NCBI RefSeq assembly: GCF_001038455.1
Contig: NZ_LDUY01000010.1
Location: 1-47,578 of the forward strand
Reading direction: 5' to 3'
DNA length: 47,578 bases
DNA from: Fructobacillus sp. EFB-N1
GTDB taxonomy: Bacteria > Bacillota > Bacilli > Lactobacillales > Lactobacillaceae
The translations under genes and the position numbers were made by a program. The notes below the pieces were generated by a model that saw nothing but the letters and a program-made list of their open reading frames with translations, was not told where the DNA came from and searched no databases. Positions 1-47,578 of this stretch are shown one piece after another (the first letter of the stretch is position 1; every line of letters starts with the position of its first letter).

Positions 1-2
1 CA

Positions 3-527
3 CGTGGAACTTTCAAAGTAGAACAAACCATTGAAAAACGTCCTGAAAAAGTGAATGAACGGAAAGAATTTGGGCACTGGGAAGTTGATACTGTTCTCTC
101 TAGTCGAGGTCAAGATCGAACATGTGTGGTTACCTTTTTAGAGCGCCAAAGTCGTGTCTATTGGGCAATCAAGGTACACAATCGAACTAAGGAGGCCATG
201 GCAACTGCCTTTCAACGTTTCATGAACTCGTTTGGCAGCACTGTAAAAAGTATCACTGTTGATCATGGAAAAGAGTTCTCAGGATATCGTGAGTTAAGAG
301 ATACGTACAAGATATCGGTATATTTCTGCCATGCGTACTCCCCATGGGAACGAGCCAGTAATGAACTATTCAACCGTAAATTACGATACTTCTTTCCGAA
401 GAAGTCTAACTTTCGAGATGTTGATGAGCAGCGACTTTATGAGGCAATTGAGTTGATCAACAATCGACCCATGAAGTTACATAACTACCAGACGCCACTA
501 GAAGTTTTTCGGGGTTGTTCGAATTAA
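3..527 (+). CDS. IS30-family transposase, C-terminal part (cut by window start)
   Basis: This is the catalytic half of a DDE transposase that would cut and join the ends of its own insertion sequence. The frame is open to the first bases of the window, so the gene starts upstream; the GTG at 51 is internal. The retroviral-integrase-type core is visible: the first Asp in HWEVDTV, the second in ITVDHG, and the final Glu in the SPWERASNE region, followed by the FFPKKSNF stretch typical of IS30 enzymes. The C-terminus ends normally (NRPMKLHNYQTPLEVF). No frameshift is seen in the visible part, so this copy could be active, but the N-terminal helix-turn-helix cannot be judged. Downstream is the terminal repeat, then an AT-rich spacer leading to the adhesin promoter. 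Confidence 0.88.
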   Translation, partial: RGTFKVEQTIEKRPEKVNERKEFGHWEVDTVLSSRGQDRTCVVTFLERQSRVYWAIKVHNRTKEAMATAFQRFMNSFGSTVKSITVDHGKEFSGYRELRDTYKISVYFCHAYSPWERASNELFNRKLRYFFPKKSNFRDVDEQRLYEAIELINNRPMKLHNYQTPLEVFRGCSN

Positions 528-542
528 ACTTGTAATCTGCCA
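517..542. repeat. IS30 right terminal inverted repeat
   Basis: Its reverse complement begins TGGCAGATT and ends TTAATTCGAAC. It aligns without gaps to the element end at 47525-47550, differing only in five central positions. It overlaps the last codons of the transposase. Confidence 0.8.
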
Positions 543-655
543 AATTAATAAAAATTAAAAAGTGAGAGGGATTTTTTCTTGAAGAAGATTGAAAGCATTA
601 TCGTTACAAAAGTGAGTATTTTAAAATAGTAAAAGAAATCGTTTTCTTTTTAAAT
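543..655. other. AT-rich spacer between IS30 end and adhesin promoter
   Basis: No gene, RNA or convincing operator is visible here. It is very AT-rich, with several A and T runs that could act as an upstream element for the promoter at 656-684. Together with the promoter and leader it makes a 200-base gene-free stretch after the transposase. Confidence 0.5.
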
Positions 656-684
656 TTGTCTTTTTATAAAGATGCCTTTATAAT
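656..684 (+). promoter_or_regulatory. Sigma-A promoter of the adhesin gene
   Basis: A -35 box TTGTCT (656-661) and a perfect -10 box TATAAT (679-684) are separated by 17 bases. A ribosome binding site AAAGGA (711-716) lies 11 bases before the ATG at 728. The promoter lies outside the IS, so the adhesin does not depend on it for expression. Confidence 0.8.
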
Positions 685-727
685 AAAATTAAAATAAACG
701 AAAATAAAATAAAGGAATGTAAAAATA

Positions 728-3700
728 ATGGATACAAATATCAGGAAAAAGTATACGATTTACCAATCACGCCGCGCTTGGCTGGTTGCATCGAGCGTCT
801 TAGTTTCAGGTGGTTTGACTTTAGTGGATGGTGATCAACAGATTAGTGGTCATGCTGCTCAAGTTCAGAGGACAGAAAATGTTCGAGCTAATGACGGCCA
901 ATTGTCTGCCAGGATGAACCTCGACCAGGCTGATTTTGGTATTGATGTCGACATCGAGGATAACGACAAGAGGGAAAATGAGGCGGATGACGATTTCACT
1001 GTTGATAGTCCGCGCCCTGAGCGGCGTCATCAGAGACTTGGAACGGTTGTGGTCGTACCAGAAAATCCAAAGGACAGTGGAGATAAGCAAAAGGGACCGG
1101 ATAAAGAGGGTTCGCAGCCAAAGCAAGAGCAAGAGCAAAAGCCGGCTGACAAGGGTGGCCAGTCAAAAAATCCGGGAGAAACTGATTTAGCCAGGCAGCC
1201 ATTGCCTTCGTTGTATGAGCAAACGACTGATGCTTATGAAAAATTAGTCAAGTCCTTGCAGATCAGTGAACCGAATGTAAATGGCAGTGGGGACGCTGTG
1301 TTAGACAGTGATCAGCGCCATATCGCTAAACCTGGACAGATGATTTTTGGTGAGCCAGATAAGCCGTTGCTTGGCTTAATCGGCACTAAAAATGATTATT
1401 CCAACGTTTCTCAAATGCGCTTAATGGTTGATGAATCATTCACTCAAAAAATAATGGACCAATTTAAAGGGATTCTTGGTGAAAATCAGAAAGGAACAAA
1501 AACAAGTTACTTCCCAAGTCAAAATACTCTCGTTTTGGGTGGGGGAATGCCCTTAACAGCAGGTATTTATTCCTCGAATAATGCTCCATTAAATCCAGAA
1601 AGTTATTATAAGATGTTCCAGGCAACACTGAGTTCCGTTGCTAATGTGTTGAGCATCGGGATGGTTAATGATAAGCTAACGAACAATTATGACCAAGGTC
1701 AATACGGAATTTATCTCCGTGTCGCCGTACCGCACGGAGTTGACCCAAATGAATTTGTTAAGACGCTTAACTTAGATAGTACTCGTTTTGCAGCAGAAAT
1801 GAACTTTAATGTCACACTTGGTATTGACCGACTAATCGAAGCGGTACCAGGCTTGAGTCAAATTTTGTCGCAGGGACTGGGCCTGCCAATTAGTGGTAAT
1901 GTTGGTTCTCTTGTCGATGCCGTCTTAGGTAGGGTGGTTGATCAGTTAAACCAAAAGTATGGCACTAATTTATCTTTCAAAAATTCAGACAGTCCGTTTT
2001 ACCCAATCACGATTTATCCAAAAGCAACTAAGGTTAACAATCAGGATGACCCAGCTGCGTTGTACTTGCTGGTTCGTGGAGATGAGTTAAACCGCTATAG
2101 CGGTGTAGTGACAGAGGCTAAGATTATACTGACGAAGTTCTTTATGGAGGCGCTGTCTTGGGGCGGGAACATCAAGGGTGGTGCTTATGGCTACTTGAAC
2201 TTTGATTTAAGCCGATACCAAGGCAATATGAGTAGCCAAGAAATGCAAAAGTATTACAATGCCGATGGTCAGCATCCAGAACGTCTGGCAGATTTGAAGG
2301 TTTACGCTGATGATAGCCCATACAAGGTTTTGACTCGGTACCAGTTACCACCGCAGCAATACGGTCAGGCCTTCTTGTCTTTGAACCTGATGGATAGCAA
2401 TGATATGTTGTCGCGGTCGAGCCATGATTATGGTGAAAATGGAGATTTGGGTCGTGACGTTGTGCTTAAGAGGGCGGACCAAAAGACAGTCCACCCATTA
2501 CCAGTATCAAAAGTGCCAACGTGGCGGGCTTACATTTCGCTCTTTGACCAAGAAAAAGTCTTGAATACCAAGGAAGTGGCTGGCCATTCTGAAGAATGGG
2601 CCGAAGTTGACCACCAAGACAGAGTACTGCCTGGTCAAGATCTGGACCACCGTATTGTGAAATTAGCTAATGGGCAGAATTTTTATGATCAAGCATCGCG
2701 CTTTGACCGAGTAATTGACTACTTTGACCACCAAGTATTGCTTGATGGACAGGGTTTTCACCCAAGTCAAAATGTGCGATCCCTCCGCTTGGAACGTTCT
2801 GTTGATCCGGCTGGACAAAAGAATAGCCGTGAGGACTTTGCCATCTATAATCGGCCATTTACGGTTTACTATAATGGTGAAATGACGTTAGCAAATGGTC
2901 AGGTTGTGCCACTGCGGCCAACAAAGCTAACGGTCTTCCAGGAAAACCAGACCTTGCAATCACCATTGGATAGCCAGCGGCACTCAGCCTTTGCAACCAT
3001 CGAAAAGCAGGGGGAGTACCTCTTTAGCTTGATTAGGCATTTGCAGCCAAAATTATTGGATCAAATGATTACCAATTATGGCCAACAAATTCAAGCGGTG
3101 GTTAGTGAATCAAATCGGAAGTTGGAGGCTAGTCAAACAACGAATGGTATTCGTTTGGTGCAAAAGGAACAACTTGACCAATTGCTGGCCATTCAGAACC
3201 AGGCAACGAAAAATCACCAACTAGCACCAGCAATATTAAACGCAAATCGCGATTTAGCTTACCAACAAATCGACCGAGAGGCGCTTAGGACCAAGGTCGC
3301 GATTAATAATGCTGCGGAGCTAAGCAAGGAACAAAAGCAAACATTACTCGACCAAGTGGAGGCAACTGCTCAGACTGGGAAGAACGATGTTGGCCTGGCA
3401 ACAGAGGTAGAATCAGCTCGTCGTGTCTTAGGTGGAGTTATCGAGGGTCTGCGAACAACTTTCTTAGGTAAGGTTGAGAAGGACGAGGCCCAGGTAGCTG
3501 TGGCACAGGCTGGGCAAGAAAAGAAGCAGAAATTTGCTAAAATTGCCCATGTTGACCAAGAAAGCTTACACAAACAAGAAAAAGCAGTGGACCATGAGGT
3601 TGTCTTTTATCAGAAACGAATCAAGCAAAGCAAAACGGTGGTTGAGTTGGCCCGGGTACTAGCTGATGGCTTACATGCAATCAATGACGTGGCCAATCCT

Positions 3701-6700
3701 GATTTACAAACCAATTATCAGCCAGTTAAGCTTGATGAAATAAAGGTTGCGGTTGCTGCCTTTGAAGAACGGGGGCGGTCAACTAAAGAACGTTTTCAAA
3801 AAATTGCCCATGTAGAGCCAGCAAGCCTGATTGGGCAGGAACAATTGGTGGATGAGGCAGTCAAGCAAGGAGTAGCGGCTATTCGGATTGCCAAAACAAA
3901 GCAAGACCTCAGGCAGGCACTTGACCGAGCATTTGCGTTGGTCGAAGGCGTTGCTAAGCCACAGCTCATTAAAGAATTTCAACCAGTTTCGGCCACTGAT
4001 CGCAAACAGGCGATTGATAGAGTAATGGCTGCCGGTGAACAAAAAAAACAGCAATTCAAGCAAGTCGAACATGTTGAGCCTGATAGTCTCAACCAGCAAG
4101 AAGGCCTTGTAAATCAGTTAGTTCAAAAAGCAACTACGGTTCTTCAGCAGGCCAAAACCAACGGCGATTTAAACAGTTCGCTGGTAAAGGTGGTTAAAGA
4201 TATCAATGCGGTTGCTAATCCAACCCAGTTGATTGCTTATCAGCCAGTTAGTCAACATGATATTGATCGTGCAGTGGCGATTTTGAAGCAAATTGGGCAA
4301 GAAAAAAGTGATTCCTTCAATCAAATTATCGGTGTCGATCCGATGAGCTTGGCTAATCAGCAAGCCAAATTGAATCTGATAATTTCTAATGGTATCGAGA
4401 AATTAAATCGAGCGGAAACGAACCGTGAATTTGAGAAAAGCTTCCAAAAGACGTCCCAAGCTATTCGTGCTGTTGAAAATCCAACAATTCAAGAAATGTT
4501 GAAGGAGCCAACGGTAGATGAAAAGACCCTGTCGATTAAGTTCTTAGAACAAGCTGCCCAAGACCAACGAGACCTTTTCCAAAAGGTTGCACATGCCGAC
4601 CAACAGAGCTTGGCGCAGCAACTATCAATCTTAGAAAAAGCTCTCAAAGCCGGAACAAAAGCAATTAACCAGGCAAAGACGAAGGGAGAACTAGCCAAGG
4701 TCAGCGACCAGGCGCTAATAAAAATCAGGGCAGTAGCGAAGCCAGTAGTAGAATTTGCTTACCAAGAAGCGACCGTTCATGATGTCAATGTGGCCTACGG
4801 CAATCTTTTAGATATTCTTTCGGCCAAGCGTAAGCAGTTTGCAGCAATCTTGCACGTTGATCCAATTAGTTTGTCGAAGCAACTCCAACTTTTAGACTTG
4901 ATTAAAAAATCCACGACTATCGAACTGAATCAATCGATGATTCAAAAAGATATTCAGGTAGCTTACGACAAAGGAGTTCAGGCTATCAATTTGGTAGCAG
5001 CGCCAAAAATTTTAAGCGAATACCAACCGGTCACGGCAGAGGAACGCCACCTGGGTGAACACACCTTGCGAAATGCCGGTGAGGCAAAAAAAGCTGATTT
5101 TGCAGCTGTTAGTCATGTCGATCAAGAAAGTTTACGGGCTCAGCAATCAGTTGTTGACTCAGTCCTAGCAACCGGATTGCAGGAATTGCAAAAAGCAAAA
5201 GCTGCTGGTGCCTTTCGCAATGCTGTGGCCGACAACCTTGATCGTATTCAACGAATCGAAGCGCCTTCAATTCAAAAGGATTATCAGCCGGTAACCGATA
5301 TGGACCGTTACTTAGCACGGCAGGCAATTAACCATGCTGGTGAGGCCAAAAAGCAAGCCATTCTTGCTGTCGAACATGGCGAGAAAAAGAGCATCCAGCA
5401 GCAAGTTAAAGCGGTTCAGCAAGCGATTACACAGGCACAGCAGGGTGTTGCCCAAGCAGCAGTTCAAGGTGAATTAAAGCGGGCTGTTCAAGCTGGCTTT
5501 GATTCGATTGCTAAAATTGTCGGACCAACACTGGAAGTCGATTACCAACCAATCACCAAGGCTGATCAAAATCAGGCACTTGTGACCTTGAATCAAGCAG
5601 CAAATGATAAAAAAGCCACTTTTGCCACCATTGATCATGTTGATTCGGTTAGTCTGTCCTTACAGTCAGGTTTGATTGAGAAAACCCGAGTGAATGGACA
5701 GCAGCTGCTATTGGCTGCCAAAATCAAGAAAGACCTTCGCCAAAGTTTGGCGGATGCATTAACGCAAATTGACCAGGTGGCTGATCCAATCAAGGAAATT
5801 GGTTATCGTCAAGTCGAGGCGAACAATCAAGCAGATGCCAAGGAGCAGTTGAAGGCAGCCAGTGAGGCTCAAAAACAAAAGTTCGCGTCTTTGGTAGGTG
5901 TTGATCCCGAAAGCTTGGCCAAGCAACAGCTTTTAGTTGACCAAGCAGCAGATACTGCAAGTCAGGCTGTTGACCAGGCACAAACAGACGGGGAGCTAGT
6001 CACTGCTTGTCAACAGGGCCTGACAGCGATTCGTCAAATTGCAGCACCTGTTATTTTGGAAGAACTGAAGCCAGCAACGATAGCTGATAAGAAAGTAGCT
6101 AAGGATCGTCTTAGTCAGGTCGTTGCAAAACGTGAGGAATCTTTCCGGCAAATCAGTCATGTGGATCAGGCTAGTTTGGCTCAGCAATTACAGTTATTGA
6201 ACCAAGCTCTGGCGCAGGGACAAGAAGCCATTGACCGAACGGCAACTAAAGGGGATTTGAACCAATCTGTCACACAGGCTGAGCAGGCGGTCACTAGTAT
6301 TAGTCAGCCAAGCATATTGCCTCTTTTCCGGCTGGTCAGTCAGGATGAAAAATCAGCTGTCGATGATCTATTGGCACGGCAGGTTAATCTGAAAAAAGGT
6401 CACTTTGATGCAGTTACTCATGCTGACCCAGAGAGCCTCAGCCAACAAAAACAGGCCGTTAATCAAGCGTTGACACAGGCACACGATTTAATTGCCAATG
6501 CCAAAACAAAGCAGGATTTGAACCAGGCATTAGTAGCTGGCTTGCAGACTATTCAGGATGTTGTCGAACCGGTCGTTCAAACGCAATTCCGTTCAGTTAC
6601 CCAGGATGACCGCAACCAGGCGCTGGAAATTCTTAACCAGGCCTTTTTGAAAAAGCAAGAGCATTTTTCCGACATTAAACATGTGGATGATCAAAGTCTA

Positions 6701-9700
6701 AAGACGCAAGTTGCTGCCCTGAAGGCTGCTCGAAAAACAGCAATCGCGATTCTTTCAGCTGCTGAAAATCAAGGACAGTTGCAAACTGCCTTGCAAGCAG
6801 GACTAAGTGGCTTGAACCAAGTGACCGACCCAGAAGTACAGTTGGCTTATCGACCAGTGACTCTCGCTGATAAAATCGGCATCGAAACGATGTTGACTCA
6901 GTATGGTCATGCAAAGCAAGAGCAATTTTCTAAGATGACTCATGTTGACTTGGAGAGCCTCAAACAGCAACAGCAACAAATTGATTGGATTCTGAAACAA
7001 GCTCAGGAGGCGCTTGCTCAAGTAAAGTTGAATCAAGATTTAACTGCTGTCCAAAAGCAGGCAGTGGCCCAGATTGACTTAGTGGCTGATCCGGTTCTGA
7101 TTTTTGCTTATCAAGCAGTTACCGACCAAGAGAAAACACAAGCAGAACAACAACTTAGTACCGCCGGCCAGGCAAAGAAGGCGACTTTCTTGGTCATTAA
7201 TCATGTGGATCAGGCTAGTTTGGAAAATCAGTTGGCCCAGTTGGCATATGTTTTGCAAACCGGCCATCATTCAATTAAAAAAGCAACGGTTCACCATGAA
7301 CTTGATTCAGCAATTAAGCAAAGCTTAGCTGATGTACAGGCAGTGGCGAAGCCAAGTCTAGCGCCAGAATATCGCCAAGCGACAGCCGACCAGAAGGTAG
7401 ATGGTCAGCAGACGTTATCGGTGGTTGCTAAAGAAAAGATAGGACGTTTTGAAGCCCTTGATGGTGTCAATCAAGCAAGTCTGTTGGAACAGAAGACACT
7501 GTTGACAGGTGTTGTGAAGCACTATTTTGCTTTGATTGATCAGGCAGAAACTATTCATGATGTGCATGAGCTTGTCAATAAGGGCCTGCAAGACATTAAC
7601 CAAGTTGCACAGCCAAAACAAAATTGGCAGGATCAAGTGGTTAACAAAGAAGAAATGCAAGCTGCTATCCAGGATGTGACGTCAGCGGGTCAAAATCGAA
7701 TCCAAGACTTTGGAAAAATTACCGGAGTTGACCCTGATGAGCTGGCACAGCAACAGCAAGCCGTGAATAAAGTCGTCAAGGAAGGGCTGGTTACGATTAG
7801 TTTGGTCAAGAACCATGGCCAATTAAAGACTGCGGTTATTAAAATTAGGGAAGCCATTCAGGCGGTTCAATCACCGCAAATTCAATGGATTTTCCGACAA
7901 CCGACTGATGCGGATCGGCAAAAAGCCAAGGGGGAAGTTCAACAAAAGGCGATTGAACAAAAGGAAATTTTCGAAAAAGAACCAGGGGTTGATACTGAAT
8001 CACTAGCAAAGCAAGAAGCTGCTATTGATCAAATTGTTCAGCGGGCCTATCAAAAACTTGACGAAGCCACAGTGAATGCCAGCCTATTAACCATTGAACA
8101 AGAAGCAATAGATGCCATCGAAGCGGTTGGTCAGCCAGATATGATGCGTTCTTTCCAGCCAGTTGATATTGATGAAGCTAACCGTGCTAAGGGTGTGATT
8201 CAAACCGCAGGGGATGAACTGAAGCAACGGTTTAATGCGCTTGAAAATGTTGACCCAGTTAGCCTCCACCAACAAGTGGAACGGATTGATCAGTTAATGG
8301 CAGCTGCAAATAAACGGATTAATGATGCCAATACGAATGCCGATGTTGACCAGGTTCAAGCAGAGACTTTGGATGATTTTGCCATGGTTCCAGAACCAAG
8401 TACTTTGACGCCTAAGCGCGAAGAACGGACACAAGCACATCGGGCAATCGACTGGGCTGGTGCTAAGAAACAAGCGGAAATTGATCAGGTATCAAATCCT
8501 GATTTGTCAATCTATCAAGCGACTATTAATCAATTACGAGAAGCAATGGACCAAGCGCACCAAGCAGTTGACCAAGCAAAAACTGGTCAAGATCTAACAG
8601 AGCAATTAACAAAATTTGTGAAGGCGATTAATACTATTACGTTGCCAGAAGCGAACCAAGAACAGCCTAACCAAGAAGTTATTCAGGCGGCTCAGCAGCA
8701 AATTGACTGGGCCGGTGCTAAAAAGCAGGCAGAAATCGAGCAAGTACTAAATCCTGATGTATCAGCATATCAGGCTACTATGAATCAATTACGAGGTGCA
8801 ATGCTCCAAGCGCACCAAGCAGTTTCTCAAGCAAAGACCAGTCAAGACTTAACGAATCAATTAACAAAATTCTTGAAGACCATTAACATTCTAACAGTAC
8901 CGGTCGCTAACCAAGCTCAGCCTAGCTATGCTGAAATTCAGACAGCTAACCAACAGGTAAATCAGGCTGTCGAAAAGAAGCGAACAGCGATAGAGGCCGT
9001 AAGAAATGCTGACAAGCAGTCTTATGAAACGGCTATTGATCGTTTGCAAAAGGCTTTTGAACAGGCTCATCATGCAATTAGTCATGCAAAGACTTTGCAA
9101 ATTCTTGATGGGGATGTCAAGACAGCGTTGAAGACAATCGAAGCGATTGCTGAACCAATTGTTACTCCAAGTAATTCAGCTACTTTGCCTGTTAATTCAG
9201 CTACTAAGTCTGGTACTGATGACAAGTCAGCTGTTATTCCTACTAATTCAAATACTAAGTCTGGTGTTCAATCATCTACTAGTAATTTAGAGGTGGAAGA
9301 GAAAACAGCCGTGCCAGCAAATTCATCTACGCAATCAAATACAGATAAGGAGAAAGCAGTAACACCAGTTACTCCAGCTGTTGCACCGGGGACAGATAGG
9401 AAGGAAACGGCGGTCCCAGCTACTCCAGCTGTTGAACCGAAGGCGGATAAGAAGGAGACAGCGGTACCAGTCAATCAAGCCAAAGCATTACACATCGATG
9501 ACAAGCAAGTGGCCACATCAGTGAAAATTAGTGATAACAAGCTGGCGCAACTTGTAGTCCGGCAAGCTGAAATAACGAAGTCAAATGTAGGAGCACAAGA
9601 GTTATTAACCCATTTGTCGGGAAATAGTTCCGCGACAGCAAAGGATAGTCAAATTCAGCAAAAACAGGAAACAACGATTAATCAAAATGGCACTGGTCAG

Positions 9701-9874
9701 CACCATCAAAATGGTGACAATTCAAATCAAGCCAATTCAATTAGTGCTCTGCCAAAGACGGATTATGGTCATACAAAGAATCAAACATCAGTGAAAACGA
9801 CTCTCTTGACAGCTTGGTTAGTGGTTCTGACAGGACTGGGTTTGATTAAGAAAAAGTATGATGATATTAATTGA
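728..9874 (+). CDS. Giant LPxTG-type repeat surface adhesin (3048 aa)
   Basis: A cell-wall-anchored surface protein, probably an adhesin; no ligand can be named. The N-terminus (about residues 1-45) is basic with a KYTIYQSRRAW motif and a hydrophobic run, resembling the KxYKxGKxW signal peptides of accessory-Sec adhesins. Residues about 110-150 are a Lys/Gln/Pro-rich linker. Residues about 160-900 form a non-repetitive region I cannot assign to a family; it is the likely binding head. From about residue 920 there are 19 helical repeats of exactly 87 residues, each with a HVDxxSLxxQ-like core and a VAxPxxxxxYQPV-like end, then three related repeats of 85 residues to about residue 2815. They resemble three-helix-bundle spacer repeats of the DUF1542 type. 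A Thr/Ser/Pro/Lys-rich wall-spanning region follows. The end carries LPKTD (residues 3008-3012; usually LPxTG), a hydrophobic segment and KKK. The frame is unbroken. Export and anchoring are inferred; no sortase or SecA2 gene is in the window. Confidence 0.9.
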   Translation: MDTNIRKKYTIYQSRRAWLVASSVLVSGGLTLVDGDQQISGHAAQVQRTENVRANDGQLSARMNLDQADFGIDVDIEDNDKRENEADDDFTVDSPRPERRHQRLGTVVVVPENPKDSGDKQKGPDKEGSQPKQEQEQKPADKGGQSKNPGETDLARQPLPSLYEQTTDAYEKLVKSLQISEPNVNGSGDAVLDSDQRHIAKPGQMIFGEPDKPLLGLIGTKNDYSNVSQMRLMVDESFTQKIMDQFKGILGENQKGTKTSYFPSQNTLVLGGGMPLTAGIYSSNNAPLNPESYYKMFQATLSSVANVLSIGMVNDKLTNNYDQGQYGIYLRVAVPHGVDPNEFVKTLNLDSTRFAAEMNFNVTLGIDRLIEAVPGLSQILSQGLGLPISGNVGSLVDAVLGRVVDQLNQKYGTNLSFKNSDSPFYPITIYPKATKVNNQDDPAALYLLVRGDELNRYSGVVTEAKIILTKFFMEALSWGGNIKGGAYGYLNFDLSRYQGNMSSQEMQKYYNADGQHPERLADLKVYADDSPYKVLTRYQLPPQQYGQAFLSLNLMDSNDMLSRSSHDYGENGDLGRDVVLKRADQKTVHPLPVSKVPTWRAYISLFDQEKVLNTKEVAGHSEEWAEVDHQDRVLPGQDLDHRIVKLANGQNFYDQASRFDRVIDYFDHQVLLDGQGFHPSQNVRSLRLERSVDPAGQKNSREDFAIYNRPFTVYYNGEMTLANGQVVPLRPTKLTVFQENQTLQSPLDSQRHSAFATIEKQGEYLFSLIRHLQPKLLDQMITNYGQQIQAVVSESNRKLEASQTTNGIRLVQKEQLDQLLAIQNQATKNHQLAPAILNANRDLAYQQIDREALRTKVAINNAAELSKEQKQTLLDQVEATAQTGKNDVGLATEVESARRVLGGVIEGLRTTFLGKVEKDEAQVAVAQAGQEKKQKFAKIAHVDQESLHKQEKAVDHEVVFYQKRIKQSKTVVELARVLADGLHAINDVANPDLQTNYQPVKLDEIKVAVAAFEERGRSTKERFQKIAHVEPASLIGQEQLVDEAVKQGVAAIRIAKTKQDLRQALDRAFALVEGVAKPQLIKEFQPVSATDRKQAIDRVMAAGEQKKQQFKQVEHVEPDSLNQQEGLVNQLVQKATTVLQQAKTNGDLNSSLVKVVKDINAVANPTQLIAYQPVSQHDIDRAVAILKQIGQEKSDSFNQIIGVDPMSLANQQAKLNLIISNGIEKLNRAETNREFEKSFQKTSQAIRAVENPTIQEMLKEPTVDEKTLSIKFLEQAAQDQRDLFQKVAHADQQSLAQQLSILEKALKAGTKAINQAKTKGELAKVSDQALIKIRAVAKPVVEFAYQEATVHDVNVAYGNLLDILSAKRKQFAAILHVDPISLSKQLQLLDLIKKSTTIELNQSMIQKDIQVAYDKGVQAINLVAAPKILSEYQPVTAEERHLGEHTLRNAGEAKKADFAAVSHVDQESLRAQQSVVDSVLATGLQELQKAKAAGAFRNAVADNLDRIQRIEAPSIQKDYQPVTDMDRYLARQAINHAGEAKKQAILAVEHGEKKSIQQQVKAVQQAITQAQQGVAQAAVQGELKRAVQAGFDSIAKIVGPTLEVDYQPITKADQNQALVTLNQAANDKKATFATIDHVDSVSLSLQSGLIEKTRVNGQQLLLAAKIKKDLRQSLADALTQIDQVADPIKEIGYRQVEANNQADAKEQLKAASEAQKQKFASLVGVDPESLAKQQLLVDQAADTASQAVDQAQTDGELVTACQQGLTAIRQIAAPVILEELKPATIADKKVAKDRLSQVVAKREESFRQISHVDQASLAQQLQLLNQALAQGQEAIDRTATKGDLNQSVTQAEQAVTSISQPSILPLFRLVSQDEKSAVDDLLARQVNLKKGHFDAVTHADPESLSQQKQAVNQALTQAHDLIANAKTKQDLNQALVAGLQTIQDVVEPVVQTQFRSVTQDDRNQALEILNQAFLKKQEHFSDIKHVDDQSLKTQVAALKAARKTAIAILSAAENQGQLQTALQAGLSGLNQVTDPEVQLAYRPVTLADKIGIETMLTQYGHAKQEQFSKMTHVDLESLKQQQQQIDWILKQAQEALAQVKLNQDLTAVQKQAVAQIDLVADPVLIFAYQAVTDQEKTQAEQQLSTAGQAKKATFLVINHVDQASLENQLAQLAYVLQTGHHSIKKATVHHELDSAIKQSLADVQAVAKPSLAPEYRQATADQKVDGQQTLSVVAKEKIGRFEALDGVNQASLLEQKTLLTGVVKHYFALIDQAETIHDVHELVNKGLQDINQVAQPKQNWQDQVVNKEEMQAAIQDVTSAGQNRIQDFGKITGVDPDELAQQQQAVNKVVKEGLVTISLVKNHGQLKTAVIKIREAIQAVQSPQIQWIFRQPTDADRQKAKGEVQQKAIEQKEIFEKEPGVDTESLAKQEAAIDQIVQRAYQKLDEATVNASLLTIEQEAIDAIEAVGQPDMMRSFQPVDIDEANRAKGVIQTAGDELKQRFNALENVDPVSLHQQVERIDQLMAAANKRINDANTNADVDQVQAETLDDFAMVPEPSTLTPKREERTQAHRAIDWAGAKKQAEIDQVSNPDLSIYQATINQLREAMDQAHQAVDQAKTGQDLTEQLTKFVKAINTITLPEANQEQPNQEVIQAAQQQIDWAGAKKQAEIEQVLNPDVSAYQATMNQLRGAMLQAHQAVSQAKTSQDLTNQLTKFLKTINILTVPVANQAQPSYAEIQTANQQVNQAVEKKRTAIEAVRNADKQSYETAIDRLQKAFEQAHHAISHAKTLQILDGDVKTALKTIEAIAEPIVTPSNSATLPVNSATKSGTDDKSAVIPTNSNTKSGVQSSTSNLEVEEKTAVPANSSTQSNTDKEKAVTPVTPAVAPGTDRKETAVPATPAVEPKADKKETAVPVNQAKALHIDDKQVATSVKISDNKLAQLVVRQAEITKSNVGAQELLTHLSGNSSATAKDSQIQQKQETTINQNGTGQHHQNGDNSNQANSISALPKTDYGHTKNQTSVKTTLLTAWLVVLTGLGLIKKKYDDIN
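3500..9170 (+). repeat. Tandem repeat block in the adhesin: 19 x 261 bp plus 3 x 255 bp
   Basis: The conserved Phe codon of successive units falls at 3533, 3794, 4055, 4316 and so on to 8231. That is 18 intervals of exactly 261 bp without a single net insertion or deletion. A few units replace the Phe or the His. Three further units spaced 255 bp apart start near 8460, 8715 and 8970 and share the KKQAEIDQV-like core. Units are strongly diverged at nucleotide level, so the array is old or under diversifying pressure, not recently amplified. Confidence 0.85.
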
Positions 9875-9969
9875 TTTTAACTGTTCTTAATAAAAATTAA
9901 AAAAATCACGAAGTTAGGTTGCGGTTGTTGTTTTTGAATAAAAAAACTTCTTTAACAGCCTGGCAGAAA

Positions 9970-10004
9970 AGCTTGATTAGTCACAGATTAATCGGGCTTT
10001 TTTG
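9970..10004 (+). terminator. Rho-independent terminator after the adhesin
   Basis: A 10-bp stem (9970-9979 with 9989-9998, two G-T pairs) is followed by a run of T. It lies about 95 bases after the adhesin stop. The stretch 9875-9969 holds nothing recognisable. Confidence 0.75.
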
Positions 10005-10072
10005 TTTGGAAATGTTCATGCAAAAATTCTTGAAAAAATGTGTTTTTAGAGACTTTATTTCCAAATTCGTTG

Positions 10073-10081
10073 TGCTATAAT
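10073..10081 (+). promoter_or_regulatory. Extended -10 promoter for the GNAT gene
   Basis: A TGC TATAAT extended -10 lies at 10073-10081 without a good -35 box at normal spacing. A ribosome binding site AAAGGAG follows at 10102-10108. Confidence 0.5.
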
Positions 10082-10142
10082 TGGTGCTTGATGACATTTG
10101 GAAAGGAGTAGCGTACTGATATTAGTGCGCGATATTACGCAT

Positions 10143-10682
10143 ATGCCAGCAGTATTTATGCGACGAGCACAGGCTCGTGATGTCTCTGAAATCGTTGCGA
10201 TTTTGCAGACCGCCAAAGGTTATTTAAAGGAGCAGGGGATTGACCAGTGGCAATCCGATTACCCAAATGAAGCGACAGTCCAAGCTGATTTGGATGCGCA
10301 ACAGGGTTTTGTCTTAGTTGTTGGTGACGAGGTGGCGGGATACGCTGCTGCCTTTGAAGGGGAAGACCCACTCTACACGGACATCAAAGACGGTAGTTGG
10401 GCTGATAGTGGTCACCCACATGACTATGCCTCACTCCATCGGGTAGCGATGTCGGACAAGTTCCGCGGCCAGCGGCTAACGCCACGTTTCTTTACGGCGT
10501 TAATTTCATTTTTCTATGCACGGGGTGCACGCGATTTTCGAATCGATACCCATCCAGGGAACATGCCCATGCAAAAGGTGATTGCCAATAATGGTTTTGA
10601 AAAGCGTGGTTCAGTTGATATGCTCGAAGCGGACCATATCTCAACCAAGCGTTTTGCCTACCAACTAATTATTAATGATTAA
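10143..10682 (+). CDS. GNAT-family N-acetyltransferase
   Basis: A predicted acetyl-CoA-dependent N-acetyltransferase of about 180 residues; the substrate is unknown. The fold is visible as the N-terminal MRRAQARDVSEI strand-helix, the central VLVVGDEVAGYAAAF strands, the LHRVAMSDKFRGQRL acetyl-CoA-binding segment, and the C-terminal NNGFEKRG beta-bulge motif common in this family. The start is uncertain. ATG codons at 10143 and 10158 fit homologous lengths but lack a nearby ribosome binding site. The strong AAAGGAG at 10102-10108 instead points at an in-frame CTG (10116) or, with a long gap, a GTG (10125). The TTG at 10098 overlaps the binding site and is unlikely. The gene is monocistronic, ending at a strong bidirectional terminator. 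Confidence 0.8.
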   Translation: MPAVFMRRAQARDVSEIVAILQTAKGYLKEQGIDQWQSDYPNEATVQADLDAQQGFVLVVGDEVAGYAAAFEGEDPLYTDIKDGSWADSGHPHDYASLHRVAMSDKFRGQRLTPRFFTALISFFYARGARDFRIDTHPGNMPMQKVIANNGFEKRGSVDMLEADHISTKRFAYQLIIND

Positions 10683-10684
10683 AG

Positions 10685-10718
10685 AAAAAACCGCTAATCA
10701 ATTGATTGGCGGTTTTTT
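10685..10718. terminator. Bidirectional terminator between GNAT and RNase H-like genes
   Basis: An almost perfect hairpin (stem 10691-10700 with 10703-10712) is flanked by six A and six T, so it can terminate the rightward GNAT gene and the leftward RNase H-like gene. Confidence 0.85.
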
Positions 10719-10767
10719 CTGAGCTATAATCTTGGCTTAAATTCACTTTTTTAAACTAATAGTGTCC

Positions 10768-11154
10768 CTAATCTTGTAGGGCCTGCATGGCTAGATGGTG
10801 GGGACCCTGATTTTTTCGATCGGATACCCAAGTGTAAAAGGTTAAATCAGGATTAGGTAAGAGGGCTAAAATTAAATCAACTTCCTTTTGGTAGTGCTTG
10901 GCATAGCCTTTTTGCATGGAGCTGACTAAGATTTTGGAGTCTGAGACAATCTCGACGAGTTGGCTGGTTTTTAGGATTGCTAATTCTGATTTAATCGCCC
11001 AAAGCAAAGCTAAAAATTCGGCTTTGTGGTTATCCTCACAGTCCGCCAAGTGAACTTTTTTTTGGTATTGCTGACCCTCTTGAACGAGAACAAGACCGGC
11101 ACTGGCATGGTGGCTATCCTTTTGGAAAGCCGCATCGATTGCTAAACGAATCAC
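10768..11154 (-). CDS. RNase HI-fold protein (YpdQ-like)
   Basis: A predicted RNase H-like protein of 128 residues that may cleave RNA in RNA-DNA hybrids. The first acidic residue is in LAIDAAF, the catalytic Glu in the HKAEFLALLWAI helix, the next Asp in VSDSKIL, and a C-terminal HHLAMQAL segment replaces the usual last Asp region. The family thus looks right, but full activity is uncertain. A longer frame to 11193 exists. I choose GTG at 11154 because AGAAAGGA lies just upstream on the minus strand and the protein then begins directly at the first beta strand. It is transcribed divergently from the ebsA-like gene and ends toward the shared terminator. Confidence 0.75.
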   Translation of the reverse strand: MIRLAIDAAFQKDSHHASAGLVLVQEGQQYQKKVHLADCEDNHKAEFLALLWAIKSELAILKTSQLVEIVSDSKILVSSMQKGYAKHYQKEVDLILALLPNPDLTFYTWVSDRKNQGPHHLAMQALQD

Positions 11155-11258
11155 ATTTTTATCCTTTCTTGGACTTTTCTTCAGTTCTAACAATACCAGA
11201 ATGCACCAGTAAATGGTAAAATAATAGATGTTTAGATACGGAACAAGGAGAACGTTTC

Positions 11259-11636
11259 ATGCGTGTTATTCACGGTTTGTACCAACCGAAGGCGGACTGG
11301 TCCAATATTGCTTGGATTATGTGGTTATCTGTTTTAATCATTAGTCCTATTTGGGCTAGTGAGCTTTTCTATAATATTAATTGGTGGTGGACAACCTATA
11401 CCATTTGTATGATTTTGATTGGTCTGTGGAATTTCTTTGGCCGGAAAATCATGCTTGAAAATCAAACTTTAACGATTAGTAGTGCCTGGATGATGAAGAA
11501 GCAAGTGATTGACTTGAATGACTCAGCAGTTAATTGGTTTTTTGACCAAAAGGCACTCATTATTGTCATTGGCGGTCGGCCGCGAGCCTACCACCTTTCG
11601 AAGAAAATGGCGCAAGCGCTGAAAGGAATGGCCTAA
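11259..11636 (+). CDS. EbsA-like small membrane protein
   Basis: A 125-residue protein with two closely spaced hydrophobic segments (about residues 16-34 and 44-62) and a soluble C-terminal half of beta-type sequence (MLENQTLTISSAW to RPRAYHLSKKMAQAL). Size, topology and position beside an RNase H gene resemble EbsA-family proteins of enterococci and lactobacilli, named for a link to the bacterial sex-pheromone response; the true molecular role is unknown. AAGGAG lies 8 bases before the ATG. The stop codon is followed directly by the rluD start, so the two are translated from one message. The family assignment rests on architecture and context. Confidence 0.6.
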   Translation: MRVIHGLYQPKADWSNIAWIMWLSVLIISPIWASELFYNINWWWTTYTICMILIGLWNFFGRKIMLENQTLTISSAWMMKKQVIDLNDSAVNWFFDQKALIIVIGGRPRAYHLSKKMAQALKGMA

Positions 11637-12563
11637 ATGGCTGAAACAACACTGGTCACAATGACAATTGACCAAGAACAGGGGCGGTTAGATGCCGTTC
11701 TAGGACAGGCAAAATTACCTTATTCGCGGTCAACACTGGCTAACTGGATTAAAGAAGGATTAGTGTTAGTCAATGACCAAGCAGTGAAACGGTCTTATAT
11801 GGTCAAAAAGGGTGATATTGTTAGTATTAATTCACCAGCAGTGAAAGAAACGGCACTCGAGGCTGAAAATATTCCCCTTGATGTTGTGTATGAAGATGAT
11901 GATTTATTGGTTGTGAATAAACCGCAGGGGATGGTTGTCCATCCTGCGCCGGGCCATTCAGGTGGCACATTAGTCAACGCTTTGCTTTATCATGCTCCTC
12001 TATCAACGATTAATGGCGAATTCCGTCCTGGAATTGTCCATCGGATTGACCGGGATACTTCCGGTTTGTTGATGGTGGCCAAAAATGACCAAGCCCATCA
12101 TGCTTTAGCAGCCGAATTAAAGGCTCATAAAACGCAAAGAATTTACTATGCATTGGTAAAGGGCAACTTTGAGGAAAATGAGGGGACCATCGATGCACCA
12201 ATCGGTCGTCATCCTAAGGACCGCAAGAAACAGGCGGTGGCTGAGGACGGCCGTGAGGCCGTGACTCATTTCAAGGTGGTTGAACGTTTTGCCGGTTATA
12301 CATTGTTAGAATTAGCATTAGAAACCGGTCGGACGCATCAAATTCGGGTGCATTTGGCTTATATCGGTCACCCGGTCGTTGGTGATAGCGTTTATGGTCA
12401 TCAGGACAAGATTTTTAATATCAAATTGCCAGGTCAGCTTCTTCACGCAAAAACGCTTGTGCTGACCCAACCAAAGACACAAGAAGAACTTCGCTTTGAT
12501 TCAGCATTACCACCTCTGTTTGAACAGGTATTGCAGGAATTACGTGAAAACCAGGGTTCATAA
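11637..12563 (+). CDS. rluD: RluD-type 23S rRNA pseudouridine synthase
   Basis: Converts uridines of 23S rRNA to pseudouridine; the RluD type normally acts on helix 69. The 308-residue protein has an N-terminal S4 RNA-binding domain (about residues 14-75), the DLLVVNKPQGMVVHPA strand of the RluA family, and the HRIDRDTSGLL signature with catalytic Asp at residue 138. The GRTHQIRVHLAYIGHPVVGD motif is complete. The ATG abuts the upstream stop codon. It is the second gene of the ebsA-like/rluD/pyrR group, an arrangement common in lactic acid bacteria. The target uridines cannot be read from the sequence; the family call is firm. Confidence 0.92.
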   Translation: MAETTLVTMTIDQEQGRLDAVLGQAKLPYSRSTLANWIKEGLVLVNDQAVKRSYMVKKGDIVSINSPAVKETALEAENIPLDVVYEDDDLLVVNKPQGMVVHPAPGHSGGTLVNALLYHAPLSTINGEFRPGIVHRIDRDTSGLLMVAKNDQAHHALAAELKAHKTQRIYYALVKGNFEENEGTIDAPIGRHPKDRKKQAVAEDGREAVTHFKVVERFAGYTLLELALETGRTHQIRVHLAYIGHPVVGDSVYGHQDKIFNIKLPGQLLHAKTLVLTQPKTQEELRFDSALPPLFEQVLQELRENQGS

Positions 12564-12614
12564 TTGGTGGAAATCAGTTAGTAATGTCAACAGGCCCGAC
12601 AGAAAGGACGAAAC

Positions 12615-13142
12615 ATGGCAAATAAAGTAGTGTTAGACCAAGATTCGATGCAACGAGCATTGACTCGAATCACTTATGAAATTTTGGAACGGAATAAGGG
12701 TGGCCAAAACCTCATTTTGGTAGGAATTAAGACCCGCGGTGAGTATTTGGCCCACCGGATTGCTGACCGTTTGGAACAACTCGAACAGGTTCAAATTCCA
12801 GTGATGGCGATTGATGTGACGAACTATCGTGACGACCATCTGGACAGCGGTGATGATTTGGGCTTGGACCCAGCTGAAAAGCTCAACATTGCCAACCAAA
12901 ACATTGTCTTGGTTGATGACGTGTTGTTTACCGGTCGGACGACCCGGGCCGCCTTGGATGCTTTGATTCAAATTGGTCGGCCTCAGGCGATTGCTTTGGC
13001 CGTCTTGGTTGATCGTGGTCACCGTGAATTACCAATTCGAGCAGATTTTGTTGGAAAGAACATTCCAACGGCTCAAAATGAAAAAATTAAGGTCAAAGTC
13101 AAGGAATTTGACGGGGAAGACTCGGTTGAAATTGTCCACTAG
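12615..13142 (+). CDS. pyrR: PyrR: pyrimidine operon attenuator / uracil phosphoribosyltransferase
   Basis: PyrR binds pyr-operon leader RNA in response to UMP and promotes termination; it usually has weak uracil phosphoribosyltransferase activity. The 175-residue length is normal. The PRPP-binding signature ([15 protein letters not shown], from residue 98, with the two Asp at 101-102) is intact, as are the early [15 protein letters not shown] region and the [16 protein letters not shown] segment used in RNA binding. GAAAGGA lies 7 bases before the ATG. It is followed after 88 bases by the carA-like gene, so its classical targets sit next to it, but those are degenerate here. No canonical PyrR-binding loop could be identified nearby. 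Confidence 0.93.
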
Positions 13143-13161
13143 GACAAGTTAATAAGTCTTA

Positions 13162-13203
13162 CCCTGGAAAAATCAGGACTGGAGGGAATCCGATTTTTTC
13201 CGA
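13162..13203 (+). other. Hairpin between pyrR and the carA-like gene
   Basis: GGAAAAATC pairs with GATTTTTTCC (one bulged T) around a GGACTGGAGGGAATCC loop region that can pair further. The T run in the 3' arm makes it terminator-like. A role as a pyrimidine-responsive attenuator is possible from its position, but the PyrR consensus loop is not matched cleanly. Confidence 0.4.
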
Positions 13204-13230
13204 AAATAGTAGATAATGAGAGAAAAAAGT

Positions 13231-14310
13231 ATGGAACGGCACCTAATTTTAGAGGATGGCACGGTTTTTTCTGGCCAGGGATTTGGCGCACCAGCGACAA
13301 CCTTTGGCGAGATTATTTTTGACACCGCTACCTCCGGCTATCAAGAAACAATTACAAATCCAATTTATGATGGGCAGATGATTGTCTTTGCGATGCCTGT
13401 TGTTGGCGCTGATGGCATCCATGCGGAGGCCTATGAGTCGACTACACCAAAAATTCGTGGTGTGGTTGTTCACGATTTAGCGGAAGTTTCCACTAACCGG
13501 CAGCGGCGGATGAACCTGGACCGCTTTTTGCAGCATCATAATATTCCGGGTCTATACGAGGTGGATACGCGCAAGTTAATTCGCCACCTTCGTGAAACGG
13601 GTCCTCAAAAGGCGACAATCGTTGATGTTGTCGACGATCACGCAGTTGACCAATTGGTGGCCACCGTGTTGACGAATAAACAGGTTCAAAACACGGCCAC
13701 TCCGAAGGCCTATGCTAACCCTGGTCATGGTTTTCATATTATCGTGATTGATTTTGGTTTAAAGCACGGGATTCTGCGAGTCCTTGGTGACTATGATGCC
13801 AACGTGACGGTTCTGCCGTATACAACAACGGTGGATGAGGTGTTGACCCTGGACCCCGATGGCATTATTTTATCGACTGGTCCCGGTAACCCTGAGGACT
13901 TGCCCGATTCGGTTTTGACCTTGATTCGGGTGTTGCAGACGAAGATGCCATTGTTAGGCCTTGGCCTTGGGCACGAGCTATTGGCTTTGGCCAATGGGGC
14001 TGAAATTCAAGCCCTGCCGGCTGAGTACCATGGTATGAACCATCCAATCCAAGAAATCATCTCGCAACAGCTTTTTTATGCCCGGCAGGGGCGTGGCTAT
14101 GTGATTGATGAGGATTCACTAGATGGCAAAAAACTCTTTGTAACCCACCGCGACTTGGTTGATGGCTCAATCCAAGGAATTCGTTTGCGAGACAACCCAG
14201 CCTTTTCGGTACAATTCTTTCCGGATGGGGCCCCCGGTCCTCTTGAAGCAAACGGAATCTTTGCGGACTTTTTTGAAACGGTAGCAGATTATGTACAAAA
14301 AAATAGTTGA
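13231..14310 (+). CDS. CarA-like protein without glutaminase triad (pseudo-carbamoyl-phosphate synthase small subunit)
   Basis: Homologous over its full length to the small subunit of carbamoyl-phosphate synthase, which hydrolyses glutamine and feeds ammonia to CarB. The N-terminal domain (LILEDGTVFSGQGFG, SGYQETITNP, VDTRKLIRHLRE) is well conserved, and the class I amidotransferase fold follows (GIILSTGPGNPEDL). The active site is gone. The usual GICLGHQ is GLGLGHE, so the nucleophilic Cys is Gly (residue 245, codon 13963-13965). The usual GHPEA is FFPDG, so the His is Phe (330) and the Glu is Asp (332). No stop or frameshift is present, so it is probably made as a protein. The upstream ATG at 13216 is in frame, but MERHLILEDG matches the usual family start. 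It overlaps the next gene by 20 bases. The homology is firm; loss of activity is inferred. Confidence 0.85.
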   Translation: MERHLILEDGTVFSGQGFGAPATTFGEIIFDTATSGYQETITNPIYDGQMIVFAMPVVGADGIHAEAYESTTPKIRGVVVHDLAEVSTNRQRRMNLDRFLQHHNIPGLYEVDTRKLIRHLRETGPQKATIVDVVDDHAVDQLVATVLTNKQVQNTATPKAYANPGHGFHIIVIDFGLKHGILRVLGDYDANVTVLPYTTTVDEVLTLDPDGIILSTGPGNPEDLPDSVLTLIRVLQTKMPLLGLGLGHELLALANGAEIQALPAEYHGMNHPIQEIISQQLFYARQGRGYVIDEDSLDGKKLFVTHRDLVDGSIQGIRLRDNPAFSVQFFPDGAPGPLEANGIFADFFETVADYVQKNS

Positions 14311-16825
14311 AACGCCGGTTAAAAAAGTACTCTTTATCGGTGGTGGCGAAACAGATTTTGGCCTCCAGGGCGAAAGTGATGCCGCAATTTACCAAGTTTT
14401 GCCAATTTTAAATGGTCTTGGTTATACAGTGACAGTTTTGGATGATAATCCCTATTCGTTGGCCCTGGAATCACCGGCAGCCACCGGATTTTTGCGGACT
14501 CTGACTGTTCAAAACGTCAAAAAAATTATTAAGTCTCAAAAAGTTGACGGCGTGATGCCACTTTTTGGTGGCGTGCGGGCGTTGCGTTTATGGGATCAGG
14601 TTATTTCGGAGTGGCGTGAAGCGGATGGCGTTTTGCCACAAACACTTGGTTTATCGGCTAGTGAGCTGCACGAGGTTAATGATGGGACTTTACTTTTTGA
14701 CCGAATTGAGGAGATTGGCCTAAGTGTCACCGCCTCGGCCGTGGTGCACAACCAAGAAGAAGCGAACGAAATGTTGCGCGATTTGGAATTGCCTTTGGTC
14801 ATTCGGGCTCACAACCCAGTTCAGGGAACGACGAGGCAAATTGTTGATCGCTTGGATGATTTTGACCATGTTGTTAATCGGGTCATGGGCCAATCATTAA
14901 CCAACGAGGTGTTGATTGCCAAGGCGATTAATGGCTTGAAGGAAGTCTCTGTTTTGGTTGTTCGTGACCGTGATGGCAACTGCCTGCAGGTCGGAGCTTC
15001 TGAAGATATGGATCCAATTGGCATCCATACGGCTGACTCGCTGTCAGTGGCGCCGGTTTTGACGGTTTCTGATCAAATTTTGCAGCAGATGCGGATTCAG
15101 GCCTTTGCGATTGCTGATTTGATTGGCCTCCGTGGTGTTTTACACGTTCAATTTGCCTTTGATGAAAAGACAGGTGAGATTTACGTGATTAAGGTTTCAC
15201 CATATCTTGATCATCTAGCTAATCGAATGGCTGTGATGACCGGGTATCCAGTAATGTTGGTGGCTGCGCAGTTAGCAATGGGTAAGAAAATTACCGAAGT
15301 TTACTTGCCAAATGCCTTTCATGAAAAAACGGCGATTATGGAACCGGTGATGGACCACATTGTCGTCAAGTTGCCCGTTTTCTCTTTCGGCGACTTGGAA
15401 GCAATGGGTATTAAAGTTAATCGCCAGTTGAATTCCGTGCAAAAATCAGTTGGTTCCGCTTTGGGATTTGGTCGAACGTTTGTGGAAGCCATGGAAAAGG
15501 CTATTCGTTCAGCCCACTTCAATAACCGGTCGTTCTCACCCAAGTATATGGCTGATGTTTCAGATGACGAGCTGATTCAACAGTTGATTCATCCGCAAGA
15601 TAACCGAGTTTTGCTCTTAATTGAGGCCCTGCGCCGTGGTTATGAAGTCGATGAGCTGGCCGAGTTAACCAATATCGATGAATTTTACTTTTATCAACTG
15701 AATCGGCTAATTGAAATTGAGCAGTCGGTTGACCGAGATAACATTGATGCAGATGCACTGCGACAGGCGAAGAAGTTTGGTCTTTCGGATGGTCTGATTG
15801 CCCGCTTTTGGCAAACTAATTTTCAAGCAATTCGTACCTTAGCTCGGCAGAATAATATCCAACCGACTTATAAGGCCTTAGAACCGTCGGCTGGTGAATT
15901 TCCCGAGCATGCTCGGCAATTCTTTGCAACCTTTGAAGAAGAAAATGAGTCGGAACCAATTTGTGCCCAGTCCGTTTTGATTATTGGTCCAGGGGCCTTT
16001 CGCATGGGGGACGGGGCTTCAGCTGGTTATATGACGAGCGTAACACTGTCCGAACTGCATCGACTCGATTATCAAACGATTATTATGAACAACAATGCGG
16101 CGGATCCGACCTTATTGCCACATCTGTCAGATAAACAGTATTTGGAGCCCCTTGAAGTTTCGGATGTGATGTCGGTGGTCGATAAAGAACAACCACATGC
16201 TATTTTGGTTCCGGGCAACCGTAAGAAATTGATTGAAGCGTTGCAGGAAATGGGTCAACACGTGATTGTTTTCCCAAAAGAAAAGCACCATCCGAGCGGA
16301 CCCGAAAAACATCAATCAGAGTTTAGCTTGAACTTCTTCTATGATGGCGAAGAGAAGCACCCACTGGTCGTCACCCAGCACCGCCCTGGTGAAGTTCGTA
16401 TTCTCGACCAAGCAATCGACCCAGCTCTTTTGGATGATTTGACGTTGGCCAGTCCAGGCCTGTATCAAATTATCTGGCGTGTCGATTTGGACGCCTGGGT
16501 CAGTAAGATTCCTTTGCCTGATTTACGCGTGGATACTTGGCTGCGGCCAATGCCATATGGACACATTGCTTACCTAACTAAGGTTTTGGACATTCCGTTG
16601 GGCCGGATGATTGTGCGAGCTTGGGTTGGTCAGCTAAATGAGGCTGACCGCCAATACCTAGCCGCTATTAAAGGTCAGCACGAAACGGCTAAATTAGCGA
16701 TGGTAGCGAAAAATACAGACTTTGATTTACACTTGCAGCCTGATAAAGCCATTGATTTGACTCGCTTTGAAATGGGGGCCAAGGTGGTACCGTACGAAAG
16801 CGAGAATAGCGATGGGCAAGAGTAA
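14291..16825 (+). CDS. CarB-like protein with degenerate ATP-grasp sites and no allosteric domain (pseudo-large subunit)
   Basis: Homologous to the large subunit of carbamoyl-phosphate synthase but only 844 residues instead of about 1060-1070. The first half aligns well (GIHTADSLSVAP, HVQFAF, MTGYPVMLVAAQLAMG). The metal/ATP motif VIEMNPR reads VIKVSPY, so the acidic, Asn and Arg ligands are Lys301, Ser303 and Tyr305. The Gly-rich ATP loop and the RRR segment are also lost. The middle oligomerisation region (NIDEFYFYQLNRLIEIE) is recognisable. The second synthetase half starts near residue 565 (VLIIGPGAFRMGDGAS). It is shortened, and its ATP-grasp core has no recognisable ligand residues. The C-terminal regulatory (MGS) domain is absent. 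The frame is intact. It is co-translated with the CarA-like partner and overlaps the next small gene by 14 bases. A structural or regulatory role is more likely than catalysis, but that is inference. Confidence 0.83.
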   Translation: MYKKIVETPVKKVLFIGGGETDFGLQGESDAAIYQVLPILNGLGYTVTVLDDNPYSLALESPAATGFLRTLTVQNVKKIIKSQKVDGVMPLFGGVRALRLWDQVISEWREADGVLPQTLGLSASELHEVNDGTLLFDRIEEIGLSVTASAVVHNQEEANEMLRDLELPLVIRAHNPVQGTTRQIVDRLDDFDHVVNRVMGQSLTNEVLIAKAINGLKEVSVLVVRDRDGNCLQVGASEDMDPIGIHTADSLSVAPVLTVSDQILQQMRIQAFAIADLIGLRGVLHVQFAFDEKTGEIYVIKVSPYLDHLANRMAVMTGYPVMLVAAQLAMGKKITEVYLPNAFHEKTAIMEPVMDHIVVKLPVFSFGDLEAMGIKVNRQLNSVQKSVGSALGFGRTFVEAMEKAIRSAHFNNRSFSPKYMADVSDDELIQQLIHPQDNRVLLLIEALRRGYEVDELAELTNIDEFYFYQLNRLIEIEQSVDRDNIDADALRQAKKFGLSDGLIARFWQTNFQAIRTLARQNNIQPTYKALEPSAGEFPEHARQFFATFEEENESEPICAQSVLIIGPGAFRMGDGASAGYMTSVTLSELHRLDYQTIIMNNNAADPTLLPHLSDKQYLEPLEVSDVMSVVDKEQPHAILVPGNRKKLIEALQEMGQHVIVFPKEKHHPSGPEKHQSEFSLNFFYDGEEKHPLVVTQHRPGEVRILDQAIDPALLDDLTLASPGLYQIIWRVDLDAWVSKIPLPDLRVDTWLRPMPYGHIAYLTKVLDIPLGRMIVRAWVGQLNEADRQYLAAIKGQHETAKLAMVAKNTDFDLHLQPDKAIDLTRFEMGAKVVPYESENSDGQE

Positions 16826-17102
16826 TCAATATCCAACTGAAATTTTATATGGGGTAATGGTCAGTGAAGGGAAGTCCGGCGACTATAAGGTCAAGGACGG
16901 CCAAAAGCTGCACCCCTGGCGAATTGGTAAACACACCAAGGGCAAGGTTGTTGGTCCTGGACAAATCTTTTTGACCGAACAAAATCAGAAGGTCGTGTTA
17001 ATCAAAACGGCACCGTTACCCTTTAAGAACCGCCACCACTATCAGCCGATGGGGCGGTTTACTAGTGAGACGATGGTTGTTCCAGCTGATTTTCAAGAAT
17101 AA
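16812..17102 (+). CDS. Uncharacterised 96-residue protein at the end of the pseudo-car operon
   Basis: I do not recognise a family. The protein is basic, has no membrane segment, and looks like a small beta-rich domain: Gly/Lys-rich turns in GDYKVKDGQKLHPWRIG and KGKVVGPGQIFL, then KVVLIKTAPLPFKNRHHY. The ATG at 16812 overlaps the carB-like stop by 14 bases in another frame, which suggests translational coupling; a longer frame from 16767 would overlap more and is less likely. It is followed by a strong terminator, so it is the last gene of the ebsA/rluD/pyrR/car-like group. Its position suggests it may work with the pseudo-synthase pair, but nothing in its sequence shows how. Confidence 0.6.
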   Translation: MGKSNQYPTEILYGVMVSEGKSGDYKVKDGQKLHPWRIGKHTKGKVVGPGQIFLTEQNQKVVLIKTAPLPFKNRHHYQPMGRFTSETMVVPADFQE

Positions 17103-17118
17103 AATGAAGAACAATCAA

Positions 17119-17156
17119 AAGGCTGCTGAATCAAAAACGATTCGGCAGCCTTTTTT
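17119..17156. terminator. Terminator of the pyrR-car-like operon (probably bidirectional)
   Basis: A 14-bp stem (17119-17132 with 17139-17152, one G-T pair) and a T run follow the 96-residue gene. A shorter T run on the other strand could serve the convergent MFS gene. Confidence 0.88.
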
Positions 17157-17170
17157 GCTGGTTGAAAAAT

Positions 17171-18397
17171 TTAATTTAAGTCGTATTTACGATTGACGTT
17201 AAAGAAGAAGAGCAAGCCGTTAATTGCGATGATGCCGGCTGAAACAATAAAGATAGCACGATAGTCAAAGACATTGGCGATAGCAGCTCCTAACATGGGG
17301 CCCATCACGGATCCGACCGCTTGGAAGGATTGATTATAGGAGAAGACCCGAGAAACCATGCCGGCCGGTGAGTTCTTGGTTAACAGGGTTTGAATAGCTG
17401 GCAACATGGTCGAATCCGAAATTCCAACCGCAAAACGTAAGAGAATCAATGTGACGACGGAAGTAACAAAAGCTGTTGGGACAAAGGCAAAGACGGCCAT
17501 GACGAATCCAGCTTGAATCAGGTACTTGGTACCAATTTTATCACCCAAGCGACCAAAGACTGGCGCAAAAATCACCGTTGCCAAACCAGGCATGGCGGCC
17601 ACAATCCCAGCAATGAAGGTCACGCTACCATGGTTGTGCAAGACTTCGCGGACGAAAAGGGAGACGATTGGGTTAATCGACATATTGACGGTTTGAATCA
17701 ACATGGTGGTCAAGAAGAGTGAGACCATCAGTGATTTCTTTGGCAGTGTCTTCCAAGTCACCTTAGCGACAGGATTTTCTTCCTTACCCGCAGCAACTGG
17801 TCGTTCCTCGACCAAGAACCAAATAAAGAAGAAAACGATTAGAAGGATTAAACCAGTAATATGGAAGAGTGTTTGGTAAGAAACGACTGCAGCCATGGCG
17901 CCACCGAAGAGTGGGCCGATTAACTGGCCACCTGTAAAGCCGGTTACGATAATGCCCAATGAGCGACCCACTTTTTCCTTGGGCGTCTGGGTGGCAATAA
18001 GGGCATTGGCATTGGAAACGAAGCCACCTAAGGCACCTTGTAAAGCCCGTAAGGCCAGTAGTTCAAAGACGTTTTGGGCAAAGCCCATCAAAAAGAGGGA
18101 AATTGCCAACCCAAGGGCGGCGCGCATCATCATTAATTTGCGACCTTTTTTATCAGCCACCTTTCCCCAAATGGGTGAGACGACAGCGGTCACTAAAAAG
18201 TTGATGGCGAAAGCCACACCGGAATAAAAGGTTAATTCCGATTTGGAAAAGCGGCCCAACGTATCGATGTACAGGGGCATAAATGGCAAGATTTCAGAAA
18301 AGGCGACACCAGTCATAAAGACGGCGAGCCAAACAATCCAAACGTTTCGTTGCCAGTTAATCGCTCGATCAGGTGTTTCTCGATCAGGTTCAGTCAT
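17171..18397 (-). CDS. MFS multidrug exporter, MdtG/PmrA-like
   Basis: A proton-driven efflux pump of the major facilitator superfamily (drug:H+ antiporter-1 type), 408 residues, with 12 predicted membrane helices. Motif A appears twice in related form (GKVADKKGRKLMM after helix 2 and GRLGDKIGTKY after helix 8). The N-terminus INWQRNVWIVWLAVF, the GGFVSNANALIATQ region and RVFSYNQSFQAVGSVMGP near helix 11 closely match the MdtG/PmrA group. GGAGG lies 7 bases before the ATG. It is a single gene, convergent with the car-like operon and divergent from rel. The substrate cannot be told from sequence; fluoroquinolone or fosfomycin-type compounds are reported for relatives. Confidence 0.9.
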   Translation of the reverse strand: MTEPDRETPDRAINWQRNVWIVWLAVFMTGVAFSEILPFMPLYIDTLGRFSKSELTFYSGVAFAINFLVTAVVSPIWGKVADKKGRKLMMMRAALGLAISLFLMGFAQNVFELLALRALQGALGGFVSNANALIATQTPKEKVGRSLGIIVTGFTGGQLIGPLFGGAMAAVVSYQTLFHITGLILLIVFFFIWFLVEERPVAAGKEENPVAKVTWKTLPKKSLMVSLFLTTMLIQTVNMSINPIVSLFVREVLHNHGSVTFIAGIVAAMPGLATVIFAPVFGRLGDKIGTKYLIQAGFVMAVFAFVPTAFVTSVVTLILLRFAVGISDSTMLPAIQTLLTKNSPAGMVSRVFSYNQSFQAVGSVMGPMLGAAIANVFDYRAIFIVSAGIIAINGLLFFFNVNRKYDLN

Positions 18398-18663
18398 AAA
18401 TTACCTCCTTGACTGCGAAAATTGATAATCTGCTAATCTAGTAGTTTACTCCTTTTTAAAAGGACTTGCACGAAAGGAAGATGACGATTGCGTGAAAAAT
18501 GCAATCAAACTGATAGATAATTTTTAAAAAATCAGTGAAGTGATGGTCACTGAATAGGGACAATACCTGTCTTCATGGGCTTTATCTGCAATCATGATGC
18601 TGCTGATTTTAATTGGTGATAGTAATTGGGCTAACTGTTTGGATTCCTGATTTTTAAAAGGCT
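18398..18663. other. Gene-free spacer between MFS and rel promoters
   Basis: No reading frame or RNA gene is recognised. It contains one short inverted repeat (TCAGTG/CACTGA with a 10-base loop, around 18532-18560) of unknown meaning. Promoter elements for the leftward MFS gene should lie near 18400-18470 but are not convincing. Confidence 0.4.
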
Positions 18664-18691
18664 TGTTTGCCAGGTTAAAGTATTTTATAAT
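18664..18691 (+). promoter_or_regulatory. Promoter of rel
   Basis: TTGTTT (18664-18669) and TATAAT (18686-18691) are separated by 16 bases. The message would have a leader of about 107 bases before the rel ATG. Confidence 0.6.
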
Positions 18692-18714
18692 AGGAAATAC
18701 CTAAACACGTTTCC

Positions 18715-18746
18715 AAAAAAAGAAGGACAGCTATTGTTCTTTTTTT
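18715..18746 (+). terminator. Leader hairpin with T run upstream of rel
   Basis: Ten A/G-rich bases (18715-18724) are complementary to TTCTTTTTTT (18737-18746) just inside the predicted rel leader. The stem is weak in GC, so it may be a poor terminator or an attenuator; function is not shown. Confidence 0.35.
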
Positions 18747-18804
18747 CATTTAGCTAACTCAGGCCGCTGCTGGGTAATCTTCATTTAAAGGAAGGTCTTT
18801 TTCA

Positions 18805-21051
18805 ATGACCAAGTACAAGGAATACACTGCCAATGATGTAATGGAAATGGTCAAGGCCTACATGCCTGATGACCAGGTTGTCCAAGTGCAAGCGGCCTAT
18901 GATTGGGCTAAGAATTTGCATGCCCAACAAAGGCGCCATTCGGGTGAGCCTTACATTGTTCATCCGATTCAAGTTGCTGGCATTTTGGCTGAATTAAAGA
19001 TGGATGAAGCAACGATTGTTGCTGGCTTTTTGCATGATATTGTGGAAGACACCCCAGTCAGTCTGGAAGACGTGACGGAACATTTTGACCCCGTTGTCGG
19101 TCGGATTGTTGACGGCGTGACCAAAATCTCGAAAATTAAGTACCAGGATTCCAAGGTGCAACTTGCCGAAAACCATCGCAAGTTGCTTTTGGCGATGGCC
19201 AAGGATATTCGGGTTATTATCGTCAAATTAGCCGACCGGTTGCACAATATGCGCACGCTTGATGCTTTGCGCCCTGATAAGCAACGCCGGATTGCCCATG
19301 AAACCCTTTCAATTTATGCGCCCTTGGCGGATCGACTTGGAATTTCGGCCATTAAGTGGGAATTAGAAGACCTTTCCTTGGCAGTTTTGGAACCAGATGC
19401 CTACCACCAAATTGCTGGTCAAATGGACATGAAGCGTGAGGAACGGCTAAAGGCTATCCAAATTGCTGTTGATAAGATTGAAGACAGTATTCATGACCTT
19501 GGCTTGAAAAATGTTGTCGTTTATGGGCGACCAAAGCATATTTATTCCATTTACCGCAAGTTAGTTGATAAGCATAAGTCTTTTGGTGAAATTTATGACC
19601 TTTCGGCTATTCGAGTCTTAACGAATTCGATTCCCGATACCTACGCCGTTTTGGGTGCCATTCATGCACACTGGACACCAATTCCAGGACGATTTAAGGA
19701 TTATATTGCCTTACCAAAGCCAAACGGCTATCAATCGTTGCATACAACGGTGATCGGTCCTTCTGGCAGACCTTTGGAAGTGCAAATCAGAACCCATGCG
19801 ATGCACCAAGTCGCTGAATTCGGGGTTGCGGCCCACTGGGCCTATAAGCAACATGGTGGCACGTCTAACCAATCAGCCGACGTCAAGGATCAAAGTGAAC
19901 GCGCTTTGAACGTGATTCAGGGAATTTTGGAATTGCAGGAATCGGCAACGGATGCCCAGGACTTTATGGATTCGGTCCAAGCTGACCTGTTCGTTGACCG
20001 GGTTTACGCCTTTTCACCAGCAGGCGATGTTTATGAATTGCCAAAGGGAGCTGGTCCTTTGGATATGGCCTTTGCCATCCATTCTAATTTAGGAACCAAA
20101 ACGACCGGGGCCAAGGCCAACGGCCGGATTGTGCCACTGGATTATAAGATTCAAAATGGCGATATTATGGAAATTTTGACCGGCCCCAATGCGAGTCCCT
20201 CCAGAGACTGGTTGGATTTGGTTTCAACGCGTAAGGCTCGACACAAGATTAAGCATTTCTTGAAGTCTCAAGACCGGGCCGATAACATCGAAAACGGTCT
20301 GGAAGCTATCTCGCGTGCACTCTTTGAAATGCATTTTAACCCGGTTGAATTCCTCACGGATGAACAAATTACTGCCGTTGCGGAAGCCATGCAGGCCGGC
20401 ACTCGCGAGGATTTGTTAGCCGCTGTTGGCTATGGTGATATTTCAAGATTAGCGGTTGCCAAGGAATTAACCCGCCAGGTTCGGGAAGAGCGTGAGGCGG
20501 CGGATGCCGAAGAGTTGCAAAAAAGCTTGCTGGAAGATGGCCAGGCCATTAAGAAGGAGCCTCAGGTACCGAAGCAAAAAAGCCGTGACCGCGATAAGCA
20601 GTCTGACGTTGTGATTGCTGGAGTTGATAACTTGTTGGTTCGTTTGTCTGGTTGTTGTACCCCTGTGCCGGGTGATCCCGTGATGGGCTATATTTCTCAA
20701 GGACGAGGCATTGCTGTTCACCGTTTTGATTGCCCAAATATCCACGCAGCCCAACAAAAGGGCCAGCGATTGGTGGATGTGATTTGGGCGGATGTCAACG
20801 GTCAACGACCAGATTACACCGCTGATTTAACCATCCATGCCGAAAATGAACCAGGTATTTTGAATGCTATTTTGCGGTCATTAAACGCTAAGACTCGCTT
20901 TATCAAGGAAATTAACGGCCATGTCACCAAAGGTGGTATGGTCCAGGTTCAAGCTTCAATTGGGGTAGCTAACTTAGCCCAATTGAATGGCATTATTGAT
21001 GCCTTGTTGGCGGATCACTCGGTTTATGATGTAAAGCGGACAATTCATTGA
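18805..21051 (+). CDS. rel: Bifunctional (p)ppGpp synthetase/hydrolase Rel
   Basis: Makes and degrades the stringent-response alarmone (p)ppGpp, responding to uncharged tRNA on ribosomes. The 748-residue protein has the full long-RSH architecture. The HD hydrolase domain has HDIVED at residues 77-82 with its metal ligands present. The synthetase domain has GYQSLHTTV from residue 308. A TGS domain (YAFSPAGDVYELPKGAGPLDMAF) is followed by a Cys-containing conserved region (SGCCTPVPGDP) and a C-terminal ACT domain. Both catalytic halves look intact, unlike Gram-negative RelA with its dead hydrolase. AAAGGAAGG precedes the ATG. The next gene is convergent, so rel is transcribed alone; the usual Firmicutes partner dtd is not next to it. 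Confidence 0.95.
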   Translation: MTKYKEYTANDVMEMVKAYMPDDQVVQVQAAYDWAKNLHAQQRRHSGEPYIVHPIQVAGILAELKMDEATIVAGFLHDIVEDTPVSLEDVTEHFDPVVGRIVDGVTKISKIKYQDSKVQLAENHRKLLLAMAKDIRVIIVKLADRLHNMRTLDALRPDKQRRIAHETLSIYAPLADRLGISAIKWELEDLSLAVLEPDAYHQIAGQMDMKREERLKAIQIAVDKIEDSIHDLGLKNVVVYGRPKHIYSIYRKLVDKHKSFGEIYDLSAIRVLTNSIPDTYAVLGAIHAHWTPIPGRFKDYIALPKPNGYQSLHTTVIGPSGRPLEVQIRTHAMHQVAEFGVAAHWAYKQHGGTSNQSADVKDQSERALNVIQGILELQESATDAQDFMDSVQADLFVDRVYAFSPAGDVYELPKGAGPLDMAFAIHSNLGTKTTGAKANGRIVPLDYKIQNGDIMEILTGPNASPSRDWLDLVSTRKARHKIKHFLKSQDRADNIENGLEAISRALFEMHFNPVEFLTDEQITAVAEAMQAGTREDLLAAVGYGDISRLAVAKELTRQVREEREAADAEELQKSLLEDGQAIKKEPQVPKQKSRDRDKQSDVVIAGVDNLLVRLSGCCTPVPGDPVMGYISQGRGIAVHRFDCPNIHAAQQKGQRLVDVIWADVNGQRPDYTADLTIHAENEPGILNAILRSLNAKTRFIKEINGHVTKGGMVQVQASIGVANLAQLNGIIDALLADHSVYDVKRTIH

Positions 21052-21146
21052 AGTGCTGCTGATTGTCATGGCTGGTTGGCCAGACCCCTTGTTCTCGGTT
21101 AACCATGCCTGCAAGTCAGCTATTTACAAATCAGATAATGAGACGT

Positions 21147-21196
21147 TAAAAGGACGTCCTGTCAGTGTTGGTGCACTGGGCAGGGCGTCCTTTTTA
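21147..21196. terminator. Terminator of rel (facing plsY)
   Basis: A long hairpin with stem AAAGGACG/CGTCCTTT and an inner AGTG/CACT pairing, ending in a T run. It lies about 95 bases after the rel stop and before the 3' end of the convergent plsY, so it may serve both. Confidence 0.75.
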
Positions 21197-21219
21197 GTTG
21201 CTTTGGTCAAGCTGATTTT

Positions 21220-21834
21220 TTAATGGGCCTTCAACCAGTAGACAAGGCCGAAGGGAATCGTTGATTCGGTTCCCGTAAAGATGCGACCGATATTTTTACG
21301 GTGCCGGTAAAAGACAAAAATCGTCAAGGTAATGGCAACAATCGATAAAATCCAGTCGTGATAGTAAAAGACTGACATGCAAGTGGCGAAAGTAAAGCCA
21401 ACCATTGAGGCCATCGAAACCATGGAGAAGAGAATCAGGCATAGAATAAAGGTGGCACAAACCATCAAAAAGAGTGGGGTATTATAGACGGATAAGACAC
21501 CGGCCGAAACTGCCACGGCCTTGCCCCCCTTGAAGCCAATCCAAATTGAGAAGGTGTGTCCCAAAATAGCAAAGAGGCCGACAAGCATCACGTTGACATG
21601 GTGCCAACCGAAGAGTGCTGGCAAAGAGGCGGCCAAAGAGCCCTTGAGAATATCCAAGCAAAGAACAATCGTTCCCGGAACAGGGCCCAAAATGCGAAAG
21701 GCATTGGTGGTCCCAATGTTACCAGAGCCCTCGGTCCGGATGTCCTTATGATAAAAGACCTTACCTAACCAGTATCCTGGGACCATTGACCCTAAGAGAT
21801 AGGCCAAGCCCAGGATGAAAGCGATTTTTAACAT
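21220..21834 (-). CDS. plsY: Acyl-phosphate:glycerol-3-phosphate acyltransferase PlsY
   Basis: A membrane enzyme that transfers an acyl group from acyl-phosphate to glycerol-3-phosphate, the first committed step of phospholipid synthesis in most Gram-positives. The 204-residue protein has several membrane helices and the conserved loops GSGNIGTTNAFR and GFKGGKAVAVSAGV, which carry the substrate-binding residues; the third motif is in the TESTIPFGL region at the C-terminus. The ribosome binding site GGAG is well placed before the ATG on the minus strand. It is divergent from parE, a gene order frequent in lactobacilli and leuconostocs. Confidence 0.93.
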   Translation of the reverse strand: MLKIAFILGLAYLLGSMVPGYWLGKVFYHKDIRTEGSGNIGTTNAFRILGPVPGTIVLCLDILKGSLAASLPALFGWHHVNVMLVGLFAILGHTFSIWIGFKGGKAVAVSAGVLSVYNTPLFLMVCATFILCLILFSMVSMASMVGFTFATCMSVFYYHDWILSIVAITLTIFVFYRHRKNIGRIFTGTESTIPFGLVYWLKAH

Positions 21835-21990
21835 AGTTTTTAAAACTCCTTTTTTCTAAAAAGAAACAGCACGGTACATTTTACCATAGGATTTTATTTT
21901 CCCTGGTTAAATTTTTCTGAGAAGCCCTGATGAAAGAGGGCGGATTGGCCGCTAACTGATTTGACGACTTAGAACTTTTCTTTTTCCCTA

Positions 21991-22019
21991 TTGTCAGTTT
22001 GTAAATTTTAATCTATGAT
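21991..22019 (+). promoter_or_regulatory. Promoter of parE-parC
   Basis: TTGTCA (21991-21996) and TATGAT (22014-22019) are separated by 17 bases, giving a leader of about 80 bases before the GTG start of parE. Confidence 0.7.
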
Positions 22020-22108
22020 AATTATTGATTGTCTAAGATAGTAGCACCACTTGTTTTAACTAACAAGAGCGCGTTATCCTAGACGAAATGACGAGAAGGA
22101 AGAAGACC

Positions 22109-24226
22109 GTGGCAAAGCAAACACACTACGACTCAGATTCAATTAAAATTTTAGAAGGATTGGAGGCGGTCCGAAAACGCCCCGGTATGTATATCGGATC
22201 GACTGATGGACGTGGACTCCACCATTTAGTTTATGAAATTGTCGACAATGCCGTTGATGAAGCCTTAGGAGACTTCGGTAATGATATTGCGGTAACCATT
22301 GAAGAAAATAATGCCATTACTGTTCGCGATTTTGGTCGTGGTATGCCGGTGGGGATGCACTCTTCTGGAAAACCAACGCCTGAAGTCATTTTGACGGTCC
22401 TCCATGCCGGTGGGAAGTTTGGCCAGGGTGGTTATGCCACTTCTGGTGGTCTGCACGGTGTTGGTTCATCCGTTGTCAACGCCTTGTCGGAACACCTGAA
22501 GGTGACAATCGTTCGCGATGGTCACCGCTTTGAAGAAACTTTCGAAAATGGGGGCCACCCAGTTGGCACTCTGATTGATTTAGGTCCAACCAAGGATCAT
22601 ACCGGGACAACGGTCACGTTTAAACCGGATGCAAGCATTTTTTCAACCACTGTCTTTAAGTTTGATACTTTGGCTGAACGCTTACGCGAGTCGGCCTTTT
22701 TGATGTCAGGGGTCAAGTTTACCTTGACGGATAAGCGGGTTACCCCCGTTCGTGAAGAGGTTTACCACTATGACCACGGTCTACAATCCTTTGTTCAATT
22801 CTTGAATGAGGAAAAAGAGGGCTTGGGCCCAGTGATGACCTTTGAGGGAATGGCCGACGGCATTTTGGTTGACGTTGCCGCCCAATACAACGACGGCTAC
22901 TCCGAGACCTTGCTATCCTTTGTTAACAACGTCCGGACACAAGACGGTGGTACTCACGAAGTTGGTTTCCGCTCGGCATGGACAAAGGCCTTTAATGAAT
23001 ACGCTCGACGAGTTAACCTCTTAAAGGAAAAGGATAAGAACCTTGAAGGGTCAGACGTTCGAGAAGGATTGTCGGCCGTCATTTCTTTGCGTGTCCCAGA
23101 AGAAATTTTGCAATTCGAAGGACAGACAAAGGATAAATTAGGAACGACCGAGGCCCGTGCGGCTGTGGATGGGGTTGTTAATGAAACTTTGTCTCGCTTC
23201 TTGCTAGAAAACGGTGACTTTGGTCAAAAGATTGTCCGTAAGGCACTTCGCGCTCGTGAAGCCCGTGAGGCTGCCCGTAAGGCCCGTGAGGAATCCCGAA
23301 CTGGCAAGTCAAAGGGCAAGCGTGACCGCTTGTTGTCTGGAAAGTTAGCGCCAGCCCAGTCGAAGAACGCCGATAAGAATGAATTGTTCTTGGTCGAGGG
23401 TGATTCAGCCGGCGGTTCCGCTAAGCAGGGCCGAGACCGGAAGTTCCAGGCAATTTTGCCGTTGCGTGGGAAGGTCTTAAATACCCAAAAGGCAAAATTA
23501 GCGGACATCCTAAAAAATGAGGAGCTTTCGACGCTGATTTACGCTATTGGTGGCGGGGTTGGTCCTGATTTTAATATTAAAAATGCGGCCTTTGATAAGA
23601 TCATTATCATGACCGATGCCGATGATGATGGGGCCCACATTCAAACCCTGTTGTTGACTTTCTTTTATAAGTACATGCGGCCATTGATTGAAGCCGGTCG
23701 TGTCTACATTGCTTTACCACCACTTTACCGGGTGAAGTACCGTGGCAAGAAGGAAGATTCTTTTGCGTGGACAAATGATGAACTAGCAACGATTACGTCA
23801 GCGGCTAAGGTGAAGTACGAATTAACGCGTTTTAAGGGCTTGGGCGAGATGAATGCGCCACTTCTTTGGGAAACCACGATGGACCCTGAATCGCGGACGC
23901 TGATTCGGGTTAAGATTGATGATGCCGTTTTGGCCGAAAAGCGGGTAACAACGTTGATGGGTGATAAGGTTGATCCTCGCCGTCAGTGGATTGAAAACAA
24001 CGTTCAGTTTACCCTGGAGGAAGACGGTTCGATTTTGGATAACGTTGCCGGGGGTGACGAAGCCAATGCCCAGGTCTTTGAACAGGCGATGGCTGGTCAC
24101 AATGTCGATGATGACGACGACCAAGAGGCCCAGGTGATCGTTGCTAAGGGAAAATCAGCTAAGCAAAAGGCGGATGACCCAGCAGGCAAAGCTTCAGACC
24201 ACGTTGAGAACTTAGACTTGTTTTAA
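22109..24226 (+). CDS. parE: DNA topoisomerase IV subunit B ParE
   Basis: The ATPase subunit of topoisomerase IV, which decatenates daughter chromosomes. The GHKL ATPase domain is seen in VRKRPGMYIGST, EIVDNAVDEAL and GLHGVGSSVVNALS. The TOPRIM domain has LVEGDSAGGSA and MTDADDDGAHI. The C-terminus has an acidic, low-complexity extension (VDDDDDQEAQ) before VENLDLF. The GTG at 22109, preceded by AGAAGGA, is preferred over the in-frame ATG at 22088, which would put the binding site inside the gene. Assignment as ParE rather than GyrB rests on the adjacent parC 31 bases downstream and the plsY neighbour. Confidence 0.93.
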   Translation: MAKQTHYDSDSIKILEGLEAVRKRPGMYIGSTDGRGLHHLVYEIVDNAVDEALGDFGNDIAVTIEENNAITVRDFGRGMPVGMHSSGKPTPEVILTVLHAGGKFGQGGYATSGGLHGVGSSVVNALSEHLKVTIVRDGHRFEETFENGGHPVGTLIDLGPTKDHTGTTVTFKPDASIFSTTVFKFDTLAERLRESAFLMSGVKFTLTDKRVTPVREEVYHYDHGLQSFVQFLNEEKEGLGPVMTFEGMADGILVDVAAQYNDGYSETLLSFVNNVRTQDGGTHEVGFRSAWTKAFNEYARRVNLLKEKDKNLEGSDVREGLSAVISLRVPEEILQFEGQTKDKLGTTEARAAVDGVVNETLSRFLLENGDFGQKIVRKALRAREAREAARKAREESRTGKSKGKRDRLLSGKLAPAQSKNADKNELFLVEGDSAGGSAKQGRDRKFQAILPLRGKVLNTQKAKLADILKNEELSTLIYAIGGGVGPDFNIKNAAFDKIIIMTDADDDGAHIQTLLLTFFYKYMRPLIEAGRVYIALPPLYRVKYRGKKEDSFAWTNDELATITSAAKVKYELTRFKGLGEMNAPLLWETTMDPESRTLIRVKIDDAVLAEKRVTTLMGDKVDPRRQWIENNVQFTLEEDGSILDNVAGGDEANAQVFEQAMAGHNVDDDDDQEAQVIVAKGKSAKQKADDPAGKASDHVENLDLF

Positions 24227-24257
24227 TAATTAATTTAGAAAGGTGGGGATTGTCAGT

Positions 24258-26690
24258 ATGGCAGACCGCATTACTGAGCTTTCATTGGAAGCCGTGATGG
24301 GTGAGCGCTTTGGTCGATATTCAAAATATATCATCCAAGAACGTGCCCTTCCGGATATCCGTGATGGTCTCAAGCCGGTTCAGCGGCGGATTTTGTACGC
24401 CATGGACCAGGATTCAAATACCTATGACCACCCATATCGTAAGTCGGCTAAATCAGTCGGAAACGTGATGGGAAACTTCCACCCCCACGGGGATTCCTCA
24501 ATTTATGAGGCCATGGTTCGCTTGTCCCAGGATTGGAAGGTCCGCGAACCATTAATTGATATGAACGGGAACAACGGGTCAATTGATAACGACCCGGCCG
24601 CTGCGATGCGGTATACCGAGTCGCGGTTGACGAAGTTATCCGGGGAAATCTTAAAGGACTTAGCCCAGGATACGGTTGAAATGGTCTTGAATTTCGATGA
24701 TACGACCTACGAACCAACGGTGCTCCCATCTCGCGTACCAAACCTCTTTGTTAACGGGGCAACCGGGATTTCAGCTGGTTATGCCACTGATATTCCGCCC
24801 CATAACTTAAAGGAAATTAACCAAGCGTTGGTTTATCTGCTTGACCATCCCGATGCACCGTTGTCAGCCTTGATGAAGTACGTCAAGGGACCTGATTTTC
24901 CAACGGGTGGCATCATTCAGGGAATCGATGGTATTAAGCAGGCCTACAAGACCGGTCGCGGCCGGGTTGTTGTCCGTGCGAAGACGACGGTTTCTGATCT
25001 GAAGAGCGGCAAGAAAAAGATTGAAGTGACGGAGTTGCCATACGAGGTCGTGAAATCAAACTTGGTTGCTAAGATTGATGCGATTCGGGCCAACAAAGAA
25101 GTTGCCGGCATTATTGAAGTTCGTGACGAATCCGACCGTGAGGGAATGTCGATTGTGATTGAATTGGCCAAGGATGCCTCGGCCGATGGGATTTTGACTT
25201 ACCTCTTTAAGAAGACGGATTTGCAGATTTCATACAATTTCAACATGGTGGCCATCCATGACCAACGTCCTGTTTTGGTTACCTTGAAGGACGGTTTGAC
25301 CGCCTTCTTGGACTTCCGTAAGGAAGTTGTTCGCAAGCGGTCAGCTTATGACTTAAAGAAGGCGAAAGCTCGCCAACACATCGTTGAGGGGCTGATTCGG
25401 ATGTTGTCCATCCTTGATGAAGTGGTGGCAACGATTCGTTCCTCAAAGAACCGCAAGGATGCAACGGAGAACTTGGTGAAGGAATATCAATTCACTAAGG
25501 AACAGGCCGAAGCCATCGTGGCTTTGCAGCTGTACCGGTTGACCAATACCGATGTGACGCAGCTGGAAGAGGAACACAAGGCATTAGCTGAAAAGATTGC
25601 CATGCTCGAGAAAATTCTGAATGAAGAGGAAGCCCTTCATGATGTGATTCGGACCGAATTGAAGGCCATCACGAAGGAATATGCGAGCCCACGCTTGACG
25701 GAAATCGAAGAAGAAATCCAATCGTTGGTAATCGACACGGCAGTGACGGTACCAGACGAAGATGTTCGTATCTTGGTTTCAAAGAATGGTTATGCCAAGC
25801 GGTCATCATTGCGCTCTTACAAGGCCTCTGCTGCCGAAAACGGCTTAGCTGAGGATGATGCCGTTGTCTTGAATCAAACGGCGAACACGACCCAGCATTT
25901 GCTGATGTTTACAAATCTTGGGAACCTGATTTACCGGCCAATTTATGAGTTGGCGGAGTACAAGTGGAAGGAACCAGGGGAACACTTCTCGCAGGCGCTC
26001 TCGAACTGGGATAGCCAGGAAAGTATTATTCAGGCTTACGTGGTTGCCGAAACCGACAGCAACCAGGCCTTCCTGCTCGCTTCCAATGATGGCTTTATCA
26101 AGCAAAGTTTGCTCAAGGACATTGTGCCAAAGTCCTACAAAAAGAAATCAGCAATCGTGATGAAGCTCAAGACAGAGGATTCACGGGTGGTCACGGCAAC
26201 GCTGGTAACTAAGCAGGAAGAAGTTTTGGTTTTGGCGAAGACTGGTTTGGCCTTGCGCTTCGAATTGGCTGATGTGCTAGTTGTTGGTGCGCGGACTGCT
26301 GGCGTGAAGGCGATTAAGCTGACCGAGGGCGATACCGTGGTTGCGGTATTAGCTTTGGCACCAAGTGCTAAGTTCCTGGCCTTGGTGACTAACCAAGGAA
26401 CCTTTAAGTACAGCTTGTTAGAGGACATTACACTTGGTCACCGAGCCAACAAGGGCTTGCAAGTCCTTAGTCCACGAAAGACCGTTTCCTATGAGATTGC
26501 TGCCGCGACAGCCGTTGACCCTGATCAGGGTGCTTTGCGGATTGAAACGGACCACTTAAAGGACTTTGATATCCAGTTGGCCGACCATTCATTAGCAAGC
26601 CGGACAAGCAACGGCCAGGCACTATTGGATGTGAAGAGCGATGGGCAAGCAACGGCCATTTTCCCGTTGAATTTAACGGAAAATGACTAG
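24258..26690 (+). CDS. parC: DNA topoisomerase IV subunit A ParC
   Basis: The DNA-cleaving subunit of topoisomerase IV, partner of ParE. The winged-helix cleavage core includes the catalytic Tyr at residue 119 (AAMRYTES). The quinolone region reads HPHGDSSIYEAM with Ser80 and Glu84, the residues of susceptible wild-type enzymes. A coiled-coil tower (about residues 360-480) and a C-terminal beta-pinwheel with repeated blades follow. Length (810 residues) is normal. ATG 24258 has AAAGGTGGGG 9 bases upstream; the GTG at 24243 lies within that site. It is co-transcribed with parE. Confidence 0.94.
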   Translation: MADRITELSLEAVMGERFGRYSKYIIQERALPDIRDGLKPVQRRILYAMDQDSNTYDHPYRKSAKSVGNVMGNFHPHGDSSIYEAMVRLSQDWKVREPLIDMNGNNGSIDNDPAAAMRYTESRLTKLSGEILKDLAQDTVEMVLNFDDTTYEPTVLPSRVPNLFVNGATGISAGYATDIPPHNLKEINQALVYLLDHPDAPLSALMKYVKGPDFPTGGIIQGIDGIKQAYKTGRGRVVVRAKTTVSDLKSGKKKIEVTELPYEVVKSNLVAKIDAIRANKEVAGIIEVRDESDREGMSIVIELAKDASADGILTYLFKKTDLQISYNFNMVAIHDQRPVLVTLKDGLTAFLDFRKEVVRKRSAYDLKKAKARQHIVEGLIRMLSILDEVVATIRSSKNRKDATENLVKEYQFTKEQAEAIVALQLYRLTNTDVTQLEEEHKALAEKIAMLEKILNEEEALHDVIRTELKAITKEYASPRLTEIEEEIQSLVIDTAVTVPDEDVRILVSKNGYAKRSSLRSYKASAAENGLAEDDAVVLNQTANTTQHLLMFTNLGNLIYRPIYELAEYKWKEPGEHFSQALSNWDSQESIIQAYVVAETDSNQAFLLASNDGFIKQSLLKDIVPKSYKKKSAIVMKLKTEDSRVVTATLVTKQEEVLVLAKTGLALRFELADVLVVGARTAGVKAIKLTEGDTVVAVLALAPSAKFLALVTNQGTFKYSLLEDITLGHRANKGLQVLSPRKTVSYEIAAATAVDPDQGALRIETDHLKDFDIQLADHSLASRTSNGQALLDVKSDGQATAIFPLNLTEND

Positions 26691-26767
26691 GCAAAGTAGA
26701 CCCATTCGGGTTACAATCTAAGTATTGACAGTTGCCAAAAAAATTGGCACTAGAGGAGTGAAAAGAC

Positions 26768-27673
26768 ATGGCGAAGATTCAAGTTTTTGGACACAAGAAC
26801 CCAGATAGTGACACCGTTGCTTCTGCAATGGGTGCCGCTGATTTGTTGGCACAACAAGGTTTGGAAACCCAAGCCGTTGCGCAAGGAAAGCCAAACGCCG
26901 AAACGCAATTTGCGTTGGATCACTTTGGCTTAGAAGCCTTGCCAATTATTGACAAGGCCGAAACAGCAGAAGTTGTTTTGGTTGACCACAACGAAGCCGC
27001 ACAGTCAGTTGATAATTTGGCTGATGTCCAAGTTTATGGCATCTACGATCACCACAAGTTTGCTTTTGAAAATGCAACCCCTTTGTATATCACGGCGAAG
27101 CCATGGGGTTCTGTCTCAACAATTTTGTACTATGAATACTTGCAAGCTGGTTTGACAATTCCTGCTAAGGTCGCAGGAATGTTGGCTTCTGGTTTGATTT
27201 CAGATACTTTGTTGTTGAAGAGCCCAACGACAACGGATGTTGACCGTAAGGCCTTGCCTGAACTAGCTAAAATTGCTGGTATCGAAGACTTGGATGGCTA
27301 TGGTTTGGCCATGTTGAAGGCCGGAACTGATTTGTCAACGCGGACAGATGAAGAATTGTTGGCAGGGGATGCTAAGTCCTTTACCATGGGTTCACACGAA
27401 TTCCGGATTGGCCAAGTGAACACGGTTGATATTGATGATGTTTTGGCTCGTAAGGAAGGCTTGGAAAAGGCAATCAAGGCCGCTGGTTATGAGGACTTCT
27501 TGTTTGTGATTACAGACATTTTGAACTCAAACTCAAAGGGTCTTTATATTGGCGATGCCCCAGAAGCAATCGAAGCTGCCTTTGGTGCCAAGCTTGAAAA
27601 TGATGTGATTGACTTGCCAGGGGTTGTTTCCCGGAAGAAGCAAGTGGTCCCACCATTGCAGGGTCAATTCTAA
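26768..27673 (+). CDS. ppaC: Manganese-dependent inorganic pyrophosphatase (family II)
   Basis: Hydrolyses pyrophosphate to phosphate and so pulls biosynthetic reactions forward. It is a DHH-family enzyme of 301 residues. Metal ligands are visible in FGHKNPDSDT (residues about 5-14), VLVDHNE and YDHHKF, and the C-terminal substrate-binding SRKKQVVPPL is present. The ribosome binding site is AGAGGAG. The 77-base gap after parC contains a TTGACA-like box and a small inverted repeat (TGCCA/TGGCA) but no clear -10, so its promoter is uncertain. Confidence 0.95.
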   Translation: MAKIQVFGHKNPDSDTVASAMGAADLLAQQGLETQAVAQGKPNAETQFALDHFGLEALPIIDKAETAEVVLVDHNEAAQSVDNLADVQVYGIYDHHKFAFENATPLYITAKPWGSVSTILYYEYLQAGLTIPAKVAGMLASGLISDTLLLKSPTTTDVDRKALPELAKIAGIEDLDGYGLAMLKAGTDLSTRTDEELLAGDAKSFTMGSHEFRIGQVNTVDIDDVLARKEGLEKAIKAAGYEDFLFVITDILNSNSKGLYIGDAPEAIEAAFGAKLENDVIDLPGVVSRKKQVVPPLQGQF

Positions 27674-27708
27674 GCTCAGAATTATTTCGATAAATCTGAG
27701 AAATGGGC

Positions 27709-27737
27709 TTTACAGCCGTCTAAAATCTATGTATAAT
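27709..27737 (+). promoter_or_regulatory. Promoter of rpmG-rpsN
   Basis: TTTACA (27709-27714) and TATAAT (27732-27737) are separated by 17 bases. I see no Zur-like palindrome around it. Confidence 0.75.
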
Positions 27738-27801
27738 ATTATTTTGTATTGACAAGCAAATAATTTTTATAAAAAAATCTAACATTCGAGGAGCAGGGAA
27801 T

Positions 27802-27951
27802 ATGCGTATTCATGTCGTATTAGGCAATGATGAAACTGGAGAGCGTATTTACTTGACGTCAAAGAACCGTCGTAATACGCCTGACCGTTTGGAGTTGAAG
27901 AAGTACTCACCAAAACTTCGTAAAGTGGTAACATTCAAGGAGATCAAGTAA
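27802..27951 (+). CDS. rpmG: 50S ribosomal protein L33, cysteine-free form
   Basis: A 49-residue large-subunit ribosomal protein ([20 protein letters not shown] at the N-terminus). It has none of the four zinc-binding cysteines of the C+ form, so it is the zinc-independent (C-) paralogue type. A strong ribosome binding site (GAGGAGCAGGG) lies before the ATG. The stop codon overlaps the rpsN start by one base (TAATG), indicating coupled translation. Confidence 0.95.
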
Positions 27952-28220
27952 TGGCTAAGAAATCAAAGATTGCAAAGGCAAAGCAACGTGAAGCTTTGGT
28001 AGCAAAGTACGCTGACAAGCGTGCCGCTTTGAAGGCTGCTGGTGATTACATCGGATTGGCAGCTTTGCCAAAGGATTCATCACCTGTTCGTCTTCACAAC
28101 CGTGACCAAATCGATGGTCGCCCACACGGTTACATGCGTGAATTTGGTATGTCACGTTTGAACTTCCGTCAATTAGCACACAAGGGCCAGATTCCTGGTG
28201 TTCGTAAGGCTTCTTGGTAA
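27951..28220 (+). CDS. rpsN: 30S ribosomal protein S14, cysteine-free form
   Basis: An 89-residue small-subunit protein with the S14 core ([36 protein letters not shown]-terminal KASW). The length and lack of any cysteine mark the zinc-independent form; the short C+ form has about 61 residues with four cysteines. Pairing of C- L33 with C- S14 is known for zinc-responsive units in bacilli, but it is also the constitutive arrangement in several lactic acid bacteria. It ends at a strong terminator. Confidence 0.95.
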
Positions 28221-28236
28221 GAATTTAATACCTTTT

Positions 28237-28264
28237 AAACCACAGCCTTGCTGTGGTTTTTTTG
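28237..28264 (+). terminator. Terminator of rpmG-rpsN
   Basis: A perfect AAACCACAG/CTGTGGTTT stem with a 5-base loop and a T run. Confidence 0.9.
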
Positions 28265-28272
28265 TGCCTGCC

Positions 28273-28301
28273 TTGCTTTTTCTAGTAAAATCAGCTATGA
28301 T
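28273..28301 (+). promoter_or_regulatory. Promoter of the rimP-nusA-infB operon
   Basis: TTGCTT (28273-28278) and TATGAT (28296-28301) are separated by 17 bases. The predicted start near 28308 places the hairpin at 28334-28369 inside the untranslated leader. Confidence 0.65.
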
Positions 28302-28333
28302 AAAAGTAAGTTAATTTACATAGAGGTTGTAAA

Positions 28334-28369
28334 TGAGCGGGTCAGGGGGATTTGACCGGCTCATTTTTT
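28334..28369 (+). terminator. Terminator-like hairpin in the rimP-nusA leader (candidate attenuator)
   Basis: TGAGCGGGTCA pairs with TGACCGGCTCA (one mismatch) and is followed by six T. It lies downstream of the operon promoter and upstream of the rimP ribosome binding site (28386-28391), so full operon expression requires readthrough. Confidence 0.7.
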
Positions 28370-28396
28370 ATGGCAGAAAACCAAAAAGGAGTTTGG

Positions 28397-28873
28397 ATGG
28401 CACAGGCAAAGAATCAAGCCTTGCTTGAGATTTTAAATCCAATCATTGAAAAACAGGGGCTTTTGCTCTGGGATTTAAACATCAAGAAAGTTGGTGGACA
28501 GAAAACAGTCGAAGTGTTAGTTGATTTACCAGACCACCAAAACATTTCCATGGCGCAGATTACTGAGTTTACTCAGTTGGTCAATGAGGCCTTGGATGAT
28601 GCAGCAGTTGATCCGGTTCCAGGTGAGTATATGTTAGACATTGCTTCTCCTGGGATGGACCGTAGCCTGGCCGAACCTTGGCACTTTGCCTGGGCGAAGG
28701 CTGGCGATTTGGCAGTGACCGTTGCTTTATTTGCGGCCAAGGATGGTCAAAAGCAATGGACCGGTCAAATCACTGATTTAAATGAAAACGGTTTGTCACT
28801 ACAAAGTGATCAAGAGCAGTTGGATGTTACCTTTGATGAAATTGCCAAAGCCATTGTGGCCGTTCAATTTTAA
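28397..28873 (+). CDS. rimP: Ribosome maturation factor RimP
   Basis: Assists late assembly of the 30S subunit. The 158-residue protein has the N-terminal alpha/beta domain (LLLWDLNIKKVGGQKTVEV) and the SPGMDRSL motif leading to the C-terminal SH3-like barrel (TGQITDLNENGLSL). ATG 28397 follows AAGGAG by 5 bases; an upstream in-frame TTG at 28352 lies inside the leader hairpin and is rejected. It is the first gene of the nusA-infB operon, as in most bacteria. Confidence 0.93.
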   Translation: MAQAKNQALLEILNPIIEKQGLLLWDLNIKKVGGQKTVEVLVDLPDHQNISMAQITEFTQLVNEALDDAAVDPVPGEYMLDIASPGMDRSLAEPWHFAWAKAGDLAVTVALFAAKDGQKQWTGQITDLNENGLSLQSDQEQLDVTFDEIAKAIVAVQF

Positions 28874-28897
28874 ACTAATTGAAAGTGGAGAAAGCAA

Positions 28898-30070
28898 ATG
28901 AGTAAAGAATTAGTACAAGCCTTAGATGCCTTAGAGCAAGAACGTGGAATTGACCGCGAAGTTGTTGTAGAAGCTTTGGAAAATGCTTTGAAGGCCGCTT
29001 ATAAGAAGCAGTACAACGCGGCTCAAAATGTTGAAGCAACTTTTGATGATAAGAAGGGTCAAATGACCATTAAGCAGGTCAAGCTGGTTGTCTTGGATGA
29101 TGACTTGGTTGACCCTGATACTGAAATTCCTTTGACGGAAGCCTTGGAAATTAACAAGGCCTACGAACCGGGTGACGAAATTCGTTTCGATGTCACACCA
29201 AAGGATTTCGGTCGGATGGCTGCGCAGGCAGCTAAGCAGGTGATCGTGCAGAAGATGCGCGAAGCAACTCGTCAAGCAATCTATGACAAGTATCAAGATT
29301 ACCAAGATGAAATCATCACTGGTGAAGTTGAACGTCAGGACAACCGCTTCTTGTACGTGATGTTGCCAGGCAAGCAGGAAGCTGTGATGACACAGGGCGA
29401 CCAAATGCCAAATGAAACCTACCGCATGCGCGATCGCATCAAGGTTTTGGTGAACAAGGTTGACAATTCCTTGAAGGGACCACAAATCTTTGTTTCACGG
29501 ACGGCACCTGATTTGGTCAAGCGTTTGTTTGAACAAGAAGTGCCAGAAGTTTACGATGGTACAGTGGAAATTGTTTCCATCGCCCGTGAAGCTGGTGATC
29601 GGTCAAAGATTGCGGTTTACACGCACGATGCTGATTTGGACCCCGTTGGTGCCTTAGTTGGACAACGTGGTGCCCGTGTTCAAGCTGTTGTGACGGAATT
29701 GGGCGGCGAGCATATGGATATCGTGGAATGGGTGGAAGATGAAGCCCAGTACATCGCCAATGCATTGAACCCAGCCGAAGTAACGGACGTGATTTTTGAT
29801 GCCAATAACGAGCAATCTGTCACTGTGATTGTACCGGACGACCAATTGTCATTGGCAATTGGTAAGAAGGGCCAAAACGCCCGTTTGGCAGCCCGTTTGA
29901 CCGGTTTTAAGATTGATATCAAGGCCGAAAGCGAAGCCCGCGACTTAGCGGTTGAAAAGGCTGAAGCAAACGAAACGGCTGATACTGCTGACCAAGTAGT
30001 GATTGAGGAAGCTCAGGCACCTGTTGAACTAGCAGATGATAACCAAGCAGCAACAGACCAAGAAGACTAA
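28898..30070 (+). CDS. nusA: Transcription termination/antitermination factor NusA
   Basis: Binds RNA polymerase and nascent RNA, modulating pausing and hairpin-dependent termination. The 390-residue protein has the N-terminal polymerase-binding domain (DREVVVEALENALKAAYKK), an S1 domain (about 135-200), and two KH domains including VGALVGQRGARVQAV and LAIGKKGQNARLAARL. The acidic C-terminal tail is a short extension without the AR repeats of proteobacterial NusA, as expected in Firmicutes. GGAG lies close before the ATG. As first-line sensor of hairpins it could regulate its own leader. Confidence 0.95.
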   Translation: MSKELVQALDALEQERGIDREVVVEALENALKAAYKKQYNAAQNVEATFDDKKGQMTIKQVKLVVLDDDLVDPDTEIPLTEALEINKAYEPGDEIRFDVTPKDFGRMAAQAAKQVIVQKMREATRQAIYDKYQDYQDEIITGEVERQDNRFLYVMLPGKQEAVMTQGDQMPNETYRMRDRIKVLVNKVDNSLKGPQIFVSRTAPDLVKRLFEQEVPEVYDGTVEIVSIAREAGDRSKIAVYTHDADLDPVGALVGQRGARVQAVVTELGGEHMDIVEWVEDEAQYIANALNPAEVTDVIFDANNEQSVTVIVPDDQLSLAIGKKGQNARLAARLTGFKIDIKAESEARDLAVEKAEANETADTADQVVIEEAQAPVELADDNQAATDQED

Positions 30071-30090
30071 GTATTAGAGGAGGTTCTTTC

Positions 30091-30390
30091 ATGAAAACAC
30101 GGAAGGTTCCCTTAAGAAAAGATATCGTGACTGGCGAAATGTTTGCCAAAAAGGACCTGGTCCGGGTCGTTAAAAATAAGGAAGGGGAGGTCTTCTTAGA
30201 TCCCTCTGGTAAACAAAACGGTCGCGGTGCCTATATTTCCTTAAACCGTGAGGTTGCCAAGGAAGCAAAGGAAAAGCGCGTCTTTGAAAAGGCCTTTTCA
30301 ATGCCAATTGATCCGGCTTTTTATGAAGAACTCTTTGCTTATGTTGACCATCAGCAAGCCCGAAAAGAGTTATTTGAAAATGAAAAGTGA
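30091..30390 (+). CDS. rnpM: YlxR/RnpM family RNA-binding protein
   Basis: A 99-residue protein of the DUF448 (YlxR) family, recently linked in bacilli to modulation of RNase P. The family signature is present as RKVPLRKDIVTGEMFAKKDLVRVV and GRGAYIS. AGAGGAGG lies 7 bases before the ATG. The 3' end overlaps ylxQ by 11 bases. It lies between nusA and infB, its universal place in Firmicutes. Confidence 0.9.
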   Translation: MKTRKVPLRKDIVTGEMFAKKDLVRVVKNKEGEVFLDPSGKQNGRGAYISLNREVAKEAKEKRVFEKAFSMPIDPAFYEELFAYVDHQQARKELFENEK

Positions 30391-30700
30391 AGAAGAACAA
30401 ATCTTACACTTACTTGGTTTGGCGCGCATGTCTAAAAGCCTCGTTTACGGGACCAACGACACGCTAACTGCTATTCAAGGTCAAAAGGCGAAAGTTGCCT
30501 TTTTCCCAAAAGATGGTGGTGCCAGCCAGCAAAAGAAATTTCGGGACAAAACCAGCTTTTATCAGGTGACCTTGGTTGAAGATTTTACCAAGGATGAATT
30601 GAGTCAAGCAATTGGCTTAAATCGGTCGATTATGGCCATCATCAATAATGGCTTTGCGAAAAAAATCAAACAATTACTCGAAGAAAAGGAGCGGAATTAA
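30380..30700 (+). CDS. ylxQ: YlxQ, L7Ae-type RNA-binding protein
   Basis: A 106-residue protein of the L7Ae/L30e family, which binds kink-turn RNA. The family core is visible as [29 protein letters not shown] and the [19 protein letters not shown] segment. ATG 30380 overlaps the rnpM end; longer upstream frames are only shadow sequence. The stop overlaps the infB start by one base (TAATG), so the three genes are translationally linked. Its function is not well established. Confidence 0.88.
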
Positions 30701-33165
30701 TGGCAGAAGAAAAAAAGTTTTCAGGTTCCAACCGGCCGACCCGCAAACAGGCAGTACCAGAAAGAAAAGAATTGCCTGCTTCTCAGCGTCGACACGCCGC
30801 TAAATTATCAGATGAAGCCAAGCCACAAAATTCAAACCGGCCTCGTCCAAAGACACAAGAAGGTGGTCAACAAAACCGCCGCAACAACAATAACAACCGC
30901 CCAGGTAACGGCCAACGGGGTCAAGGCGGTAACCGTCGACACAATAACAACAATCGGAGTAACAATGCCGGTCGACCAATGATTCGTGAAAAGAAGTCAT
31001 GGTCAACAAAGCCACGGGAAGGGCAGATTAACTATTCTGCTCAAAAAGATGACAGTTTGAAGGAATACGTTTCTGAAAACAAGAAGGCCCAAGAAGCAAA
31101 GCAACAGGCCAAGAAGAAGCCAGCTGCTAAGAAGCCGGCCGAAGCAAAGAAGCCTGCAGCAGCCGCTGCTAAGCCAGCTGCTTCAGGGGTTAAGACAGAA
31201 GCTAATTCTGGTCAAGGTCGCTTTGGTGGCTCACTTGCTTCAGGCAACAATTCTGCTCGGAATAACACTCGCAAGCGCAATACCAACGGTACTGGTCAGC
31301 AAACACCACGCCGTAACGACAAGCCACACGGCTCAAAGAAGGCTCGTCGCATTGCAGCTAAGCAAGCGCCAAAGAAGCCAGTGACGGTTCGTAAGGAACA
31401 GCCATTGCCAGAAGTTTTGGAATACAAGGTCGGCATGAACGTGCAGGACTTGGCTAAGCTTTTGCACCGTGATGCCACTGAAATCATTAAGAAGTTGTTC
31501 TTACTTGGTGTTGTGACCAACCAAAACCAGTCATTGGATGAAGATACCATTGAGGTTTTGGCAGCTGATTATGGTATTGAAGCAAAGCAAAAAGAAGAAG
31601 AAGATGTGGCCGATATCGACCGCTTCTTCGATGATGAAACGATTAACGAAGAGGCCTTGGAACCACGTGCCCCTGTTGTGACCATCATGGGACACGTCGA
31701 CCACGGTAAGACAACGCTGTTGGATTACTTGCGTAAGACGAACGTGACCGCTGGCGAAGCTGGTGGAATCACACAGCATATCGGTGCCTACCAAGCACGC
31801 TTGAACGATAAGTTGATTACTTTCTTGGATACTCCTGGTCACGCGGCCTTTACGGAAATGCGTGCCCGTGGTGCCAACGTGACGGATATCACGGTTTTGG
31901 TTGTTGCTGCCGATGATGGTGTGCAGCCACAGACAATCGAAGCGATTAACCATGCTAAGGCCGCTGGTACGCCAGTAATCGTTGCTGTTAACAAGATTGA
32001 TAAGGAAGGGGCTAACCCTGAACAAGTCATGAACGAGTTGATGGCCCATGATTTGGTTCCTGAAGAATATGGTGGTGACACGATCTTCGTTCAAATTTCA
32101 GCTAAGTTTGGAAAGAACGTTGACCAGTTGCTGGAAATGATTTTGTTGGAAGCTGACGTTCTGGAATTGAAGGCTGACCCAACACAACCTGCTCGTGGTT
32201 CTGTTATCGAAGCTCGTTTGGATAAGGGTCGCGGTCCTGTTTCAACTGTTTTGATTCAACAGGGAACGCTCCATGTTGGTGATCCAATCGTTGTTGGAAA
32301 CACTTATGGTCGTGTCCGGACGATGACCAACGAAAAGGGACAAGACATCGATGCAGCTAAGCCAGCTACACCTGTTCAAATCACTGGTTTGAACGAAGTG
32401 CCTTTGGCTGGTGACCGCTTTATCGTCATGGCAGACGAAAAGACTGCTCGTGCAGCTGGTGAAGAACGTGCAAAGCGTGCTCGTGAAGAAGTTCGTAACG
32501 CCGGTTCTGTTGTCACATTGGATACTTTGTTCAACACGATGGCTGAAAAGGCCATGAAGACAGTGCCAGTTATTGTCAAGGCCGATGTTCAGGGTTCTGT
32601 TGAAGCTTTGACTGGTTCGTTGAAGAAGATTGAAGTTGATGGCGTTCGAGTTGATGTTGTTCACTCTGCTGTTGGTGCCATTAACGAATCCGATGTTTCT
32701 TTGGCGGAAGCTTCTGGTGCGATTATCTTAGGATTCAACGTTCGCCCAACACCATTTGCAAAGTCACAAGCGAATAACGACAAGATTGACATGCGTTTCT
32801 ACTCAGTCATCTATGACGCGATTGACGATGTGACGGCCGCAATGAAGGGTCAACTTGAACCCGTTTATGAAGAAAAGGTTATTGGCCAAATCGTTGTTAA
32901 GGAACTCTTCAAGTTCTCTAAGGTTGGAACCATTGCTGGTGCCAGCGTTGAAGAAGGTAAGATTACCAAGGATTCAAAGGTTCGTATTATCCGCAATGGT
33001 ACGGTCATTTATGATGGTCAATTAGCTTCCTTGCAACGTGGTAAGGATGCGGTTAACGAAGTGAAGTTCGGCTACGAATTTGGTTTCACCGTTAACAAGT
33101 TCAACGATATTCAACCAGGTGATGCAGTCGAAGCTTACATCATGGAAGAAGTAAAGCCTAAGTAA
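30700..33165 (+). CDS. infB: Translation initiation factor IF-2
   Basis: The GTPase that places fMet-tRNA on the 30S subunit and promotes subunit joining. The 821-residue protein starts with a long low-complexity region (residues about 1-230) rich in Asn, Arg, Gly, Lys and Ala. An IF2_N domain follows ([18 protein letters not shown]). The G domain has [12 protein letters not shown] from residue 331, DTPGHAAF and NKID; the C-terminal beta-barrels and initiator-tRNA-binding C2 domain end at VEAYIMEEV. The N-terminal Asn/Arg/Gly stretch is highly biased but common among lactic acid bacteria. Confidence 0.96.
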
Positions 33166-33187
33166 GCTTTACTGATGGGAGGTCTTG

Positions 33188-33541
33188 ATGGCAAATGCAC
33201 AACGCGCTGGGCGTTTGGCCCAGGAAATTCAAAAAGACGTGACTGACCTGATTTTAAAGCGAGTGAATGATCCGCGAGTTCAGGACGTAACGGTGACTTC
33301 TGTGGAAGTTTCCGGTGACCTGCAAATCGCTACGATTTACTACTCGATTTTGTCAGACTATGCTTCTGACCGAAAGAAGGCTCAAGCCGGCTTAGAAGCC
33401 GCTTCAGGCTTGATTCGTCGCGAATTAGGGGCACGGTTAACAGTTTATAAGATTCCGGAATTGCATTTCGTCTTGGATAATTCAATTCAGTATGGTGACC
33501 ATATTGAAGAATTGATTCGCGGTTTGCACAAGAAGGATTAA
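33188..33541 (+). CDS. rbfA: Ribosome-binding factor A
   Basis: Binds the 30S subunit and helps mature the 5' end of 16S rRNA, also important in the cold. The 117-residue protein has the KH-like core: RAGRLAQEIQKDVTDLILKR, VTVTSVEVSGDLQIATIYY, LRFVLD-type segment LHFVLDNSIQYGDHI. ATG 33188 has GGGAGG close upstream. It is last in the nusA-infB operon and ends at a strong terminator. Confidence 0.94.
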   Translation: MANAQRAGRLAQEIQKDVTDLILKRVNDPRVQDVTVTSVEVSGDLQIATIYYSILSDYASDRKKAQAGLEAASGLIRRELGARLTVYKIPELHFVLDNSIQYGDHIEELIRGLHKKD

Positions 33542-33560
33542 GGTCAAGGCAACTTGACTG

Positions 33561-33594
33561 AAAAAGGGACTTGCGATGAGCAGGTCCCTTTTTG
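33561..33594 (+). terminator. Terminator of the nusA-infB-rbfA operon
   Basis: A 14-bp stem (33561-33574 with 33580-33593, one G-T pair) with a T-rich 3' arm. The gap 33595-33760 holds only a short perfect palindrome (GTGATTAAAAATCAC, 33716-33730) of unknown role and a weak TATGAT box. Confidence 0.85.
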
Positions 33595-33760
33595 TTTCCT
33601 TTGAGAAATCAGCTGCTACCGGGCGCCCAGGCACCGCCATAATGTTGATTGCAATCGAATAGCGGCGCTTTTATTTTCCTTTTACCCCTTTTTGTTATGA
33701 TAGATAGTAGTAAAGTGATTAAAAATCACGATAACTTACAATAGTTTCATGTTTATCACC

Positions 33761-33789
33761 TATGAAAAGCCAAGCACTTTGTGTAGACT
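33761..33789 (+). promoter_or_regulatory. Probable promoter of the first aminotransferase gene
   Basis: TATGAA (33761-33766) and TAGACT (33784-33789) are spaced 17 bases. The same GTGTAGACT sequence occurs at nearly the same distance (73-75 bases) before the paralogous gene, which supports it as a real element. Confidence 0.5.
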
Positions 33790-33855
33790 AAGAAACTAAG
33801 AAGAAGGGCCGTTGTTGGTCCACTTACAGAACGAATCAGTCGAAAGGATTTCATC

Positions 33856-35079
33856 ATGCCAAAACCATTAAACAATGCAGTTGTCAGCTTGACACCCGAC
33901 AAGCTGTTAGACTTCCAACACTCCGTTGCCAATATTGAAGGGCTGGTCTCATTGACCTTTGGAGAACCTGGTTTTGCGACGCCCGCGCCGGTGAAAAAAG
34001 CGACGATTCAAGCAATCGAGGAAGATCGGTCCCACTATGGTGACTCTCAAGGAGAACCAAAGCTCCGCTCAGCCATTTTAGACTATATGGCCGACCGTTA
34101 TGACCTTCACTATCCAAGTATTGATAATGTGATTGTGACTGTCGGGGTCACAGAAGCAATGCAATCAATTTTTAAGACCTTGCTCGCACCTGGTCAGGGA
34201 CTCTTAATCCCAGACCCAGCCTATGGTTCTTATTTCTCAGCTTTGAGTTTGGCTGGAGGCACGGCTGTTCCAATTGATACGGGCAAGAACGCTTATAAGC
34301 TGACGCCCGCCTTGATTGATGAGACGATGGCCGAAACGACAGAAGACGTGCATGCCATTCTCTTTAATTATCCCAATAACCCAACTGGTGTTACTTACAC
34401 GAAGGAAGAGCTTGAAGAACTGGCAGAAGCCTTTAAGCGCCATGATCTCTGGGTGATTTCAGACGAAATTTATTCTGAATTGACTTATGAGGGTGACCAC
34501 TATTCAATGGGTAAGCTCTTGCCTGACCAAACGGTTGTCGTTAACGGTTTGTCAAAATCACACGCCATGACGGGCTACCGCCTCGGCTTTATCCTGGGAC
34601 CAATCGCATTAATCCAGCAAATTCAAAAGGTGCATGGTCCCTTGGTCTTTGCCGTACCAACCTTTATCCAAGATGGGGCAGTCGCTGCTTTGCAGATTCC
34701 AAAGGAAGACTTAGCCTTCATGAAGGTTGAATACCAAAAACGCCGTGACTATGCTAAGAAGTTTTTGGAAGACTTGGGCTTTGAACTGGTTTCGCCAAAG
34801 GGGGCCTTTTACCTCTTTGCCAAGTTACCAGCTGATTTGGGCGAAGATGGCTGGGCATTTGCTACAGACTTGGCTCACCAGGCCAAGGTTTCTGTGATTC
34901 CTGGCGCTGGCTTCTCTTTCTTCGATGAAGTAAAGAAGTTTATTCGGATTTCTTACGCGGCCGATATGGCGCAATTGCAGGAAGGCCTGAAGCGCTTGAA
35001 AACATTTGTAGACAAACAACGTGCAGCCCAAGAGACTGCTGAGGCACTGTCAGAGGATATGACGGCCTTGGCTGACTAG
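33856..35079 (+). CDS. Class I/II PLP-dependent aminotransferase, copy 1
   Basis: Transfers amino groups between an amino acid and a 2-oxo acid using pyridoxal phosphate. The 407-residue protein shows fold-type I aminotransferase landmarks: LTFGEPGF near the substrate end, SHYGDSQGEPKLR, FNYPNNPTGVTY, WVISDEIYSELTY and the cofactor-lysine motif GLSKSHAMTGYRLGF. Relatives include PatA (N-acetyl-diaminopimelate) and AraT-type aromatic aminotransferases; substrate cannot be decided here. CGAAAGGA precedes the ATG. A close paralogue follows in the same orientation, and both lie between rbfA and truB, which are often adjacent in related bacteria. The C-terminal tail (residues about 385-407) is longer than in copy 2. 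Confidence 0.88.
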   Translation: MPKPLNNAVVSLTPDKLLDFQHSVANIEGLVSLTFGEPGFATPAPVKKATIQAIEEDRSHYGDSQGEPKLRSAILDYMADRYDLHYPSIDNVIVTVGVTEAMQSIFKTLLAPGQGLLIPDPAYGSYFSALSLAGGTAVPIDTGKNAYKLTPALIDETMAETTEDVHAILFNYPNNPTGVTYTKEELEELAEAFKRHDLWVISDEIYSELTYEGDHYSMGKLLPDQTVVVNGLSKSHAMTGYRLGFILGPIALIQQIQKVHGPLVFAVPTFIQDGAVAALQIPKEDLAFMKVEYQKRRDYAKKFLEDLGFELVSPKGAFYLFAKLPADLGEDGWAFATDLAHQAKVSVIPGAGFSFFDEVKKFIRISYAADMAQLQEGLKRLKTFVDKQRAAQETAEALSEDMTALAD

Positions 35080-35150
35080 TCCTTGGCTTTCATTAAAAAA
35101 TCAGTTTTGCCATGGGTGGCCGCAACGACCATGATGAAGCACGACAAAAT

Positions 35151-35209
35151 GAACCCGCTGTGAGATGAGCCCCCAAATTGGGACATGTCATTGAGCAGGT
35201 TCCTTTTTT
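35151..35209 (+). terminator. Structured terminator between the two aminotransferase genes
   Basis: GAACCCGCT (35151-35159) pairs with AGCAGGTTC (35194-35202, one mismatch) and is followed by a T run. The loop contains a second hairpin CCC/GGG. The remaining bases 35080-35150 show nothing clear. Confidence 0.5.
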
Positions 35210-35264
35210 GCGCTAATTTATAAAAGATAAATGAGGATGAATCTCATAAAAATGCCATAAATCC

Positions 35265-35293
35265 TTTCAAAAAAGTTCATTTTCGTGTAGACT
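35265..35293 (+). promoter_or_regulatory. Probable promoter of the second aminotransferase gene
   Basis: TTTCAA (35265-35270) and TAGACT (35288-35293) are spaced 17 bases. The -10 and its flank match the first aminotransferase promoter. A GCCAT-GAGA-ATGGC hairpin follows in the leader. Confidence 0.5.
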
Positions 35294-35357
35294 GGATTGT
35301 GCGATGGATGCCATGAGAATGGCTGCTTTCACCAGCAAGACGAAAGGAACCAGGAAA

Positions 35358-36545
35358 ATGACAGAACCACTTTTACCAGTTAACCAGGCGGTTGTTTCAA
35401 TCGCCCCCGATAAGTTGTTGGGCTTCCAACGACAGGTCTCAAGAATTGAGGACTTAACCTTTTTGACCTTTGGAGAGCCGGGCTTTGATACGCCAGCCGT
35501 TGTCAAGGAGGCGACGATTGCCGCCATTAATAATAACCGTTCCCATTATGGAAACTCTCAGGGGGAACCAGGTGTTCGTCAGGCAATTCTAGGTTATATG
35601 AAGGATCGTTATGACCTTGACTATCCAAGTATTGATAACGTTGTTGTGACCGTTGGTGTAACGGAAGCTATGCAGTCAATCTTTAAGACCTTGATTGCTA
35701 AGGGTGAGGGACTTTTGATCCCAGAGCCTGCTTATGGTTCGTACTTTGCTTCACTGAGCTTGGCCGATGGCGTTGCCGTGCCAATCGATACGGCAAAGAA
35801 TAAATTTAAGTTGACCCCGGCACTCGTTGACGAAGCTTTGGCCCAAGCAACGGTACCGGTTCGCGCCATTCTCTTGAACTATCCTAATAACCCAACTGGG
35901 GTAACTTACTCAAAGGAGGAGTTGGAAGAACTGGCTGTTTGCTTTAAGAAACACCGAATTTGGGTCATCTCAGATGAAATTTATTCCGAATTGACTTATG
36001 CCCATGACCACTATTCAATTGGCAAGCTGTTGCCAGAACAGACATTGGTTGTTAATGGTCTTTCAAAGTCTCATGCCATGACGGGTTACCGCTTTGGCTT
36101 TATCTTGGGCCCAGCAAGTGTGATGCAGTACATTCAAAAGATTCATGGCTCTTTGACTTACACCGTTCCAACCTTTATCGAAGACGGGGCAGAGACGGCC
36201 TTGCAGATGACGCGAGCAGAGCTGGACTACATGAAGGAAAGTTACCAAGATCGACGAGACTTTGCTAAGCAGACCTTAGAAGACCTTGGCTTTGACGTTG
36301 TTGATCCCGAAGGGGCCTTTTACCTCTTTGCCAAGATTCCGGCTGATTTTGGCACAGATGGCTGGACTTTTGCTGAAAAATTAGCAGAAGAGGGCAAGGT
36401 TGCAGTCATTCCTGGAGCAGCTTTCTCCCACTTTAAAGAGGCGAACGCTTATATCCGAATTTCTTATGCAACTGCTCAAGACCAATTAGAAATTGGCTTT
36501 GCAAAATTGCGGGACTACATTGAAAAGGCCCGTGCAAATCGGTAA
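35358..36545 (+). CDS. Class I/II PLP-dependent aminotransferase, copy 2
   Basis: A 395-residue paralogue of the preceding gene, colinear from LTFGEPGF through NYPNNPTGVTYSKEELEELA and GLSKSHAMTGYRFGF to the C-terminal IRISYATA. All cofactor-binding landmarks are intact, including the Schiff-base lysine. Differences are spread through the protein, so it is an old duplication or both were acquired; substrates may differ. ATG 35358 is chosen over an in-frame ATG at 35304 because AAAGGA and the family start (MTEPLLPVNQAVVSIAPDKL) support it. It has its own promoter and a long structured terminator. Confidence 0.88.
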   Translation: MTEPLLPVNQAVVSIAPDKLLGFQRQVSRIEDLTFLTFGEPGFDTPAVVKEATIAAINNNRSHYGNSQGEPGVRQAILGYMKDRYDLDYPSIDNVVVTVGVTEAMQSIFKTLIAKGEGLLIPEPAYGSYFASLSLADGVAVPIDTAKNKFKLTPALVDEALAQATVPVRAILLNYPNNPTGVTYSKEELEELAVCFKKHRIWVISDEIYSELTYAHDHYSIGKLLPEQTLVVNGLSKSHAMTGYRFGFILGPASVMQYIQKIHGSLTYTVPTFIEDGAETALQMTRAELDYMKESYQDRRDFAKQTLEDLGFDVVDPEGAFYLFAKIPADFGTDGWTFAEKLAEEGKVAVIPGAAFSHFKEANAYIRISYATAQDQLEIGFAKLRDYIEKARANR

Positions 36546-36551
36546 AATAAG

Positions 36552-36639
36552 AACCGACTAAAAGACGCTTTTGATTATCAACCCTGCAATTTGGACAAAT
36601 TTTAGGGCTGGAATCATTTCGCACTTTGGTCGGTTTTTT
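36552..36639 (+). terminator. Long structured terminator after the second aminotransferase
   Basis: AACCGAC (36552-36558) pairs with GTCGGTT (36629-36635), extendable by AAAG/CTTT, and is followed by T. Between the arms an inner fold pairs GATT/AATC and CCCT/AGGG around an A/T-rich stem. The 88-base fold is much larger than needed for termination. Confidence 0.55.
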
Positions 36640-36662
36640 AATTGCACAGATGGAGGCCGATG

Positions 36663-37592
36663 ATGGCAACAGAAAAGCACCCCGAACTATCCGGCCTGCT
36701 GGTCGTGAATAAGCCAAAGGAAATGACTTCCTTTGGTGTGGTTGCACGACTACGGCGGGTAACCGGACAGAAGAAGATTGGCCATGCAGGGACTTTAGAC
36801 CCAAATGTCGAGGGCGTCTTGGTTGTCGCCTTGGGGAAGGCCACCAAGTTGATTGACCTTTTGCAGAGTCGGCCAAAAACCTACACGGGGACGGTGACTT
36901 TTGGCTATGCAACGGAAAGTCAGGATGCTGATGGAGTAGTTGTTGAAGAAAAACCTTTAACAGCAGCCATTGACCAGGGTCAGCTCGACGCAGCTCGAGC
37001 TGATTTGACCGGTGATATTATCCAAATTCCGCCAATTTATTCGGCCGTTAAGGTCAACGGCAAGCGCCTCTATGAATATGCGCGAGCGGGGGGAGAGGTT
37101 GAACTGCCCAAGCGAGAGGCGACTATTTATCGCTTCGACCAGACCAGTCCGTTAACCTGGGTTGAGGGGCAACCTTACCAGCAAATGGACTTCTTAGCCC
37201 AAGTTTCCAAGGGAACCTATATTCGGACTCTGGCCTATGACCTTGGTCAAAAATTAGGACTGCCCGCGACGATGACTGCTTTGAAGCGGACAGCTGGCTC
37301 TGGCTTTACCATCGATCAAGCCGTCCCACTCGATGACTTGTTGGCGATGGATTATTCTGAAATTTTAACGCACGTGCATTCCATTGAGTCCGTGTTGACT
37401 TGGCCAAAGAAGGTCTTGACCCAAGACGAGGTCTTTGCGGTCAAGAACGGGCAAAAGATTCCAGTTAGCACCTGGTCACAAAATGATGCGGGTTACTATC
37501 AGGTGTATGACCAAGACCAGTTGTTGGCGGTCTACGCCTTTGATGTCGACCAGAATCTCTGGCGGTCGCGGTATTTTTTTGCCCAAAATTGA
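36663..37592 (+). CDS. truB: tRNA pseudouridine-55 synthase TruB
   Basis: Makes pseudouridine 55 in the T-loop of tRNAs. The 309-residue protein has LLVVNKPKEMTSFGVV, the catalytic HAGTLDPNVEGVL with Asp46, and the later motif YIRTLAYDLGQKLG with a C-terminal PUA-like tail (EVFAVKNGQKIPV). Two adjacent ATG codons exist (36660 and 36663); the second is better spaced from GGAGG at 36652-36656. ribF follows, as usual in Firmicutes. Confidence 0.94.
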   Translation: MATEKHPELSGLLVVNKPKEMTSFGVVARLRRVTGQKKIGHAGTLDPNVEGVLVVALGKATKLIDLLQSRPKTYTGTVTFGYATESQDADGVVVEEKPLTAAIDQGQLDAARADLTGDIIQIPPIYSAVKVNGKRLYEYARAGGEVELPKREATIYRFDQTSPLTWVEGQPYQQMDFLAQVSKGTYIRTLAYDLGQKLGLPATMTALKRTAGSGFTIDQAVPLDDLLAMDYSEILTHVHSIESVLTWPKKVLTQDEVFAVKNGQKIPVSTWSQNDAGYYQVYDQDQLLAVYAFDVDQNLWRSRYFFAQN

Positions 37593-37606
37593 AAGAAGCT
37601 AAGTGA

Positions 37607-37633
37607 TTGAATTTGCAGAAACTCTGCTATAAT
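37607..37633 (+). promoter_or_regulatory. Promoter of ribF with -10 almost touching the start codon
   Basis: TTGAAT (37607-37612) and extended -10 TGC TATAAT (37625-37633) are separated by 15 bases. Transcription would begin about 37640, exactly at an ATG. A short inverted repeat GCAGA-AAC-TCTGC overlaps the spacer. Confidence 0.6.
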
Positions 37634-37639
37634 ATGCCC

Positions 37640-38596
37640 ATGACTGAATTAATATCTTTGCATTATCCATTAAAAGAATTGCCCCAGTTGACTAGCAAGC
37701 AAGTGCTAGCAATGGGCTTTTTTGACGGGGTCCACCTGGGCCACCAGAAGGTAATCCAGGAAGCAGCACGGGTGGCGCATGAAAATGGCTTGCCACTGGC
37801 CGTTTTGACTTATAGCCCTTATCCGGGCTTGGTGTTTAAAAAGCTGCCCCAACCCTGGCATGATTTAACACCCTTGGACCAAAAGGTTCAGCTCTTAGGG
37901 AAACTTGGCGTTGAGCGGGTGTACTGCCTCCAATTGACATCACACCTTTCGGCTCTGCATCCAGAAGAATTTATTAAAGAAATTCTCTTGCCTCTCCAAG
38001 TTCATACCGTTGTCGCGGGCTTTGACCACCGCTACGGCAAGAAGGAGTACCAAGCTGACATGGCTCACCTGCCTGAATATGCTGCTGGTCGCTTTGATGT
38101 CCTGACGGTTGCTAAGAAGACCCTCGGTAAATCAGCTGCCAAGGTGGCCTCAAGGCAGATCCGCCAGGACCTAGCCACCGGTGACTTGGCTGCCGTAACG
38201 GAAAGTCTTGGTCGCGTCCACGAGACCACTGGGCTGATTGTCCATGGAGATGCTCGGGGTCGGACGCTGGGCTTCCCAACGATTAATATTTGGACGCCGG
38301 AAGTTGAGTTTCTGCCTGGTATCGGTGTTTACGCTGTGAGCGCCTATGTCGATGGCCGCTGGGTTGATGGAATGGCCTCGATTGGTCGCAATGTGACTTT
38401 TGAAGCGAACCGACCGGTGACAGTTGAAATCAACCTCTTTGACTTCGCTGATGAGGTTTATGGCGAGCCAGTGAAGGTTCAGTGGTACGCGAAGTTACGC
38501 AATGAAGTGAAGTTCGATTCCGCAGAAGCCCTGGTTGACCAGTTGCTGATTGACCAACAAAAGACACGTGAATACTTTCAAGAAAAAGCAGATTAA
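37640..38596 (+). CDS. ribF: Bifunctional riboflavin kinase/FAD synthetase RibF
   Basis: Phosphorylates riboflavin to FMN and adenylates FMN to FAD. The N-terminal FMN adenylyltransferase domain shows AMGFFDGVHLGHQKV and VAGFDHRYGK; the C-terminal flavokinase domain shows GDARGRTLGFPTINI and the VEINLFDF region. Length (about 318 residues) is normal. The start is either ATG 37634 or ATG 37640. No ribosome binding site precedes them, and a TATAAT lies directly upstream, so a leaderless message starting at 37640 is likely. Its last codons form the 5' arm of its terminator. Confidence 0.92.
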   Translation: MTELISLHYPLKELPQLTSKQVLAMGFFDGVHLGHQKVIQEAARVAHENGLPLAVLTYSPYPGLVFKKLPQPWHDLTPLDQKVQLLGKLGVERVYCLQLTSHLSALHPEEFIKEILLPLQVHTVVAGFDHRYGKKEYQADMAHLPEYAAGRFDVLTVAKKTLGKSAAKVASRQIRQDLATGDLAAVTESLGRVHETTGLIVHGDARGRTLGFPTINIWTPEVEFLPGIGVYAVSAYVDGRWVDGMASIGRNVTFEANRPVTVEINLFDFADEVYGEPVKVQWYAKLRNEVKFDSAEALVDQLLIDQQKTREYFQEKAD

Positions 38597-38613
38597 TTTT
38601 AATCTGCTTTTTT
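38583..38613 (+). terminator. Terminator overlapping the end of ribF
   Basis: A perfect 14-bp stem (38583-38596 with 38599-38612) and a T run. The 5' arm contains the last ribF codons and its TAA stop. Confidence 0.9.
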
Positions 38614-38668
38614 CATTGCCATGACATAATCGCTGATAAGGTTGATAGATGGGTATTTTTTCATAAAA

Positions 38669-38695
38669 TTAGCACTCGTTTATAAAGAGTGCTAA
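38669..38695. promoter_or_regulatory. CIRCE operator 1 (HrcA-binding site), perfect
   Basis: TTAGCACTC, nine bases, GAGTGCTAA: both arms match the CIRCE consensus exactly. It lies just upstream of the -35 box of the hrcA promoter. Confidence 0.97.
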
Positions 38696-38702
38696 AAATA
38701 GT

Positions 38703-38730
38703 TTGCATTTTTCTCAATCTTTTGTATAAT
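38703..38730 (+). promoter_or_regulatory. Sigma-A promoter of hrcA-grpE-dnaK-dnaJ
   Basis: TTGCAT (38703-38708) and TATAAT (38725-38730) are separated by 16 bases. It is sandwiched between the two CIRCE elements, and the predicted start near 38737 touches the second. Confidence 0.85.
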
Positions 38731-38737
38731 ATAGTTG

Positions 38738-38764
38738 TTAGCAGTTAAGAGTTTTGAGTGCTAA
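38738..38764. promoter_or_regulatory. CIRCE operator 2, left arm degenerate
   Basis: TTAGCAGTT, nine bases, GAGTGCTAA: the right arm is perfect, the left arm matches 7 of 9, and the 9-9-9 geometry is kept. It covers the start of the transcript. Confidence 0.85.
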
Positions 38765-38789
38765 ATAAAATTAAAGGGGGTTTGGGTTG

Positions 38790-39821
38790 ATGCTAACTGA
38801 TCGACAGCAATTAATTTTGGCGGCGATTATTTATGAATATACCCAGACCGCCCGAGCGGTCGGGTCAAAGACCTTACATGACCAGTTAAATTTGGAGTTT
38901 TCACCGGCAACGATTCGCAATGAGATGAGTTTCTTGGAGGAAGCCGAGCTGATTAAAAAGCTCCACACCTCTGCCGGTCGAATTCCTTCAAAAGCTGGTT
39001 ACCGCTACTACCTTGACCACTTAATGGTGGCCGACCAGGTTTCTGACCAAGATGTTGTGCTGATTGCCCAACGGATTCGTGGTAACTTCCATGAATTGGA
39101 TGATTTGCTTGGCCAAACGGCCCGGCAATTAGCAGACATGACGGGGTTAACGGCATTGGTGTTAAAGCCAAAGGCCGTTAACCTAAAAATCTCGTCTTTC
39201 CAATTGATTCAGCTGGAACGGCAACAGGTTTTGGCCGTCCTAGCAACTTCTGATGGGAAGGTAACCTCACAAACTTTCCGCCTACCAAAAGAAATGACCG
39301 TCTCGTCCTTAACGGACATGGTGGCTTATATCAATGCACAGATGGTTGGCAGACCGGTTCAAGAGGTTCTTTCACTGATGAATTCAGAAGAGTTGCCCGT
39401 CACGCTTTCACGCAATGTTGAAAGCCCGGCAGCTTTCCTACAGCTCTTCGGTGAAGTGTTGGCTCGATCGGTTGAAGAGCAGGTCCACATTGGTGGTCGG
39501 CTCAACCTCTTAGAGGTGGCCGACGACGCCTACTTAAACCTGAAGGAAGCCCGGTCGGTCTTGGAGTTGTTTGACTCGCCTGGGGTGGTGCGCCAATTGG
39601 CTGTGACACAAAAACAGTCGGTGACGATTCGCTTGGGTCAGGAGTTACCAACGTCGCTTTTGCAGGATTACGCCATTCTGGCCGCACCGTTTTCGGTCGG
39701 TGGCGATGATGGCGGTGTGATCGCATTAGTGGGTCCCATTCGGATGCCATATGCTAAGGTTGCCCGATTATTATCAACCTTTGCCAAAGCACTAGATACA
39801 AAATTACTCGAATATGTTTAA
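38790..39821 (+). CDS. hrcA: Heat-inducible transcription repressor HrcA
   Basis: Represses class I heat-shock genes by binding CIRCE; GroEL helps it fold. The 343-residue protein has the N-terminal winged helix (LTDRQQLILAAIIYEY, SPATIRNEMSFLEEAELI, HTSAGRIPSKAGYRYYLD) and the C-terminal dimerisation/GAF-like region ending in IALVGPIRMPYAKV. ATG 38790 lies 9 bases after AAAGGGGG; the TTG three bases earlier is less likely. As first gene of the dnaK operon it is autoregulated through the two CIRCE sites. Confidence 0.96.
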   Translation: MLTDRQQLILAAIIYEYTQTARAVGSKTLHDQLNLEFSPATIRNEMSFLEEAELIKKLHTSAGRIPSKAGYRYYLDHLMVADQVSDQDVVLIAQRIRGNFHELDDLLGQTARQLADMTGLTALVLKPKAVNLKISSFQLIQLERQQVLAVLATSDGKVTSQTFRLPKEMTVSSLTDMVAYINAQMVGRPVQEVLSLMNSEELPVTLSRNVESPAAFLQLFGEVLARSVEEQVHIGGRLNLLEVADDAYLNLKEARSVLELFDSPGVVRQLAVTQKQSVTIRLGQELPTSLLQDYAILAAPFSVGGDDGGVIALVGPIRMPYAKVARLLSTFAKALDTKLLEYV

Positions 39822-39839
39822 CCAAAAGGAGGAACGCCC

Positions 39840-40445
39840 GTGGCGAAGTCTGAAGATGAAAAAGATTTGAAGCAAGCTGATATTGAGGAAGAAACAGAGG
39901 CAAAGGAATTTGCTGATGCAGACCAAACTCAAGAAGAAGCTAAGGACAAATCAGAAGAGACACAAGCAGAATCAGTGGAGGAACCAGCAGTGGATCCACT
40001 AGCTGATTTGCAAGCAGCCCTTGAGAAGAAGGATGACGCATTACTTCGTGCTCAGGCTGAAATTCAAAACATCCAAAGTCGTAATGCTCGTGAAATTCAA
40101 AATATTCGCAAGTATGACGGCCAGAAATTAGCCGAAGCCATCTTACCGGTGGTTGATAACTTGGAACGCGCCCTTGCCGTTGAAGTGGGGGATGACGACC
40201 AGGTGGCACAAATCCACAAGGGTGTTGAAATCACGTTGAAGACTTTGAAGCAGGCGTTGACAACCAACGGTATTCAAGAAGTCGGTCAAGTTGGTGATGA
40301 CTTTGATCCAAATACCATGCAGGGTGTTCAATCCGTGCCGGCAGAAGGCAAAATTAAGGCCGACCAAGTGGCAACGGTCTTTCAAAAGGGCTATGTCCTT
40401 CAAGATCGCGTCATTCGCTCAGCGATGGTCGCGGTTGCACAATAA
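39840..40445 (+). CDS. grpE: Nucleotide exchange factor GrpE
   Basis: Releases ADP from DnaK to reset the chaperone cycle. The 201-residue protein starts with an acidic, disordered stretch (residues about 1-55), then a long coiled-coil helix (LQAALEKKDDALLRAQAEIQ) and the C-terminal beta domain (VFQKGYVLQDRVIRSAMVAVAQ), the family's most conserved part. It starts at GTG 39840 after AAAGGAGG, 18 bases after hrcA. The 99-base gap to dnaK has a small hairpin (TTTGC/GCAAA) but no clear promoter. Confidence 0.95.
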   Translation: MAKSEDEKDLKQADIEEETEAKEFADADQTQEEAKDKSEETQAESVEEPAVDPLADLQAALEKKDDALLRAQAEIQNIQSRNAREIQNIRKYDGQKLAEAILPVVDNLERALAVEVGDDDQVAQIHKGVEITLKTLKQALTTNGIQEVGQVGDDFDPNTMQGVQSVPAEGKIKADQVATVFQKGYVLQDRVIRSAMVAVAQ

Positions 40446-40544
40446 CATTTGCAAAATAGCAAATATCTGGTGACTCAGCCCTCTGGCACCACACCTTAAA
40501 AAGCTTAAGAATATGATTTAAAAAATAGGAAGGGTCGATATACT

Positions 40545-42392
40545 ATGTCAAAGATTATCGGAATTGATTTAGGAACTACTAACTCAGCTGTTGCCGTTTT
40601 GGAAGGTGGCAAGCCAAAGATTATTACAAACCCTGATGGTGGTCGGACGACACCTTCAGTTGTGTCATTTAAGAGTGGGGAGACCCAGGTTGGTGACGTT
40701 GCAAAGCGTCAAGCAATCACAAACCCAGACACGATTTCATCAATCAAGTCTCACATGGGCGAAGAAGGTTACAAGGTAACCGTTGATGGTAAGGACTACA
40801 CACCACAAGAAATTTCAGCCATGATTTTGCAGTACATCAAGGGCTATGCAGAAGACTACTTGGGAGAAAAGGTTGACAAGGCCGTAATTACGGTTCCTGC
40901 ATACTTTAACGATGCCCAACGTCAAGCTACCAAGGATGCCGGTAAGATTGCTGGTTTGGAAGTAGAACGTATCATCAACGAACCAACGGCTGCTTCATTG
41001 GCTTATGGAATGGACAAGTTGGATAAGGATGAAAAGATCTTGGTCTATGACCTTGGTGGAGGAACATTTGATGTTTCTGTCCTTGAATTAGGCGACGGTG
41101 TCTTCGAAGTTTTGTCAACAAACGGTGATACTCACCTTGGTGGTGATGACTTCGATGCTAAGATTATCGACTACTTGGCTGATGAATTTAAGAAGGAAAA
41201 CGGCATCGACTTGAAGCAAGACAAGTTGGCCTTGCAGCGTTTGAAGGATGCCGCTGAAACTGCTAAGAAGACTTTGTCTTCGGCTACTGAAGCACAAATC
41301 GACTTGCCATTTATCGCTTCTGGCGACCAAGGACCTTTGCACTTGCAAACTTCTTTGACTCGCGCAAAGTTCAACGAATTGACAGCTGATTTGGTCAAGA
41401 AGGCCGAAGCACCTGTAATGAACGCCTTGAAGGATGCTGGCTTGTCATTTAACGACATCGATGAAGTGATTTTGAACGGTGGTTCAACTCGTATCCCTGC
41501 TGTCCAAGAATCAGTGAAGAAGATGACTGGTAAGGAACCAAACCACTCAATCAACCCTGATGAAGCCGTTGCCTTGGGTGCCGCTGTTCAAGGTGGTGTG
41601 ATTACTGGGGATGTGAAGGACGTTGTCTTGTTGGATGTTACGCCTTTGTCACTTGGTATCGAAACCATGGGTGGTGTCTTCACGAAGTTGATTGATCGTA
41701 ACACGACAATCCCAACTTCAAAGTCACAAGTCTTCTCAACTGCAGAAGACAACCAGCCAGCCGTTGATATTCACGTTTTGCAAGGTGAACGTTCAATGGC
41801 GGCTGATAACAAGACTTTGGGTCGTTTCCAATTGTCTGACATCCCTGCTGCAAAGCGTGGTGTCCCACAAATCGAAGTGACGTTTGATATCGACCGTAAC
41901 GGTATCGTGAACGTTTCTGCTAAGGATTTGGGAACGCAAAAGGAACAAAAGATTACCATCCAAGCTGCCGGTGGTTTGTCTGACGAAGAAATCGAAAAGA
42001 TGATGAACGACGCCAAGGCAAACGAAGAAGCCGACAACAAGAAGAAGGAAGCAGTTGAAACGCGCAACAACGCCGACCAATTGATTTTCCAGACTGAAAA
42101 GACGTTGGAAGAAGTTGGCGACAAGTTGTCAGATGACGACAAGAAGCCAACACAAGATGCCTTGGATGCTTTGAAGAAGGCTAAGGAAGATGCTGCTGCC
42201 GAAGACGCTGACTTGACTGATTTGAAGGCCAAGACAGACGACTTGCAAAAGGTAGCTACTGAATTGGCAACGAAGTTGTACCAGCAAGCACAACAAGCCC
42301 AAGAAGCACAGGGCGGTGCCGAAGGTGCTAAGAAGGATGACAACACCGTTGATGGTGACTTCGAAGAAGTTAACCCAGATGACAAGAAGTAA
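40545..42392 (+). CDS. dnaK: Molecular chaperone DnaK (Hsp70)
   Basis: The ATP-driven chaperone that binds unfolded hydrophobic peptides, working with DnaJ and GrpE. The 615-residue protein is standard for Gram-positives, which lack the extra segment of the proteobacterial N-domain. Landmarks are [59 protein letters not shown] and the linker [14 protein letters not shown]. The C-terminal lid ends in an acidic tail EEVNPDDKK. Codon use is strongly biased to a few codons, fitting high expression. Confidence 0.97.
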
Positions 42393-42473
42393 TCTTTTCT
42401 TTGCCAGTGAAAATTGATACAATGGACCAGCTGCGGCTCGGTCCGTACATATTTGAATCAAAGGAGTCCGCTT

Positions 42474-43385
42474 GTGAATAACACTGAATTTTACGACCGT
42501 CTTGGAGTTTCTAAGACAGCTAGTCAAGATGAAATTAAAAAAGCATATCGCAAACTTTCAAAGAAGTACCACCCTGATTTGAACCATGAACCAGGGGCAG
42601 AGGACAAGTATAAGGAAGTTCAGGAAGCCTTTGAAACGCTTGGTGACCCACAAAAGCGCCAGCAGTATGACCAATTTGGTGCTGCAGGTGCCCAGGGTGG
42701 CTTTGGAGGTCAAGGCGGCTTCGGCGGTGCTCAGGGTGGTTTCGGCGACTTTTCTGATTTGGGCGATATCTTCTCTCAAATGTTTGGTGGCGGGTTCCAG
42801 GATCCAAATGCACCACGTAAGGGTCGTGACCTCCAGTACCGGATGCATTTGACTTTTGAGGAAGCCATTTTCGGAACTGAAAAGAACGTTAAGTATACGC
42901 GTTCACAGGCCGACCGTTCACAGCACGAGGTTAAGGTGAAGGTACCTGCTGGTGTTGAAACTGGCCAGCAGATGCGCTTGTCTGGCCAAGGTGAAGACGG
43001 TGTTAATGGTGGTCCACAGGGTGACTTGTACGTGGTCTTCTCCGTTGCGGCTTCAAAGGATGGCTTTGAGCGTGACGGTGCTGATATCTACCTTCAGCAA
43101 GACATCGACTTTATCACGGCGGCTTTGGGGGCTGAAATCCCCGTTAAAACGGTTCACGGTGAAGTGAAGTTGAAGATTCCGGCAGGGACGCAAAATGGTC
43201 GTCGCTTCCGCTTAGGTGGCAAGGGTGCTGCTCGTTTGCATGGTAACGGCTATGGCGACCAATTCGTTGTGTTGAACGTTGTTGTGCCAACAAAGCTTAA
43301 CAAGGACCAGAAGGCTGCCTTAGAGGCCTTTGCGACCGCTTCAGGTGCTAAGGTTGCTAAGAAGAAGTCAATCTTCGATAAGTAA
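42474..43385 (+). CDS. dnaJ: DnaJ co-chaperone lacking the zinc-finger domain
   Basis: A J-protein that stimulates DnaK ATPase and delivers substrates. The protein is 303 residues instead of about 375-385. The J domain is intact with HPD at residues 33-35, followed by a Gly/Phe-rich linker with repeated GGFGG (residues 69-108). The C-terminal beta domains are present ([19 protein letters not shown] to [16 protein letters not shown]). The cysteine-rich domain with its four CxxCxGxG motifs is absent: residues about 141-151 go straight from [15 protein letters not shown] to [10 protein letters not shown], and there is no cysteine. It is thus class B (CbpA-like) in architecture but in the dnaJ slot of the hrcA operon. 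It starts at GTG 42474 with AAAGGAG upstream. Confidence 0.9.
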
Positions 43386-43433
43386 GACAATTTAAAATCA
43401 GTTAAGACGTCTTTAGTCTTCATCTGTTCAATC

Positions 43434-43465
43434 AAAAAAGCCGGCTCAGACGAGTCGGCTTTTTG
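43434..43465. terminator. Bidirectional terminator between dnaJ and def
   Basis: AAAAAAGCCGGCTC (43434-43447) pairs with GAGTCGGCTTTTT (43452-43464). The flanking A and T runs allow use by both convergent genes. Confidence 0.88.
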
Positions 43466-43481
43466 TGTTTGATTATGATTT

Positions 43482-44060
43482 TTAAAGGTACTTGGTTGAA
43501 TCATCCACGTGCCATGGATCTTGGCGGTTGATGTGGTCATAGTACAACTTGCCATGCAAGTGGTCAATTTCGTGTTGGAAGACGATGGCAGGGTAGTTGC
43601 GCAAAGTCTTTGTCAGAGTCTGACCGGATTCGTCTTGGTAGCGAACCGTAATCTTCTTTGACCGAGGGACAAAGCCAGGAACGTCTTCGTCAACCGAGAG
43701 GCAACCCTCACCGGTTTCCAATGCGGCCCGTCCAACCGTTTCAGACACGATGACGGGGTTAAAGACAACACCCTTGAAGAATGGCTTGTCTTCGGCATCT
43801 TCGGCTGGGTCAGCAGAGGGAATCAAGATGGCTGTCATCTGCAAAGATTCTCCAACCTGTGGGGCAGCGAGGCCAACGCCGGGGCGTAGACCGTACTTTT
43901 CATTTTCTTCCTCGTCTTGTGAGACTTCTAAGTAAGTCATCATATCCTTGGCGAGTTGTTGGTGCTCAGCACTAAGAGGGAAGGGAACTTCCTTAGCCTG
44001 GTCACGCAGAACAGGGTCACCGTCGCGCGTGATTTTATCCATGGTGAAACGAATTGTCAT
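43482..44060 (-). CDS. def: Peptide deformylase
   Basis: Removes the formyl group from the initiator Met of new proteins. The 192-residue protein has all three motifs: GVGLAAPQ (61-68), EGCLSV with metal ligand Cys120, and QHEIDHL with metal ligands His163 and His167 and catalytic Glu164. The insertion before motif 1 (DEEENEKYGLRP) marks the Gram-positive type II form. GGAG precedes the ATG on the minus strand. A TGCTATACT extended -10 lies at 44096-44104 (minus strand). It is transcribed alone and convergent with dnaJ. Confidence 0.95.
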   Translation of the reverse strand: MTIRFTMDKITRDGDPVLRDQAKEVPFPLSAEHQQLAKDMMTYLEVSQDEEENEKYGLRPGVGLAAPQVGESLQMTAILIPSADPAEDAEDKPFFKGVVFNPVIVSETVGRAALETGEGCLSVDEDVPGFVPRSKKITVRYQDESGQTLTKTLRNYPAIVFQHEIDHLHGKLYYDHINRQDPWHVDDSTKYL

Positions 44061-44095
44061 GTTGGTTAACTCCTACTTACAATTTATCAACTCTA

Positions 44096-44104
44096 AGTAT
44101 AGCA
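44096..44104 (-). promoter_or_regulatory. Extended -10 promoter of def
   Basis: On the minus strand the sequence reads TGC TATACT, 36 bases before the def ATG. No good -35 box is at standard spacing. The rest of the divergent gap (44105-44265) has a weak TAAAAT box for the rightward genes. Confidence 0.4.
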
Positions 44105-44265
44105 GAAATCAGTTAGCAACGGGCTTTTGCTCTTTGACTTTCCTGATTTTTTCGTGGATTGGTACGGGGATTTAACTGTTAAATCAGCTGGCTTTTCTGG
44201 AAAGGGGAGTGAAAGCTTGTTAAAATAGAGGTGATATGTTCATTGTGCATTTGAAAGGATTTTCT

Positions 44266-44541
44266 ATGGCAGAGCAATACCAGCTTCCGATTGACGGTAA
44301 TTGGAATCAGGACGATATTATTGCGGTTTCAAATTTGATTGATGCCGTTTTGCAGGTTTATGAGGGCGGCTGTGACCGTGAATATCTCTTAACGACTTAC
44401 CGGCGGTTCTTGACCGTAATCCCATCCAAGTCGGAGCAAAAGGCCTTTGACCGTGATTTTGAGCAACAAACTGGTCGGTCAATCTATCAGACGATGAAGT
44501 TGACAGACAAGCCAGTTAAGCGGGTTTTAGTCAATGACTGA
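44266..44541 (+). CDS. UPF0223 family protein (YktA-like)
   Basis: A small 91-residue soluble protein of the UPF0223 family, whose function is unknown. The sequence is characteristic: YQLPIDGNWNQDDIIAVSNL, then YEGGCDREYLLTTYRRFLTV and a conserved C-terminal KSEQKAFDRDFEQQTG. ATG 44266 follows AAAGGA; an upstream in-frame ATG at 44236 has no binding site. The gene overlaps the inositol-monophosphatase-family gene by 8 bases. The same pair (yktA with yktC) is seen in bacilli. Confidence 0.88.
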   Translation: MAEQYQLPIDGNWNQDDIIAVSNLIDAVLQVYEGGCDREYLLTTYRRFLTVIPSKSEQKAFDRDFEQQTGRSIYQTMKLTDKPVKRVLVND

Positions 44542-45325
44542 GTGGACGAGCAATCAATTAATCCAGGTTGATCAAACGGTGCGACGCTGGTTGGTCGAGC
44601 TCGGTCGTGAGGCTTGGGGAACCAAGAACCAAGATTTACAGGTTGGTCAAAAAGAGGGGGATTTCCGCAACATCGTGACCAACCTCGATACCACCAACCA
44701 GGCATGGCTTGTTGACCATATTCGGTCAATCGACCCGGATGCCCATATCGTTGCCGAAGAAGGTGACTTGCAGCGCCCCGAAACCATGGCAGGTCATGTC
44801 TGGTTTATCGACCCGATTGACGGCACGCTAAATTTTGTACATGAAAAAACTGATTTTGCCATTATGGTGGCCCTCTATGTTGATGGAAAGCCAACATTAG
44901 GTTGGATTGCCAAAGTGATGACAAATCAGGTCTTCCATGGTGGCCCTGAAATTGGGGCCTTTATGAACGACCAAAAATTGGCACCAGTGGCCGACCTTGG
45001 CCTGACAGAATCGATTTTAATCGTGTCCGGCCGCCGTCTGATTAGTGGCGAAAAGCCCTACGCGACGCTTGCCGCTGCCGCTTTGGCTTATCGGGTTTTG
45101 GGATCGGCTGGCATTTCCTTTAGTCGCTTGTTCTTACAACAAGCAACGGGGTATTTCTCAAAGCTTTCCCCATGGGATTTAGCGGCCGGTCGTGTCTTGG
45201 CCGAAACGCTCGGCTACGTGGTCAAATCACTTGACGGAAGTCCGTTAAATATGCTATCATCAAACACAGTATTAATCGCTACAACCAAGACGTATCGCGA
45301 GTCAGTCAAGATAGTGAAAGACTAG
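44534..45325 (+). CDS. Inositol monophosphatase family protein (SuhB/YktC-like)
   Basis: A magnesium-dependent sugar- or inositol-phosphate phosphatase. The 263-residue protein has the metal-binding motifs: VAEEGD, the signature WFIDPIDGTLNFVHE (Asp93 and Asp96) and the late SPWDLAAGRVLAE. Catalytic residues look complete. The physiological substrate in lactic acid bacteria is not known. It starts 8 bases inside the UPF0223 gene, so the two are coupled. Its stop codon lies in the 5' arm of a terminator. Confidence 0.9.
   Translation: MTEWTSNQLIQVDQTVRRWLVELGREAWGTKNQDLQVGQKEGDFRNIVTNLDTTNQAWLVDHIRSIDPDAHIVAEEGDLQRPETMAGHVWFIDPIDGTLNFVHEKTDFAIMVALYVDGKPTLGWIAKVMTNQVFHGGPEIGAFMNDQKLAPVADLGLTESILIVSGRRLISGEKPYATLAAAALAYRVLGSAGISFSRLFLQQATGYFSKLSPWDLAAGRVLAETLGYVVKSLDGSPLNMLSSNTVLIATTKTYRESVKIVKD
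45231..45260 (+). promoter_or_regulatory. Possible typA promoter inside the upstream gene
   Basis: TTGACG (45231-45236) and TATCAT (45255-45260) are 18 bases apart, within the coding sequence of the phosphatase gene. It lies upstream of the hairpin at 45317-45348. Confidence 0.35.
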
Positions 45326-45348
45326 GGAGAGAAGCCCTAGTCTTTCTT
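45317..45348 (+). terminator. Terminator overlapping the phosphatase stop codon, upstream of typA
   Basis: A perfect 11-bp stem AAAGACTAGGG/CCCTAGTCTTT with a 7-base loop and a short T-rich tail. Only 31 bases separate it from the typA start, leaving little room for another promoter. Confidence 0.75.
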
Positions 45349-45379
45349 GTGAGTAGCAAAGACAAAGGAGCACATAAAA

Positions 45380-47218
45380 TTGGCAAATCTTCGCGAAGAT
45401 ATTCGTAATATCGCTATTATTGCCCACGTCGATCACGGAAAGACGACGTTGGTTAACGAACTGTTAAAGCAGTCTGACACATTGGACGCCCGTAAGGAAG
45501 AATCCTTGGGTGACCGTGTGATGGATACCAACGATATTGAAAAAGAACGTGGAATCACGATCTTGTCAAAGAACACTGCTGTTCGTGTTGGCGACAAACA
45601 GATCAACATCTTGGATACCCCAGGTCACGCCGATTTCGGTGGAGAAGTTGAACGAATCATGGGAATGGTTGACGGGGTTTTGCTCGTCGTTGATGCCTTT
45701 GAAGGTACCATGCCTCAGACTCGTTTCGTTTTGAAGAAGGCCTTTGAACAACACTTGACACCAATCGTGATTGTCAACAAGGTTGACCGTCCAGGTGCTC
45801 GCCCAGAAGAAGTCGTTGATGAAGTTTTGGACTTGTTCATCGAATTGGGCGCTGATGAAGATGATTTGGACTTCCCAGTTATCTATGCTTCAGCTATGAA
45901 CGGAACATCATCATTTGATCCTGATATCGACAAGCAAGAACATACGATGGACCCAATCTTTAAGACGGTCTTCGAAACGATTCCTGCACCAGTTGACAAC
46001 TCTGACGAACCATTGCAGTTCCAAGTTGCTATGTTGGACTATAATGATTTTGTTGGTCGTATTGGTATCGGTCGTGTCAAGCGTGGAACAATCAAGGTTG
46101 GTGACAATGTTGATGTTTTGAAACTTGATGGCTCATCACAAAACTTCCGTGTTACAAAGCTTTCTGGTTTCATCGCTTTGGACCAAGTTGAAATCCAAGA
46201 AGCCAAGGCCGGTGATTTGATTGCCGTTTCTGGTATGGAAGACATCTCAGTTGGTGAAACAGTCGTTGATCCAGCTCATCACGATGAATTGCCATTGCTT
46301 CGTATCGATGAACCAACGTTGCAAATGACTTTCCGTCAAAACGACAGCCCCTTTGCTGGTCGTGAAGGAAAGTTTGTGACTGCTCGCCAAATCGAAGATC
46401 GTTTGTTGCGCGAATTGCACACTGATGTTTCTTTGCGTGTTGAAGACACTGACCAAGCTGGTGCTTGGTTGGTCTCAGGACGTGGTGAATTGCACCTTTC
46501 AATCTTGATTGAAAATATGCGTCGTGAAGGCTTCGAATTGCAAGCTTCACGTCCACAAGTTATCTTCCGCGAGGAAGACGGTCAAACCACTGAACCTTAC
46601 GAATCAATCCAAATCGATACACCAGATGAATATTCATCAACTGTTATCGATTCATTGAACCAACGTAAGGGTGAAATGCAAAACATGGAAGCTGTCGGAA
46701 ACGGTCAAACTCGTTTGACTTATATGGCACCTTCACGTGGTTTGATTGGTTACGCCACTGAATTTATGACAGCAACTCACGGTTATGGTATCTATAACCA
46801 CACATTTGCTGAATACCGTCCAATGGTTAAGAATTGGGAACCAGGACGTCGTAATGGTGCCTTGGTTTCAATCAACCAAGGACAAACAACAAACTACGCA
46901 ATCATGGGTGTTGAAGATCGTGGCCAAATGTTTGTCGGCGCCGGTGTTGACGTGTATGAAGGAATGGTTGTTGGTATGAACGCTCGTGACAATGACATCT
47001 CTGTTAACGTTACAAAGATGAAACCGCAGTCCAACGTTCGTTCATCAAACAAGGACCAAACTGCTTCAATCAAGACCCCACGTGAGATGAACTTGGAAGC
47101 GTCAATGGAATTCTTGAACGATGATGAATACGTTGAAGTAACGCCAGAAAATGTTCGTATCCGTAAGGCTATTTTGAACACTGCTGAGCGTGAAAAGGCT
47201 GCTAAGCGTCGTAAGTAA
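45380..47218 (+). CDS. typA: Ribosome-associated GTPase TypA/BipA
   Basis: A translational GTPase related to EF-G that acts in 50S subunit assembly and stress adaptation. The 612-residue protein has the G domain ([15 protein letters not shown], the switch ERGITILSKN, DTPGHADFGGEVERI, NKVDRPGA), domains II, III and V, and the BipA-specific C-terminal part (TATHGYGIYNHTFAEY). It starts at TTG 45380, 10 bases after AAAGGAG; no ATG fits better. No terminator is visible between its stop and the tRNA gene downstream, so the two may share a transcript. Confidence 0.96.
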   Translation: MANLREDIRNIAIIAHVDHGKTTLVNELLKQSDTLDARKEESLGDRVMDTNDIEKERGITILSKNTAVRVGDKQINILDTPGHADFGGEVERIMGMVDGVLLVVDAFEGTMPQTRFVLKKAFEQHLTPIVIVNKVDRPGARPEEVVDEVLDLFIELGADEDDLDFPVIYASAMNGTSSFDPDIDKQEHTMDPIFKTVFETIPAPVDNSDEPLQFQVAMLDYNDFVGRIGIGRVKRGTIKVGDNVDVLKLDGSSQNFRVTKLSGFIALDQVEIQEAKAGDLIAVSGMEDISVGETVVDPAHHDELPLLRIDEPTLQMTFRQNDSPFAGREGKFVTARQIEDRLLRELHTDVSLRVEDTDQAGAWLVSGRGELHLSILIENMRREGFELQASRPQVIFREEDGQTTEPYESIQIDTPDEYSSTVIDSLNQRKGEMQNMEAVGNGQTRLTYMAPSRGLIGYATEFMTATHGYGIYNHTFAEYRPMVKNWEPGRRNGALVSINQGQTTNYAIMGVEDRGQMFVGAGVDVYEGMVVGMNARDNDISVNVTKMKPQSNVRSSNKDQTASIKTPREMNLEASMEFLNDDEYVEVTPENVRIRKAILNTAEREKAAKRRK

Positions 47219-47294
47219 GCGTTTAAGCATCATCCTATCTGAAACAAACAACTAGTCATAGTGGCATGGACCAACTTCATGTTACTATTATTTT

Positions 47295-47383
47295 GGAGCT
47301 ATGGCACAATCTGGTACTGCAGCGGACTCGAAATCCGTCGAGCCGTCTTATGGCGGTGTGCGGGTTCAAATCCCGCTAGCTCC
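47295..47383 (+). tRNA. tRNA-Ser(CGA)
   Basis: An 89-base class II tRNA. The acceptor arms GGAGCTA/TAGCTCC pair fully. The anticodon stem GCGGA/TCCGT encloses CTCGAAA with anticodon CGA (reads TCG). There is a long variable arm (GCCGTC...GGC type) and a perfect T arm GCGGG-TTCAAAT-CCCGC. No CCA is encoded. The long variable arm confirms serine. Confidence 0.95.
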
Positions 47384-47401
47384 TTGGGACATTTCAAGAG
47401 A

Positions 47402-47440
47402 CCTAAAAAACCTAGTCTTAAGCTAATTTTGTTTTTTAGG
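47402..47440. repeat. Perfect inverted repeat after tRNA-Ser
   Basis: CCTAAAAAAC (47402-47411) and GTTTTTTAGG (47431-47440) are perfectly complementary with a 19-base loop. It may be a weak terminator or processing signal; role unknown. Confidence 0.6.
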
Positions 47441-47496
47441 GTTGCTATAGCTTTCAAGCAAAATAACACATTTTTTATAGCGGGGATGCTATCGAG

Positions 47497-47520
47497 GACG
47501 GCTCTTGTGCCGTCTTTTTA
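47497..47520 (+). terminator. Terminator after tRNA-Ser
   Basis: GACGGC-TCTTGT-GCCGTC followed by a T run; a compact GC-rich hairpin ending just before the IS30 end. Confidence 0.85.
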
Positions 47521-47524
47521 TTTT

Positions 47525-47578
47525 TGGCAGATTCTATAATTAATTCGAACGAGAAAATTTAAAATAAAAACCCAAAGA
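47525..47578 (+). mobile_element. Left end of an IS30-family insertion sequence (rest outside window)
   Basis: Bases 47525-47550 match the inverted complement of the IS30 repeat at 517-542 (about 21 of 26 identical, no gaps). The remaining 28 bases are AT-rich DNA that would lead into the transposase gene, beyond the window. The orientation is the same as the copy at the window start. Confidence 0.75.

Follow-up and report, generated by a model that had tools for sequence, protein, structure and literature searches.

Why does a genome with a working carbamoyl-phosphate synthase (CPS) also keep a second carA-carB-like pair whose active sites have been altered? The pair, here called CarA*-CarB*, lies in a 47,578 nt stretch of Fructobacillus sp. 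EFB-N1 (the window, contig NZ_LDUY01000010.1), and a search confirmed that a working carAB is present elsewhere in the Fructobacillus genome. All features described below are on the plus strand. The CarA-like pseudo-glutaminase subunit, CarA* (359 aa; Pfam CPSase_sm_chain and GATase), occupies 13231 to 14310, with its ATG at 13231 in an open frame spanning 13216 to 14310, and the truncated CarB-like subunit, CarB* (844 aa; Pfam domains), occupies 14291 to 16825. As originally noted, both frames are open, overlap by 20 bases and lie downstream of pyrR (12615 to 13142; NCBIfam PRK05205.1-4, 252.6 bits, cut-off 218). This gene encodes the sole PyrR found in the genome, the only other match being 25% identical. 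The open reading frame at 11637 to 12563, which on family knowledge and synteny we take to be rluD (pseudouridine synthase), forms the upstream flank of what appears to be an ancestral pyr site.

E. coli CarAB (PDB 1bxr, 1c30) belongs to the same sequence family and shares most domains with the pair: the N-domain and GATase of CarA, and the pre-ATP-grasp, first ATP-grasp, oligomerisation and second pre-ATP-grasp domains of CarB. Unlike E. coli CarAB, the pair lacks the glutaminase Cys and His as well as the MGS domain; its first ATP site is rewritten and the core of the second ATP-grasp deleted. Three catalytic losses had been claimed for CarA*, and alignment with E. coli CarA upheld two, Cys269 to Gly245 (codon 13963 to 13965) and His353 to Phe330 (codon 14218 to 14220). 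The third, Glu355 to Asp332, is no loss: all 10 working Lactobacillaceae CarA proteins aligned carry Asp at this position, so it is not diagnostic. Cys269 is Gly in all 54 rows read (52 genomes) and His353 is lost in 45 of 45, leaving CarA* without the Cys-His glutaminase pair. At the script thresholds, the columns parting 27 pseudo from 19 working CarA rows are the Cys-to-Gly change and, more weakly, position 208 (Asp in 23 of the 27 pseudo rows). The former glutamine-pocket columns are nevertheless conserved at 0.89 vs 0.67 elsewhere, a level reached by 93 of 20,000 random sets.

The first ATP-grasp domain of CarB* (14702 to 15298; Pfam and alignment) has been rewritten at its site residues, as had been proposed. 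Glu299, Asn301 and Arg303 are replaced by Lys301, Ser303 and Tyr305, so that K-V-S-P-Y (Lys301 to Tyr305; 15191 to 15205) stands in place of E-M-N-P-R, the Gly-rich loop is gone, and Arg129 of CarB is Gly132. Across rows, Glu299 is Lys or Arg in 45 of 45 (43 genomes), Arg303 is Tyr or Phe in 40 of 45, and Gln273 is Glu in 41 of 45. Recurrence of the Cys-to-Gly and Glu299-to-Lys/Arg changes in all 45 rows excludes chance. The claim that all catalytic sites were lost holds for the most part and was slightly too strong: CarB* keeps Glu215, His243, Gln285 and Arg169, and the first three are mostly retained across rows. First-ATP-site columns are conserved at 0.67 vs 0.53 elsewhere (a level reached by 366 of 20,000 random sets).

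Further along CarB*, the oligomerisation domain CPSase_L_D3 (15581 to 15811; Pfam) shows higher conservation than the ATP-grasp half (0.64 vs 0.54). The shrunken second ATP-grasp half was also confirmed: its pre-ATP-grasp domain is kept (15968 to 16210; residues 560-640, Pfam), the core of the ATP-grasp is deleted, and the positions of R675, R715, H754 and L756 are gaps in 45 of 45 rows. What follows, at 16208 to 16822, is a poorly conserved remnant of the second ATP-grasp (Pfam, hhalign, conservation), with a mean top-residue frequency of 0.39, which hhalign aligns with residues 750-865 of the working CarB encoded in the same genome (E 1.4e-4, probability 52%). Pfam finds no MGS in CarB*, bearing out the noted absence of the allosteric C-terminal domain, and the protein has 844 aa vs 1073 aa in E. 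coli CarB. CarB* falls below the NCBIfam cut-offs of TIGR01369 and NF003671, and CarA* lies above those of NF009475 and TIGR01368 (CarA). Structure prediction from five sequences gave no usable model (mean pLDDT 51 and 32). Catalytic residues shifted but present, which had been named as evidence against a pseudo-CPS, were looked for on alignment and not found. Going by its residues, the pair can be predicted with great confidence to lack CPS activity.

The origin of the pair can be followed through its flanks. In eight stretches the lspA-rluD-pyrR site is occupied by a complete pyr operon whose carAB is the working form; these come from three other families (f2, f3, f9) and one Lactobacillaceae genus (g11). 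The operon, pyrR-pyrP-pyrB-pyrC-carA-carB, shares with the pair its site, the order of the retained genes and the CarA linker motif. It differs in also carrying the other pyr genes and a CarA with the Cys, the site in the window being reduced to pyrR and the altered carAB. rluD adjoins the pair in all loci whose stretch extended that far, and this flank is also present in the families with the full operon. The linker motif HA.DQL.. was rejected as specific to the pseudo form, being carried also by ancestral-site CarA with Cys, and its common presence supports grouping the two. An intermediate occurs in genus g21, with a full-length CarB in which only the first ATP site is intact; every checked first-site residue is kept and the second site is altered. 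On gene order and sequence, the common flanks and this intermediate show that CarA*-CarB* is what an ancestral pyr operon has left between lspA-rluD and rqcH. The other pyr genes have been lost here while carAB stayed, minus the glutaminase nucleophile and the second ATP site; the derived type has also had its first ATP site rewritten and its allosteric domain removed. In CarA trees a single branch, with support of 29 (60 rows) or 86 (45 rows), separates the pseudo rows from the rest, and AU tests of the CarA sister group gave p 0.318 and 0.289. The CarB tree, which sets the pseudo clade apart but has very long branches, would favour one origin of Cys-to-Gly over two (94 and 91).

The pair is widespread in the Lactobacillaceae. 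Of 301 family genomes, 162 score with a profile of the CarB-like tail; within 20 genera these are 162 of the 163 genomes sampled, and reading sequences from five other genera added nine diverged pairs. That half of the genera are without the pair was ruled out, as profile A3 misses diverged forms. Orthologues are intact across the family and lie beside pyrR at 40 of 44 loci; in genera g2 and g5 (L051-L054) pyrR does not adjoin the pair. No broken frames were found in close strains. Eight pair matches with an internal stop were inspected, seven of which have the stop only 1-4 codons before the match end; the eighth, in a 350-contig assembly (G165), may be broken. In the literature searched, in which subscription journals are thinly covered, no description of the pair was recognised among the matches listed.

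Against the closest comparison genome (G073), dN/dS is 0.014 for CarA* and 0.039 for CarB*, with 0.034 and 0.029 for the working CarA and CarB. Compared with a Leuconostoc, CarA* is 81% identical and working CarA 58%; CarB* is the less conserved of its two forms (57%, working CarB 67%). The poorly conserved CarB* tail and the internal stop in G165 would suit an old operon remnant in the course of being lost. Such plain decay is already contradicted by dN/dS of 0.003-0.075 for the pair genes wherever computable (several dS saturated), by the tail's near-universal presence across the 20 genera, and by a genome (G041) in which the working pyr operon is deleted and the pair intact. Intact orthologues, very low dN/dS and the working carAB elsewhere thus agree with the original view of a role other than CPS, and support CarA*-CarB* as a probable pseudoenzyme pair conserved under purifying selection for something besides CPS activity.

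Could the pair still catalyse? Ammonia-dependent CPS1 has lost the glutaminase nucleophile and makes carbamoyl phosphate with both ATP sites retained, and this, together with the first-site residues retained in g21, could be taken to favour a residual, for example ammonia-fed, CPS working despite the substitutions. Human CPS1 (PDB 5dot, 6uel) is a sequence relative of the pair, and the nucleophile is missing in both; of the two, only the pair has altered or deleted ATP sites. As each of the two ATP sites has been altered or deleted in the derived type, the window included, the second site is altered even in g21, and the genome already carries a working carAB, residual synthesis is highly improbable. 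A new enzyme, re-purposed so that its refitted pockets catalyse another reaction, is given more room by the fixed substitutions at Glu299, Arg303 and Gln273 and by the mostly kept Glu215, His243 and Gln285. It is still rather unlikely: key groups are missing from both classical reaction centres, the Gly-rich loop is unconserved, the second ATP-grasp core is gone, and no candidate reaction is evident.

Pseudoenzymes of pyrimidine synthesis have precedents. PyrC' of Pseudomonas and the dihydroorotase-like part of yeast Ura2 are dead enzyme relatives under selection within working complexes, and inactive PyrC' is required for Pseudomonas aspartate transcarbamoylase. They differ from the pair in that they sit in working pyrimidine complexes, and the pair is also found where working carA and pyrB were not. 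It is kept without a working CarA in 12 of the 48 genomes searched, which weakens any role needing pyrimidine enzymes, and PyrB is absent from nine of the ten such genomes searched for it; selection on the pair thus apparently extends to some species that would be without pyrimidine synthesis. All 46 pair genomes searched for PyrR have it, which counts for little as PyrR is common in the family with or without the pair. The PyrR RNA element RF00515 was found under strict filters in none of 13 Fructobacillus genomes and in 35 of 35 genomes of other genera searched; with permissive filters, the stretch holding the working pyr operon likewise yielded no element. Ordinary PyrR attenuation is therefore unlikely in Fructobacillus, weakening a role via the usual RNA element. 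A Fructobacillus-specific PyrR change was rejected as the explanation for the missing element, as the Tyr in RITYEI is present in all 41 PyrR aligned.

The pair might instead serve structurally or in assembly, as partner to another enzyme or in some process outside pyrimidine metabolism, neither sensing a ligand nor connected with PyrR. This would fit the PyrC' parallel, the persistence of the pair in genomes that have lost working carA and pyrB or in which PyrR RNA elements were not found, and the better conservation of the oligomerisation domain. The high conservation of the former glutamine-pocket columns and the long co-residence of the pair with pyrR speak against such a partner, which we consider unlikely, if less so than a new enzyme. 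The reading preferred here, with a probability of about 0.42, is that the remnant forms a non-catalytic ligand-binding complex acting as sensor or regulator, most likely via the PyrR of its operon. The two proteins would still assemble as a CarA-CarB type complex, and the old pockets, refitted rather than eroded, would hold a small ligand without turnover. The complex would relay its ligand state to a second protein, for which the PyrR encoded in its operon is the likeliest candidate, the output being sensing or regulation of pyrimidine or carbamoyl/amino-nitrogen status, including outside pyrimidine use, and not synthesis. Ligand binding by itself is slightly favoured; action with PyrR is a more tentative suggestion, at somewhat below even odds.

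One locus bears on the PyrR link. In genome G258 it holds a second PyrR, 63.6% identical to that of the pyr operon; G258 is probably of the L. plantarum kind, and its locus PyrR would then be PyrR2. PyrR2 of Lactobacillus plantarum is described as an inorganic-carbon-dependent regulator in a passage of PMC3582564 that makes no mention of a CPS-like pair. Proposed lp_ locus numbers for L. plantarum were discarded, being contradicted by passages assigning lp_2371 to pyrP (PMC3014895) and lp_2369 and lp_2370 to ATP synthase genes (PMC8953754). A bolder and distinctly doubtful extension is that the pseudo-CPS and PyrR make up a two-part regulator in which the pseudo-CPS does the sensing and, in the L. 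plantarum kind, is the sensor behind the PyrR2 response to inorganic carbon. A former bicarbonate-binding enzyme would now report the level of bicarbonate or carbamoyl phosphate, and the g21 form, whose one intact site is the bicarbonate-activating one, would represent a living intermediate.

Half or more of the sampled Lactobacillaceae genera retain a two-subunit enzyme with its active sites gone, one subunit of which evolves more slowly than its own working counterpart in the same genome. Living intermediates span the range from full operon to gutted pair and offer a clear system for the function of pseudoenzyme complexes, and the response of PyrR2 to inorganic carbon becomes directly testable through the pair. 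Because CarA* lies above the NCBI name-giving cut-offs, metabolic pathway models may assign to pyrimidine auxotrophs an enzyme that is probably missing from them.

Downstream of rluD (11637-12563, + strand) lie, on the same strand, pyrR (12615-13142) and the overlapping genes for CarA* (13231-14310) and CarB* (14291-16825), which resemble CarA and CarB. Pfam recognises both CarA domains in CarA*, and the pre-ATP-grasp, first ATP-grasp and oligomerisation domains in CarB*. It finds neither a second ATP-grasp nor the allosteric MGS domain in CarB*, and the latter had been noted as missing in the original prediction. The genome (G000), a Fructobacillus whose closest of four named relatives is F. 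tropaeoli F214-1 (98% over CarB*), does hold a canonical carAB elsewhere, a point that had been left to be checked: the window is contig C10, and contig C22 carries a working pyrB-pyrC-carA-carB-pyrD in which CarA (361 aa) retains the Cys and CarB is 1056 aa long. A small ORF (16767-17102, +) overlaps the end of CarB* and matches Pfam DUF7671 (97.3 bits for 16845-17099); Fructobacillus and Leuconostoc-like loci have an ORF of like size and position after CarB*. At 728-9874 (+) a 3048-residue protein with many alike repeats and an LPKTDYG-like end looks like a wall-anchored surface protein.

An alignment of the pair with E. coli CarAB, the working CarAB of G000 and 44 further loci gave 45 pair rows, which represent 43 genomes because L016 and L083, and L019 and L076, come from the same genomes. 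In E. coli numbering, and with the residue roles of the E. coli enzyme as the reference, CarA Cys269 is Gly in all 45 rows and the His353 column reads Phe (35), Ser (6), Leu (3) or Asn (1), bearing out the predicted loss of the glutaminase Cys and His. The Glu-to-Asp change also counted as a loss has to be dropped, the same Asp being present in ten of ten working Lactobacillaceae CarA. Ser47 is found in none of the 45 rows, Gln273 has become Glu in 41 and Asn311 is retained in two. Across the same rows of CarB, Lys (41) or Arg (4) stands at Glu299 and Tyr (36), Phe (4) or another residue (5) at Arg303, with Asn301 retained in five and Arg129 in one; position 169 is Arg (24) or Lys (21), and Glu215 (44), His243 (42) and Gln285 (37) are largely kept. 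In the second half, every row has a gap at R675, R715, H754 and L756, agreeing with the earlier description of a shrunken second ATP-grasp without visible ligands. The CarB* tail, represented by profile A3 (built from 30 sequences), maps onto residues 750-865 of the working CarB at an hhalign probability of 52% and, from this alignment, is best read as a shrunken ATP-grasp.

Using A3 at E 1e-20 or better, 162 of 301 Lactobacillaceae genomes were matched. They are all but one of the 163 genomes belonging to 20 genera; the sole miss (G174) is 76% complete. The remaining 20 genera (138 genomes) gave no match at this threshold, and their weaker matches fit working CarB. These genera are not simply pair-negative, because eight of ten loci read there (g3, g4, g8, g21, g35) hold a diverged pair. 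The other two (L109 and L112, genus g37) have PyrR immediately after working carAB only, with no pseudo pair within the stretch read. L167 (g4) holds a ninth diverged pair, and all nine pairs have Gly for the CarA Cys. Pairs at L105-L108 and L116 (g8, g3, g35) are of a more diverged type, with a CarB* of 802-807 aa and with CarA His353 replaced by Gln, Glu or Asp; CarB Glu299 and Arg303 are retained at L106, L108 and L116. This type may differ in job from the derived type, in which the first ATP site is rewritten. Outside the family, no Cys loss was seen in the CarA motifs read at 12 short and 8 longer loci of 16 genomes, out of a 246-genome sample of the order. The pair was not found described in the literature searched, whose reach excluded most subscription journals.

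At eight stretches, from families f3 (L159, L160, L161, L168), f9 (L162) and f2 (L169) and Lactobacillaceae genus g11 (L164, L165), rluD-pyrR is followed by pyrP, pyrB, pyrC, a Cys-bearing carA, a full-length carB and further genes; pyrD is named in seven, lspA lies upstream in seven and rqcH, whole or partial, lies beyond the operon in four. Most pair loci have just pyrR-carA*-carB* remaining. Locus L110 (g21) reads lspA-rluD-pyrR-permease-carA*-carB*-rqcH, the permease being a Xan_ur_permease. Its CarB, 1056 aa with an MGS domain, matches working enzymes at the first-site residues and is altered at the second, and its CarA Cys is already Gly. L110 is a candidate living intermediate, and its CarB might still be a bicarbonate-dependent ATPase. 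A linker motif is common to CarA* and ancestral-site CarA and absent from relocated working Lactobacillaceae CarA. In the CarB tree, which has long branches, L110 is basal in the pseudo clade (clade support 91, rest 95); the CarA trees left the origin of CarA* undecided. Synteny, the linker motif and the g21 intermediate are the basis for reading the pair as a gutted ancestral pyr operon.

The pair is not simply decaying. The dN/dS test proposed earlier (NG86 on stop-to-stop frames, so that a few codons upstream of each start are counted in) gave low values between the window and its closest comparison, G073: 0.014 for CarA* and 0.039 for CarB*, beside 0.034 (CarA) and 0.029 (CarB) in the working enzyme and 0.024 in PyrR. 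Comparisons including a genome without working CarA gave, where computable, 0.015-0.021 for CarA* and 0.019-0.075 for CarB*, values that are rough because dS exceeds 1.2. Identity to Leuconostoc G202 is 81% for CarA* against 58% for working CarA, the order being reversed for CarB (CarB* 57%, working CarB 67%). Over column lists that we presume to represent the sites, the former glutamine pocket of CarA* is conserved at 0.89 versus 0.67 for the rest (a level reached by 93 of 20,000 random sets), and the first ATP site of CarB* at 0.67 versus 0.53 (366 of 20,000). Internal stops occur in eight pair matches; the seven read each stop 1-4 codons before the match end, and in the eighth, G165 (350 contigs), the pair may be broken.

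The pair does not need the working enzyme, since it is kept in 12 of 12 genomes lacking working CarA (48 searched) and in G041, of the window's genus, whose working pyr operon is reduced to a deletion scar. In that scar PyrB residues 6-41 run directly into PyrD residues 222-311, start joined to end (L102, 2228-2608, - strand); at L072 of the same genome, pyrR and both genes of the pair remain intact. PyrB is missing from nine of the ten CarA-less genomes searched for it, G028 having it. A single CarB match in 30 of the 162 A3-positive genomes suggests that working CarB was lost. The expected position beside pyrR holds at 40 of 44 loci and fails at L051-L054 (g2, g5). PyrR is present in 46 of 46 pair genomes searched, which is weak evidence because PyrR is common also in genomes without a detected pair. 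With strict filters and part of the candidates scored, the PyrR RNA element turned up in all 35 genomes searched from other genera and in none of the 13 from the window's genus; a permissive search found it in L100 and L101 and not in L015 and L097, which carry the working pyr genes, or in the F. tropaeoli pair locus L018. PyrR in the window's genus is still 98% identical between close relatives. Given pathway loss with the pair kept, and the RNA element not found in these searches, the pair is retained for a role that needs neither the pyrimidine pathway nor, in the window's genus, the usual PyrR target.

Judged from these comparisons, the pair would tentatively be a non-catalytic, ligand-binding complex that passes a signal to another protein, for which PyrR is the likeliest choice (probability roughly 0.4 for the whole statement). 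The first CarB ATP site is presumably the bicarbonate-activating one. Its Glu-Asn-Arg triad is lost in derived forms, including that of G258 (L070), a genome that we infer to be of the L. plantarum kind; any bicarbonate site there would therefore be built differently, which counts against a sensor of inorganic carbon. G258 has one PyrR heading the pyr operon and another in the pair locus, 63.6% identical. In L. plantarum, according to PMC3582564, PyrR1 responds to pyrimidines and PyrR2 to inorganic carbon. If the pair-locus PyrR of G258 is PyrR2, the g21 form with its intact first site would be a plausible intermediate toward an inorganic-carbon sensor, and the adjoining CPS-derived pair would be an obvious candidate for that sensor.
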